64,000 nucleotides of DNA from Candidula unifasciata. Lineage: Eukaryota; Mollusca; Gastropoda; Stylommatophora; Geomitridae. Shown here piece after piece: positions 1-64,000 of this stretch (position 1 is its first letter; each line of letters starts with the position of its first letter). The position numbers and the translations under genes were made by a program. A model generated the notes under the pieces. The model saw nothing but the letters and a program-made list of their open reading frames with translations, did not search any database and had not been told where the DNA came from. The DNA is taken from positions 1,133,033 through 1,197,032 of the forward strand of contig CAJHNH020002557.1 of NCBI GenBank assembly GCA_905116865.2, given 5' to 3'.

Positions 1-30
1 TGGATATGCCAGCGCAGAGAGTTAAGTTAC

Positions 31-159
31 CTGGACCCACCAGGACTGAAGGGGAGGGGCTAACACAAGGAGTCGAGCACCTGGAGGCGCTAAGGTCCAC
101 CTGCTCCAACAGCCTGACAAGTTCGGCCGCTGTGGGACCTGCCTGGGTCATCTGTTTAT
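31..159 (-). CDS. KCTD3: KCTD3-like exon 19, last exon in the window
   Basis: Encodes [20 protein letters not shown] and [15 protein letters not shown], matching KCTD3 EELLKLLDQCDLSTSRC. The acceptor is CGGCAG and the donor GTAACT at 29-30. At least one further exon with the C-terminus lies outside the window. Confidence 0.9.
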
Positions 160-3100
160 CTGCCGGAGGACAAGAACACCCACAATAAGCATCTCAAACT
201 AACTCAGTCAAACAGGAAAGTGTCACTACCACAACGAAGAAAAACCACAATGGTATTCACCAGGGTTATTCCACTGGTGGCAGGCTGAATCCGGGCGTCA
301 TAGGCCTAGCAAGTGGCCCGCGGATCATTAGTCAACAACAGGGTGTCATCTATCAGTCAACAACAGGGTGTCTATTAGTCAACAACAGGGTATCTATCAG
401 TCAACAACAGGGTGTCTATTAGTCAACAACAGGGTGTCATCTATCAGTCAACAACAGGGTGTCATCTATCAGTCAACAACAGGGTGTCTATTAGTCAACA
501 ACAGTGTGTCTATTAGTCAACAACAGGGTGTCTATTAGTCAACAACAGGGTGTCTATTAGTCAACAACAGGGTGTCTATTAGTCAACAACAGGGTGTCTA
601 TTAGTCAACAACAGTGTGTCTATTAGTCAACAACAGTGTGTCTATTAGTCAACAACAGGGTGTCTATTAGTCAACAACAGTGTGTCTATTAGTGTGTCTA
701 TTAGTCAACAACAGGGTGTCTATTAGTCAACAACAGGGTGTCTATTAGTCAACAACAGGGTGTCTATTAGTCAACAACAGGGTGTCTATTAGTCAACAAC
801 AGTGTGTCTATTAGTCAACAACAGTGTGTCTATTAGTCAACAACAGTGTGTCTATTAGTCAACAACAGGGTGTCTATTAGTCAACAACAGGGTGTCTATT
901 AGTCAACAACAGGGTGTCTATTAGTCAACAACAGGGTGTCTATTAGTCAACAACAGGGTGTCTATTAGTCAACAACAGTGTGTCTATTAGTCAACAACAG
1001 GGTGTCTATTAGTCAACAACAGGGTGTCTATTAGTCAACAACAGGGTGTCTATTAGTCAACAACAGTGTGTCTATTAGTCAACAACAGGGTGTCTATTAG
1101 TCAACAACAGGGTGTCATCTATCAGTCAACAACAGGGTGTCATCTATCAGTCAACAACAGGGTGTCCATTAGTCAACAACAGGGTGTCTATTAGTCAACA
1201 ACAGGGTGTCATCTATCAGTCAACAACAGGGTGTCCATTAGTTAACAACAGGGTGTCATCTATCAGTCAACAACAGGATGTCCATTAGTTAACAACATGG
1301 TGCCTATTAGTCAACAACAGGGTGTCCATTAGTTAACAACATGGTGTCCATTAGTCAACAACAGTGTCCACTAATTAACAGCAGGGTGTCTTTTAGTCAA
1401 CAACAAGGTGTCCTTTAGTCAACAACAGGATGTTCTTTAGTAAACAAAAATATGGATCTAGCATTATATGCCTGGTATGCCACTGGCAAGAAAACAAAAA
1501 AGTACATGTAAAAAACCTGCAGCCACAATGAGAACACCTACTTTTATCAACTTGCTTGTACAGGTCTAGAGCTGTTGTCAGGTCCCACATCTAGAAAACA
1601 TCCAACATCAAAGTTTGTAAATGTATTTTCAGGTCAGCCGGGTCAAGAACCAGCATCATAACAGATAAGCCACATGCGCTCCATCCCCATCTTTGGCAGC
1701 CAGCGCAGAGTACCAATTCTGATGGAACCGGCAGCAGTCTCTGTTTATGTCTTGCTATTTCACTGAAAGTTGGCCAGATCTCCTGGTCATTTCCATTGCC
1801 TCATTCTCTACAGATTGTAACGACCTATATACACTTCTGAATTGCTTACTCATTCCCCCAAGTCAAGGGTTCACAATCCCCAAAGTCATTTGGCTATACC
1901 CTGTGTCAGAGCACACCCCTAGACAACAGCCAAAGACACAAGCAAAGGAACATTGCAGGAGGAGAAGAAGAATTGAATAACTTCTGACCACTGGTCATGC
2001 AGCTGAGAATCTTCACTATAAAACATAATTTTTTTTTCTCCAAAACCATCTGGTGAGGAACTAAACAGAAACCATGGCTGAACCACAGGGAATTTATATC
2101 TTCACAATATCAATTTATTTTCTTCCTAGTGTTCCTCGGCTGTAAACTCTGGCGGAAGGCTCCGGTTATTCATCCACTTCTGGACTTCAGCCTTGTTCCA
2201 GAGCCTACACACTTGAAAAAAAAAAAGATCTGTTTTTACAGATCTGGCTTATTGATATGCAGTCTGTTGCTTCTTTGCTGATCCGGCAGTTGTACTTTGA
2301 CTTCGTAGGAAAACTCCCCCCCCCCCCCCCCCCAAATGAGGCTCTAGAACCCACAAAGGGTTATTGTATCTTTGAAACATTATTATATTTTAGGTCACAC
2401 TTCCTTGGATTAATTTCCTGTAGATTTCATACAAATTCTTCATCTCACTGCTAGAATAATTCATGTACTGACTGAGCCTGACAGAAATGAAGGAAACATG
2501 CAAACACCAGAAGAGATTCTACCACATGTAAGGGCTGTACCTGAATGCTGCCGTTAGCATGTCCAGTGAATAGATACCTCCGTGGGCAGGATCCCATTCT
2601 GTTGGAGCCCTCACATTCATGGACGCAGAAAGAGCTTATTGTGCTGCCATCTACGGAACGTATCACACAGATTCTGTAGGCAGAAATGAGAAATATGTTA
2701 TATCACACAGATTCTGTCGGGAGAAATGAGAAATATATGTTATATCACACAGATTCTGTCGGGAGAAATGAGAAATATATGTTATATCACACAGATTCTG
2801 TCGGGAGAAATGAGAAATATGTTATATCACACAGATTCTGTCGGGAGAAATGAGAAATATATGTTATATCACACAGATTCTGTCGGGAGAAATGAGAAAT
2901 ATGTTATAACACACAGATTCTGTCGGGAGAAATGAGAAATATGTTATAACACACAGATTCTGTCGGGAGAAATGAGAAATATAATATCATCACAAAGAGA
3001 AATGAGAAATATATTATCATCACACAGATTCTGTCGGGAGAAATGAGAAATATGTTATAACACACAGATTCTGTCGGGAGAAATGAGAAATATAATATCA

Positions 3101-6100
3101 TCACAAAGAGAAATGAGAAATATATTATCATCACACAGATTCTGTTGGGAGAAATGAGAAATATGTTATATCACACAGATTGTGTCGGAAGAAATTAGAA
3201 ATATGCTATATCACACAGATTCTGACAGGAGAAATGAGAAATATGATATCAGTACAAGATTCTGGCGGGAGAAATGAGAAATATAACATCATCACATAGA
3301 TTCTGTCAGGAGAAATATGTTATATCAGAAAGATTCTGTCAAGAAAAATGAGAAATAAGCTATATCACAAAGATTCTGTCGGGAGAAATTAGAAATATGT
3401 AATATACCACAGATTCTGTAGGGAGAAATGATAAATATGCTATACCACAGATTCTTTTGGGAGAAATGAGAAATATGTTATATCACACAGATTCTCCAGC
3501 CCTAAGTGCTTTCATAGCCACTGCATCTTCAATTTATTGTACCCACATTCAACCTCTGCCTTGTTTTCCATGGTGTTTGAAATGGCCTCAATACCTCAAC
3601 TCCCAGGACAGGATGCAGTTTATGAGCCAATTCTTCTTGATGTTCAGATCATGCAGGATGTCGATGTTTTTCTTTCTCTTGACCCATGGCATGCAGGATG
3701 TCGATGTTTTTCTCCCTCTTGACCCATGGCATGCAGGATGTCGATGTTTTTCTCCCTCTTGACCCATGGTATGCAGGATGTCGATGTTTTTCTTCCTCTT
3801 GACCCATGGCATGCAGGATGTCGATGTTTTTCTTCCTCTTGACCCATGGTATGCAGGATGTCAATGTTTTTCTTTCTCTTGACCCATGGCATGCAGGATG
3901 TCGATGTTTTTCTTCCTCTTGACCCATGGTATGCAGGATGTCGATGTTTTTCTTCCTCTTGACCCATGGCATGCAGGATGTCGATGTTTTTCTTCCTCTT
4001 GACCCATGGCATGCAGGATGTCGATGTTTTTCTTCCTCTTGACAAATGGTATGCAGGATGTCGATGTTTTTCTCCCTCTTGACCCATGGTATGCAGGATG
4101 TCGATGTTTTTCTTCCTCTTGACCCAAGGTATTCTAATAATTTTTCTGTAGCCTTTCAGTTCAAGGAGTAGCCGTAGTGTAGCGGCTAGACGCTCACGTG
4201 CGGATCGGAAGGTCAACGGTTTGCTCCCTTCTTTTTTTAAAGTGACCCTGACTCTCGGGTTGACCCAACCTTGAGCGGGTACCGGGTGCAGTCCAGGGAA
4301 GTAAAGGCGGCCGGCCTGATGCCGACATCATCCATCTTGTGTTAATTGATCTATAAAAATATAGGTCTAGCCCTATATGCCTAAAGACTGAACCCTCACA
4401 TCTTTGAAAACATCCGAGCTGCTGTTTCTGGCTGCCCAATTCTTCAGCCAAACATAACTAACTATACATTCTACTCACTGACCTGTGTCCACTGGAGCTC
4501 TGTCTGATAAACAGCTGGTCAGTGTTGGAGACAACTTTCTGCACAAACAGTTGCTGGTCATCCTGCTCCCCAAAAGGACCTGTATAGTTGTAGAGGAGAA
4601 GAGAAGAAGACTGGTGATTCAGTTTCAGCGATAGGGAACTTTTTCTTTCTTTCTTTCTGATAAGAGTTATTTGGATACTTATAACACCATTACACTCAGA
4701 GGAAAGGCAAGACAGACTTTTAACCAGATTGTGACCGGTACCATCAGTATTGGAACTCTGCGCTGGCTGCTGAAGATAAGGATGGATCAAGCATGGGAAT
4801 GCCCCGAATGCTGTGATGTCAATTCTTGACTCAACTCAACATCATCAATATCCTGTGTTGCCATTCTATGTCACATAGGGCTCACAATCTATTTCTCAAT
4901 TCTGTTCTGATCTGTGGAATCCTTTCAACATCAAGAGTGGAATTCAGTTCACCACTTTGTGTTTTTCTCCTCAACATTCATATTAGGTGTTTTTTTCGGA
5001 TGTACTCGTTTCCTCAGCCCTTTATTTCCCATTGTAGTGCCTGTCTGGTAGATTCTCTGCTGGTTTCTTCTCAGGATATGTCCAATATAATGCCATGATC
5101 TTTGTCTTATACCTGTTGTTACCAACAGTTGCCAAAACATTTCTCTTATTTCTTCACCCCTGTTGAATTTATCAGTACTGATGTGCAGCTGCATAAAAGA
5201 AGACTGGTGATTCCGTTCACAGATAGGGGAACTTTTTGTGTGTCTGACTAAAGTTATTTACATAATAATATCATCCATGGGACTGCAGAAATATCAGAGA
5301 CACTGAAAAGTACTTTATAGGAAGCGAAGAGAAGTGCTCGTTCCAGATCTCTTTTTGCCCTGACATCGCGAGGCATTCCAGGAGTAGAGAAAAGATGATG
5401 AAGATCCATAGGACACACAAAGTTATCAACTTCAAGATCAGCCTGCTCTATTGGGTCAAACATTAAAACTGGGTAAGAGCTTCTGGCCAAGATTCAACAC
5501 TTAAGGGAAAGGCGAGGCTCACATACATACAATGAGACTATTCTTTGGCCAAAGGAATTAAAACTCTGCACTTGCTACTGAAGATCGGGGCAGTGCGCTT
5601 ATGGAAATATCCTGAGTGCTGTGATGTCGACTCTTAATTCAAGATTTATTTCAGTAAACTATGTGATTATTATATTTTTTCACACTTTTACACCCCCACT
5701 AAAAACAAGATAAACAAAGAAACTAAAACATTCTTTAAAGTGAAACCCACACACCAGACTTAAAAAGAAAGTAAAGACAAACTCAGACTTCCAAGAGAAA
5801 GTCAAACAACAGACTTACCAAAATCATTACCAGCGGCATAACTAACAAGTGGATCCACATCATCCAGGGACACGATCTTGAATGAGGCAAGCGGTGTGGA
5901 ACCAGGCTGTGTAGAGATCATGCCTCGAAACCTGGTCACAATCCAGGTCCTCACATGGTTGTACTCAGCACAAACTGGCAACAAACACAAACAGATGTAG
6001 GTATATGATACGAATATTTAAGGAACTTCAAACTAAAACCTTGAAAATATGATAGGAATTACAATAACCATGCCATAGTCTTGTAGCCTGTCAATATTGT

Positions 6101-9100
6101 TATTAAGGCTGTAAAGAGTGTTAAGCATGTGCTACAGTGCAGATGAACACAGTTATATCGAAATGAGCGTATAAAGATAGCTGCCTCTGATGTCGTTTTT
6201 TTTTTTTTACATGCACCAAAGAGAAGCCGCATTCTGTTACCCCTTTTCTGACAAATGAAGGGGTAAAACCTTTAGATATACATTGGTGAATGAAGGTCCT
6301 GTATAGGCATGCATGCCTTTCAGTCCTGCAATCAGCAGTTTTCCTAAACAAGCCACTCAATGGCTGCAACTGACTCTGGAGTTGCAACCAGGTATGTTGC
6401 ACCCTGTCATGAACAGTCTCAAAGAAGTCACAGTGTTCTAAAACTTCCTACTCCACTCATACATCTGCTTGACTGACAGCCTGCCTGTACAGGATATGTA
6501 AGTAACTTTAAACAAAAAATATAATATCACCAAACTGCCCAGCATCAAGTTTGTTTTCCTTGGTCTCCCTCTGCCTACACTTCCTCCATAATTTTTAGAG
6601 ATCCTATAACAATAACAAGCATATCTGATACTAGATGGTTCTCAGACAGCAGGACTTTGGTGACTGGGCTGCATGTTCCTCTGCCCCTACCTCTCCCAAA
6701 GAAGATCTATAACAATAACAAGCATACCTGATACCAGATGCTTCTCAGACAGCATGACTTTGGTGACTGGGCTGCGATGGACAGTGAATGTCTGGAACAG
6801 CTGAGGCCCATGACCCACTGTCTCTGGGTGTTGAACTATCACCCTAACAGTTCCTGAGCTTGTCCCATAAGCGATCTCTATCCAGTTACCACTCAAACCT
6901 GAGGATAATTTACACAGGGAAAAAGTTGATACTTTCATGGGATGTCATTGCTGTAAATTAAATAAAGGACCCTTCTCCCCGCCTTCAGGCACATTGGGCT
7001 GGACCTATATTTTGAAAGACCAATAGAGCACTCGGTGGATGATGCAGCCAACATCACGCTGGCCACTTTTACTTCCCAGGGACTTTTACCTAGTATCCAT
7101 TTAAGGCTGGGTCAACCTGGGAGCCAAAATTTTTTTTTTAAGAAAAAAAAGTCTTGCTCAATTCAGATTTGAACCCATGACCATCAGATCCATAGGCGAT
7201 GGCCTAGTCACTATACCATGGCGGCTCCCATGTGAATTCTGTATATTTCAAATATATATGAGGTGAGGTGACCAGCAGCTTCCTGTGCCACTGTTTCCTC
7301 CAGCAACTTAAAAGATCATTTATCGTTTATGATAATGTAAGATGAAAGCAGAACATTTACCCCTTTCACCCCGTGTACTTTAAAAAAAAATAGGTCATGA
7401 TCCTGTTAGTATTTCCAAAAACAAAATGTAAAAACAACAAAAAAATTGTACAAAGCTCATTAATAAATTTGTTAACAATGTATTTATTGATTTTTAAATT
7501 TTATTTTCGACATATTAAAAAGACATATGAAAGGAGTAATCAATAAAACATTTGCAAGGCGAGGCATTAAGCTCAACAATCCATTGGGCCTTTAAAAAAA
7601 AACACACACACACGTATCGGGTGACTCATGCACTGACCCTGTGACCTTAACCACAAAAGCTTATGAGAAAATCTGTCATTTAGCACAAAGGAAAACCCTT
7701 CTTAATGCTAGTGTTAGGTAATTTATGAATATCATGACTTCCTGAACATTTGCACAGGCACAAACTCAGCCAATTTCATGAACTAAACATCTCATAAACA
7801 GATGCCGATAGGGAAGTAAGAAAGGTAACGTTTGCTGGAAGTGTTGGTTTTCAGCCTCTCCAGCTGAAAAGATTAAGAAAGATAAACTGTTATTTGTTCA
7901 TGTGAATTATCATCATCAAATCAGCAAGTCTTTTACAGAACGTCGCTCTCTTCACGGCACGCCTGAAAGTATCCCTTTCCCTAGCCAGCTCTCCGGCCCC
8001 ATGTGCTTTCAATGCTAATGCATCTTCAATGTCTTGTATCCATCTTCTTGGTGGTCGACACCTGCCTCGCCTTTCACAAACTGCACCTTCCATCACCGTC
8101 ATGTGAACAGAAGAGATAAGTAAGTGGATGGCTCAGCTGTATGGATGAGGCAACGACCACTAAATAACACTGACCTGATCTGTTATTCTCGTGATCACGT
8201 GAGACTGTGAAACACGACATCTTAGGCTTATCGACACAGTAATATCTGGTAAGTATGAGACCAACTTACTTGTCTTTGGAGTCAAGTAGACACTGAGGGC
8301 AGTGACCATGTCGGAGGCTGGGTCGGTGTACAGCTTGGTCACCAGCAGATCGTTGTCCTTCATGCGCAGGGGAAACTTCTGCATGTCTGTCGACAGAAAT
8401 CCAGTCTTAGAAACAACCTGGCATACTAGTCTTTTATCATCAGAAATAAGTTAAAAGTTAGTTTCGTATCCTTTACAGGACGTTGCAGAACCAACCCCAA
8501 CAGCCCCTGGCTGTTGTGTGGTTTTTCTAGACAAATTTACGTCCAGTAGTTTGCCATTGCTTTCTTGATACCACTGTCGAAACCAATGCAAGGCATATGG
8601 CCTGCAGCTGGGATCGAACCCAGCATTCCAGCATTACGAAGCGTTGGCATCGACTTAGCCACAGAGCCAACACCAGAAGAAGACAATAATCAAATCAATC
8701 AGAAAGTCACCAACATTTGCACAAGAGTACCATATTATGGACAGATCAGAACAAGTCATCTGCGCTTCAGAACAGGGCACAATAGACTTTTGCAGCAACA
8801 TGTACACAAAATACAAGACTGCAGAATCAGATTGGTGCCTTAGACTACAGATTAAGACCTCCAAGACTGCCCTAAATACAACATGTCTTCTTCTTTGTAA
8901 TTCACCCGAGGTAAACTCTGGCAGAAAGTTCAGGTTGTCGGTCCATCTCTGGACTTTAGTCTTGTCCCAGAACCTCAGTGTTGCATGCACATCCGTTTTA
9001 CTGATCTAACTCAACTATATGCAGATTGTTGGTCACCTGCCTTTCAGGCAGATGCACTCCTTGAAGAAGGCCCCCTCTCCTACTACATGCCTGTCAGGGA

Positions 9101-12100
9101 GGCAGTGGGTCTGCTCATATTTTCCCTCCACAATGGGGCCCTGGAACCCACAAAGGGAAATACAACTTATTGAGGCAAACTTCCAGCCAAGAGAAACACC
9201 AACAGAAGCCATTGAGACAAAACTTCCAGCCAAGAGAAACACCAACAGAAGCCATTGAGACAAAACTTCCAGCCAAGAGAAATACCAACAGAAGCCATTG
9301 AGACAAAACTTCCAGCCAAGAGAAACACCATTGAAGCCATTGAGACAAAACTTCCAGCCAAGAGAAACACCAACAGAAGCCATTGAGACAAAACTTCCAG
9401 CCAAGAGAAATACCAACAGAAGCCATTGAGACAAAACTTCCAGCCAAGAGAAACACCAACAGAAGCCATTGAGACAAAACTTCCAGCCAAGAGAAACACC
9501 AACAGAAGCCATTGAGACAAAACTTCCAGCCAAGAGAAACACCGACAGAAGCCATTGAGACAAAACTTCCAGCCAAGAGAAACACCAACAGAAGCCATTG
9601 AGACAAAACTTCCAGCCAAGAGAAACACCAACAGAAGCCACTGAGACAAAACTTCCAGCCAAGAGAAACACCAACAGAAGCCATTGAGACAAAACTTCCA
9701 GCCAAGAGAAACACCAACAGAAGCCATTGAGACAAAACTTCCAGCCAAGAGAAACACCGACAGAAGCCATTGAGACAAAACTTCCAGCCAAGAGAAACAC
9801 CAACAGAAGCCACTGAGACAAAACTTCCAGCCAAGAGAAACACCGACAGAAGCCATTGAGACAAAACTTGCAGCCAAGAGAAACACCAACAGAAGCCATT
9901 GAGACAAAACTTCCAGCACCAAGACAACAGAAAACACAACAGAAGCCATTGAGACAAAACTTCCAGCCAAGAGAAACACCGAAAGAATCCATTGAGACAA
10001 AACTTCCAGCCAAGAGAAACACCAACAGAAGCCATTGAGACAAAACTTCCAGCCAAGAGAAACACCAACAGAAGCCATTGAGACAAAACTTCCAGCCAAG
10101 AGAAACACCAACAGAAGCCATTGAGACAAAACTTCCAGCCAAGAGAAACACCAACAGAAGCCATTGAGACAAAACTTCCAGCCAAGAGAAACACCAACAG
10201 AAGCCATTGAGACAAAACTTCCAGCCAAGAGAAACACCAACAGAAGCCATTGAGACAAAACTTCCAGCCAAGAGAAACACCAACAGAAGCCATTGAGACA
10301 AAACTTTCAGCCAAGAGAAACACAGACAGAAGCCATTGAGACAAAACTTCCAGCCAAGAGAAACACCAACAGAAGCCATTGAGACAAAACTTCCAGCCAA
10401 GAGAAACACCAACAGAAGCCATTGAGACAAAACTTCCAGCCAAGAGAAACACCAACAGAAGCCATTGAGACAAAACTTCCAGCCAAGAGAAACACCAACA
10501 GAAGCCATTGAGACAAAACTTCCAGCCATTGAGAGAAACACAAGAGAAAAAAGAAGCCATTGAGACAAAACTTCCAGCCAAGAAAAACACCAACAGAAGC
10601 CATTGAGACAAAACTTCCAGCCAAGAGAAACACCAACAGAAGCCATTGAGACAAAACTTCCAGCCAGAGAGTCAAAACTACCAGAGAAGCCAAGAGACAA
10701 AAAACAGCCAAGAGAAACACCAACAGAAGCTATTGAGACAAAACTTCCAGCCAAGAGCCAAGAAACACCAACAGAAGAAGCCATTGAGACAGAAGCCATT
10801 GAGACAAAATCCAGCCAAGAGAAACACAGACAGAAGCCATTGAGACAAAACTACCAGCCAAGAGAAACACCAACAGAAGCTATTGAGACAAAACTTCCAG
10901 CCAAGAGAAACACCAACAGAAGCCATTGAGACAAAACTTCCAGCCAAGAGAAACACCAACAGAAGCCATTGAGACAAAACTTCTAGCCAAGAGAAACACA
11001 GACAGAAGCCATTGAGACAAAACTTCCAGCCAAGAGAAACACCAACAGAAGCCATTGAGACAAAACTTCCAGCCAAGAGAAACACAGACAGAAGCCATTG
11101 AGGCAAAACTTCCAGCCAAGAGAAACACCAACAGAAGCCATTGAGACAAAACTTCCAGCCAAGAGAAACACCAACAGAAGCCATTGAGACAAAACTTCCA
11201 GCCAAGAGAAACACCAACAGAAGCCATTGAGACAAAACTTCCAGCCAAGAGAAACACCAACAGAAGCCATTGAGACAAAACTTCCAGCCAAGAGAAACAC
11301 CAACAGAAGCCATTGAGACAAAACTTCCAGCCAAGAGAAACACCAACAGAAGCCATTGAGACAAAACTTCCAGCCAAGAGAAACACAGACAGAAGCCATT
11401 GAGACAAAACTTCCAGCCAAGAGAAACACAGACAGAAGCCACTGAGACAAAACTTCCAGCCAAGAGAAACACCAACAGAAGCCATTGAGACAAAACTTCC
11501 AGCCAAGAGAAACACCAACAGAAGCCATTGAGACAAAACTTCCAGCCAAGAGAAACACCAACAGAAGCCATTGAGACAAAACTTCCAGCCAAGAGAAACA
11601 CCAACAGAAGCTAAACTTTACAGGCTACTGAGTGAATTAAAAACAAAAAGACAGTGAAATCTACAATAGAGGCAACATTTCAGATGTAGATAATCTATTT
11701 TAAACGAACAAAAGAAGAAGCCGGACAGCCACAATGGATAAATGAACACAATGTCTTTAAAATAAAACTCCCATTACTACTTGTATTTATCATTTTTGCA
11801 GTGTAGGGGGAAGCTGGGGGTCTTTGAGTCTGAGGATTTAAGGTCGCATGGTTAGTGCTGTCCCCAGGGAACCAGGGAAGGTACAGCTTAGGATTATATT
11901 TTTGCCCCCGACAGGAAAAAAAGTCCCTAACCTTACCGAGGATTGGAAGCAGGGTCTCCCGCACGAAAGCCCTTTATTCTCAACTGTTCAGCCAGCCATT
12001 CCTCTTTTATCTCTTACGGGCAGAAAAAAGTATACAGCATCTGTTTATTAGTACCCGACTGGCAGAGGACTGTAAGTTAAAACCAGCCTGGTCAGCCATG

Positions 12101-13016
12101 ACAGGTGCCTCGGTATAGTCTTACAGGCCCTTAACCTACAGACACTGTTCCCTGTCCTCAGTCCTAGATCCCTCTGGGCCCTTATTGGGCTTATAGGTCA
12201 CCTCCGGACTCACCGACAACCAACTGTAATTTCATGACAGACAAAAGAAAGATTGGTCCTCATCACCTGTGATGGACAAACAACAACAATTTAATTATAA
12301 CTTCTTTGCAGGTTGAACAGGCATTTGGAATTTGCTTAGTTGACTTGACATCCAGGATAAGACTTTTGAGGTCTCTGAGGGTGATCAAGCTTTTAGCTAG
12401 CAGGTGGGAAGGGGAAAACAGCAGACAACAGCGTCCTCACAGCATAGGCAAAGTTCAAAGTTGTATGGCTACAGAAAAACAAGCTAACAGAAACAGTATC
12501 TGTGTATTTCTGTGTTGCACAAGATTTCTCAGGACTGCATCTGTTTCAATGTTCTGTTTTATGTGTCTCTGGTCTTATTTCTATGTTGTGTCTGTTTTCT
12601 GTATTCATTTCTATAATCTGTTTCACAGTCTTGTATGTTTTTCAATACTGTGTCTGTTTTCATTTTCTGTTTCTTCTTCTGCTTTCGTTCGCTTGAAATA
12701 GATTATCTATATCTGCAATGTTGTCTCTACTTTCTCTGTTTCTCTATCCTATGTCTGTTTCTATTTTCAATTTCTCATTGCTGTGTCCGCTTCTCTATGC
12801 TGTTTCTGTATGATGTGTATGTTGTGTCCACTTCTCTATGCTGTTTCTGTTTCACTATGTTGTCCGTTCTGTTTTTCCATGTTGTGTCTGTTTTTCAGTT
12901 TTGTGTCTGCTTCTCTGTGCTTTATGTTAGCATGTGTTATTACTCTCTGCTTTTCTCTGTCTGTGTATAAATGTTGACAGGGAGGGAGGGAGAGAGGGAG
13001 GGAGGGAGAGAGGGAG

Positions 13017-13094
<78 letters not shown>

Positions 13095-16000
13095 ATACAT
13101 GCACCAAGTGAAGGGGGGGAAAAACGCACCTATGTAATAGATGGATCCGTCCTGACAGCCCAAAAGTAGGAAGGATCCAGCCATGTCATAACTTGTGATG
13201 GGCACCACATCCTGAAGCTGTGGAAAGACAAAATACAGTCAAACACAGTCACTTTACATCCTTTATCTACATTCATTCGTTCATTCCCTGTCCTGTTGTG
13301 TCATTACATGTCACATAGGGCTTCCAGTCTAGTTCTTCATTCCTTTTTATGCTTTGCAATAATTTCAACATCATGGATGGAATCCAGTCCAGCATTTTTG
13401 CCTTGTCTCATCAATATTCACCACAGGGTTTCTCTTGGACCTCCTTGCTTCCTCAATACCTCTATCTGTCACTTCACTGCATGTCTGTGACTCTCTGCTC
13501 ATCTCTTCCCAGAATCTGTCCAATTTAGCGTCATCTTCTCTGTCTTACAGATGATGGTACAATCAGTTTTTTAAAAATTATTTTTAAAAAATAGCTACTG
13601 CTACAAAAGACAAGAGAACCATCTAACATGCCTAGAGTGCAATGAAAATAGACTGAAGTGCTGACTATGGTATGTGGAGGTAAACTGATGAATGACAAGA
13701 AGATGTTGTCAAGGCCCTTTGGAAGCGAGCGCACAGTCTGGACACAAACATATTGTCATGCTCTGAAGAGGATGGTGTAACAGAGTGTCCAGGGGATCTG
13801 GCCGACACTCAACACAGACGAGAGGCAAGACGGACATATAATCAGAGTGTTAACCCTACCATCAGAACTGTAACTGCGCTGGCTGCTGAAAATAGGGACT
13901 GAGCACTTATGAAAATGTCCAGTGCCAATGGTTCTCAACTCAACTCATATATTTGTAAACAGTACCTGCCAGTGTTGTGTCATGGAATGCCAGACTCCCA
14001 CTCTTCCTGTACGGCTCAGAGCCACCAGCTGGTTCCCAATGAAGAACAAGTTGTCTACGGACACATGCAGATCAAACACACCTGCAAGTTACAGAAATCA
14101 AGTACTACTATAAAATATCCGCACAAGAAGCCACAAATCACAAATCCCACAAACCACAGATCAAACACACCTGCAAGTTACAGAAATCAAGTACTACTAT
14201 AAAATATCCGCACAAGAAGCCACAAATAAAGTTCAAAGTTTAATCATACATCAACCCTATGTAGGTTCCAGGGCACACACACACAAAATATAGACCCACT
14301 GCCTCCCTAACAAGCATGTCCTAGAAGTCAACTAATCAGGGCTGTTTCCTTTAGAGTCGGAGTGGCTCTGCCTGAAAGACCAATAGTCTGCATACAAATA
14401 AGCCAGATTTGTAAAATGGATGTTTATGCAAAACTCTGGAACAAGACTTAAGTTCAGAAGTAAAGAACCAGAACTTTCTGCCGAAATTTACAGCCGGTGA
14501 ACGCTAAGATGAAATGTAAAGGTTTCCCAGCGTGGGTTCTGGGTCCCCAGTGGGGTTTGGAGAAGAATGGACCCACTGCTTGAAACACCCAAAGTAGTTA
14601 ACTTTCACAAGGTTGACAGGGGACAGCGGTTTTATTACTTTTCCCCCAAAATGGGGCCCCAGAACCAATAAGTGGAGGCTGACCTACTCTAAAATGTGTT
14701 TCTCCTCTCCTTACAATACCATGGAACAGAAGTACAAGATTAAAAGATGTTATTTCCCCGACAACCTGGGATAAAAGTACAAGATTATAATAAGATTACT
14801 TTCTTGCGTACCAGAAGACTGACTTAGTCGATTCTCTTCTATCTTGGGGTGTAGAGGTGGGTCACGACCCTTTCAGCAGTGGTTCTCAACCTGTGGGTCA
14901 CGACCCTTTCACAGGAGTCACCAAAGACCACCAAAAAAGTTATGAAGTAGCAACAAAAATAACTATAGTTGGGGGTCGCCACAGCATGAGGAACTGGATT
15001 AAAGGGTCGCAGCATTAGGAAGGTTGAGAGCCACTGGTGTAGAGATAGCACCAGAAGACAAAATACAATATCACAAGGTTTGATTTTTCTATAAAATAAA
15101 ACACAGATAGAGTAAGGGGGGAAAAAAAACCACCTTCAATTTGCTATTAAATATTACTGCTGAACGAAAGCTCAAAAGAAACAAAGGGAAATAATATGGA
15201 AACGCATAATAAAATCAACAGGAAATAATATTGCATTCAACTGATCTTCTCGTGTGGGTTCCAGAGCTCCATTTTGGGAGAAGGGAAGGAGGAGGGACAT
15301 ACCCAGTGCCTCCCTAACAAGAATGTCTTAAAAGGTGATAAATTAGGGTTTTTTTCTCCAGAGGCGAAGTACAAACAGTCTGCATAAAAATAAGCAGATC
15401 TGTAAAACAGATGTGCAGGCAAAGTTTAAGTTCAGGAACAAGACTAAAGTCCAGAAGTGGACGAACAACCAGAACTTTCAGCCGGTGAGTGCTGACAGTA
15501 AGAACACTAACCTATCTGTCTGCTTTCTCCATCGTCCCCGACAACCCACAGCCAAACAGTAGAACCAGACGATGCAGCCACCATTTTGTTGTGGGAGTTT
15601 TCTTGGTTGGAGCTGATAACTTTGGCACTGAGAGCAACCCTCTCCACCTGGGTGTCCATGTGTTGACTCTTCCACAGCATGTGCCAGCCGGTGGAATCCT
15701 TCATTCTGTAAGGCAGGAGGTACTGACAACTGATATTGACCTAATATCTATGTGTTGTGTCCTTATGTGCTGTGTTATGTCCATATGTGCTGTGTTGTGT
15801 CTATATGTGCTGTGTTATGTCTATATGTGCTGTGTTATGTCTATATGTGCTGTGTTGTGTCCATATGTGCTGTGTTGTGTCTATTTGTGCTGTGTTGTGT
15901 CTATATGTGCTGTGTTATGTCCATATGTGCTGTGTTGTGTCTATATGTGCTGTGTTGTGTCTATATGTGCTGTGTTGTGTCCATATGTGCTGTGTTGTGT

Positions 16001-19000
16001 CTATTATGTGCTGTGTTGTGTCTATATGTGCTGTGTTGTGTCTATATGTGCTGTGTTTGTGAACAGTGTGCTTGTGTTGAGTCTGTGTGAATGCATTGTG
16101 TCGGTGAATATTGGTTTTGTCTATGAATATGTGCTGTGTTGTGTCTATATGTGCTGTGTTGTGTCTATATGTGCTGTGTTTGTGAACAGTGTGCTTGTGT
16201 TGAGTCTGTGTGAATGCATTGTGTTGGTCTATATGTGCTGTGTTTGTGAACAGTGTGCTTGTGTTGAGTCTGTGTGAATGCACTGTGTCGGTGAATATTG
16301 GTTGTGTCTATGTATATGTGCTGTGTATGTATCCCTGTGTATGTTGTATTGGTATGTGTTGCCTGTGTGTATGTTGTGTCTGTGCGTGCATGTTGTGACT
16401 GTGTGTGTTTTTGTACTGTGTGTATAAGACAACTTCTATTTGTTAGCCCAAAATTTAGAAATAACTATTTTAATCACATCCATGTATTTTCACATCGACC
16501 CCCAGTTTTAAACTTAACAAATCTGGGACCATATTTTGTCGTATACATGGACAAATACAGTCAACTCTGCCCACTGGTTCAACTCACCTGTAGCAACAAA
16601 CAAAGTGCGGGTAGGCAGCACAGATCCAGTTCTGGTGTCCTCGCAGCATGGTCACTCTCATGGGGTCGACATAAGTGCCTGTAGAGGTTCAAAAAAACAC
16701 AACCAATATTTCTTCTATTCATCTATTTTTATATAGTTTGCCTTAAAAAAAATAATGTCTTGGTTTAAAATTGACACAGAGGCTTAAATGTGGACCAGTG
16801 AATTTCAATTTCCAAGTGAAATGCAACGATGCTAGCTGCATTTATTTACAAAAAATTTAGAAATTCTGACGATAGTACCTATAGTTCTGATGTCCTTGCA
16901 GCATGGTGTCATGGGGGGTAACAAAAGTGTCATGGGGGTAACAAAGGTGTCATGGGGGGGTAACAAAGGTGTCATGGGGAGAGTAACAAAAGGTGTCATT
17001 GGGGGGTAACAAAATGTCATGGGGGGGTAACAAAAGTGTCATGGGGGGGGGGGTAAACAAAGGTGTCATGGGGAGTAACAGGGGGGGGTAACAAAGGTGT
17101 CATGGGGGGTAACAAAGGTGACTGTCTGTTTTCACAAAAACAGAACTAAAATCATCATACACAAAAAGTATTACCACAAACAGGACACAGTCTAGTGGAA
17201 TAATGGTGAAACAACAAACCCATTCATTGTCATTATCAGAAATCAAAACACACAAGAAGGAAAAATACAAGGAATTGTTGAAAGAACAAACCAGCAGTAA
17301 ACATCCACACGACCCCCATCAGCAGACGCAACAGAAAGCAACATACAATTTTCCATCTTTAAACAGGACACTGCAGGCTCAAACTACCATATGCATAAAA
17401 TAACGACTGTACAGTCCCCACAGTGTGCCTGTCACAGAGGACCACAAACACTTGAGCACATTCTGCAGACCTGCCCACTCTACCTACAGCTTCGAAAAGA
17501 AACCTGGCCCCAAGAGCAAAGAAACAAGCTGTGGAAACCATGAAGGACCTGCAGCTGACATGCGAGTTTACAGAGGCAAAACATCTGATGGTCTGATCTG
17601 AGCATACAAAAATGTACGCAAAAAAAAGAAGAAGAAGAGGAGTTCATGTGGAATTGTGACAGTAGTCCCCCCCCCCCTCCCCCCCCCTCTCTCTCTTCAT
17701 TTTTTTTTAGGTCACTGGGGTGAAAGAGTTTGTGTATTCTTTAAAATGTAGCCAGTAAGAGTAACATAGATACTAATTCCTGCAAGCAGTGAGACAGAAG
17801 TCATGGCCAAGAGAAAGCAAACAGACAGATCTGTAAACAAAACTAAAAAATGTAAAAATAATACTAGGGTTCAATTCCTGCGAGCAGTGAGACAGAAGTC
17901 ATTGCCAAGAGAAAGCAAACAGACAGATCTGTAAACAAAACTAAAAAATGTAAAAATAATACTAGGGTTCAATTCCTGCAAGCAGTGAGACAGAAGTCAT
18001 GGCCAAGAGAAAGCAAACAGACATAGATCTGTAAACATAGATACTAATTCCTGCAAGCAGTGAGACAGAAGTCATTGCCAAGAGAAAGCAAACAGACAGA
18101 TCTGTAAACAAAACTTAAAATGTAAAAATAATACTAGGGTTCAATTCTTGCGATGGACAGTTCGCATATAAAAAAATATTCTTGTAGCTCTCAGTCAGTT
18201 GTACAAGAGTCACACTGTGGAACAGACTGGGCCTTACCATTTAATAGTCTTAAAAACAACAAAAGACACTGTAGCCAACCTTCTGTGAAAACTGCAATTA
18301 TTTTTTTTTTAACTGCAACCCTGAAATTTGAGTCATGGGTAAGCACCAATTTGTCTTAACACAAACTTTTTCGGTTACTTGGAGTTTGTGCGTTGTAACA
18401 AAAACGAGGCAAAGTTCGCCCTGACAAACAAAAGGAGTGTTAAAAAAAAAAGCCTATAAAAATAAGAATATGAATTCTATCTTACATTGAACCTGTGCTA
18501 CTTCTGCTCTCCTGGTAATGCTGGAGGAAGGTTTGTCAAGCCGATGTTCTGCGGAAGGGATACCCAGGTGGCTCTGTGGTCTGGGCTCCTGTGACACATG
18601 ATGTACTTGCATTCCCCGACCTTCCACTGATGAATTTCTAGAGTCACGAGAATTACAGGAAAAGTCAACAAGTGGCATAGCTGAAATGACAACCATTTAA
18701 AAATCTGGCAAAGCTAAAATGACAATATTTTAACCCACTGACTACCAGCGTCGCACGTAATGCGACAAGGCGACGTTTACTTCCATCTGCCAACGTCACA
18801 CCCTTTGCGATTTTAGCTTTGGACGCTCGCCGTCATGTTAAAATCGCGATTTTTATGATGGATTTAGTTGAAACCTCTAGCTTATTCATTTCTGTATGGT
18901 TAATTAAGGGAAATAACTCCGTAGTGCTTGAAGTAAATATTTTACGAATTTTTTTAGTTAGCTCCCATGACGGTGAGACATTGACGAAAAATTCATCATG

Positions 19001-22000
19001 GCGTCAAATTATCGGAACCATCGTGGTGGCCATATCTCTCCTAATTTTTCTAATGATGCATTCGATTTTCTTGATTTTGCTTCAAAAAGTGCATTTGAAG
19101 ACACTTCTGAACAGTTTGATGGCTATGACTGTAATAAATTTAACGAAGTGCCATTCAAAACATCATCGACTGTAAAACGACAGTATGACACTTCGAAGTC
19201 AAGTCTGACAAAGACAGTCACAGTGTTGTCGGCTGCAAGCACTGGTGCCGCAGTTTATGATGCTGATAGTTCTTGTAAGAGTATTCAGTCAAAGCCCACA
19301 GATTATAAAGATTTTGTGCTTGAGTCTGCACATGACGAAAATATTGCCGCTTTTGATTCAGAATCATCATCATCTAACGAGTCCGGAGAAGATGTGCCAC
19401 GCCCCCAAATGGTTGATGACTGGCATTGTGATTTAGAAGGCTTTCCTGGAGTACCCCCATTTACTGGCACTTCTGTTTTATTTCTGCCCCAGAAGGAACA
19501 AATGAAACCATGGAATATTTTTTTCTTTCAGTAAAAGACATACTTGCTGTGTTTGCTAAAGAAACAAACCGTTAATGATATGCTGAGACAAAGATTAGTG
19601 GCTGGAACTGGAAAAACACACAACCCCTAATGAAAGTGACAGGGTTTCTTGTACTGTTGTGTCACATGTGTTGTGAAAAGCTATTTCAGACTACCAGAGT
19701 TTATATCCATCTCTCCACTCATCATCATTTGCTGCCACCATCATGTCACGGGGGCGGCGTTTCTATATATTGCTGTCAGATAACATATTTTTCTGTTGCC
19801 TTTTTAGCATCATATCTACAGCCACATGATGATGATATAAAAAAGTAAATCTACATTTGTCTTGATATTTGTTATCTATTTAATGTTGTGCAAACAATAT
19901 CAGATAGGATAAGTGATATTGAACAGTTGTGAAGCTGTGACATTTTTTGGGAGTCTGAATTATTGTCAGATAAAGGATTTTTCAGTTGCCTTTTTTGCAC
20001 CATATCTACAGCCATATGATGATGATATAAAACAGTAAATCTACATTTGTCTTGATATTTGTTATCTTTTTAATTTTGTGCAAACAATATCAGATAGGAT
20101 AAGTGATATTGAACAGTTGTGAAGCTGTGACATTTTTTGGGAGTCTGAATTATTGTCAGACAAAGGATTTTTCAGTTGCCTTTTTTGCACCATATCTACA
20201 GCCACATGATGATGATATAAAACAGTAAATCTACATTTGTCTTGATATTTGTTATCTATTTAATTTTGTGCAAACAATATCAGATAGGATAAGTAATATT
20301 GAACAGTTGTGAAGCTGTGACATTTTTTGGGAGTCTGAATTATTGTCAGACAAAGGATTTTTCAGTCGCCTTTTTTGCAACAATCTGCAGCCACATGATG
20401 ATGATGATTATGTCAGACAAAGTAAACCCCATTTTTTGTCTTCACATTGTTCTTGGTTAAATTTTGTGCGAAAATACAAAATATTATATATGTTTGTTAA
20501 AAATTTGTGAAAAAAAATCATGACTATCAGTCTTTATTGTTGTCAGATAAATGATTTTCAGTTGCCTTTTTTGCAACAATCTACAGCCACATGATGATGA
20601 TGACTATGTCAGAGTAAACCTTATTGTTTTTTTCTTTAAATGTGTTCTTGGTTTAATTTTGTGCAAAAATACAAAATATTATACATTTTTATTAAATATT
20701 TTTTGAAAATAAGACATTTTTATTTGTCTTTATTGTTGTCAGATAAAAGATTTTCCGGTTGCCTTTTTTGCACCAATCTACAGCCACATGATGATGATGC
20801 AAAACAAAATAAACAACTTTTTTTTCTTGAAATCTGTTCTTCATTCAGTTTGGTGCAAAAATACAAAATATTGTGAGATTATATCAAATAGTTGTGAAGC
20901 TATGGCATTTTTAGTAAACACTAAAATACGTGGTATCTGGGGAAATGCAAGGGTTAATGGGCTTGGTAGTCAGTGGGTTAAAATGAGACAAAATTGGGAG
21001 TCGCCGTGGCTGAGCAGCTAGACGCTCGCCGCGGATCAGAAGGTCGTGGGTTCGCTCCCTGGCGGAGCCGAACTATTTTTCAAAAATGACCTTGGCTCCC
21101 AGGTCAACCCAGCCTTGAGTGGGTACCGGGTGCAGTCCTGGGAAGTAAAGGCGGCCAGCGTGATACTGACCACATCACCCATCTTGTGCAGATTGGTCTA
21201 TAAAAATATAGGTCAAGCCCTATATGCCCTATACCCCTGATGGCGTGGAAAAGGGTCCTTTACTTACTTTACTTTTACTTACGACAAAATTAAACTGACA
21301 ATGATTTAAAATATGGCAAATCAAAAATGACAATGATTTAAAAGGTAAATAGACAAAATCTTCCTATTCTAATTTTGCCTTACAAGGGCAACTGGCACAT
21401 GGTGTTTTAGTTCACAGCGAGGCTTATATAATATCTGCGCCCTTTAGTCCAACAGATCTGATTTTGGCAAAACCCTTAATTAGTCGCCTTTTACGACATA
21501 TTTGTTACGAAGAGAAGGAACTTCACCCATGGTTTCAACTGCCCATCGCTATTTGCTGTAACTGCCTTGCTTTTCTACAGCATAACACAATCTTCTGGAA
21601 AGACAGAAAGGTGCCAACAATATATAACAATCTCTTTGTAGTAAATTATATTGCGTATCAATGTGATTCTGCTTATTCACATATCTTTTCTTTCCGTGTG
21701 GTTTCTAGGACCTTATTGTGTGTGTGTATGAATGCATTTATGTATATACATGGGTGTGTATGCATGTATGCATGTGTGTAAGTGAGTGCGTGGGCGAGTG
21801 TGCATTTTACCACCCATGCTTTTGTTTTTTCTCTTGATATTCATTATATGAGCACAATGCGCTTTACTGATAAAATACAACTGCAGTGTGAAAAATTTGT
21901 GTTTGGAAGGGCCAAATGTGAGATGGGTCTGCGTGGCCAATTCGTGACCCTTTGAACATAAAGTTCATTCGTTCAAAAAAAAAATCTAATATATTTTTGA

Positions 22001-25000
22001 TGGAACTGGAATTTCTACCTTGAATGACTCTGGGAACTAGATCCACTGTTTTCTTGTTGCCTTCTCATGACTGGTCGGCGATGGTCCGAACTCTCCACAC
22101 TGACCACTGACTGGCGAAAGCTGGACGAACTTGGTAAGGGGGGAGCTTGTGGGGAAAAACATAAATGTTTTTAAAAAAAAAGAAAAAACCTGCCCCATAA
22201 AATACGGCAGCAAGAATGAAACACTTCACAAACACATTGCTCCATCCCTCATCTTCAACATGCAGTGAAAAGTTCAGATTCTGTTGATGGTAGTAGCAGT
22301 TCATTATAAGTTCGTCATTCAATTCCTCTAGCGTAGTGTGTCAAAGAAGAAGCTGTATTTACCCATTTTTGGGGTTAAAAACAAGAAAGGAAGATTTTAC
22401 CCTGAGGATTTCGGGCACAATGGCTAGTGTAACCACCAGGAACTGCGCAGGTCATAATGTTTATTTCTGCCCCTGACAGGAAGTTGGGGGAAACTCCATA
22501 ATGGACGGACCCAGAAAGGTGGCATGCCAGCATATTTTTGTCTTCAGCATGTGTGGATATCATTACAGTCAGCTGATTTCATCCAGCTGCTCAGTGACTA
22601 TATGTAGTCTGTTACGATCACAAAATATAAACACTGACAAGAAAAATCTGTCCAATTTGGCAGTAAAACTGTGCATACACCTAAAGCGGAAGCTTTATTG
22701 CAAACCTTTGAGAGAGAATGGATGACAACAGAGACACACCATATACATTAAAACAAAAACAAAAAATTTACAATAAAAACTGTGTGCACAAAAGAGCTGA
22801 ATGGCATACTAAGAAACTATGAGGGAGATCTTTATCTTCTTTGTCTTCACGTTCACAGACTCAACTCCGGCAAAAAGTTTTGGTTGTTTGCCAACCTATG
22901 GGCTTAAGTCTTGTTCCAGAACCCCACCGTTGGGTGCACACCCATTTCACAGATGTGGCTTACCTGCATGCAGACTGCTGGTTCCTTGCCTTTCAGACAG
23001 ATGCACTCTGACTTCGATGGAAGCCCCAGTTAGTTGACTCTTTAACCACACTTGCTAGGGAGGCAGTGGGTCTATTCTTGTTTTGCCCACAACAGGGCCC
23101 TGGAACCCACATGGAGAGAAGGAAAGATAATAAATATGTAGACATACAAACACCTGGAGTCACAAACTGGAAAAAGAATCACAGAGATGAATGGAGGCAG
23201 GTAATATCTGCAGCAATGAACCTCAAGAGCTCAGAAATGATGACCAAGAAGAAGTAGTAGTTTGTCAAACAGCTATTTTATTATCCAGTTTTTTTTTCTA
23301 TGCTGATGAAAGCTTTCTAGCCAGAACAAAAATTCCATTTTTCAAGATTGTGTTTTGGTGGGAAGCTTGTTAGGAATTATTTATTTTTTAGTTTCAGAAA
23401 GACTACTGTCATCGGTACATCCATCCCTTCCCTCAGTGACCCCTGTGGCATAACACAGTGCCACGACTTGGATAAATAAATAAATGGATTACTATAAATA
23501 TGTAAAAGTTGAAAATACTTACTAGGAGGCTGGAAATATCCGTGAAACAAAACATCTCCACAGGAAGAGTGATCCAAGTCTTCACACAGTGCGAGCCGAC
23601 CAACTGGGTAGAGAAGAGGAAACAGTTATAAACAAAGCAGTGTCTGCTGCTTCTGTCTGTTTATGCTGTGGAGAGGAACTTTATTCCCGGCCTTAACTGG
23701 TTGTAATTCCCCAGCCTCTTCATAACATAAAACAATGTTTATCTGGAAAGAAGGAACTGTGACAGCGATCTGCCTCTCCATAACACAAAACAATGTTTAT
23801 CTGGAAAGAAGGAACTGTGACAACGATCTGCCTCTCCATAACACAAAACAATGTTTATCTGGAAAGAAGGAACTGTGACAACGATCTGCCTCTCCATAAC
23901 ACAAAACAATGTTTATCTGGAAAGAAGGAACTGTGACAACGATCTGCCTCTCCATAACACAAAACAATGTTTATCTGGAAAGAAGGAACTGTGACAGCGA
24001 TCTGCCACTCCATAACACAAAACAGTGTTTATCTGGAAAGAAGGAACTGTGACAACGATCTGCCTCTCCATAACACAAAACAATGTTTATCTGGAAAGAA
24101 GGAACTGTGACAGCGATCTGCCTCTCCATAACACAAAACAATGTTTATCTGGAAAGAAGGAACTGTGACAACGATCTGCCTCTCCATAACACAAAACAAT
24201 GTTTATCTGGAAAGAAGGAACTGTGACAGCGATCTGCCTCTCCATAACACAAAACAATGTTTTTATCTGGAAAGAAGGAACTGTGACAGCGATCTGCCTC
24301 TCCATAACACAAAACAATGTTTATCTGGAAAGAAGGAACTGTGACAACGATCTGCCTCTCCATAACACAAAACAATGTTTATCTGGAAAGAAGGAACTGT
24401 GACAGCGATCTGCCTCTCCATAACACAAAACAGTGTTTATCTGGAAAGAAGGAACTGTGACAACGATCTGCCTCTCCATAACACAAAACAATGTTTATCT
24501 GGAAAGAAGGAACTGTGACAGCGATCTGCCTCTCTATAACACAAAACAATGTTTATCTGGAAAGAAGGAACTGTGACAGCGATCTGCCTCTCCATAACAC
24601 AAAACAATGTTTATCTGGAAAGAAGGAACTGTGACAACGATCTGCCTCTCCATAACACAAAACAATGTTTATCTGGAAAGAAGGAACTGTGACAACAATC
24701 TGCCCTGAAACATAACACTGAAAAGTTCACATGATATGTGACAATAGCAGCTTCACATAAAATGTTGAACTGAAAATCAACATCACAGTACTCGGGACAC
24801 TCCCATAAGTGTTCCTCCTCATCTTCAGCAGCAACTGAAGAGTTCCGATTCTGATGGTTTCCATAACTGTCTGATTGTATATCCTCTCCCTTGAGTGTTG
24901 AGCGTTTGCCAGATCCCCTAGTATTTCCTCACAGCGCCATTCTCTTCAGACCGAAATGATATAATTTTAACGTAAAATGTAAGTATAGAGCAAGGAGGAA

Positions 25001-28000
25001 ATGTATGAATCTTCTGTGTGCTGTTTCTAATGTGTTGCGTGAGTTGATTATTTCCTTAACACTGTTCTTAAAGCCGTCCTTCCACATTTCTATGGTCTTC
25101 CTCTTGCTCTGTTCACTAAATTTCTTCAATATGGCAGCTGGTAACCATCTCAACAGTTCCTGTTTAATGAACTAAAGGACTGGCTACAGTTCTAGCCTAC
25201 TAATTTCTGTTCCAGGGCCCCATTGTGGGGAACAACAAGAACAGACCCACCGCCACCCAAAAAGTTGACTAAGTGGGGCTTTCTTCGAAATTCGAGTGCT
25301 CTGCCTGAGAGGTAAGGAACCAACAATCTGCTAACAATATAAGTCAGATCTGTAAATAGGATGCGCATGCAACACTTAGGATCTGGAACAAGACTAAAGT
25401 CCAAAACTGGATGAACAACCAGAACTTTCTGCCGGAGTTTACAACCGGTGAATGCGAAGAAGACAACAGTGGAATTTTTTTCTAGGTAAACAGGTACAAC
25501 AATGACATTAATTTTTTTTTTTGGTATGCCTTTTCTCTGTAAGTATAACTGCATGGATGATCACTCTCCTTACCCAACGCACTGATTCCATAGAACTCAG
25601 CTTCATGTCTCAGAGCTGATAAATCCACATTTCTACGGAAGACCAGAAACAAACTAAAATCAGAATGTCATTAAACACTTTCTGCTCCAGATTATCAGCT
25701 AACGGTGATAAATTAGACATAATGATACAATAGAAAGTAAGGAAGGAAAGAATGGCAAAAAAGGACAGACAGAAGGTGCAAAGAAGGCAGGAAGGAAAGA
25801 AGAAAAGAAGGCGGGAAGGAAGAAAAGAAGTCAGGAAAAGGGAAATAAGACCAGAAGAAAAGACAGAAGGAAGGAAGAAAGCAAGAAAGAAAAGAAGACA
25901 GGAAGGAAGAAGAGAAGACAGGAAGGAAGAACATAAGGCAGGAAGGAAGAAAATAAGGCAGGAAGAAGGAAAAGATGGCAGAAAAAAAGCAGGAAGAAAA
26001 TAAGGCAAAAAGGAAGACAAGAAGACAAGGAAAAAAAGGCAGGAAGAAAGGGAAGAAAGAAGAGAGGCGAAGTAACACAAAACAATCCAACAAGTTAAGG
26101 TAACAACTATATGCTCTGACCCACCTTCAGCAGCCAACAAAAAGTTACCATGCTAATAATACAAAATGCAACTGATCAAAATGCACCTAATTTCCACCCA
26201 ATACGTTGAGAGTCAGCAGCCATGATGACACAGCGGCTAGACGCCCGCCTGAAAGTCTAGGGTTCAGATCGACCCTGCCTTAAACTGGGTACTGGGTAAT
26301 ATCCTGGGACGCTGGCGTGACATTGACCATGTCACTCAGTGAGTACTGATTGGTCTACAAAAAGGTCCTTGACTTTTGTTTTTTAATTTTTCTAGGTCCA
26401 GTGTCAAGAGATGCTCTGCTCATCCACTGTTGAAGCTGGGAATGACAACCGCCTGTGATACCCACCAAGTTACAGATCTATTTACTTATTTAGACAGCCA
26501 TTCTGACAGTCAAGGAGATGCACACACAAAAAATAATCACATGGATTGGCATCAGCTGCTTCCATAAACTTGAACAACAGTTAGAACTCTTGATGTTTGA
26601 AGACTGGTAGGTAACAAGTTATAAGACAAAAGATTATGGTGGTAATGTGAAGAAATCCTGAAAAGAAACTGGCTGGTAATTATCAAGCAGACAAAATGTG
26701 AAATAAAAGAACTGATACAACAGCAACAACAACAAACTAAAGCGAACCTTGATGAGAGAAGCCAAGGATGTTGGACTAAATTCCATCCATGATTTCAAAA
26801 GGATTGCAAAGGAATGCAGGAATAGACTGCAAACCCTGTGTGACATGTTATGTGCACACAAAAAAACACAACAAAGATGATGATGATGATGATGATGCCC
26901 AGAAGGCCCATGACAATCACCCTTGTCCTGACCTAGTGAAACAGAGCAGCACTAAACAAATAAAGTTAGCTGACTGTCCCTTTTATAGTATGTCACAGAT
27001 CAACATCACCATCTGTTGGCTGTTTGTGGTTCTACTAGGCAATTTTATAGTCTGTAGTTTGCCATTTCTTTCTGACCATCAATGCTCCATACCATTGTCA
27101 ATATCACTGCAAAGAGGCCTGGGCTAAATAGACCCGGGCATTTCAGAATTATTAACCATTTTTGTAACTTCTAATTAACAGGCGCTGATTTTTTTCCCGC
27201 CTGCAGTACCTTTAAATGACATCCTTAAATATAAAAATAAAAATGTGCCTGTGTGCTCACCTCCACTGAATCTCCTTTGTCCGAAGGTAATTTAATATCA
27301 GGGCAAACAACTTGGGATCTCTGTCAATAAAAATCTGTGGGGGAAAACTTGCTCATAGAATTTATGCGTACATAGGATTTATAGGTACACAAAATGCATA
27401 TGTACACATAATTTACATGTACGCTGAATATATAGGTAAACTGAATTTGTAGGTACATATAATTTATAGGTGCACATAATTTTTAGGTACACTGAATTTA
27501 TAAAAGTACATAAAATTGATATGTACACTGAACTTCTAGGTAGGTACATAAGTTTATGGGTAGACAGGCAGGCATTTATGCAGACAGTGTAGGTATGATC
27601 TGTGGCTGGTGCTTGGTAGTGGGTGAGAAGAATCAGAACTTCACATATACTAGGTAAATACATCAAAGGTGGCATAGATGTGCAGAGGATTAAAAACAAA
27701 AGAAGCTCATGGTATCTTTAGCATTTGCAATATGTTGTATGTTGAATTAAGAATTGACATCACAGCACTCAGGACACTCCCATAAGCGCACCGTGAAGAA
27801 TTCCAATTCTGACAGCACCAGTAAACTGTCTGATTGTATGTCCGTCTCCCCTTTTTCCTGAACATTGAGCATCAGCCAGATCCCCTGGTAACTCCCTGCA
27901 TCACCATTCTCCTCAGACAATAATGATCTATTTGTGCTTTCCCGCTGTTCACTCACTCCCAAAGGGCCCTCAAAACATCTAGCTTGTCATACATCAATTC

Positions 28001-31000
28001 ACCACTAAGTGGTGCAGAACCGTTCAGTCCATCTGTCTGCTCATTTCCCAACACACCAGCATGACCTGGAGAAAATATTCTATTCAAAGGATGCTAACTA
28101 CCTGGGACCTTTGAAGTAAACTTGCCACTCTGCACGGAGCATGTCTGTCTCCACCTTTCTCAACATACACTGTGACTCAACATACACTGTGAGTTAGCAG
28201 TTGCAATGAACTGACACAACTACCAGCACTGCTGATCAAACAGCAAAAGAATATAAATATACGCCTGAGATACTCACTGCACCGGTCTCGTCTTTGTGCG
28301 AGGAGATCCTTCCACTCAACAAACTGAAGTAGTATGTGCTACGTAGATGCTGGCATGTACAACCTCAGATATTCCATCTATTCTTCGCTTGCGTGGTCGA
28401 CCTCTAGCTCTGCTTCCACACATCTAAGTGACAGGGTTCTCTCTGTGGGGCACTATCTAGTGGTAGTCTTGACACATGACCAAACCATTTGATCTGTAGT
28501 AGTTTCTTGATACACTAGGGCATACTACAGTTATTAAGCAACCTGCGATCCAATGTGGGCGGGTCACGAACAGAATGTTAAGAAATGAGAAATCAGCTGT
28601 ATGTTTAACTCTTCGTCTCATTACTGGCACTGAGCTTGTCTGAGCTATACAAGAATGTCTCTACCACAGTAAGAATGGTATACAGACATTCCACCTGACT
28701 TGCTAATGAAGTGTTATCTCCAAGGGAACTATGCTGCAGAGTTATTCTCTTTTCCAAGTTCACAAATCAATTAGCTACACAAAACCTATACTCAACTTCA
28801 GAGCAGAAGAAGAAGAAGAAGAAGAAGAGGAGGAGGAGAAGGAGAAGAAGAAGAAGAAATAGTGATGACTGGAGTTAGTCTGATTCCAAGAAATGAATTC
28901 ACTAAAGATAGACTTTGACTAGCGAGCTCCATGAGGGGCGAAAGGAAATTGTGCAGAGTGGCAAATGAGGAAATCAACAAACAGCTCATGATTTGGTACA
29001 ACACAGCTCCAGTAAGTTTGGGCTAGTGGTGGTCCTCCTGAGGTTTCAAGTATTTTATTGAGACAAGACTCAAACTGGTTTTCCAATTTTAAGATGGCAA
29101 CCAGCAGCTGTGAAAAAAATCAACATACTGTTAACTTAATGGCCAGGCTAGACTTTGATCCAACTGGCAGAAAGAACACGGAGGTCTACAAAGTGTGTTC
29201 AATAACAAATTTGGTTGAAAAAAACTATAAACATAATTAAAATGCGGGCAACGTCTGTATTCTAAGGAGATGGCTAAGAACAGACCTTAGTGTTGAAAAA
29301 AATGTTCCTATCATATGTTTCATAAGCAGTGTGAAAGTTAAGTAACAGACAGACAGTCAAACGTACCTTGTAAAAAATGTGTCAGGGTTCCATGTGAGAG
29401 TCTGCCTTGAGGTAGAAAATCTGAAACGGTAAAGTTGTATGAGCAATGCAGTGACTGAAGGTGTCTCCACCTTGCCATGGTGGGGGAGCTTGTGTTTCTC
29501 AACTACCCTTAGAGCTATGCCGGCGGTAGCGTAGCTACAAGCAGGGCCTACCAAGTTATAAAGGTCGAGGAGTAGAGAACAGACAAAGAAAGACACCCTG
29601 GTCCTCCAGGCTGGGGGTTAAAGCTTGGGGCTGACTCCTCTACCTTTGTAAAACTTCATCTGGTCATGAAACAGATATCTAAGCGATATTTAAAGAGACA
29701 AACGGACAACGAAACTGGAACGTTAAAAGCCCTTCAAAATCTGCTAAAGTCAAAGTGTCTGTCTCACAACACCAAAATCAAAATATATAAAACGTTGATT
29801 AGACCAGTCGTTTTATATGACTCTGAAACTGGGAGCACAAGTACAAGAGATGAAACCTTATTACAGGTTTTTGAAAACAGAGTCTAAAGACAAATCTTTG
29901 GACCCATTAAAGATGCAAACAGTGGGGAATGGAGAGTGAAAAGCAAAAACAAAATTCATAATCTGTTTAAATCTCCATTGATCACTGGCATTATAAGAGC
30001 TAATAGACTAAAATGGTTGGGCATACTGAAATAATGTCAGATGACAGAGAAGTAAAGACTGTATACACAAGGGAGATGAATGGTCGTAGTCCACGAGGTA
30101 GACCAAGAAGACGACGGAGAGATAATGTCCTGACAGACCTGCAAACACTTCGTGTCCCTAACTTGAAATAGAAGGCCAACCAGAGATATGAATGGAGGTG
30201 GGTAATATCTGCAGCATGAACCTCAAGAGCTCTGAATGCTGAAGAAGAAGAAAAAGAAGAAAAAGAATGCAGTGACTAAGTGATGTAGCCAGTAAATGGT
30301 GTGTGATTGCTACTCTTCTCTTTATCCCCTCTCCCCCCACAAGTATGTCATAAAAGGTACTAATTAGGGGGCTTGCTGATATTGGATGTACTTTGCAGAA
30401 AAGCAGATATTGCAGCCTAGCTGTAAACCACAAAACAATTTTTTTTTAAATTTCGCCTTTTAGGGAAGAAGATAAATCTAATATAAAGAAATAACTAATG
30501 TCAACTTTAAATTAAAGCTTCTCTGTTAGTTCCAGAGCCCCACTGGGATGGTGGAGGAGGAGGGGGGTGCATGTCAATTATAAACAACAGCTTTTATGAG
30601 GCTTCAGGGCTCCAATGTCAGGAAAACAATAAGTCTGCAGAAAACAGAGAAACCACACACAAGAGTCTACTTATAATTGATAGTTAATATTAATAATATT
30701 AAGTAATGTCACTGTGAATAAAAATCGACAAGAACGGGCAGCAGAATTGGCTTTACTAGAAAACAAAAGAGTGACAAAATTAACACAGTGGTAAAGAAAG
30801 CTTTCAACAGGCAAAGCGTTTTCATTTAGAAAAACTGGACAGAATAAAAGTCACTTCTTCTTTCTTTACGTCTGGCATGTCTCGCGGCGTCAGGGCAGGA
30901 AGAGATCTCTGGAACGGGTTCTTCTGTATATAGTACTTTTTAGTGTCTCTGATACTTCTGCGGTCCATCTCCTGCATGTTCGATCTTTGGTGTTACCGTT

Positions 31001-31564
31001 GTAACGCTGCTCTCTGTGATGCCCTATTTATTCCAATCCTGTAGCATGGCCAAACCATTTGATTTGTTGTCTACCTATAAAGTTCAGTATTGGTTCTGTG
31101 CTGACTCTCCTCTTGATATCAATCATCATTCCCAAGTGGATCTTTCCTCGTTACAGCTACCAGAGTACTAAACATTCCATTTCTATCATGATTATTTTCC
31201 TTCTGTCTTCTGAAGACAGTGTCCATGTTTGACATTGATAGCACAGCGTTCGTTGATAAGAATATTGTCATTCAAGTGGTTTCAAAACACATTAATTTTG
31301 TATTTAGGATAAGTAAGTAAATCTTCGGAATATCGAAAAGTACAGGATATACAGTACAACACCCCAGAATTAATTAACTCAACTGATTCAGAAAGTCAGT
31401 GTCGTCTATGGGAATGCGATAAAATAACATACGCAAACTCAACTCAAATTGCCTCAAGTAACACAACACACCCACAAACAAGTTCTGAAGTTGTTGAATT
31501 GATGTTCTCACCTGGTCCCACCTACGTTCAGATGTACAATCTCATTTGAATGCGAATCGGTCAT
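31..31564 (-). CDS. KCTD3: KCTD3/SHKBP1-like BTB and WD40-repeat protein gene, 19 exons, C-terminus off the left edge
   Basis: Nineteen exons join in phase into 662 codons starting at the ATG at 31562-31564. Residues about 8-110 form a BTB/T1-type domain ([15 protein letters not shown], then [20 protein letters not shown]). Residues about 225-620 match the WD40-like propeller of KCTD3/SHKBP1, including [20 protein letters not shown] and [20 protein letters not shown], which are nearly invariant in the family. Known family biology: KCTD3 binds HCN3 channels, and SHKBP1 binds the CIN85 adaptor and affects EGFR trafficking. A single invertebrate gene probably predates the vertebrate pair, so the symbol is a family assignment. 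Vertebrate members are about 700-815 residues, so roughly 50-150 residues lie left of position 31. Introns range from about 0.5 to 4.7 kb and are full of repeats. All listed junctions are GT-AG; joins were made by eye and not confirmed with RNA. Confidence 0.93.
329..1447. repeat. 22 bp minisatellite, about 50 copies
   Basis: Tandem copies of AGTCAACAACAGGGTGTCTATT fill most of the intron between KCTD3-like exons 18 and 19. Minor variants carry GTGTGTC, or an extra CATC that gives a longer unit. The right end decays gradually, with more changes towards 1450. Confidence 0.95.
1542..1590 (-). CDS. KCTD3: KCTD3-like exon 18
   Basis: A 49 bp exon encoding [16 protein letters not shown], matching family MWDLTTAMD. 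The acceptor is TTCTAG and the donor GTAGGT. Confidence 0.92.
1640..1800 (-). mobile_element. 3' end of a non-LTR element (CPECC family)
   Basis: Antisense copy of the conserved 3' end of the non-LTR family whose ORF2 ends [14 protein letters not shown] then CPECCDVNS. It is diverged. Confidence 0.6.
2128..2370 (-). repeat. GAA-tailed interspersed repeat, diverged copy
   Basis: Shares the core AGATCTGTAAA, the GGTTCTGGAACAAG and the CCGGTGAA blocks of a ~285 bp family present about 15 times in the window. It is interrupted by a poly-C run at about 2317-2334. Confidence 0.75.
2541..2673 (-). CDS. KCTD3: KCTD3-like exon 17
   Basis: Encodes [40 protein letters not shown] and GSIQ. The family has [22 protein letters not shown] here. 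The acceptor CTACAG is immediately preceded by an array of about 19 diverged copies of itself; the donor is GTACAG. Confidence 0.96.
2664..3495. repeat. Tandem array built from the exon 17 splice acceptor
   Basis: About 20 diverged units of about 38-42 bp, counting the exon copy, each with CACAGATTCTGTCGGGAGAA. In transcript sense each carries a pyrimidine tract, ACAG, and the first bases of exon 17 (AATCTGTGTGA). The array is continuous with the exon itself. Confidence 0.93.
3641..4133. repeat. 40 bp minisatellite, about 12 copies
   Basis: Units begin GACCCATGGCATGCAGGATG. Lies in intron 16 of the KCTD3-like gene. Open frames across it on the minus strand are an artefact of the repeat. Confidence 0.95.
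4165..4390 (+). mobile_element. SINE-I copy (tRNA-derived), 3' truncated
   Basis: Head resembles a tRNA with the A box region GTGTAGCGGCTAGACGCTC; the body has GGGTACCGGGTGCAGTCC and ends near ATATAGGTCTAGCCCTATAT. Other copies: 6963, 20996, 26217, 34000, 36755, 47082, 50105, 51575, 56681, 62293. Confidence 0.85.
4483..4579 (-). CDS. KCTD3: KCTD3-like exon 16
   Basis: Encodes [20 protein letters not shown] and [11 protein letters not shown], the conserved (I)GP(F/Y)GERDDQQVFIQKVV segment. The acceptor is TATACAG and the donor GTCAGT. Confidence 0.96.
4655..4835 (+). mobile_element. 3' end of CPECC-family non-LTR ORF2
   Basis: Translates in part as [20 protein letters not shown] followed by CPECCDVNS and a stop, the C-terminus of a non-LTR ORF2 that recurs many times here. 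Confidence 0.8.
4845..5195 (-). mobile_element. RTE-like ORF2 C-terminal fragment
   Basis: Minus strand reads [17 protein letters not shown], a form of the W-x-GH-x-LR motif at the C-terminus of RTE-type ORF2, followed by MGNKGLRKR. Decayed. Confidence 0.65.
5265..5400 (+). mobile_element. RTE-like 3' fragment
   Basis: About 110 bp, repeated in reverse at 46187-46300 and 30862-30990 (shared AGAGATCTCTNN and CCAGGGCAG-type blocks). It is a dispersed remnant without an intact frame. Confidence 0.6.
5488..5645 (+). mobile_element. 3' end of CPECC-family non-LTR element
   Basis: Decayed copy with the TGGAAATATCCTGAGTGCTG block before a stop codon; same family as 4655-4835. Confidence 0.6.
5819..5974 (-). 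CDS. KCTD3: KCTD3-like exon 15
   Basis: Encodes [37 protein letters not shown] and YAAGNDFG. The acceptor is TGCCAG and the donor GTAAGT. It matches human VCADNNHVRTW and the following conserved blade. Confidence 0.97.
6607..6675 (-). pseudogene. Dead partial duplicate of KCTD3-like exon 14 3' end
   Basis: About 60 bp match the last part of exon 14 plus the start of the intron at 6711-6775. The donor GT of the copy has become AT, so it cannot act as the same 5' splice site. Confidence 0.85.
6728..6898 (-). CDS. KCTD3: KCTD3-like exon 14
   Basis: Encodes [20 protein letters not shown], then [20 protein letters not shown] and [14 protein letters not shown]. It is the most conserved stretch of the family. 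The acceptor is CCTCAG and the donor GTATGC. A dead copy of its 3' end lies just downstream at about 6607-6675. Confidence 0.97.
6963..7230 (-). mobile_element. SINE-I copy
   Basis: Antisense full-length-like copy; the tRNA-like head lies at 7180-7230 (CCATGGCGGCTCCCA in plus sense). Confidence 0.85.
7231..7884. other. Intronic DNA without recognised features
   Basis: AT-rich intron 13 sequence with a short (CA)n at about 7605. I recognise no gene, SINE or inverted repeat. Confidence 0.5.
7885..8110 (-). mobile_element. RTE-like ORF2 C-terminal fragment
   Basis: Minus strand reads [20 protein letters not shown], the GRPxxRWxDDI-type segment of RTE ORF2 ends. A second copy lies at 44275-44445. 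Confidence 0.7.
8270..8386 (-). CDS. KCTD3: KCTD3-like exon 13
   Basis: Encodes [20 protein letters not shown] followed by [18 protein letters not shown], almost identical to the vertebrate proteins. The acceptor is CGACAG and the donor GTAAGT. Confidence 0.95.
8500..8672 (-). mobile_element. SINE-III copy (tRNA-like)
   Basis: Minus strand begins GTTGGCTCTGTGGCTAAGTC and has a perfect B-box-like GGGTTCGATCCC about 50 bp on. A second copy lies at 34955-35145. Confidence 0.75.
8680..8870 (+). mobile_element. Jockey-type ORF2 fragment
   Basis: Shares the [18 protein letters not shown] region, in shifted frames, with the better copy at 48050-48905. Confidence 0.7.
8890..9165 (-). repeat. GAA-tailed interspersed repeat
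   Basis: Antisense copy ending in the family GTGGGTTCCGGGGCCCCATT-like edge near 9150. It directly precedes the 43 bp array. Confidence 0.85.
9174..11620. repeat. 43 bp minisatellite, about 57 copies
   Basis: Unit contains TTCCAGCCAAGAGAAACACC and ATTGAGACAAAA, period 43. Most units differ by at most two bases, with a few irregular units near 9920-9945 and 10530-10800. It fills the middle of KCTD3-like intron 12. Minus-strand frames stay open because the unit lacks stops in all three. Confidence 0.97.
11806..12010 (-). mobile_element. SINE-II copy (tRNA-like)
   Basis: Antisense copy sharing GGATTxTATTTTTGCCxxxGAC and a tRNA-like head (GCTGAxCAGTTxAGAA) with copies at 22370, 33845, 46960 and 58098. 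Confidence 0.7.
12011..12970. other. Intron 12 sequence, low-complexity TTCTGTG-rich part
   Basis: Positions about 12500-12970 are rich in short TTTCTGTGTC-type motifs (degenerate simple repeat) and contain a GAA-type retroelement tail in reverse at about 12655-12690. No coding exon was recognised. Confidence 0.55.
12978..13093. repeat. (GAGG)n and (GA)n microsatellite
   Basis: About 115 bp of GGGA/GA repeats ending 37 bp downstream of the exon 12 donor, so the transcript carries (CU)n near its 5' splice site. Confidence 0.97.
13130..13217 (-). CDS. KCTD3: KCTD3-like exon 12
   Basis: Encodes [20 protein letters not shown] and CQDGSIYYI, near-identical in kind to human [18 protein letters not shown]. 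The acceptor is CCACAG and the donor GTGCGT. A (CU)n tract in transcript sense lies 37 bp downstream of the donor. Confidence 0.93.
13280..13545 (-). mobile_element. RTE-like ORF2 3' fragment
   Basis: Contains the CTGTCCTGTTGTGTCATTAC block that is amplified as the 38 bp array at 54.0-56.6 kb, followed by a body shared with 26735-26860 and 62160-62735. Confidence 0.7.
13700..13940 (+). mobile_element. 3' end of CPECC-family non-LTR element
   Basis: Shares GGCCCTTTGGAAGC and the [13 protein letters not shown] and LRWLLK segments with other copies. Ends just before KCTD3-like exon 11. Confidence 0.7.
13966..14081 (-). CDS. KCTD3: KCTD3-like exon 11
   Basis: Encodes [20 protein letters not shown] and HSMTQHWQ, a propeller blade with strong SHKBP1 match. 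The donor is GTACTG. The acceptor TTGCAG and the first exon bases are duplicated 89 bp upstream (see findings). Confidence 0.93.
14069..14230. repeat. 89 bp direct duplication covering the exon 11 acceptor
   Basis: GATCAAACACACCTGCAAGT and about 50 following bases occur at 14069 and again 89 bp on. The block contains the 5' end of exon 11 and its 3' splice site. Confidence 0.93.
14240..14515 (+). repeat. GAA-tailed interspersed repeat
   Basis: Plus-strand copy with GACCCACTGCCTCCCTAACA, AGCCAGATTTGTAAAATGGA and CAGCCGGTGAA blocks; the GAA tail is eroded. A second scrap follows at 14530-14680. Confidence 0.82.
14857..15036. mobile_element. SPIN-like hAT MITE with 8 bp TSD
   Basis: Ends are CAGTGGTTCTCAACC on the left and the inverted CAGTGGCTCTCAACC on the right, with GGGTCGCxACCC motifs inside. 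It is flanked by GTGTAGAG at 14849-14856 and 15037-15044. About 20 bases of left-end sequence are repeated before the inner CAGTGG at 14877. Confidence 0.88.
15237..15495 (+). repeat. GAA-tailed interspersed repeat
   Basis: Plus copy with the GTGGGTTCCAGAGCTCCATT start and the CCAGAACTTTCAGCCGGTGA end. Its end is about 17 bp from the exon 10 donor. Confidence 0.82.
15512..15705 (-). CDS. KCTD3: KCTD3-like exon 10
   Basis: Encodes [20 protein letters not shown] followed by [10 protein letters not shown] and [15 protein letters not shown], a WD40-like blade shared with SHKBP1 (DKMVAAATGSEILLW). The acceptor is TTACAG and the donor GTTAGT. A 20 bp minisatellite begins about 35 bp upstream of the acceptor. 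Confidence 0.92.
15740..16420. repeat. 20 bp minisatellite and longer composite repeat
   Basis: Copies of TGTGTTGTGTCTATATGTGC run from about 15760 to 16060. They continue as three larger units containing GTGAACAGTGTGCTTGTGTT. The array begins about 35 bp upstream of the exon 10 acceptor. Confidence 0.95.
16588..16678 (-). CDS. KCTD3: KCTD3-like exon 9, start of propeller
   Basis: Encodes [20 protein letters not shown], matching the family GHHNWIAVAYTQF segment. The acceptor is CTACAG and the donor GTGAGT. A diverged echo of part of this exon lies at about 16876-16910. Confidence 0.9.
16876..17125. repeat. Exon 9 echo followed by a 19-20 bp G-rich minisatellite
   Basis: TTCTGATGTCCTTGCAGCAT at about 16880 matches exon 9 at 16630-16650 with two changes, then GTGTCATGGGGGGTAACAAA repeats about 11 times with variable G runs. 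Confidence 0.85.
17225..17640 (+). mobile_element. Jockey/CR1-type ORF2 C-terminus
   Basis: Reads [24 protein letters not shown] in the frame around 17415-17480 (CxC...EHILQxCP zinc motif). It ends with a GAAGAAGAAGAGG tail near 17630. Confidence 0.72.
17778..18150. repeat. About 98 bp tandem repeat, 3-4 copies
   Basis: Units contain AATTCCTGCAAGCAGTGAGA and ACAGACAGATCTGTAAACAA. Lies in KCTD3-like intron 7-8 near exon 8. Confidence 0.92.
18486..18637 (-). CDS. KCTD3: KCTD3-like exon 8, linker
   Basis: Encodes a low-complexity linker including [12 protein letters not shown]. The acceptor was placed at CTCTAG (18638-18639) because an upstream TTTCAG gives an immediate in-frame stop; the donor is GTAAGA. 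It joins in phase on both sides. Confidence 0.75.
18998..19590 (+). pseudogene. piggyBac-like transposase, N-terminal part, frameshifted
   Basis: The first 178 codons begin [11 protein letters not shown] and are acidic and serine-rich, as in piggyBac N-termini ([14 protein letters not shown]). They end near [10 protein letters not shown], the FxGxxG entry to the DDE domain. A one-frame shift at about 19510 restores [20 protein letters not shown] before a stop. The DDD catalytic core and the C-terminal zinc finger are absent. Confidence 0.8.
19790..20880. repeat. 190 bp tandem repeat inside the piggyBac-like element
   Basis: About six copies. TATTGTCAGA recurs at 19961, 20151 and 20341 (period 190). 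Each unit has CTACAGCCACATGATGATGA. The first three are close to identical and later copies are shorter and diverged. Confidence 0.92.
20996..21282 (+). mobile_element. SINE-I, full-length reference copy with TSD
   Basis: Flanked by GACAAAATT at 20987-20995 and 21283-21291. The head has an A box TGGCTGAGCAG and a B-box-like GGTTCGCTCC, so it is tRNA-derived. It ends in CTTTACTTTTACTTAC repeats. Confidence 0.94.
22019..22145 (-). CDS. KCTD3: KCTD3-like exon 7, serine/arginine-rich linker
   Basis: A phase-consistent 127 bp exon reading [20 protein letters not shown] and then [19 protein letters not shown]. It falls in the variable linker between BTB and propeller, so homology is weak. The call rests on phase, the ACAAG acceptor and the GTAGAA donor. 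The exact acceptor is the least certain part. Confidence 0.72.
22370..22505 (-). mobile_element. SINE-II copy, truncated
   Basis: Shares CTGAGGATTT, GGGCAC and TTTATTTCTGCCCCTGACAG blocks with the copies at 11806 and 58098. Confidence 0.6.
22825..23130 (-). repeat. GAA-tailed interspersed repeat
   Basis: Antisense copy running from a TTCTTCTTTGTC tail (22828) to GGCCCTGGAACCCAC. Confidence 0.85.
23131..23262 (+). mobile_element. RTE-like ORF2 last codons
   Basis: Reads [20 protein letters not shown] and then [19 protein letters not shown] and a stop; the same 3' end as 29660-30245 and 43673-43880. Confidence 0.75.
23523..23603 (-). CDS. KCTD3: KCTD3-like exon 6
   Basis: Encodes [20 protein letters not shown] followed by HGYFQPP, matching the family signature just after the BTB domain (human SHKBP1 has SSCGNVLFNGY). 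The acceptor is ACCCAG and the donor GTAAGT. Confidence 0.94.
23704..24715. repeat. 58 bp minisatellite, about 17 copies
   Basis: Units contain CAATGTTTATCTGGAAAGAA and GACAACGATCTGCCTCTCCA. Copies differ at one or two sites (CAACGATC or CAGCGATC) in a patchy pattern. Begins about 100 bp upstream of exon 6. Confidence 0.97.
24770..24960 (-). mobile_element. 3' end of CPECC-family non-LTR element
   Basis: Antisense copy with CACTCCCATAAGTG and AGAGTTCCGATTCTGATGG blocks. Confidence 0.7.
25200..25475 (+). repeat. GAA-tailed interspersed repeat
   Basis: Plus copy with GTTCCAGGGCCCCATTGTGG at its start and a GCGAAGAAGAC tail. Confidence 0.85.
25574..25632 (-). CDS. KCTD3: KCTD3-like exon 5
   Basis: Encodes [19 protein letters not shown], the end of the BTB domain (HEAxFYG is diagnostic). 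The acceptor is CCGTAG and the donor GTAAGG. A 340 bp pyrimidine-rich (transcript sense) tract starts about 110 bp upstream. Confidence 0.93.
25740..26080. repeat. Polypurine tract, degenerate GGAAGGAAGAAAA repeats
   Basis: About 340 bp almost only A and G on the plus strand. The transcript of the KCTD3-like gene therefore has a huge pyrimidine tract ending about 110 nt before exon 5. Such mirror-like tracts can form triplex (H-DNA). Confidence 0.95.
26217..26372 (+). mobile_element. SINE-I copy, internally deleted
   Basis: Short copy with GCGGCTAGACGCCCGCCT head and TGATTGGTCTACAAAAAGGT end. Confidence 0.75.
26735..26870 (+). mobile_element. RTE-like ORF2 3' fragment
   Basis: Has GGACTAAATTCCATCCATGA and the CCxTGTGTGACATGTxATG block, as in 13280-13545 (antisense) and 62565-62735. 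It is followed by (GATGAT)n. Confidence 0.65.
27261..27334 (-). CDS. KCTD3: KCTD3-like exon 4
   Basis: Encodes [20 protein letters not shown] and then EIQW, the core BTB helix pair. The acceptor follows a C-rich pyrimidine tract and the donor is GTGAGC. A degenerate minisatellite begins about 28 bp upstream of the acceptor. Confidence 0.94.
27362..27600. repeat. Degenerate ~18 bp minisatellite
   Basis: Loose repeats of AGGTACACTGAATTTATA-type units, strongly diverged, starting about 28 bp upstream of exon 4. Confidence 0.75.
27745..28205 (-). mobile_element. CPECC-family non-LTR, RNase H end plus ORF2 C-terminus
   Basis: Antisense. Includes the [19 protein letters not shown] segment typical of the RNase H domain and the CPECC 3' end. 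Confidence 0.82.
28278..28323 (-). CDS. KCTD3: KCTD3-like exon 3
   Basis: A 46 bp exon encoding [16 protein letters not shown], a BTB loop strongly conserved in the family. The donor is GTGAGT and the acceptor CTTCAG. An antisense-style RTE fragment begins almost at the acceptor, at about 28335. Confidence 0.9.
28335..28640 (-). mobile_element. RTE-like ORF2 C-terminal fragment
   Basis: Minus strand has [13 protein letters not shown] and [21 protein letters not shown] segments, characteristic of RTE ORF2 C-termini. Confidence 0.7.
29367..29420 (-). CDS. KCTD3: KCTD3-like exon 2
   Basis: Encodes [17 protein letters not shown], the BTB segment following LNVGG in KCTD3/SHKBP1. The acceptor is GTTTCAG and the donor GTACGT. 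It starts with the last base of an Arg codon and ends AG, in phase with its neighbours. Confidence 0.92.
29440..30245 (+). mobile_element. RTE-like non-LTR fragment, RT thumb to 3' end
   Basis: Includes [40 protein letters not shown] and [16 protein letters not shown], split by a TAA at about 29885. The end reads [20 protein letters not shown] and has a GAAGAAGAAG tail. It matches the C-terminal RT region of molluscan RTE elements, and it lies just upstream of exon 2. Confidence 0.85.
30860..31285 (-). mobile_element. RTE-like ORF2 C-terminal fragment
   Basis: Minus strand shows [20 protein letters not shown] and [11 protein letters not shown], the W-x-GH motif region; decayed by stops. Confidence 0.7.
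31512..31564 (-). CDS. KCTD3: KCTD3-like exon 1, coding part, start codon
   Basis: Begins [17 protein letters not shown] and ends two bases into an Arg codon before a GTGAGA donor. LNVGGT is the first BTB strand. An in-frame TAG lies 12 nt upstream of the ATG and a purine sits at -3, which supports this start. The TAG is also part of a possible CTGTAG acceptor, so a further non-coding or coding 5' exon cannot be excluded. Confidence 0.88.
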
Positions 31565-31900
31565 ATCGTTAGTCTACAGCTGCGTCCAGGACTAGTGACA
31601 GACACGTCTACACTTTGATCCAACAACAATCAGCGAACTATCAATGTTTAACTAGAAGTTTGGATTGTTGACGTCTGCCTGCCTGCTGCGGCAGTTCTTG
31701 TCCCTCCACACCAAACAGACCAGGTGCTTGTTGCTCACACAGTCATTTTAACCTCTTTACATAATACTTTTAGGGTAGACAAAACGCATTTCTTGCTCTT
31801 GATTGAAATAATTGTATAGTTTTGGGTAAGTTTATTTATATTTCTTTTGCTTGAGTACAAGTTTAAGTATAATTAATCACGGTTTTATATTTACTCTGGG
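31565..31900 (-). promoter_or_regulatory. KCTD3: Probable 5' UTR and promoter region of the KCTD3-like gene
   Basis: Unique sequence immediately upstream of the start codon, free of recognised repeats in contrast to both sides. No TATA box or CpG island is evident; the assignment is by position only. Confidence 0.45.
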
Positions 31901-32550
31901 ATATTATTATAAACGCAATTTGGCATATTGGAAAAATGCATATAGTCGCATACATTAGCATTTCTTTGTCAATGTAGCTGCCTTTTATCATCAAACAAAA
32001 CTAAGAAATATATTTACAAGTATGGAGTGGCGTTTATATATAATCACCATCATAATCGAGAAGCTGGTCCTTTGCAGGTTGTCGGTCTATCACGACTCAT
32101 CTCAAGGATTCTTTATCATGCTTAAAGTCTCATGCATTTACGTTAAAAAACTTCAAGTCCCAGACATTTGTTGCTTCAACATTTTTCTATTCCAAAACCA
32201 ATGCTCTTTATAAAAACATTTTTACACAGACTATGATGCGATATTAGGTGTCTGCGGGCTTTGAATAACACTCAATACACAGGGAGGGGAAGGCAAGGCG
32301 AGTAGTTAACCAGATGATACAACGTGTGGAGACACAGTATGTTGAGGAGGGAGGCGGAGCTAATTTGAGCTTGTCCTGAATGCTGGGTGAGAATTATCAT
32401 GAATCATTTGGTGAATTTCTGATTATGCAGTGCCCACTGGCCAGTCCTTCTACTCACGACCCAATGTGGCTAGAACTTTACACAAGTCTGATTGTGACAC
32501 TATATTTGACCTAGGCCTCTCCTCGCCCAGTATTATCACACCTACATAAA
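31901..32550. other. Intergenic DNA without recognised features
   Basis: AT-rich, no convincing exon or repeat. Short stretches near 32280-32400 may be retroelement debris. Confidence 0.4.
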
Positions 32551-32559
32551 TGTCTAATT

Positions 32560-33575
32560 GTGACTTTAGTTATTGCAGTCCAAGACCTTTTTTATTTAGG
32601 CTATGACTATTTGCTCTATCTATTATTTAATGTAGGAGGTGCTTTTTGTCAAGAACTGATTCGTGATCATTCCTATCTAGGTAATATGATTATCTATACT
32701 GATGGCTCTGTGTTGAGATGCAGAAGTGCATGGGGCTTCATTGCGAAAGCGATTGTACATTGTTTAGTGCAACGAAGTCTAGCTTATGATGCTACATCTA
32801 GTTTGAGGTGGAGGCAGTCACATAAGTTTTCCCTTGGTTTGAGAACTAGTTTTAAACACATTACAATTTTAGCTAACTTACAAAGCATGTTAAGAAAGGT
32901 GAAGACAAACATGCTCCGTGCAGAATGGTAAGCATCGCTTGAGAGGCTATAGTTAGTTAGCGTTCTTTGGATATTTTCTCCAGGGATTGCAGATGTTGTA
33001 GGCAATGAGCAGGCAAACAGACTGGTTGGCTTTGTGCCAGTGAAAAGTGAATTTATGCACGACAAGAGAGATGTAGTCAAGGCCCTTTGGAAGCAAATAA
33101 ACAGTGCAGAAGCACTATTTGCCGCTTGCCTCGCGCTCTGAAGGTCGTGGGTTCATTTCACGACTGCGCCATTCAGTTTACGAGTGCAATTTTTACTGAG
33201 ATTCATGGGGATAGTCGCCGGAGCTACAGAGCTCGTGCTCTGTGTGGCACTATCGGTAAGCATCTAGCCATTCAGTGGAGAGAGACCGAGCCATTTGGTA
33301 TAAACCCGGTGCAATGAAGTCGATCCTCTTGCTTTTAAGTTTTTTTAAGTGCAGAAGCACGAATCGATCATTATAGTCTGAAGTGAATGGTGCAGCCAAG
33401 AGTCACCAAGGGGATCTGGTCTACACTCAGAGAAAAAGCAACTCGGACATATTATCAAACTAATACTGGCATCATCGGAATTGGAACTCTTCACTGGCTG
33501 TTGAAGATGCGGACGGAGCGCTTATGGAAATAGTCAGAGTACGACAATGTAAGTTCCTAGCTCAACACTCAACAC
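32560..33575 (+). mobile_element. CPECC-family non-LTR, longest copy, RNase H domain to 3' end
   Basis: Contains NMIIYTDGSVLRCRSAWGF (the IYTDGS RNase H strand), WIFSPGIADVVGNEQANRLV and [11 protein letters not shown]. It then resumes after a SINE with [16 protein letters not shown]. Frames are broken and the copy is dead. Confidence 0.85.
33116..33347 (+). mobile_element. tRNA-like SINE insertion with 13 bp TSD
   Basis: A 232 bp insert flanked by AGTGCAGAAGCAC at 33103-33115 and 33348-33360, interrupting the non-LTR element. It has a B-box-like GTGGGTTCATTTC and a T-rich tail. Not SINE-I. Confidence 0.88.
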
Positions 33576-33844
33576 ATTAGTTTCCCCACACTCTCCTAAA
33601 CCGGGAGCTCTACTATAGCTAGACCTAAGGGTTAAACGGGGTTTCTGGGACCTGTCCTCCGAGTGATCCTCATCCGAATGGTGGCACTATGTGTCACCGA
33701 GTATTCATCGCACGTTGTGCAGTCTTGGTGGGAGTTGAACGACATTATCAGAGCTCTGTTTAGATTGGTGTAGCTTTTCTTTTTCTTTTTTTTTGTCGGC
33801 ATGATTTCGTACATACAGTACTGACATTTCAAATTTAAACTTTA

Positions 33845-33995
33845 TAATTTCACTTCCTTATTTGCCGAGGAACGAACGGATAAGAACCCGGCGTTCTCAT
33901 GCGGGATACCAGGGTTCAAATCCTCGGTAAGGCTGGGGGTTTTACTTTTATGTCGCGGGCAAAAATAAAATCCTAACCTGCGGCCTGAAATAGTA
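33845..33995 (+). mobile_element. SINE-II copy
   Basis: Plus copy with the B box CCAGGGTTCAAATCCTCGGT and tail GGGCAAAAATAAAATCCTAA. Confidence 0.75.
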
Positions 33996-33999
33996 ATGT

Positions 34000-34194
34000 A
34001 AAAGTAAAGTACCCTTTTCCACGCCTCTAGGCGTATAGGGCATATAGTGCTAGACCTATATTTTATAGACCAATCGGCACAAGATGGGCGATGTGGTCAG
34101 CATCATACAAGGTTGGGCCGACTTTTTGAAAAAACTTCGCCCGGGACCTTCTGATTTGCGGCGAGCGTCTAGCCGCTCCGCCACGGCGGCTCCC
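34000..34194 (-). mobile_element. SINE-I copy with internal deletion
   Basis: Antisense; begins AAAGTAAAGTACCCTTTTCC and ends CCACGGCGGCTCCC. About 60 bp are missing in the middle. It lies back-to-back with the SINE-II copy. Confidence 0.85.
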
Positions 34195-34199
34195 GCGGC

Positions 34200-34950
34200 C
34201 TGAAATCTTCAAGCGTAAAGACCCTCCTGCCTACACAGCGACAGTGTAATTATTGGTAGTAATGGCAGGCGTTTTGGAAAAAAGAGGGATCTTTAACTTT
34301 TTTGCATCCGTCCTTCCTTTTCCCGTGTTTTATCATTGCCGTCCTTTTGGGCAGTTATGATACTGGCCAGGTGACAGTCATCAATGCCACTATAGTGTAA
34401 ACCTTGGCTGCTGTCAAGATAATATTTGTAAGAAAAACATAAAATTACACAGTCCTTGCGATTAAAACAATACCCAGAAATATCGACCACTCATTGAAAT
34501 TATATTTTTCGTGGGTGACACGAAAAAAGGCATAAATCAAATAAATATTCGCCCCCCCCCCCCCCAGAGAGGTGACTAAGTTGTTAGAAGGTGAAACTGT
34601 TTTAAAGTTTGATTTTAATAACTGTTAGTTTTCTGGACGCCTTTCGCACTTTCTTCAAAAGTAAATCACGATTCGGTCCCCACAGGAATGTTTTCATCCT
34701 TGATGCAGGCGATTGTGTGACATGGTGAACCCATAGCCACCCAACCTTATCGGCGTCTCACACAATGATATTGTATTTAGGGGATAGAGTAGGATATATT
34801 TTTTTTTTCCAGTGAATGTGATAACGCTAGTCTTGTGATAATGTGATTGTTTGTACTTGCCTTCTACATGACTTATAATTGTGTGCTCAACCTTTAAAAT
34901 TGCTAGGGCTGATAAGTAATCCTGAAGTCTGTGGTAAGTTACCTATCCTT
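34200..34950. other. Intergenic DNA, poly-C run
   Basis: No recognised gene. A C16-type homopolymer lies at about 34551-34565 and a T run at about 34799. Confidence 0.5.
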
Positions 34951-34954
34951 TGCA

Positions 34955-35145
34955 GATGTTGAAAAATTAACCCCGGTATTTTATCGTTTTTTTTTTATGG
35001 TGACAAGACAGTTTTACGCCATTGCTTTGGGTACAACTGTCAAAAACAATGCAGGTGATCTGCTGTCAACTAGCCTGCAGCTGAGATCGAACTTAGCATC
35101 CTGGAATTACGAAACTGGTTGGCAAGCCTAAGCCACAGAGTCACC
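34955..35145 (-). mobile_element. SINE-III copy
   Basis: Antisense; minus strand starts GTGGTGACTCTGTGGCTTAG and contains the decayed B box AAGTTCGATCTC. Confidence 0.7.
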
Positions 35146-35724
35146 ACTTGTTATGTAATTACAAACCGACATCTTTGCAAGTTGGGCATACCCATGCGTG
35201 ATTAGTCCACAGGTGCAGCAGCCACTTCAAGGTACCTCTACTGATTATTTCCATGAGAAATTGGTTTTCGCAACTCCTATCTTGACCTCAAAGACGGTAC
35301 AATCACGCTTAACTAAGCTAACCTCCAGGATCGAGCAATTTAGAGTAACCACTAGTCTGGTGCTCTTGCAGAAAGTCAAGGACACACTCAAGATGTTTAT
35401 TTATACCAGTGTCTTTAGTATTAGCCAATCAGGTTTCATCTCCCCATAGCAGTTGATAGCTGGCTCCTTTGATCTCCAACACTTTGGTTTATATACATTC
35501 TCAGACTGCTGTCTGACTCCCACTTATTTCACCTTCTTTATGTTTACAGCCTTGTGTGAACCCCCCCCCCTTCCCATATCACTGTTATCACATGTTAAAT
35601 ATTACCACAATATTTTACGTGTCTCATTTTTTTTTCTCTCAACAACCTTGTTTTGATTTTTTGATTCTCTAGTTTGCAAAACCTCTGTATTTTATTGTTG
35701 ACTGGTATAATGTGAAGTAGTTCT

Positions 35725-36010
35725 TCTTTGTCTTCACCAGCTGTTAGCTCTGACAGAGAACACTAGTTGTTTGTTCACCTCTGGACTTTAGTATTGTTCC
35801 AGAACCTGAGTGTTGCGTGCACATATTTTACATATCTGACTTTTTTGTATGCAGACTGTTGGTTCCTTGCCTCTCAGGCAGATGCACTTCGACTTCAAAG
35901 TCAGCCTTCCAGTTGGTTGACTCTTACGACATGCTTGCTGGGGAGAGGGCGGGGGGGGGAGGGGGGGGGGGGGGGTTAGAAGTAGGTCTATTCTTGTTTT
36001 CCCCAAGTGA
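35725..36010 (-). repeat. GAA-tailed interspersed repeat with G-run expansion
   Basis: Antisense copy; a G-rich expansion at about 35947-35977 sits where the consensus has a short purine stretch. Confidence 0.85.
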
Positions 36011-36754
36011 CAAAAAAACAATTTCATCATTATCACTTTTTTTCTAGAAAAATCACCATAAAGTGTTTATTCAAGCAGTGCGAACAAAACTGCCTTTTTA
36101 AAAAAAAAAGGTGCTGGTACTGTGCACCACCAGAAAAAAAAAAGCCCTCAACACCTCATTATGATCAGTTTGATAATTCAGTGGACTGGTAATGAGGTCA
36201 CGTGTTTCCACTGCGCCATATTCCCATCAACTCTCTTCAGTTCCATGCCCACCATTTATCAACGAACAAGACACGTTTCTTAGTGGAAAAATAAAACTTT
36301 ATTTACAAACATTTTGAAACTAAAGCAATAGAAAAAAATAATTGGAAATTAATAACACATACATTGTTTGTACTTCAGCTTCATAGCAAAGGCACATTCT
36401 GCTAAGATGATTATAAAATGTACTGCGGTACAGAAAGGGTGGAACAGAGAAATTAGCCTTATGATGGGGTAAGATAAGTTGGGGTTGACAGAGAATAGCC
36501 TTATGATGGGGTATGAGAAGTAGAAACATTGATGAAGAAAGATGAAATAGCTGGGCCCTAGGCTCAACAAACATTCATTTCAATTTGGTTGAGTCAAACA
36601 GTTCTCTATCAGTATCCTCATGCCAATCAGACCCCAGAACATGTCTTACAAGACTATCCTCTCCCGCAGCTAAAATATCTACCACCACTGTATAAGACGC
36701 ACACTGTTCTTAGACCCTACACTTTTGGAAAATAAGTTTGTCTTATACTTGGGT

Positions 36755-37560
36755 AGGGAGCTGCCGTGGTGTAGTGGCTAGAAGTTTGCCTGCGGATAGG
36801 AAGGTCGTGGGTTCGGGTCATGACAGAACCGAGCTTTCTTCAAAAATGACCTTGGCTCATAGGTCAACCCAGCCTTGAGAGGATACCAGGTGCAGTCCTG
36901 GGAAGTAAAGATGGTTGGCGTGATGTCGACCACTTTACCCACCAAGTGCCGATTGGTCTATAAAATATAGGTCTAGCCCATTGCATACACTACTGACACA
37001 ACTCAGCTGTCAGTGAAGTCACAATGCAGTGGATACCGTCCAACTGTAGAGTGCCTGGAAATGAGAAAGCCAATGAAATGGCAGGTGAAGGTGGAACAAA
37101 AGAGCAGCCGGATGTTCTAGTTACATATCACCAAAAGAAAAGGATTATTAAATCAATCAGGAAACCATTAGTTGCACCAAAAGACAACTATTTTATTATG
37201 GAAAGATCAGAACAAGTCATTATCCTTTGCCTCAGAACAGGGTACAACTGATTATGAAACCACATGTACACAAAATTCAAGATAGGCGTATTAGCCATGT
37301 GCACCTGTGGAAAGGGGCCCCAGACAGCAGAACATGTACTCCAGGACTGCACCGAATTTGACACATTAAGGCAAACCTTTTGGCCAGAAAGAAAAACAGT
37401 GGAACGTAAACTATGGACGAGAACTAAAAAATGACAGTGAAATTTATACAAGATACAAAATTGGTGATATAGAGAACTTTTTTCAGGCGAAAGAAAGAGG
37501 AGGAAGAAGATGGTCTAGCCCTATATGCCTAAAGGTGTGGAAAATGGTCCTTTACTTTTT
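36755..37560 (+). mobile_element. SINE-I copy split by a retroelement insertion
   Basis: SINE-I runs from 36755 to 36979 and resumes at about 37512 (CTATATGCCTAAAGGTGTGG) to its TTTACTTTTT end. The interruption is the Jockey-type fragment 36980-37511. Confidence 0.92.
36980..37511 (+). mobile_element. 5'-truncated Jockey-type ORF2 insertion with TSD
   Basis: Flanked by GGTCTAGCCC at 36970-36979 and 37512-37521. It carries VPGNEKANEMAGEGGTKEQP (RNase H tail) and [17 protein letters not shown]. Further on, in another frame, come CTCG and AEHVLQDCTEF. It ends in a GAGGAGGAAGAAGA tail, so it is a typical target-primed insertion. Confidence 0.92.
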
Positions 37561-37739
37561 TAAAATAAAATGTGTACATTTGGGTAATTATGGTAATAAT
37601 AATAATCATAATAATAATAATACTATTAACAATGACTATTGGCATGATTGTTGCCATGTGCAGAAGTAAATACTAGAGAACAAGCAAGAATTAAGTACAA
37701 AAATCAACAAGCAATGATGCGCAATACAAGACTCGTAAT

Positions 37740-38020
37740 GTCTATTAGCCTCTCTTGCTCAAGCCTACCTCACCTTCACGTGGTAGACCCTGTTCTTCCC
37801 AGCAATCCAGTTGAAGGGTTGGGGTCTCAACCCCCAGCGGGAAACTGGATGGGACAAAAAATGAGGTAAAAGCGAAAGAGGAATGGATGAGCCACTCTCG
37901 AGTATGATCACAGTCTACCCTTGCAAAACAAGGTGCTGAAGTCGGAGGCAACCAGCCAGGAGGCGCACCACAACAATCAGGATGCCATGCACACACGCCA
38001 TGAAAGGTGAACGAAAGAAG
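37740..38020 (+). repeat. Dispersed repeat ending in a GAA tail
   Basis: GGCAACCAGCCAGGAGGCGC recurs inverted at about 63340-63375, and the segment ends GTGAACGAAAGAAGAAGAAG. Probably a 3' end of a non-LTR element; the family is not recognised. Confidence 0.6.
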
Positions 38021-38294
38021 AAGAAGTCAACAAGCCATTTGTGTCGAACATCCCGTCAAATGTGTACAGGGCATATGTTCATGTAGTTCATCAAACATAC
38101 AAGATGCAAATCAACAAGCAAATGCAAGTTTAGAAACAAAAAACAATACTCATTACTTCCATATTTTAGCAAGGTAATATTTGAAAAGCATGAATTTTTT
38201 ACATTTTATTTTTACCCAATACATGGGAAATAACCTATCACATGTGAAACAATCACAGAAAGCTACATTTAGCTAAATATCACCTTCATATATC

Positions 38295-38585
38295 TTCTTC
38301 TTCTTCTTCACGTTCACCAGCTGAAAACTCTGGCGGAAAGTTCTGGTTGTTCGTCCACTACTGAACTGCAGTCCTGCTCTAGAACCTCAGTGTTACATGT
38401 GCATCAGTTTTACAGATCTCATTCTCTTGAATAGAGACTGTTGGTTCCTTGCCTCTCCGGCAGATGCACTCAGACTTCAAAGGAAGCTCCCCAATTAGTC
38501 GACTCTTACGACATGCTTTTGGGGAGGCAGTGGGTCTATTCTTGTTTTCCCCACAATGGGGCCCCGGAAACCACACGGGGGACCT
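38295..38585 (-). repeat. GAA-tailed interspersed repeat
   Basis: Antisense, nearly complete copy from CTTCTTCTTCTTCACG to CACAATGGGGCCCCGG. Confidence 0.87.
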
Positions 38586-38589
38586 TCAT

Positions 38590-38790
38590 ATACGAATGTG
38601 GTTTGAGGAGAATGGCGCTGCAAGGAGTTACCTGTGGATGCTCATTCGGGGAAAGGCAAGACAGATAAACAATTAGTTATCGGTGCCATCAGAATTGGAA
38701 CTCTTTGCTTGCTGCTGAAGATGGGGAAGAAGCCCTTAAGGGATTGTTCCGAGTGCTGTGATGTTGATTCATGATTCAACACATATATAT
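38590..38790 (+). mobile_element. 3' end of CPECC-family non-LTR element
   Basis: Contains GGCGCTGCAAGGAGTTACC, AGAATTGGAACTCTTTGCTT and TCCGAGTGCTGTGATGTTGA blocks. Confidence 0.75.
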
Positions 38791-39019
38791 CATTATGACA
38801 TGATGAAAGACGAGAAATAAGCATGAAAAGAGTAACATATTCAGTAAAAAAAAAAATTATAAATGTGAAATGACTGAAATAATAACACAAACACATTAAG
38901 ACAAGCATTGAAAGACTCATACATGCTGTTTGCAGAAACAACAATAACTGGGCTGAACTGATATCAAGGACTATCTTCAGCCACTTTAAAATATTCATTA
39001 ACTAATTTTTGTGCCAGAT

Positions 39020-39310
39020 ACTTGCTACTGCAACTCTCTAAAGTCTAGGCAGTTGCGATTTCAACTCTTTATAGCCCAGACAGTTACTACTGCAACTCTT
39101 TATAACTCAGATAGTTTGTACTGCAACTGTTTATAGTCCAGGCAGTTGCAAATGCAACTGTTTATAGCCCAGACAGTTGCTACTGCAACTATTTATAGAC
39201 CACACATGATACTGCAACTATTTATAACTCAGACATTTACTACTGCAACTCTCTATAGTGCAGGCAGTTACAATTGCAACTCTTTATAACCTATAAAGTT
39301 GCCATTTTAA
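39020..39310. repeat. Degenerate ~37 bp tandem repeat
   Basis: Seven or so loose copies of GCAACTCTTTATAGCCCAGA with GTTGCTACT. Lies downstream of the ZFYVE26-like stop and may fall in its 3' UTR. Confidence 0.8.
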
Positions 39311-39591
39311 AGTCCCCATCCACATGTTATTGGGGTCCTGAGGTGAAGTCAAGAACAGAAGCTCTGTATTCTATCAGGCATGGGATAAGAGTTGACTAAA
39401 GAGGGTTGGTTTAATGATTTACAGCCATTAGTATAATGATAGAGAAGGAGCATCTATAAGGTTGTCGTGCTATGATTGCAATATTTATAAGCAAAAGTTA
39501 TGGTAATAATTATAAATATGATTTTTAAAAAGTATCACTAGAAAAGCCAAGCAATAATGAAACAAATATTTCAGGATACAGAAAAAAAAAT

Positions 39592-39759
39592 TTATAATTT
39601 CTGATGTTGTTCCAGCCATTTCTTGCAAATATTTTTCACTGCAGACTGACCAAGCCTCTGTGCTGCTCCGGCTATCCTCTGGACATCGTCCACGCGGTCT
39701 CTCTTCACCGCCAGGAGATAAGCTGACCTCAGCTTCCCACATAGAATGAATGCATTTAT
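39592..39759 (-). CDS. ZFYVE26: ZFYVE26-like last coding exon with stop
   Basis: Encodes [20 protein letters not shown] and ends [12 protein letters not shown] before TAA at 39592-39594. Human ends with ICCKLRSAYLIAVKQ and then ICAQWL, so the C-terminus is close to full length. I saw no clear AATAAA signal in the 250 bases downstream. Confidence 0.95.
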   Translation of the reverse strand: MNAFILCGKLRSAYLLAVKRDRVDDVQRIAGAAQRLGQSAVKNICKKWLEQHQKL

Positions 39760-40395
39760 CTGTTGAAAGATATGTGGTAGTAAAAAAAAACCATTCAAAT
39801 TTATTATTCACTAACGGAATGCATTTCATTCTATGCATTTGTTTTCAATAAGATGCAATGAGTGGTGTATGCAATGCGCACTACATGTATTGTGACAAAA
39901 GAACTGCACTGAAAGGATCTTACAGCGAAACTGACATTGTAGATACTGTTGTCTCCCTGGGCACGACCATATATCTGAAAGTTGATGAAGCAGACATAGG
40001 GGAGCCGGTAGAGGAGCATAACATTGAGCTGACCACTGAAGAGCTACGAGAGTTATGAACAAACAAGAAAAAGTATAGGGATGAGGAGGGAGAGAAAGTG
40101 TCTCCAGAGAAGGAAAATAGCAACAAAAAGGTAGCTATCCTAACAAGTGACAAGAAGATAAGGAGACGACGCTGAATAGGCAACACTCAAAAGACTACAC
40201 GTTCTTCAGGTCAAAAGAGGTGTTGCCCAACATGAACACTGTTCAGGTAGCCAAAGAAGAATAGTAAACCAACACAGAACTGGTGTTATCAGTTGCCACA
40301 CAATGAGGGATATGCTGAAGATGGGATCCGAGCGCTTATGTACTTGTTCAATGTACAATGAGGATAATCTTTCAATTGACTGACTGACTGACTGA

Positions 40396-40426
<31 letters not shown>

Positions 40427-43400
40427 ACTGACTGACTGACTGGTTGGCTGACTGACTGACCAACCAACAAGTGACATAAAATAAGCCTTGCAGTACCGTG
40501 ATGAATAAAATTAGTGAACAAGTGGACTCTAAATTGAGCTGCTGTTTCCAGAGCCACAAATATCTCCAATGACAATGTCATTAATCACTTTAGAAGGGTC
40601 TTAATAAAACGACAGACAACATTAGACAGGTTTTTAAAACCTTCCTCGCCAAAGAAACAGAAGAAAGTCACTGATAACGACAAAGACAGGAATTTAAAAA
40701 AAAATTTAAAATTAATAGAAGGAGATTTTTTATACTACATTTAAATATACATCATGTAAAAATAAAGCTTTGATAAAGAATTATGTGTAATGGTAAACAA
40801 AATGCAATTTATTGCCTAAAAATGGTCTTTCTCATTCATGATCCATTTCTTTGTATTTTCACAGTTAAGGTGACAGTCGTTTTTTAAATTTCATTCTGTT
40901 AAAATCTTAAAAGAGATTAATTGATTTTCTGTAAAATGAAATGGGAAAATGTGTTTCGAGATGTGAACTTTCTGAGATATGAACCACAGTCAGGAACGAA
41001 TTAACTTTGCTAGTCGAGGTACCACTGTATATCGGTCTGCCATAATTTATTCTAAAACTATGGTTATCCAAGTGAGTCAAATACTAAAAAATAGACCAAC
41101 CTTGTTGCTATCATTCCTAAGAAGCTGTATCAATGCATCACTTTCATCCTGTGCCTGCAGACATAAAGATTACCATCACAATGCTAGTGTATTCTGTTGT
41201 AAACATAGGTAAATGAATCACACAAGAACACATTAGAAAAATACATGGGACCACTTATATGATTGCGTTACCTGAGTGTAGACACTGAAACAAATCTAGC
41301 TCGCCTTCGAGGCCAACATTATAACCAACTCCTCATGGGAACTATAAGCAGAGGTACCTTAGAGTGGCTACTGCGTTTGAGGACTAAGCATGAAATGGGA
41401 ATGCCCAATGTGCAGTGATGTTGATTGTGATAATATAACATAGGACTCATGCTGATAATTCTCTTGAAAGAGATCTAACTGTCATAAGAGGTTAGGCTGT
41501 GCCTCCCATTCCAATAAGCCTTTGAAATCTCTCCAACAATGGCTACACTGTTATAAGAAATGTGTGTGTCCTCTGAAAGAGACTTAACTGTCATGAGAGG
41601 CTAGGCTGTGCCTCCCATCCCAATAATAAGCCTTTGAAATCTATCCAACAATGGCTACACTGTTATAAGAAATGTGTGTGTCCTCTGAAAGAGACTTTCT
41701 TCAGAGGGCTGAAGGTTTCACATCTCCAGGTGAGCAAGTGCATTTTGTCTGGCCTCAAGTCAGACATTTCTTTTGAACAGACCCTCTAGTTACCAATCCA
41801 GCATCACCTGGGACTTCTATCTTGCAGCCCAGTGTCATACAAACACTTGCCACAAAAGTCATACATATCAACATTAGTCAATGAGGCCTCAGAGATGGAG
41901 TTTTACAGAAAAATGCTTAAAATGTTTTTTTTTTCAGGTGGGTCTGAGTAATTTAAATGTTCTGAAAGAGGTAAGGGCATGAAGATAATTTATCAAAACA
42001 GAGAGACGCATATACATAATTCTCTGGCCATATTATGAGAAGTGAAAATCTGGAACCTGTTGTGACAACTGGAAAGAGAGACAGCCGAAGACAAAAGAAG
42101 ATACAAGAGAAGATTCTTGAAAACATTTTGTCATGACATGGAGGGTTGTCAGTACATGAACTGATACAAGAAAAGATTCTTGAAAACCTTTTGTCGTGAC
42201 AGGGAGGGTTGTCAGTACATGAACTGATACAAGAGAAGATTCTTGAAAACATTTTGTCATGACATGGAGGGTTGTCAGTACATGAACTGATACAAGAAAA
42301 GATTCTTGAAAACCTTTTGTCGTGACAGGGAGGGTTGTCAGTACATGAACTGATGCAAAATAAGATTCTTGACAAACCTTTTGTCATAAAATGGAGGGTT
42401 GTCAGTACATGAACTGATACAAGATAAGATTCTTGAAAACCTTTTGTCATAAAATGGAGGGTTGTCAGTACATGAACTGATACAAGATAAGATTCTTGAA
42501 AACCTTTTGTCATAGCATGGAGGTTTGTCAGTACATGGACTGATACAAGAGAAGATTCTTGAAAACCTTTTGTCATAGCATGGAGGGTTGTCAGTGCATG
42601 AACTGATACAAGAGAAGATTCTTGAAAACCTTTTGTCATGACAGGGAGGGTTGATGTATGACACGCTAGATGTTGTTAGGGCGCTTCGGGAGCAAGTAAA
42701 CATTGCGGTCACAGATGGAACATTATGATCTGAGGAGAAAGGCGCTGACAGGAGTTACCAGGGGATTTGGCCGACACTTAACACTCAAGGGAAAGGCGAG
42801 ACTGATGTACAATCAGACAGTCACTTGTACCATCAGAATTGGAACTTTTACTGCTGAAGATGGGGGACAGAGCACTTATGGAAGTGTCCCGAGTGCTGTG
42901 ATGTCAATTCTTAACTCAACATTCAACAGTGAAAACATGGAAAACAAGCAGACAATCTGCAACACAAGGCACTTGTTAATGATAGTGATGATAGTTACCA
43001 CAAAAGCAAAGAGCATACCTGGTTATGACTATCAGCGATAACCAGCAAAGAGGCCCCAACAATTTCATCGATCCCGTCGTCATCCACCAGTCTCTCACGG
43101 ATCAAGGACTGGATAAGGGTGCTGATGTCTGTAAACCTGCCCTGTTTGGCTAGTTCTCGAGAACAGTGGGTGAATATCACAGTTGGATTTAACCGACATT
43201 CCTGGAGTGAGGAGAAATATCAATAATATGCATTAATGATATTTCACAAATTTGATTTGTTAATAGCCTGTTAATAACCAAATTTCTACTCTGATTAAAT
43301 CCCCACTGATTATTGGTATCATGAAGCCTCACAGGCTGAAATGGCTGGGGCATACTGAGAGAATATCTGATGACAGAGAGGTTCTCTCCCTGTGGGTTCC

Positions 43401-46400
43401 GAGGCCCTATTGTGGGAAAAACAAGAATAGACCCACTGCCTACCCAAAAGCATGTCATAAGAGTCAACTAACTGGGAGATTTCTTTGAAGTCAGCATGCA
43501 TCTGCCTGAGAGGCAAGGAACCAACACTCTGCATATAAATGAGGCAGATCTGTAAAATGGATATGCATGCAACACTCAGGTTCTGGAACAAGACTAAAGT
43601 CCAGTGGTGGATAAATATCCAGATCTTTCTGCTGGAGTTTACAGCTGGTGAATGCAAAGAAGAAGAAGAGGCGTTTAAAAACTGAATACTCAAGGGAGTT
43701 GAATGGTCATAGACCATGAGGCAAAACAAGAAGATGGTGGATAGATAATAAATCCAGACAGACCTACAAACACTCAATCACCTACTGGAAAGACAGGGCC
43801 AACCAGAGAGATGAATGGAGGTGGGTGATATTTGCAGCAATGAACCTCCAGGGCTTGGAATGCTGAAGAAGACCAACCAGAGAGATGAATGGAGGCAGTT
43901 TATATTTGCAGCAATGAACCTCCAGGGCTCGGAATGCTGAAGAAGACCAACCAGAGAGATGAATGGAGGCAGTTTATATTTGCAGCAATGAACCTCCAGG
44001 GCTCGGAATGCTGAAGAAGACCAACCAGAGAAATGAATGGAGGCAGTTTATATTTGCAGCAATGAACCTCAAGGGCTCGGAATGCTGAGGAAGACCAACC
44101 AGAGAGATGAATGGAGGCAGTTTATATTTGCAGCAATGAACCTCCAGGGCTCGGAATGCTGAAGAAGACCAACCAGAGAAGAGATGAATGGAGGCAGTTT
44201 ATATTTGCAGCAATGAACCTCAAGGGCTCGGAATGCTGAGGAAGAAGAAGAAGAGGCTGTTACTGTGATACTTCTTATGTCCTGTACGACATCGCTCTCT
44301 TAACGACACATCTGAAAGTCTCTCTTTCTCTAGCCAATTCTTCAGCCCTATGTGCTTTCATAGTCAATGCATCTTCAATGTCTTCTATCCACCTTCACAG
44401 TGGTCAGCCTCTGCCTCCTCGTCCTACAACTGCACCCTACATCCCAAGAGGCAAGGAACTAACAGTCTGCATACAAATAAGCCAGATCTGTGAAATGGAT
44501 GTGCACACATCACTCAGGTTCTGGAACAAGACTAAAGTCAGCAGGTGGACAAACACCCAGAACTTTCCACTGGAGTTTACAGCCGGTGAATGCAATGAAG
44601 AAAAAGAATCATCATAATTAAAACAAAAATGATTAGACTGCTGAATTACTACAATATCAGGGTCAATTAAAAACACAAACAGGTCATCAATCAGGTGCCA
44701 TCTTCACACTGAAGGTTGGTTGCAATGGATCTCCAAAACACTCTGTTCTTGGTTGCACACTCTCCCAGGTTGTTGTTCGTCCCTTTCTTGAATGTCTTCC
44801 CACTTGTATCACTCCCCTTGTTTCATTGTATACCTCTTGCTCTCTTGTCCTCGACTTTTCCTGCCAGTATTGGTTTTAAAAGTGTTATGTCTTCTAATGT
44901 GGCCAGAGTATTCCCACTGCCTTTCTTTTTGTATTTATTTCAGTATCTTTTTACATTCACAATTTTTTCAGGACTTCTGTATTTTTCTTCTTTTTCTTGT
45001 CGCTCATCCAAGTGACACAGCTGCATTATGCCTATTTACTGCAAAGCTGCGATATTCCTGAGCCTTTGTTAACTTCTTCTTCTGCCTTTCTATCCCCCAA
45101 TGTAGCATAGGCCCTCAACCAACTCACGCCAAGTCGTTCTATCCTTCGCCATTGCATGGAGCTCTCCCTATGTCCTCCCAATCTTTCTAACCTCATTCTC
45201 CAGCTCTCTTCTCCATGTGTTTTTTGGCCTTCCTTTATTCCTATGCCCCTGTGGGTTCCAATGCAAAGACATTCTAGTTATGCTGTTCTCCTGTTTTCTC
45301 AGTGTGTGCGCTATCTAACACCAGCATCTTTTCCTCACCTCCTGATCCACTGGAGCCTGTTTAGTTCTCTCCCAAAGTTCTACATTAGTTATTCTATCAT
45401 ACCATTTTATTCCCTCTATTCTGCGCAGGCACCAGTTAATGAATGTCTGTAATTTATTAGTAATTGCCTTCGTTGTTCTCCATGTTTCCGCCCCATACAA
45501 TAGTACTGATTTAACATTAGAATTAAAAATTTTTAGTTTAGTATTTCTTTTAATTTCTTTTGACCTCCACAAATTCCCTAGTGCTATGAAAGCCCCTCTT
45601 GCCTTTTGTATTCTTATTTCAATATCTCTACATCCAAGTGACATAGCTGCATTATGTCTATTTACTGTAAAGCTGCGATATTCCTGAGCCCTTGTTAACT
45701 GGGTTCCGGATGGAACAAACCTCTGAGTTTGATGCTTACAAACATGTATTCATGTGAAATAACTTCCCGTGCGGGTTCCGGGGCCCTATTATAGGGAGAA
45801 CAAAAAAAAAGACCCACTACCTACCAAAAAAAGTATGTCGTGAGAGTTGACAAATTGGAAGCTTCCTTCAAAGTCGGAGTGCATCTGCCTGAGAGGCAAA
45901 GAACCAGCAGCCTGCATACAAATGAGTCAGATCTGTAAAATGGATGCCCACGCAACACTCAGGTTCTGGAACAGGACTGCAGTCCAGAAGTGGATGAACA
46001 ACCAGAACTTTCCGTCAAAGTTTACAGCTGGTGAACGTGAAGAAGAAGAAGAAGAAATAACTTACCCGTACAATTCTGACTCCCAAGTCAAAGCCAGCAG
46101 CAAAATTATTCCCACTCAGAACAACCTGGACAAGAAAAGTTGTTTACAGATGAGGCAGTTAATCAAATCTATTATTTCTTCTTTTCTCTACTCCTGGAAT
46201 GCTTCACGGTGCCAGGGCAGAAAAAGATCTCTGAACAGGCCCTTCTGTTCGCTTCGTATAAAGCACTTTTCAGTGACTCTTCATTTTCTAGGATCACTTA
46301 AGTATTTCAGATTATCATCCACAAAAGCTGAGTTGATTTGATTCAGAAATCGACATCACAGCTTTTGGGGCATTCCCATAAGCGCTCCGTCCCAATCTTG

Positions 46401-49400
46401 AGCAGCCAGTGCAGAGTTCCAATACCAACGGTGCCAGTAGCAGTCTGATTATACGTCTGTGGTCTTTTCTCTCAGTGTCAAGTATCAGCCTGATTCATTA
46501 CTTAAATGCATCAGTCTCACCAGACTGCGATGATTCATTTGCTCCTCTGAATTGCACACATGCTCTCACAAGGCCTTCACCATGCCTGCCTTATCATGCA
46601 TCAGTATTCCATCAAGTTGTGCAGAGCCAGCCAATATGTCTGCCTATTAATTTCCCAGCAAACCAGCATACCTTGAAAAATGATCAGACAATGCTTTTCA
46701 CTTGTGACCTCTGAAGTGAAGCCACAGACTGCGATGATACATTTGCTCCTCTGAATTGCACACATGCTCTTACAAGGCCTTCGCCACGCCTGTCTTATCA
46801 TGCATCAGTATTCCATCAAGTTGTGCAGAGCCAGCCAATATGTCTGTCTATTAATTTCCCAACACACCAGGATACCTTGAAAAATGATCAGACAATGCTT
46901 TTCACTCATGACCTCCAAAGTGACCTCCGAAGTGACCTCTGAAGCGAAGCCACAGACTGTGCAGGTCAGGATTTTTTTTTAAAACCCTGTAAAGAAAAAT
47001 AGATCCCTTACTTAGGATCTGAACCTGGGTCTCCGGAATGAAAGCCCAGCATTCTAAACTGCTCAGCCAGCTGATCCTCTTGGGAGCCACCGTGGTGTAA
47101 TAGCTAGACACTCGCCTGTGGATCGGAAGGTCATGGGGTTTGGGTTCTGGTAGAGCCGGACATTTTTAAAAAATGACCTAGGCTCCCAGGCTTGAGTGGG
47201 TACCAGGGAAGTAAAGGCGGCCGGCTTGATGCTGATCACATACCCCACCACGTGCTGATTAGTCCAAAAAATATAGGTCTAGCCCTATATGCCACACACA
47301 TCTGAAAGCATGGAAAAGGGTCTTTTACTTTTAGTCGATCCTCTTAAAAATGAAATGAGAACAAAAGCAAAAGAAGAAACAAAACAGATGGAGGAAATTT
47401 TTTAACATGAACAGCCCAAGAGGATTTACACCACAATCTGCTGACCCACCATGCTAACCAGCTCAGTGCGGGCAGAGCCTGGGCCAAACAAAGTGGAGAT
47501 CTGTGTGGAGGACCTGGGAAGGAACTGTGTTGATCCTGCACCGGCCACTCCCAAAGACTGAGTTAAACACTGCTCCAAGAACTTGGTCACTTCAATCTGC
47601 AGGCTTATGGTGCGAATATGCCTGAATAATAGAAAGTCAATTATATATAAGATGGGCAATGAGTAAGGTATGTTAACATTTGACTGACTGGATTACATTT
47701 GTGAAGATCAAAATCTGTTCTTGAATTTAAAGAAAACGAAAATAATGTCCACAGATAAAACTGGCTGTCACCCAAAAATAACAATAAATGAGGAAGAAAT
47801 TGAAAATGTCACAAACTTTGAATATCTAGGCTTTATTATAAACAACAATGGAGACTGTTCAACCGAAATTAAAAGGAGGATGGCCATAGCAATGCAAAGA
47901 TTGAACAGCCTTAAAAGTCTATGGTTAAGCATCAGCAAGGAAATACAAAAGGAGGCATGGGACTTACTGCTAGTCATGATCGATGTAGGGGTGGAGATGG
48001 AGGTGGGGAGGGGGCCTGGGAATGTGGGACTGCTGTCAAAGCATTAAACATGTCTTCTTCTTCTTCTTTCGTTCGCCTGAAATAAGTTGTCTTTATCAGC
48101 AATTTTGTCTCTTGTATAAATGTCACTGTTGTTGTTAGTTCATTCAGTGGTCCATAGAGTTTACGTTCCACTGTTGTTCTTTCTGGCCAAAAGGTTTGCC
48201 TTAATGTGTCAAATTCGGTGCAGTCCTCGAGTACATGCTCTGCTGTCTGGGGCACATTTCCACAGGTGCACATAGCTGATACACCTATCTTGAATTTTGT
48301 GTACATGTGGTTACGTAATCGGTTGTGCCCTGTTCTGAGGCGGAGTATAATGACTTGTTCTGATCTGTCCAAAATAAAATAGTCGTCTTGTGCTGGGGCT
48401 GGTGGTTTCCTGATTGATTTAATGATTCTTCTCTTTTGATGGTATGTGACTGGTACATCCGGCTGCACTTTTGTCGCACCTTCTCCTGCCAGTTGATCAG
48501 CTTTCTCATTTCCAGGCACTTCACAATATGATGGTATCCACTGCATTACAACTCTTTGCTGAAGGCTCAGTTGTGTCAGCAGTGTTTGCAATTCTGGTAG
48601 TTTCCTAGACTGAAGTGCTTCAAGTACTAATTTTGCATCTGTAAGCATTACCACATACTGGGAGCCAAGATTGGTATTTAGCAGTTTCTCTGTTGCTATC
48701 TTGATAGCCTGAGTTTTTGCATCATAGTTATAGCAGTACTTTCCGGTTGGTATGCTGGACTTATCCCTAGTACCATCTGGGAATTCTATGAACACTCCAG
48801 CACCACCATTTCTAACTGCACTTTCTGCGGACCCATCTGTATAGACTATGACCCATTGTTCTTGTAGGTATTCTTCATCAATATAACTGAGGGTGGCCAT
48901 TCTGCGTTGAACACTATCTTGTTTTTCTTGTCAAATATTCCTTTCACATTTGTCTGGATTTGTAATGTTAGCTTGCATTTCTCTCTCCATGGGGTTTGTT
49001 CTGGAATACTGTTAAGTGGACAACCAATTTCTGGAAGGTCAGCATGTGATTGTCATGAAGTGCACACGGGCCACAGAGGCCATGTGAACTACCTGAAGTA
49101 AGGAAAAGTGAGCCTGGGTTGTGAACAGGCTGGGGACAGTCATCGACCGGACATCCTAGGGGACGGTCTGGACAGCTGTAGTGTGGCCATGCCTCATGAA
49201 TAATGGCTTTAGTTATTGAGTTAAATAGAATTAGATAACATCTTGAATTATTTAGAACGATGGATGTAGAAATGATAGAATAATGAAGGTAAAAGTAACA
49301 GAGCTCAACAGGTTGTATCTACATCAGACGTTTTCGTGCGAATTGTGACCACATTCTGATAAAGTTTGTACGTGTTGTCATGGCCGTGATTGCAGTGTTA

Positions 49401-52400
49401 ATGTGCTTTGAGGGTATCAACAATGAACTATGTGACAGCATTCATAACTCTTGGGACTTATCAAGCTCAGGGAGTCAGAGCTGAATATGAGAAGTACAAA
49501 TGAGTACGTCAGTCAGTGCAAGTTGCATGACCTTTAAAAACTCATGCTCTGACCTTGCCACCCGCCTCTCGACCCCTGACACTGCCCATGGCAATGGCGA
49601 GTGTGAATAGCAAGACGCGCCAGCGTAAGAACAGTTTTCCACAATTATAGCCTGGGATTTCAGGACCATTCTTGTCAACATTTGTGTTAAGTGTGTTTCT
49701 CCTCAGACCACCAGCTCTCATCCTTACTGCAATCATTTCTTCCTTCATTCCTATTTCCTTCCTGACGTGCCCCCTCCACATAAAACGGTTCATGGCATTT
49801 TGTTACGAGTCCACCTCAACACCTGTACCATTTATTTCCCACTTCCACACATCTTTATATCGCAGTAGAAGTTGACCTCGATGTTTGCATTAATTTTACT
49901 GTACATGCATGGAAATAAAAAGGCAGCCAACCCTTGAATGACATAAAGCCAATTGGAGGACAGCAGAAAGGAAAATGAAGGACTGTAAAATGACATGGGA
50001 TACCATGGGCAGAAAGGCAACAGACCTGCAGCAATGGAGAACATCTGTGAATGCCTTGTGTGTCAACGGTCACATGAAGAGGATCCAGTGAAAGATACAG
50101 AGATAGAGCTGCTGATGCTAAGGTCAAGGGTTCAAATACGCATGGAATCAATTTAAAAAAAAAAAACATGATCTTGGCTCCCAGGTTGACCCAGCCTTTA
50201 ATGGGTACCAGGCAGAATCCTGGGAAGTTAAGGCAGCCAGCAGGAAGGGCCGCTTGGTCTATACAAATACGAGTCCAGCCTCACAAGCCTGATGTACCAC
50301 CAGCAGGTTAAGGAACCTTTTCTGTTTTTAAACAGAGAGAGTGGTTCATTCTATTTGCACTGATTTTTTTCTCTCTATGAGTTGATCCTGTTCAATCTGT
50401 GTTTAAAGGTTATAATTAGGGTATTTAATGTTGTTTCTTCCTTTTTCATCTGCATGAATGTTGTGGTTGATTTGGTTCATCTTCCCACAGGTGTTTCTTA
50501 AAATTTGCTATCAATGTCTGGCGTGTCACTCAGGTGTCAGCTTCTCTTGCATCTAGGTGTGTCTGTGTGTGCATATGTATATCTGTATATATGTAAGTGT
50601 GTGGAATGTGCGTGTCTGTGTGGGTAGGTAGGTATGTATGTGGGTGAATGGGGGTGTGTTTAAGTGAGTGGGTGTGTGTGTGTGTGTGCGGGTGTGCTAG
50701 TGTGTGCATGCATTTTACCACCCATGCTTTTGTGTTTTTGTTTCTTTTTTTTTTTTAAATATTCATAATATGGATATTGTCATATGAATATAACATGCTT
50801 ATTGATAAAAATACAGCTGCAGTGTGAAAGATGGGTGTTTGGAAGGGCGGAATGTAAGATGGGGCTGCGTGCCCAATTTGTGACCCTTTGAAAATAAAGT
50901 TCAGTCGTTCGTTCATTCGTTTGTTCTCTGCTACTTGAGGGTCTGTTTGATGTAGCTATCTGCACTAATTTAACTTCATACTTCAAAATACTATGAGACA
51001 AAAAGTCATTTCCTTTACTTCTACTTACTTTTTCACTTCCTCAGGTGACAAAGTCATTCTAGCAGAGGATTCTGGGAGCTGTTTGTCCCACTGTGGGGGC
51101 TGTTTCCCAGCGGTCACTGGCGTGGTTGCAGCAAGAGGGTGGCGCACACTGCCCCACTGACCCGGATCGAGATAAGCCTGCATGAGAACAAAGCCAATCA
51201 TCATGTACTAATGTTTACTGCATCATGAATGAAATAATGAAGCTAGTTCAAATCAACCCTGAAAAACCTTCTGAGCACAACATTAACTATCTTCTTCTTC
51301 TAAGCATTCACCAGCCATAATCTTCAGCACAAATTTCTGGTTGTTTGTCCATGTTTGGACTTTGGTCCTACCCCAGAACTTCGAGTTTTGGGTAAAATCT
51401 GATAAGCACAACATAAACTTCAGCACAAATTTCTGGTTGTTTGTCCATGTTTGGACTTTGGTCCTACCCCAGAACTTTGAGTTTTGGGTAAAATGTGATA
51501 AGCACAACATAAACTTCAGATTCACCTGCACTTATTACCTAATGCAGCACAGCTACCCAAAGTAGCTGTTGGTTAGTACTGAGAGAGGTGTAGTGGCTAG
51601 AGGCTCGTCTGTCAATCTGGAAGGTCCTAGGTTCAGGTCCTGTCAAAGCCAGACTTTTGTTTTTCTTAAAAGATGACCTTGGATTCCAGTTCGACTCAGC
51701 TTGAAATGGGTACCAGGTAAAGTCCTGGGAGGTAAAGGCGACAGGCGTGATGTTGACCACATTACTCACCAAGTGCCAGTTGGTCTATAAAATATAGTTC
51801 TAGCCTTAAAGGCCCAATACGCTGGAAGATGTGGAAATGGATCAGTAACTTTACTGAAAGAGTTAACAAGCCAGAGACTCAAAGAGCTACTAATCAGATG
51901 TGATCCAACAGGAGCAAATCCTAGAAACCCTGTTCAACTGTATAAGAATTAATTTTGAGATTTTTTTGGGGATGTCAACATTCACTCATTGCACTCAACA
52001 ATTCAATCCACCACCTGCATACACCCAGTGCCTTCAATCACTGCATCCAACCGCTATACATAACATGTATTCAAAACACAACAATTCTTTTGATAAATAA
52101 ATTATTACTGATCAGTTAGGATTAAGGTCCCTGTGTGGGTTCCGGGGGCCCCATTGTGGGAAAAAAATAACAGACCGATTGCCTCCCCGTTAAGCAAGTC
52201 ATAAGAGTCGACTAACTGCGGACTTCCTTCAAAGTCAGAGTGTATCTGCCTGAGCGGCTAGGGACAACCAACTGCACAAAAATAATCCAGTAAAACATAT
52301 GTACACGAAAACTCAGGCCCTGGCACAAACCCAAAGTCAAAATGGATGAACAGCAAGGATTTTCCGCCAGAGCTTACAGCCAGTAAACATAGAAGAAGAA

Positions 52401-52730
52401 GGATGATTATCATCACAGCACTCTGGACAGATCACACAGATCATCCGATCTCCACCTCAAAAGCTCCACAAGTGTAAAATATCTGATGACTCTTGTTTGG
52501 TGTTGATTAGTTAAATGTCTTGCCCCCTTGGTGAAATGTTCATTTCTTGCCACTCCAGGCTACACCCCATGTCCACTAATAAATCTGTCTAAGAGGGAGG
52601 AATCAACAGCATCCAAATAAGCCAGATCTGTAAAATGGATATACATGCAACATTCAAGTTCTGGAACAAAACAGTCCATTAATGGACAAACAACCAGAAT
52701 TTTCTGCCAGAGTTGACAGCTGGTGAATGC

Positions 52731-52775
<45 letters not shown>

Positions 52776-55700
52776 GAAGAAGAAGAAGAAGAAGTAGAAG
52801 AAGAAGTAGAAGAAGAAGATGAAGAAGAAGAAGAAGAAGAAGAAAACTGCTGTTAGAGATAAAGAAAAGCATGCAACTACCGAACAACTAAAAAAAATAA
52901 AAAATCATCAACCAGAAGTAACTACAGACAGTGATCACTAAAGAGGAGTTTTCTAAAAAGCATCTAACCTCAAGATGATGCTGTGCAGTAAACAGGAACT
53001 GTAGTCGCCCACTGAGGTCCAAGTAACTGGTAGCTCCCCGCTGGTAGAAGTGGGTTATGCATGTCATGGCGGCCCGGATATAGTCCTGGATCCATAAATA
53101 GAGAGAAGATACAGTCAACAACAGGCACAGGCAAGTCATCTACATAACTATGTTTTACTAACTTCATTAGGGAAAGAAAGGATACTAATAATGAGATCTA
53201 CAGTCAATCAACCAGTCAATCAACCATCAGGTGTCATTTCCCCAATGGAGGCTGCAATGGATCTCCAAAATGCTCTCTTTCAAATTTACAACCCCCCCCC
53301 GCCGCACTGGAGACACATGAATATGAATGGCAGCAGAACACAAAGTAGTAATTGTATAAGTTGTTTATGAGCAATAACAACAACTAAAGTAGTACTCAGT
53401 ATATCTCTCAACATGTTGCAGTCGATTTCATCAATTCTGCGTTGGTTTATTATTATTATTATTATTTTTTTGGGGTGCATCCTCCAAAGTGCTCTCACCT
53501 GTCCTCACTCTTGTTACCTGCTCTTCTTGCAGTTTAATCATGGTTGCAGAATCACAGTTATCACTTGATTTATGCAATCACTGTCTCCTACAGCATTCAG
53601 TATATAAGCCCTGTCTATTGCTCAACCCCTTTCCATAGTAGCATCCACCAGCAAGCCTATCAGCATGTAGGTTTCCCTTCACACCAGCATACCCTGACAC
53701 CAACATGAAAAGCTGAGGCTACCACAGACAACAAAAAGAACTGATGACAGTACTGACCTTCATGAAGAGCTGCACATGGTACAAGGTGTTGAAGTACTTC
53801 TGCTTCAGCAGGTGCTTACAGGTAGCCATCAGGTATGCTGTCCACTTCTCCAGGGTTGGGTCCAGCATCAACATCTGTTCCAGCAGCCGGCTCATCTCCC
53901 CCGAGTTCATCGCTGGCACCATCAGCCCATGGACAAAGATATCCGAGGAGCAATGCTAAGAAAATAAATGATGTATACGGTTATCACAGATGCAGACATT
54001 CATTAATTCACTGTCCTGTTGTCTCATTACATGTCACTTATTAATTTACTGTCTTGTTGTCTCATTACATGTCACTTATTAATTCACTGTCCTGTTGTCT
54101 CATTACATGTCACTTATTAATTCACTGTCCTGTTGTCTCATTACATGTCACTTATTAATTCACTGTCCTGTTGTCTCATTACATGTCACTTATTAATTCA
54201 CTGTCCTGTTGTCTCATTACATGTCACTTATTAATTCACTGTCCTGTTGGGTCATTAGTGTCATAATTAATTCACTGTCCTGTTGTCTCATTACATGTCA
54301 CTTATTATTTCACTGTCCTGTTGGGTCATTACATGTCACTTATTAATTCACTGTCCTGTTGGGTCATTACATGTCACTTATTAATTCACTGTCCTGTTGT
54401 CTCATTACATGTCACTTATTAATTCACTGTCCTGTTGTCTCATTACATGTCACTTATTAATTCACTGTCCTGTTGGGTCATTAGTGTCATAATTAATTCA
54501 CTGTCCTGTTGGGTCATTAGTGTCATAATTAATTCACTGTCCTGTTGGGTCATTAGTGTCATAATTAATTCACTGTCCTGTTGTCTCATTACGTGTCATA
54601 ATTAATTCACTGTCCTGTTGGGTCATTAGTGTCATAATTAATTCACTGTCCTGTTGGGTCATTAGTGTCATAATTAATTCACTGTCCTGTTGGGTGTCAT
54701 AATTAATTCACTGTCCTGTTGGGTCATTACATGTCACTGATTAATTCACTGTCCTGTTGGGTCATTACGTGTCACTGATTAATTCACTGTCCTGTTGTGT
54801 CATTACGTGTCACTGATTAATTCACTGTCCTGTTGGGTCATTACGTGTCACTGATTAATTCACTGTCCTGTTGGGTCATTACATGTCACTAATTAATTCA
54901 CTGTCCTGTTGGGTCATTACATGTCATAATTAATTCACTGTCCTGTTGGGTCATTAGTGTCATAATTAATTCACTGTCCTGTTGGGTCATTAGTGTCATA
55001 ATTAATTCACTGTCCTGTTGGGTCATTATGTGTCACTGATTAATTCACTGTCCTGTTGGGTCATTACATGTCACTGATTAATTCACTGTCCTGTTGTGCC
55101 ATTACGTGTCACTGATTAATTTACTGTCCTGTTGTCTCATTACATGTCACTGATTAATTCACTGTCCTGTTGGGTCATTACGTGTCACTGATTAATTCAC
55201 TGTCCTGTTGGGTCATTACATGTCATAATTAATTCACTGTCCTGTTGGGTCATTACGTGTCACTGATTAATTCACTGTCCTGTTGGGTCATTACATGTCA
55301 CTGATTAATTCACTGTCCTGTTGTGTCATTACGTGTCACTGATTAATTTACTGTCCTGTTGTCTCATTACATGTCACTGATTAATTCACTGTCCTGTTGG
55401 GTCATTACGTGTCACTTATTAATTCACTGTCCTGTTGGGTCATTACATGTCACTGATTAATTCACTGTCCTGTTGGGTCATTACATGTCACTAATTAATT
55501 CACTGTCCTGTTGGGTCATTAGTGTCATAATTAATTCACTGTCCTGTTGGGTCATTACGTGTCACTGATTAATTCACTGTCCTGTTGGGTCATTACATGT
55601 CACTGATTAATTCACTGTCCTGTTGGGTCATTACATGTCACTAATTAATTCACTGTCCTGTTGGGTCATTACATGTCACTAATTAATTCACTGTCCTGTT

Positions 55701-58700
55701 GGGTCATTACATGTCACTGATTAATTCACTGTCCTGTTGTGTCATTACATGTCACTGATTAATTCACTGTCCTGTTGTGTCATTACATGTCACTGATTAA
55801 TTCACTGTCCTGTTGGGTCATTAGTGTCATAATTAATTCACTGTCCTGTTGTGTCATTACATGTCACTGATTAATTCACTGCCCTGTTGTGTCATTACGT
55901 GTCACTGATTAATTCACTGTCCTGTTGGGTCATTACATGTCACTGATTAATTCACTGTCCTGTTGTGTCATTACATGTCACTGATTAATTCACTGTCCTG
56001 TTGGGTCATTACGTGTCACTAATTAATTCACTGTCCTGTTGTGTCATTACATGTCACTGATTAATTCACTGTCCTGTTGTGTCATTACGTGTCACTGATT
56101 AATTCACTGTCCTGTTGTGTCATTACATGTAACTGATTAATTCACTGTCCTGTTGTGTCATTACGTGTCACTGATTAATTCACTGTCCTGTTGGGTCATT
56201 ACGTGTCACTAATTAATTCACTGTCCTGTTGTGTCATTACGTGTCACTGATTAATTCACTGTCCTGTTGTGTCATTACATGTCACTGATTAATTCACTGT
56301 CCTGTTGTGTCATTACGTGTCACTGATTAATTCACTGTCCTGTTGGGTCATTACATGTCACTAATTAATTCACTGTCCTGTTGTGTCATTACGTGTCACT
56401 GATTAATTCACTGTCCTGTTGGGTCATTACATGTCACTAATTAATTCACTGTCCTGTTGGGTCATTACATGTCACTGATTAATTCACTGTCCTGTTGTGT
56501 CATTACATGTCACTTATTAATTCACTGTCCTGTTGTGTCATTACGTGTCACTGATTAATTCACTGTCCTGTTGTGTCATTACATGTCACTGATTAATTCA
56601 CTGTCCTGTTGTGTCATTACGTGTCACATAAGGCTAAGTCTATTCCTCCATTCCATTCTGTCCTGTGTCAGCTCTTTGATTTAAAAAAAAAGTAAAAGTA
56701 AAGAACCCTTTTCCACGCCTTTAAGGAGTTATAGGCATATAGGGTTAGACCTATATTTTATAGACCAATGGGCACAAGATGGGTGATGTGGTAAGCATCA
56801 AGCCGGCCACCTTTACTTCCTCTCAAGGCTAGGTCGACATAGGAGCCAAGGTCATTTAAAAAAAAAAAAGTCTGGCTCCGCCAGGAAGCAAACCCACAGC
56901 CTTCCAATCCACAGGTGAGTGTCTAGGTGCTCCGCCACGGCAACTCCCTAATCTCTTTGATATCATAGATGGAATCTAGTCCAGCAACCTTGGCATCTCT
57001 CTTCAACTTTGATTTTAGGTTTCTGTTTTTGAATGGCTTTGCTTCCTCAGTTTCCCTCATTCCCCATTGTAGTCTCTGTCTAGTGATTCTTTGTTTGTTT
57101 CTGTTCACGATGTGTCCAGTTTAGCGCCATCTTCTCTGTCTTGAAACTGTTGTTACAATGTTGAATTAGGAATCACATCACAGCACTCGGGAGTGCTCAG
57201 TTCCCATCTTCAGCTGCAAGCGAAGAGTTCCAATTTTGATGGCACCAGTAACCGTCTGATTGTAAATCCGTCTCATCCTTCCCCTGAGTGTTGATAGTTG
57301 GCCAGATTCCCTGGTAGCTCCTCGCAGAGTCATTCTCTTCAGACTGTAATGATCCATCTGCGCCTCTGTATTTTTCACTCACTCCCAAAGGGCCCTCATA
57401 ATATATAACTTGTCATATATCAATTCACTATCAAGAGGTGCAGAGCCAGCCAGTCTATCTGCCTGCTCACTTCCCAACACACCGGCATAACCTGAAAAAA
57501 AAAATATCCAAAGAATGCTAACTACCCGGGACCTCTGAAGTGATGCCAGCCACTCTGCACAAAGCATACCTGTCTCCACCTTTCTCAAAATGCTCTGTGA
57601 GTCAGTTACAATTGCGGCATGTGTGTACAGCTGATTCTAAAGCCAGTGGAAGGCAGCAGATGTTTTTCTTATTTCTTCACCGCTCTTGAATTCATCCTAT
57701 TTTTATTTTCACAATTTTCCTCAAGCACTGGTTTTCACATGCATTAACTTTAATTCCAGATACACTGAAAACATATTCAACATTTTCTATGCCAATAGTG
57801 AAGGCAAACATAGTTGGTAATTTTAGAGATTTCATCTGATTCTTCAATGTCTGCCTCATTCACTTGTCTGTCTGCTTGGTTAAATCACAACTTTCTATGC
57901 ATTTTTTAAGAAAGTAATATTATGAAACTAGAATTATGTCACACACACACACACAAAACATTATAAACATATAACAGTCTCATAAAACATGATGGTTCGA
58001 CTGACTGAATCAGCAAACGACTGAGTGTACAAATGACTGAATGTGAAACTGACTCCCAAAAATGTCCTGCATATTCCTACTGTTGTGGTGTGGGAAAGGT
58101 GGGGGGGGGGGGGGGGCCTTTGAGCTGAGGATTTTGGGCAACATGGTTAGTGCTGTCGCCACGGACTGTGCAATTCAGGATTTTATTTTTGCCTTCAACA
58201 GAAAAAAAATCCACGACCTCGCAAGGATTCAAAGCTGAATACTCCACATGAGAAACTAGCATTACTAACTGCTTGGCCTGCCGCTCCTTGTGTAGATAAA
58301 CAAGTATAAATGACCAAGCAACAGCCAACTTACGTAGTCCACAGCAAACTGTGCTGCTTTCATCCAATAGCTGTGCTGGCGTAAGAAACATATGTGATCC
58401 AGATAGCTGCCATATGTCCTCAGGTAATACAGACATTCCTGGTACGGCACAGACTCTATACGATTTTCTTCTCCTACGCTCTAGAAATTAAAATAGAAGA
58501 CAGCATGCCGTTCACATTAAAATTCAAATTAAATCCTTAGGATTCACTTATTCTTTAGGTATTACCAGGGTACAATGTGTACATATGTGCTACAAGTGTA
58601 CTTTGACACAAGACCAACTCACCACCCCTATGGGTGTCGAAGTACACTTGTTCTTCTAGCGAGCCACTGTGGTCATCTGGAGGTAATAGGTTCAATTCTC

Positions 58701-61217
58701 AGTACAGTGACCATAGCTTTCATTACCCCCCCCCAAAAAAAAAATCCTTTCGCCACATAAAAATCTTAAAGACTTTAGCATTTTTTGAAAATGTAATTAA
58801 AAAGAAATTCATCATTATATGTCTCTGAAATTCCACCCTACGAAACTAACGGAAGAGACAAAGGATCAGAAGCAATTGGAGGTCTTGGTTAGTTTTTATG
58901 AAAATCCAGGGGTGTGACACCTAAGACCACTGAACAGACACATCAGCCTGCTAGACACTGTGCTATCAGCAAACCCAAGTCACTAAAAAGATGGATTTTT
59001 TATATTTAGAGATATTATTTTGCATTAATGATACCCAGTCCTTACAAACTTGAGTGGATCAGCCACTGTTACGATGGTTTGGACATGTATGCAGAATAGG
59101 AGAGAATCGGCCACCATGGCAGGCATGGGAAGCCAAGAACCAGGGAACCAAACCTTCAGGGTGATCCAACATTCGACAGTCCCTAACTGACAGATGACTG
59201 GAATGGAACAAAGCCAGGAAGAAAACTGCTGATAGAGATGTCTGGCAATCTCTCTGGCAAACCTCTACACTCCAAGGTAGAAGAGGAGCGACAATGTAAT
59301 AAGTTTGAATAAAGAAGACACAAATAATAGACTGCACAATTTATTGTCCGGCATATTTAGCTGTATCTCGTCAGGTGCATACTACAGTAAAAAGTGATTA
59401 AAATGAAGCAAATAGCTGAATCCTAGAAACTGAAACACAAATTCTAGTATATTCTACACTGTCTGTTTCACCAAGGTAACCTTAAGGAAACGACCATTTC
59501 TTTCTGCCTACAGAGATATGGTTTCAACTGGCTGATCCGGAAGCTTCCACGTATCGGAGTAATCTACGGTTGGCCGAATTGTAAATAATTCGAAATGCAT
59601 CATCCCTATTAATGATGTGCCCGTAATTTAGAATATGGCACGCAATTGATGATGATGGATTTTGTCGACCAGTCAACTGATTCGTTGTTGCTGAGGTGTT
59701 AGTGTTCTGCATTGTTACTGTAGTATGCACCTGACGAGATACAGCGAAATATGCCAGGCAATAAAATAAATTGTGCAGTCTATTGTTTGTGTCTTCTTTG
59801 TTCAAATTGGAAAACATTGCTTTAACTCTTTGAGTCCCAGGGGGTTTAGCATCAGAAGCCCAAGGGGTAGTCAAAAGAGATGTAAAATCGGCGCATCTTG
59901 CGTTCATTGGGCCTCTAGGCGGGAACCTATGAACGTATGATACGCTCCTTGGGACTCAAAGAGTTAAGTAATAAGTATTTTTCACTAAGTGTGATTTTTT
60001 TTTTAATATGAAGGAAAGTAACTACTATTTTATGGTAGTTTTTTCCTTTTAACTTGAAGGGAAGTAATCATTGAATATAAACGAAGCAAAGAAATAACTG
60101 TCATCATAAGTTTATTGTGATGTCACAATGACAGAACAATTCTCACCCAAATCTTTCTCAAAAATTTAGTTTTCTTAAATTGTAAATATATTCCTTTCCA
60201 CCATGTTTACACATTATACATTTGGAAACAGTCTCAAAGCTGAAGGCATACTGGCCATTGCCTAAAGCATTATGTCATTAAAAACCCATACCAGTTGGAA
60301 AACCAACTGTCTCTGGGCGACAACATTATGCTGTCTAGTGTATCATCCTACCTCTCAACTTCTTTCTGTGTGTGCCCATCAATACACGTCAATTTACTTG
60401 TCAGCTGTCTGAAGAGTTTTCTGAAGTTACTTTTATTTGGTAACTTGTGTAACCACAAACGTTGCTTGTCCATGTCCTACAGCAGTTCATCAATCAAGCC
60501 AGATCTGTAAAACGTGTGTGCATGCAAAACCCAAGTCCTAGAAAAAGGCCAAAGTCCAGAAGTGGATGAATAAATAGAGCTTTTCGCCTGAGGTTGCAGC
60601 TGGTGAGCGCAAGGAAGAACAAGAAGATGGAGAACCATAAAGAAAGCAAAGAATAGTAACACCAGACATGTTGATACAAGGCCAGCTATCTCAGCTCACC
60701 TCGTAAAAGAGTTGGTATAAGGCTAGCTATCTCAGCTCATCTCGTAAAAGAGTTGGCATAATGCTGGCTATCTCATCTCATTTCATAAAAGAGTTGGCAT
60801 AAGGCTAGCTATCTCATAAAAGAATTGGATTAAGGCTAGCTGTTTCATCTCATCTCATAAAAACACAAGGCTAGCAATCTCATCTCATAAAGACACAAGG
60901 CTAGCAATCTCATCTCATTAAAAAAGAGATGGCACAAGACTAGCTATCACATCTCATTAAAAAAATTTTTTGCTGTAAAACCCAACTATCCACGAACAAG
61001 TCTACATAGGAACGAACAAACTTAATTTTTAATGGGTCACAAATTGGGCACACTGGCTCATCTTACATATGGGCCTTCCAACATTCGACTTTTACACAAC
61101 TGTATTAAATCTATAAAAATCTTACATAATGTGAATGGCAAAAAATGGCTACATAACCAGGAATTGGTGTTAAGTTTGTGAAGGGCTTATACTCCATTAG
61201 CAAAACAGCAAGAGGAA

Positions 61218-61252
<35 letters not shown>

Positions 61253-61513
61253 GGGAGATGAAGAACAGAAGAAGCGCGAGAAATGGCCACAGCTTTGGCA
61301 CATCAACACACTAACCCTGGCTGAATCTTTAGCAAAGGAGACAACGAGAATCATCAGTAAATGAACAGAATTGGCCACCTTCTGCCAAACAAACAACGGA
61401 GCAAAAAGATACAATCTCAAACAAAAATAAAACAAAATGATGGAAGCACTTACAGGAATCAGTAATGTGGTGATGTCACATATACTCCCTGGATCAGTCA
61501 GCAGACGCTGCAC
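39592..61513 (-). CDS. ZFYVE26: ZFYVE26 (spastizin/SPG15)-like gene, last ten exons
   Basis: Ten exons join in phase into 1308 nt (435 residues plus stop) co-linear with the C-terminal end of human ZFYVE26. Landmarks are [61 protein letters not shown] and [14 protein letters not shown]. Known biology: ZFYVE26 binds PI3P through its FYVE domain and works with SPG11 and the AP-5 complex at late endosomes and lysosomes. It is also linked to autophagy and cytokinesis. The FYVE domain lies N-terminal to this part and is not in the window; I found no further exon between 61514 and 64000. The segment is alpha-helical, with no signal peptide or membrane span. Confidence 0.93.
39840..40080 (+). mobile_element. 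Tigger/pogo-type transposase C-terminal scrap
   Basis: The 66-codon ORF includes [20 protein letters not shown] followed by ELREL, which resembles the VEEHxxELTTEEL region of Tigger transposases. It sits in the last intron of the ZFYVE26-like gene. No catalytic domain is present. Confidence 0.7.
40377..40465. repeat. (ACTG)n/(TGGC)n microsatellite
   Basis: GACTGACTGACTGACTGGCT with a block change to TGGC and back; intronic. Confidence 0.95.
40466..41100. other. ZFYVE26-like intron, no recognised features
   Basis: AT-rich DNA between the microsatellite and the penultimate exon; nothing recognised. Confidence 0.5.
41101..41154 (-). CDS. ZFYVE26: ZFYVE26-like exon, second from last
   Basis: A 54 bp exon encoding [18 protein letters not shown] (human ELEGLIQAIHNDDNK). 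The acceptor is CTGCAG and the donor GTTGGT; phase 0 on both sides. Confidence 0.87.
41325..41440 (+). mobile_element. 3' end of CPECC-family non-LTR element
   Basis: Short diverged copy with LEWLLR-like and [14 protein letters not shown] codons. Confidence 0.6.
41461..41700. repeat. About 116 bp tandem duplication, 2.1 copies
   Basis: TGGCTACACTGTTATAAGAA and AGGCTGTGCCTCCCAT recur once with few differences. Confidence 0.92.
42110..42660. repeat. About 62 bp minisatellite, 9 copies
   Basis: Units contain AAGATTCTTGAAAACCTTTT and GTTGTCAGTACATGAACTGA. Minus frames stay open through the array (up to 228 codons) but encode only repeats. Confidence 0.95.
42655..42930 (+). mobile_element. 3' end of CPECC-family non-LTR element
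   Basis: Reads [20 protein letters not shown], then [17 protein letters not shown], and ends with the CPECC-type block before a stop. Its last base lies about 90 bp from the exon at 43019. Confidence 0.82.
43019..43201 (-). CDS. ZFYVE26: ZFYVE26-like exon, third from last
   Basis: Encodes [40 protein letters not shown] and [20 protein letters not shown]. It is co-linear with human DFQLDAAMTYCRAARQLVEK. The acceptor is CTCCAG and the donor GTATGC; phase 0. Confidence 0.94.
43260..43880 (+). mobile_element. RTE-like 3' region split by a GAA-tailed repeat
   Basis: 43290-43380 ([20 protein letters not shown]) continues at about 43673 ([18 protein letters not shown]) to [20 protein letters not shown]. 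The interruption is the repeat at 43381-43672. Confidence 0.85.
43381..43672 (+). repeat. GAA-tailed interspersed repeat inserted in RTE fragment
   Basis: Complete copy from CTCCCTGTGGGTTCCGAGGC to a GCAAAGAAGAAGAAGAGG tail. It gives the best boundary definition of this family (about 290 bp). Confidence 0.9.
43800..44250. repeat. 72 bp tandem array from the RTE 3' end
   Basis: Six copies of ACCAACCAGAGAGATGAATG through CTCGGAATGCTGAAGAAG; the first copy is the RTE ORF2 end itself. Confidence 0.95.
44275..44445 (-). mobile_element. RTE-like ORF2 C-terminal fragment
   Basis: Antisense second copy of the fragment at 7885-8110; shares CATCTTCAATGTCTTxTATCC. Confidence 0.7.
44446..44610 (+). repeat. 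GAA-tailed interspersed repeat, 5' truncated
   Basis: Starts inside the family at AGAGGCAAGGAACTAACAGT and ends CAGCCGGTGAATGCAATGAA. Confidence 0.82.
45074..45630 (-). mobile_element. Non-LTR (RTE-like) insertion with 69 bp flanking repeats
   Basis: Minus strand encodes [40 protein letters not shown] and, after a stop, [15 protein letters not shown] (RT C-terminus to the GRPxxTWRRxLE end). It ends in GAAGAAGAA at 45074-45083. The flanking direct repeats are 45005-45073 and 45631-45699. Confidence 0.88.
45765..46060 (+). repeat. GAA-tailed interspersed repeat next to a splice donor
   Basis: Complete copy from GTGCGGGTTCCGGGGCCC to a tail of GAAGAAGAAGAAGAA. Its end lies within the first dozen intron bases of the exon at 46066-46125. 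Confidence 0.9.
46066..46125 (-). CDS. ZFYVE26: ZFYVE26-like exon, fourth from last
   Basis: Encodes [20 protein letters not shown] (human VMLGGKNVEDGFGIAFRVL). The acceptor is GTCCAG and the donor GTAAGT. The GAA tail of an interspersed repeat ends about 7 bases downstream of the donor GT. Confidence 0.92.
46187..46305 (-). mobile_element. RTE-like 3' fragment
   Basis: Antisense relative of 5265-5400 and 30862-30990 (GGCAGAAAAAGATCTCTGAA). Confidence 0.6.
46345..46950 (-). mobile_element. CPECC-family non-LTR end with a 204 bp tandem duplication
   Basis: Antisense; CAGACTGCGATGAT recurs at 46521 and 46725, each followed by the RNase H end region (ATATGTCTGCCTATTAATTT). Confidence 0.8.
46960..47081 (-). 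mobile_element. SINE-II copy, interrupted by SINE-I
   Basis: Antisense tRNA-like head (GGCTGAGCAGTTTAGAATGC, B box GGTTCAGATCC). SINE-I sits at its 5' edge. Confidence 0.8.
47082..47336 (+). mobile_element. SINE-I copy with 9 bp TSD
   Basis: Flanked by GATCCTCTT at 47073-47081 and 47337-47345. Confidence 0.93.
47450..47621 (-). CDS. ZFYVE26: ZFYVE26-like exon, fifth from last
   Basis: Encodes [20 protein letters not shown], then a Gly/Ser linker and [16 protein letters not shown]. Human has HMNTLQLQMEVTRFLHRCE and LPTLFG. The donor was placed at GTGGGT after ATG because joining there aligns TELVSMVVLSGNN with the human protein without a gap. Confidence 0.93.
47690..47990 (+). mobile_element. 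Non-LTR reverse transcriptase fragment
   Basis: Reads [40 protein letters not shown] and [16 protein letters not shown], the conserved NxxKTKxM ... FxYLGxxI ... EIxxRI region of the RT domain. Its 3' part is cut off by the element at 48050. Confidence 0.85.
48050..49075 (-). mobile_element. Jockey-type non-LTR element, 3' third of ORF2, best preserved copy
   Basis: A 308-codon open frame (47974-48900) covers an RNase H domain with [32 protein letters not shown] and [15 protein letters not shown] (D-E-D-D type residues present). A C-terminal zinc motif [17 protein letters not shown] follows. The 3' end is (GAA)n. 48905-49075 continues upstream in another frame ([15 protein letters not shown]). 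It is 5'-truncated, and the long open frame suggests it is young. Confidence 0.93.
49100..50100. other. ZFYVE26-like intron with weak retroelement traces
   Basis: 49540-49800 reads [20 protein letters not shown] on the minus strand, a possible decayed RTE W-x-GH segment. Nothing else recognised. Confidence 0.4.
50105..50325 (+). mobile_element. SINE-I copy, degenerate
   Basis: Keeps TTGGCTCCCAGGTTGACCCA and GGGTACCAGGCAGAATCCTG. Confidence 0.7.
51029..51177 (-). CDS. ZFYVE26: ZFYVE26-like exon, sixth from last
   Basis: Encodes [20 protein letters not shown], a variable proline-rich linker, and ends [11 protein letters not shown] before a split Lys codon. The acceptor is ATGCAG and the donor GTAAGT. 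Confidence 0.88.
51285..51535. repeat. About 101 bp direct duplication of a GAA-repeat end
   Basis: TTCTGGTTGTTTGTCCATGT through GTGATAAGCACAACATAAAC occurs twice, seeded by the antisense end of a GAA-tailed repeat. Confidence 0.9.
51575..51855 (+). mobile_element. SINE-I copy
   Basis: Contains GTGTAGTGGCTAGAGGCTCG and GGTCTATAAAATATAGTTCT. Confidence 0.85.
52125..52400 (+). repeat. GAA-tailed interspersed repeat
   Basis: Complete plus copy, GTGTGGGTTCCGGGGGCCCC to ATAGAAGAAGAAGG. Confidence 0.87.
52585..52848 (+). repeat. GAA-tailed repeat with an expanded (GAA)n tail
   Basis: 5'-truncated copy whose tail has grown to about 115 bp of GAA with GTAGAA interruptions. It ends about 120 bp downstream (transcript sense) of the donor of exon 52969-53085. 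Confidence 0.93.
52969..53085 (-). CDS. ZFYVE26: ZFYVE26-like exon, seventh from last
   Basis: Encodes [20 protein letters not shown] and [19 protein letters not shown], matching human DQVRAAMTCIRFF and the following LSWLLKAKDHL. The acceptor is ATCCAG and the donor GTTAGA; phase 0. Confidence 0.95.
53758..53955 (-). CDS. ZFYVE26: ZFYVE26-like exon, eighth from last
   Basis: Encodes [40 protein letters not shown] and [14 protein letters not shown]. It is co-linear with human EVFIEGIFQPSYKSG and DPTLESWGKYLIAACQHLQ. The acceptor is TCTTAG and the donor GTCAGT. A 2.6 kb minisatellite starts about 44 bp upstream of the acceptor. Confidence 0.95.
53999..56630. repeat. 38 bp minisatellite, about 70 copies
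   Basis: Units of TTAATTCACTGTCCTGTTGG plus GTCATTACATGTCACTGA. Variants are TTGTGTC, TTGTCTC, TTACGTG and a shorter 34 bp form with TTAGTGTCATAA. Lies in the ZFYVE26-like intron, 44 bp from the next exon. Confidence 0.97.
56681..56952 (-). mobile_element. SINE-I copy with 9 bp TSD
   Basis: Flanked by CTCTTTGAT at 56672-56680 and 56953-56961, splitting the RTE-like fragment that continues to about 57145. Confidence 0.93.
56953..57145 (-). mobile_element. RTE-like ORF2 3' fragment, continuation after SINE-I
   Basis: Shares GATATCATAGATGGAATCTA and TTAGCGCCATCTTCTCTGTC with 13380-13545. Confidence 0.75.
57160..57640 (-). mobile_element. CPECC-family non-LTR, RNase H end and C-terminus
   Basis: Minus strand reads [37 protein letters not shown] and [20 protein letters not shown]. 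Confidence 0.87.
58098..58292 (-). mobile_element. SINE-II copy with G run
   Basis: Antisense copy; GGATTTTATTTTTGCCTTCA and a head near GCTTGGCCTGCCGCTCC. A G18-type run at 58098-58116 sits at its edge. Confidence 0.7.
58334..58480 (-). CDS. ZFYVE26: ZFYVE26-like exon, ninth from last
   Basis: Encodes [40 protein letters not shown] and Y. Human ZFYVE26 has YYQECLFYLHNYSTNLAIISFY here. The acceptor is TTCTAG and the donor GTAAGT; phase 0. Confidence 0.92.
59045..59300 (+). mobile_element. RTE-like ORF2 C-terminal fragment
   Basis: Reads [20 protein letters not shown] and [16 protein letters not shown], the W-x-GH and DRxxWxxL motifs. Confidence 0.8.
59303..59806. mobile_element. 0.5 kb non-autonomous DNA element with ~90 bp inverted repeats
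   Basis: 59303-59396 and 59710-59806 are inverted copies (AATAGACTGCACAATTTATT, TATCTCGTCAGGTGCATACT). The spacing is about 310 bp. No transposase is present. Superfamily is unassigned because I see no clear TSD. Confidence 0.82.
59826..59963. mobile_element. 138 bp TTAA MITE (piggyBac-like)
   Basis: TTAA at 59822-59825 and 59964-59967. The ends are perfect 14 bp inverted repeats CTCTTTGAGTCCCA, extending imperfectly by several more bases. Confidence 0.87.
60000..60490. other. ZFYVE26-like intron without recognised features
   Basis: AT-rich, no exon or repeat recognised. Confidence 0.5.
60495..60630 (+). repeat. GAA-tailed repeat, 5' truncated
   Basis: GCCAGATCTGTAAAACGTGT to GGTGAGCGCAAGGAAGAACA. 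Confidence 0.8.
60680..60960. repeat. Degenerate ~49 bp tandem repeat
   Basis: Units with AAGGCTAGCTATCTCAGCTC and GTAAAAGAGTTGG, decaying rightwards. Confidence 0.85.
61221..61250. repeat. Poly-G homopolymer, about 30 bp
   Basis: Uninterrupted G run; length may be unreliable in any assembly. Confidence 0.9.
61454..61513 (-). CDS. ZFYVE26: ZFYVE26-like exon, tenth from last
   Basis: A 60 bp exon encoding [20 protein letters not shown]. The acceptor is CCACAG and the donor GTAAGT. It is phase 0 on both sides and sits before the PYQECL exon. Its homology to the human segment is weak, so this exon is the least certain of the ten. Confidence 0.7.
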
Positions 61514-61639
61514 CTGTGGATGAGAGGCAACAAACCCCAATTATGAAGAGATAACTGAGTAATCAGGTTTGTTGAGTTTAATCTGTAAAGGACAGGGCTT
61601 TTCCCCTGGAAGGGGGAATCATTTTTTTCAGCAATACTA

Positions 61640-61920
61640 TAACAGAGTACAAGGAAAATGTGGTCAAGGCCCTTTGGGAGCAAGCAGAGGAATCAGTAGA
61701 GATAGAAGATTATTATGGCCTGGAGAGAATGAGGCACCTGGATGTAACCAGAGGGTCTGGCCAGCTCACTACACTCAGAGGAGAGGCAAGACGGACATAT
61801 AGCCAGATTGTGATCAGTACAATCAGTACTGGAACTCTGCACTGGCTGCTGAAGATGAGGACGGAGCATGCATGGAATTGCCCCGAGTGCTGTGGTGTCA
61901 ATTTTCTACTCAACTCAACA
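61640..61920 (+). mobile_element. 3' end of CPECC-family non-LTR element
   Basis: Reads [40 protein letters not shown] and CPECCGVN before a TAC/stop region; among the cleanest copies of the C-terminus. Confidence 0.87.
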
Positions 61921-62159
61921 ACTGGTGAGTACTAACACCTGTTAAAGACTATGTGGTGAGATCTGGCAGTTTTGTGTATGTGTGTACAGGATAACGTTCA
62001 CTTCACAAGGATAACTTTTGTTTCCTCTTGTAAATCAATCATTAATAAAATCGGTGCAGCTTACTAACCCCTTCCTGCCAGCAAGGATTAAAATGTGTGT
62101 GTACACAAGAATCAAAATGGAATTAATTCAAAAGTGGTGAAGAAAAACAAGAGAAATGT

Positions 62160-62735
62160 CTGGGCAACCACTGGTAACAACATGTTATGACAGAGAAGAT
62201 GGTGATCTGTTGGACACATCCTGAGACGAGATGAGCAAAGAATCATCAAACAGGCATTAAAATGGGAAATAAAGAAAATAAGGAGGCGAGGCTAAAGTAA
62301 AGTAAAAGTCCCTTTTCCACTCCTTTAGGTATATAGGGCATATAGGGCCAGACCTATATTTTATAGACCAATCGGCACAAGATGGGTGATGTGGTCAGCA
62401 TGCCGCCGGCCGCTTTTACTTCCCAGGACTGCAGTCAGTACCCACTCAAGGCTGGCTCGACCTGAGAGTCAAGGTCATAAAAAAAAAAGTCAGGCTCTGC
62501 CAGGGAGCGAACCAACGACCTTCTGATCCGCACGAGCGTCTAGATACTACGCCACGACGACTCCTAAGGAGAGGAGGATGCCTAAAAGAAACCCTTAAAC
62601 GAATGCTGATGAGAGAGATAAAGGGTGCTAGACTGTATTCCATTCAGTATCTATCAGAAGTACACAGAAATGTAGGAAGAGACTGCGAGCCCTATGTGAC
62701 ACACAATGGTACAATAGGATAATGAATAAATGAGT
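62160..62735 (+). mobile_element. RTE-like ORF2 C-terminus split by SINE-I
   Basis: Before the SINE: GHILRRDEQRIIKQALKWEI. After it: KETLKRMLMREIKGARLYSI and then GRDCEPYVTHN. This preserves the order of the RTE ORF2 C-terminus. Confidence 0.87.
62293..62564 (-). mobile_element. SINE-I copy inside the RTE-like fragment
   Basis: Antisense, complete; TAAGGAG occurs on both sides as a probable short TSD. Confidence 0.88.
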
Positions 62736-64000
62736 CAATGCAAGAATTACCCACACATTATTGCTCCATTCTGGTAAAAGGGAAAATCCTAGGAAATTCC
62801 CCTGACTTTCCCATTTAAAAACTAGGGAATAAATAAACAGTCCTGGCAAAAATCTGAAACAAGCACACACACATTAAATTCATGAGCAGCCGCTAAGGAT
62901 GCCAATACCAACAGTCCCACCAGAGTTAACTGCAAACTGTCAATAATGTAAGTAGTCAGTCACAACAAGCTTGCATTACACATGCAATAATATTGCATAA
63001 GACACTCTACTGGCCCGAACAAAGACTAGACCCATGCAATTCACACAAAGAAATGTAGTGATATATCTATGTGCTGATCTTCATCAGTTAGTTTGTGGAT
63101 TTTCCCCATATCTAACCAAAAAGCCAAGATTGTACTGTTCTAGTATTATGTTTATGCACTGAAGTTCTGGCTCTTTTCCATGCATAGACGGTTATATAGT
63201 GTTTATAAATGTACAATAAGTCCTGAGCCTGACAATATAGGGCAGAATTGTTAATGCAGTCATTAACATAAACAGTTCAGTTTAAAAGATCTATTTGCAG
63301 ATATAGGTATATTTGCTATAGCGTTTGTGCGTGGCATCCTGATTTTTTTGCGGTGCGCCTCCTGGCTGGTTGCATCAGATTCAGCACCTAATTTCAGCAC
63401 CCTGACATGTGTGTGCGCCTGTAAACAGGACTTCGGCATCATAGGCATCATTGTCGCATAAACATTTGTACTTACAGCTGAGCCATTAGCATATTGTTGC
63501 TTTCGTTGACCATTTGAGCAACCCCACTTTCCAACAACCTTACTATGAACTTTCATCAAAAGAAGGAAGTCAAAAACAACATCCTGACGCAGTTCAGAAA
63601 CCTTTTTGCAATCTTCGGCTGTCATTTTTTCACAAAAAAACAGGTTACATCACGGTAGTAAGTATGGATTTTTTTAACAAATCCAGAGTGAAAAATTCCC
63701 GACCATTTTGTTTCTCTGGTGCAAAAAAATTTAAAATAATTTATTTCAAGCGAAGGAAAGAAGAAGAAGTTTAAAATGTTCAGTAATACTCGCAAAAGTT
63801 ACCCCATCTCATAAGTGGCAGCTGAAATACTCTTTCTCTAGGCAATTTTCCAGCTTTAGTTTTGTCCTTTGGGAAATCCGCCTCTGCTTCATTTTCCCGG
63901 GAAATTGCACCCCCCCCCCCCCCCCCCCCCCCCCTTTTTTCTCTCCCCTAATACCATGGGCCCAAAAAACCCAATACAGTAGACATATAAATATGAAATC
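62736..64000. other. Right end: intronic DNA, small repeat scraps, poly-C run
   Basis: No exon of the ZFYVE26-like gene was recognised here. 63330-63375 is an inverted copy of part of 37940-37985. A non-LTR GAA tail lies at 63740-63770. A 25-26 base C run begins at about 63910, and sequence beyond it may be unreliable. Confidence 0.5.

Follow-up and report, generated by a model that had tools for sequence, protein, structure and literature searches.

The DNA stretch analysed here (the window) covers 64,000 nucleotides from the gastropod Candidula unifasciata, and its first ∼31.6 kb are filled by an orthologue of KCTD3 on the minus strand. Modelled with 19 exons inside the window, the gene encodes 672 amino acids, which coincide residue for residue with the N-terminal part of P0001, the protein prediction belonging to the window; exon 20 and the last part of exon 19 were located in the adjoining stretch (L004). 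The exact match to P0001 upholds the numbering of exon 17 used in the first-pass annotation of this DNA. Among the best 120 of 1739 protein matches, the closest named relative is Bradybaena similaris, at 97% in the best local alignment and at 92% when the full alignment is taken. Intron 16 spans 1809 nt (2674-4482), and its last 822 nt, immediately before exon 17, consist of a tandem array (Table 1). A second period-40 array, purine-rich (AGAGGAAGAAAAA) on the transcript strand, lies in the same intron at 3650-4126. Farther along the window, exon-like stretches on the minus strand between 39600 and 58500 presumably resemble the C-terminal part of a ZFYVE26-like gene, and a 318-aa open frame on the minus strand (47974-48930) has what we take to be a resemblance to a retroelement RNase H domain.

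Table 1. Features of the KCTD3 orthologue discussed in the text, in positions of the window; a slash marks an exon-intron boundary.
Feature	Position	Strand	Details
Exon 17	2541..2673	-	133 nt; acceptor CTACAG/AATCTG, donor CAG/GTACAG; translation matches P0001
Proximal 40-nt unit	2674..2713	-	Putative branch point TATAAC (A 24 nt before G of AG), pyrimidine tract, CTACAG acceptor of the predicted protein
Array before exon 17	2674-3495	-	19 upstream exon-start copies (AATCT...), 17 with tract and AG; distal units diverged, proximal nearly identical
Exon 16	4483..4579	-	3′ end ACACAG/gtcagt
Downstream copy of exon 14 donor region	6604..6672	-	94% over 69 nt; donor GT changed to AT
Exon 14	6728..6898	-	Donor TATCAG/gtatgc; partner copy, covering the exon end and donor, at 6707-6775
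Exon 11	13966..14081	-	Carries the second copy in its acceptor region (14068-14138)
Upstream copy of exon 11 acceptor region	14157..14227	-	71 nt without mismatch (57 nt of intron, 14 nt of exon); decoy exon start 14170

TRF calls the array at 2661-3495, with a period of 40 and 21.4 copies. The exon stretch common to exon 17 and the array units is 13 nt long, and a typical unit joins these 13 exon bases to ∼27 intron bases. Such a unit forms a complete 3′ splice site in itself, in which the TATAAC that is the candidate branch point lies 24-26 nt upstream of the AG, with a pyrimidine tract; the AG is followed by a copy of the exon start. The first-pass annotation had described an array of ∼19 copies of the exon's own 3′ splice site, upstream of exon 17 in the transcript sense, and such an array is real: 19 upstream exon-start copies were counted, and the acceptor position given (2674/2673) is correct on the minus strand. 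That the start of the exon is repeated also holds, at a length of 13 nt rather than the ∼11 first proposed. The statement that every unit keeps a tract and an AG applies to 17 of the 19 copies. The copy at 3182 is preceded by GACAC, where the AG has been lost and AC stands instead, and the outermost copy, at the array edge (3493), is preceded by GGAG without a tract. CTACAG is found in the exon-proximal copy but not there alone: the unit ending at 3416 carries it too. Two units are 71 nt long, each with a second tract that lacks an AG. In total the array contains 21 upstream AGs, including three TATAG sites and the AG at the array edge.

The units are not equally conserved along the array. The nine distal units differ from the consensus by 2.5-15% (the outermost by 5% and the unit at 3181 by 2.5%). 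Ten of the 12 proximal rows lie within 5% of the consensus, and the remaining two, which are parts of the 71-nt units, differ by 8.3%. Most proximal internal units are nearly identical, and the last, exon-proximal unit has two changes from the consensus, one of them private. This gradient of divergence from distal to proximal suggests that the array has grown on the exon side. A chance origin is excluded, as the 36-nt junction matches at 26 or more of its 36 positions at 18 places inside the array, compared with a best match of 22/36 outside it across the whole window on both strands. In a genome-wide search of the 1.34-Gb assembly, the window was the only full-length place found for the array; beyond it there were two weak partial matches (66-69% identity), interpreted as A+T-rich repeats without relation to the array. 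Within the reach of this search, which skips very common words, the unit seems confined to the KCTD3 locus. Tandem arrays are error-prone and this one is known from one assembly, and an assembly or collapse artefact has to be weighed for these reasons. Such an origin is very improbable given the ordered gradient among the units and the single full-length place in the assembly, although the copy number may still be wrong.

To compare the decoys with the true site, acceptors were scored with a small, in-gene matrix built from 17 other acceptors in the window. The true exon 17 acceptor scores 13.0, a value reached by only two of 17 other KCTD3 acceptors, and 11 of the 17 decoys with tract and AG score as high or higher. 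With a smaller 15-site in-gene matrix, in which the true site scores 12.3, 12 of the 17 decoys equal or exceed it. Nine of the 17 acceptor modules are identical across the scored stretch. Weakness of the decoy acceptors was rejected as the cause of proximal choice, as the decoys score like the true site with these small in-gene matrices. Because the decoys are not weaker by the in-gene matrix, features other than the core signals must tell them from the true site. CGACAG by itself does not disable a decoy, given that the acceptor of exon 13 in the gene model is GACAG. The idea that RNA structure hides the decoys found no support: the folding of the exon together with the proximal 327 nt of the array is ordinary (z = −0.56).

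From each of the 21 upstream AGs in the array, the reading frame meets a stop within the added sequence, in 13 cases after no more than five residues. The typical decoy read-outs are ICVI-stop and ICVL-stop, in agreement with the ICVI and immediate stop of the first-pass annotation. The common decoy stop is the TAA of TATAAC, and the same TATAAC is the putative branch point of the typical unit that follows, so that the “poison” is built into the signal without need of selection. Stops are in any case expected by chance in hundreds of such A+T-rich bases.

The exon-start copies also carry a cryptic donor (AATCT/GTGTGA), from which short exons and introns could arise, and the array would then represent intron gain or a microexon in progress. 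A potato RdRp gene acquired a new intron from a tandem duplication across an intron-exon boundary (PMC4974935). In the snail, scores of 0.0-1.7 for the cryptic donor fall short of those of all 18 donors of the gene in the window (2.4-11.6), and extra residues are absent from P0001 and from 13 aligned orthologues, which makes intron gain extremely improbable.

P0001 uses the proximal acceptor, and no insert was found at the exon 16-17 junction in P0001 or in the 13 aligned orthologues. On the predicted protein and its homology, the proximal acceptor appears to be the site used, while the next unit or two probably see low-level, leaky use that would be removed by NMD. Of the two readings offered by the first-pass annotation, a need for strong proximal-AG selection fits these results: the decoys match the true site in score, every upstream AG truncates the product, and the predicted protein is proximal and its 13 relatives insert-free. 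The other reading was a tunable poison-acceptor cluster, in which the decoys would be used in some tissues or conditions, their products degraded by NMD, and KCTD3 output tuned by array length. The 17 decoys with tract and AG, 11 of them at or above the true-site score, and the stops behind all 21 AGs are what such a cluster would contain, and human IFI6 offers a precedent of minisatellite splice sites that are really used, as described in PMC4526556. Against a regulated cluster stand the chance expectation of stops in A+T-rich DNA, the typical TAA that doubles as the next unit's putative branch point, and the behavior of the older units. Within the nine distal units, changes affect 1 of 18 AG letters and 29 of 331 other letters (p = 1, with few letters and low power), and 9 of 128 positions in tract and AG compared with 21 of 221 in the rest (p = 0.55, on small numbers). 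At the putative branch A, four of the eight distal units that could be aligned there show a change. The old units thus give no sign of AG constraint in these small numbers. In addition, no protein ending at a short decoy read-out occurs among the best 120 of 1739 matches, most of which are genome predictions. The poison-acceptor reading found no positive support in these comparisons, and we consider it unlikely.

We propose instead that the exon 17 array is probably a minisatellite of the “mirage” type, with decoys that are passed over for the most part; the gene would tolerate the array without making use of it. A tandem duplication would have captured ∼27 bases from the end of the intron together with 13 from the start of exon 17, and would then have expanded to ∼20 units. 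Scanning from the branch point is described as stopping at the first AG (PMC1431707). Since a typical unit has a single AG, splicing would choose between modules rather than between AGs. The next AG upstream of the true acceptor is 40 nt away, and under the same scanning rule (PMC1431707) the branch point serving 2674 would have to lie in or beside the last unit. Exon definition, through pairing across the 133-nt exon 17 with its 5′ splice site, may favor the nearest module, and the step in base composition from 32.5% GC in the array to 49.6% GC in exon 17 may help this choice. Any decoy use that leaked through would give a prematurely stopped mRNA. A more speculative idea is that a length-variable array of complete acceptor modules acts as a kinetic brake on the splicing of snail KCTD3, where distal modules are transcribed first, capture U2AF and U2 in proportion to their number and divert part of the transcripts to NMD, so that repeat length sets output; we regard this as quite unlikely.

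Two further boundaries of the same gene have been copied. The acceptor region of exon 11 has one extra copy, 89 nt upstream and perfect over 71 nt (14068-14227 in all), and splicing to this decoy acceptor would lengthen the mRNA by 89 nt, with a frameshift and a stop as the result. The donor of exon 14 has been copied once, 103 nt downstream. Together with exon 17, both boundary types are therefore affected, at copy numbers from 2 to ∼20. The idea that junctions are hotspots of tandem copying is unsupported. Local tandem copies occur at 3 of 36 KCTD3 junctions, as against 852 of 3000 sampled intronic 32-mers with a copy within 3 kb (28.4%; p = 0.003) and, for intronic positions no farther than 200 nt from an exon, 296 of 2000 (14.8%; p = 0.20); the p-values are rough because neighboring positions are not independent. 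In the controls, a copy was found for 15 of 975 exonic positions and for 0 of 1000 positions in shuffled sequence. A separate count with 17 exon models, whose outer ends are not real junctions, returned the same three junctions and 498 of 1500 intronic positions. As the introns are rich in local copies and the junctions are not, the boundary copies look like leak-through of a general process, perhaps thinned at the junctions. In the second gene in the window, local copies were found in none of seven exon stretches. Another array of the KCTD3 orthologue, with a 58-nt unit (23714-24704, minus strand), contains 17 TTTCCAG motifs, preceded by a pyrimidine stretch and acceptor-like with a score of 9.7 in the four copies scored. 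It ends 111 nt before exon 6 and is not readable as a copy of the exon 6 acceptor.

The array extends to a mollusc the boundary-spanning minisatellites found in amphioxus, for which human IFI6 provides the counterpart with donors. It is also a natural test of acceptor choice, since it lines up 17 acceptor modules, of which nine do not differ over the scored stretch, and the perfect 71-nt copy at exon 11 adds a two-module test in the same gene. At exon 11 the core signals are equal and position alone differs, so that junction counts would measure directly the role of position and exon definition in 3′ splice site choice.

The human IFI6 (6-16) minisatellite, in work attributed to Turri et al. 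(1995), reportedly supplies multiple splice donors. According to PMC4526556, two downstream repeat units serve as donors and three mRNA species result. The likeness is that units of a minisatellite carry splice sites; the difference is that these are donors in IFI6 and acceptors in the snail. The potato RdRp duplication is also similar, in that it crosses an intron-exon boundary and copies the branch site, tract and AG (PMC4974935). It differs from the snail array in that no new intron appears to be used in the latter, judging by the predicted protein and the orthologues. Gain of an intron is recognized by a new exon or intron in the product, and P0001 and the 13 orthologues are free of inserts. 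A poison splice site, or NMD switch, is recognized by prematurely stopped alternative products; all 21 upstream AGs would give these, though this is expected by chance.

The closest likeness is to the amphioxus mirages, which two reports (PMC3087553, PMC3902484) describe in Adh3, the globins BflGb6 and BflGb9, troponin C and PGBD5. According to these reports, acceptor and donor boundaries are both hit, many repeats retain splice signals, and regular mRNAs are reported even though splice sites are duplicated (PMC3087553, PMC3902484). The BflGb6 mirage copies the 3′ end of an intron and the 5′ part of an exon (PMC3087553, PMC3902484). A literature search, both mollusc-specific and general, returned no mollusc mirage among the matches listed, and PMC3862624 has the term in its reference list only. 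In a mirage the unit spans an exon-intron boundary, and the snail unit does so with its 13 exon and ∼27 intron bases. Many but not all repeats of a mirage keep the splice signal, as do 17 of the 19 copies here. Inner units of a mirage are homogenized and boundary units excluded, and in the snail the proximal internal units are near-identical, the last unit has two changes and the distal units have diverged. The 40-nt unit falls inside the 10-72 bp range given for amphioxus Adh3, and the ∼20 snail units compare with six and three units of 150-160 bp in the two BflGb6 haplotypes (PMC3087553, PMC3902484). The host is a gastropod rather than amphioxus, and splicing past the snail array is predicted from sequence. 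By its structure the snail array appears to join the mirage kind; it is new in host and in copy number, and nothing about it seems to demand a new kind.
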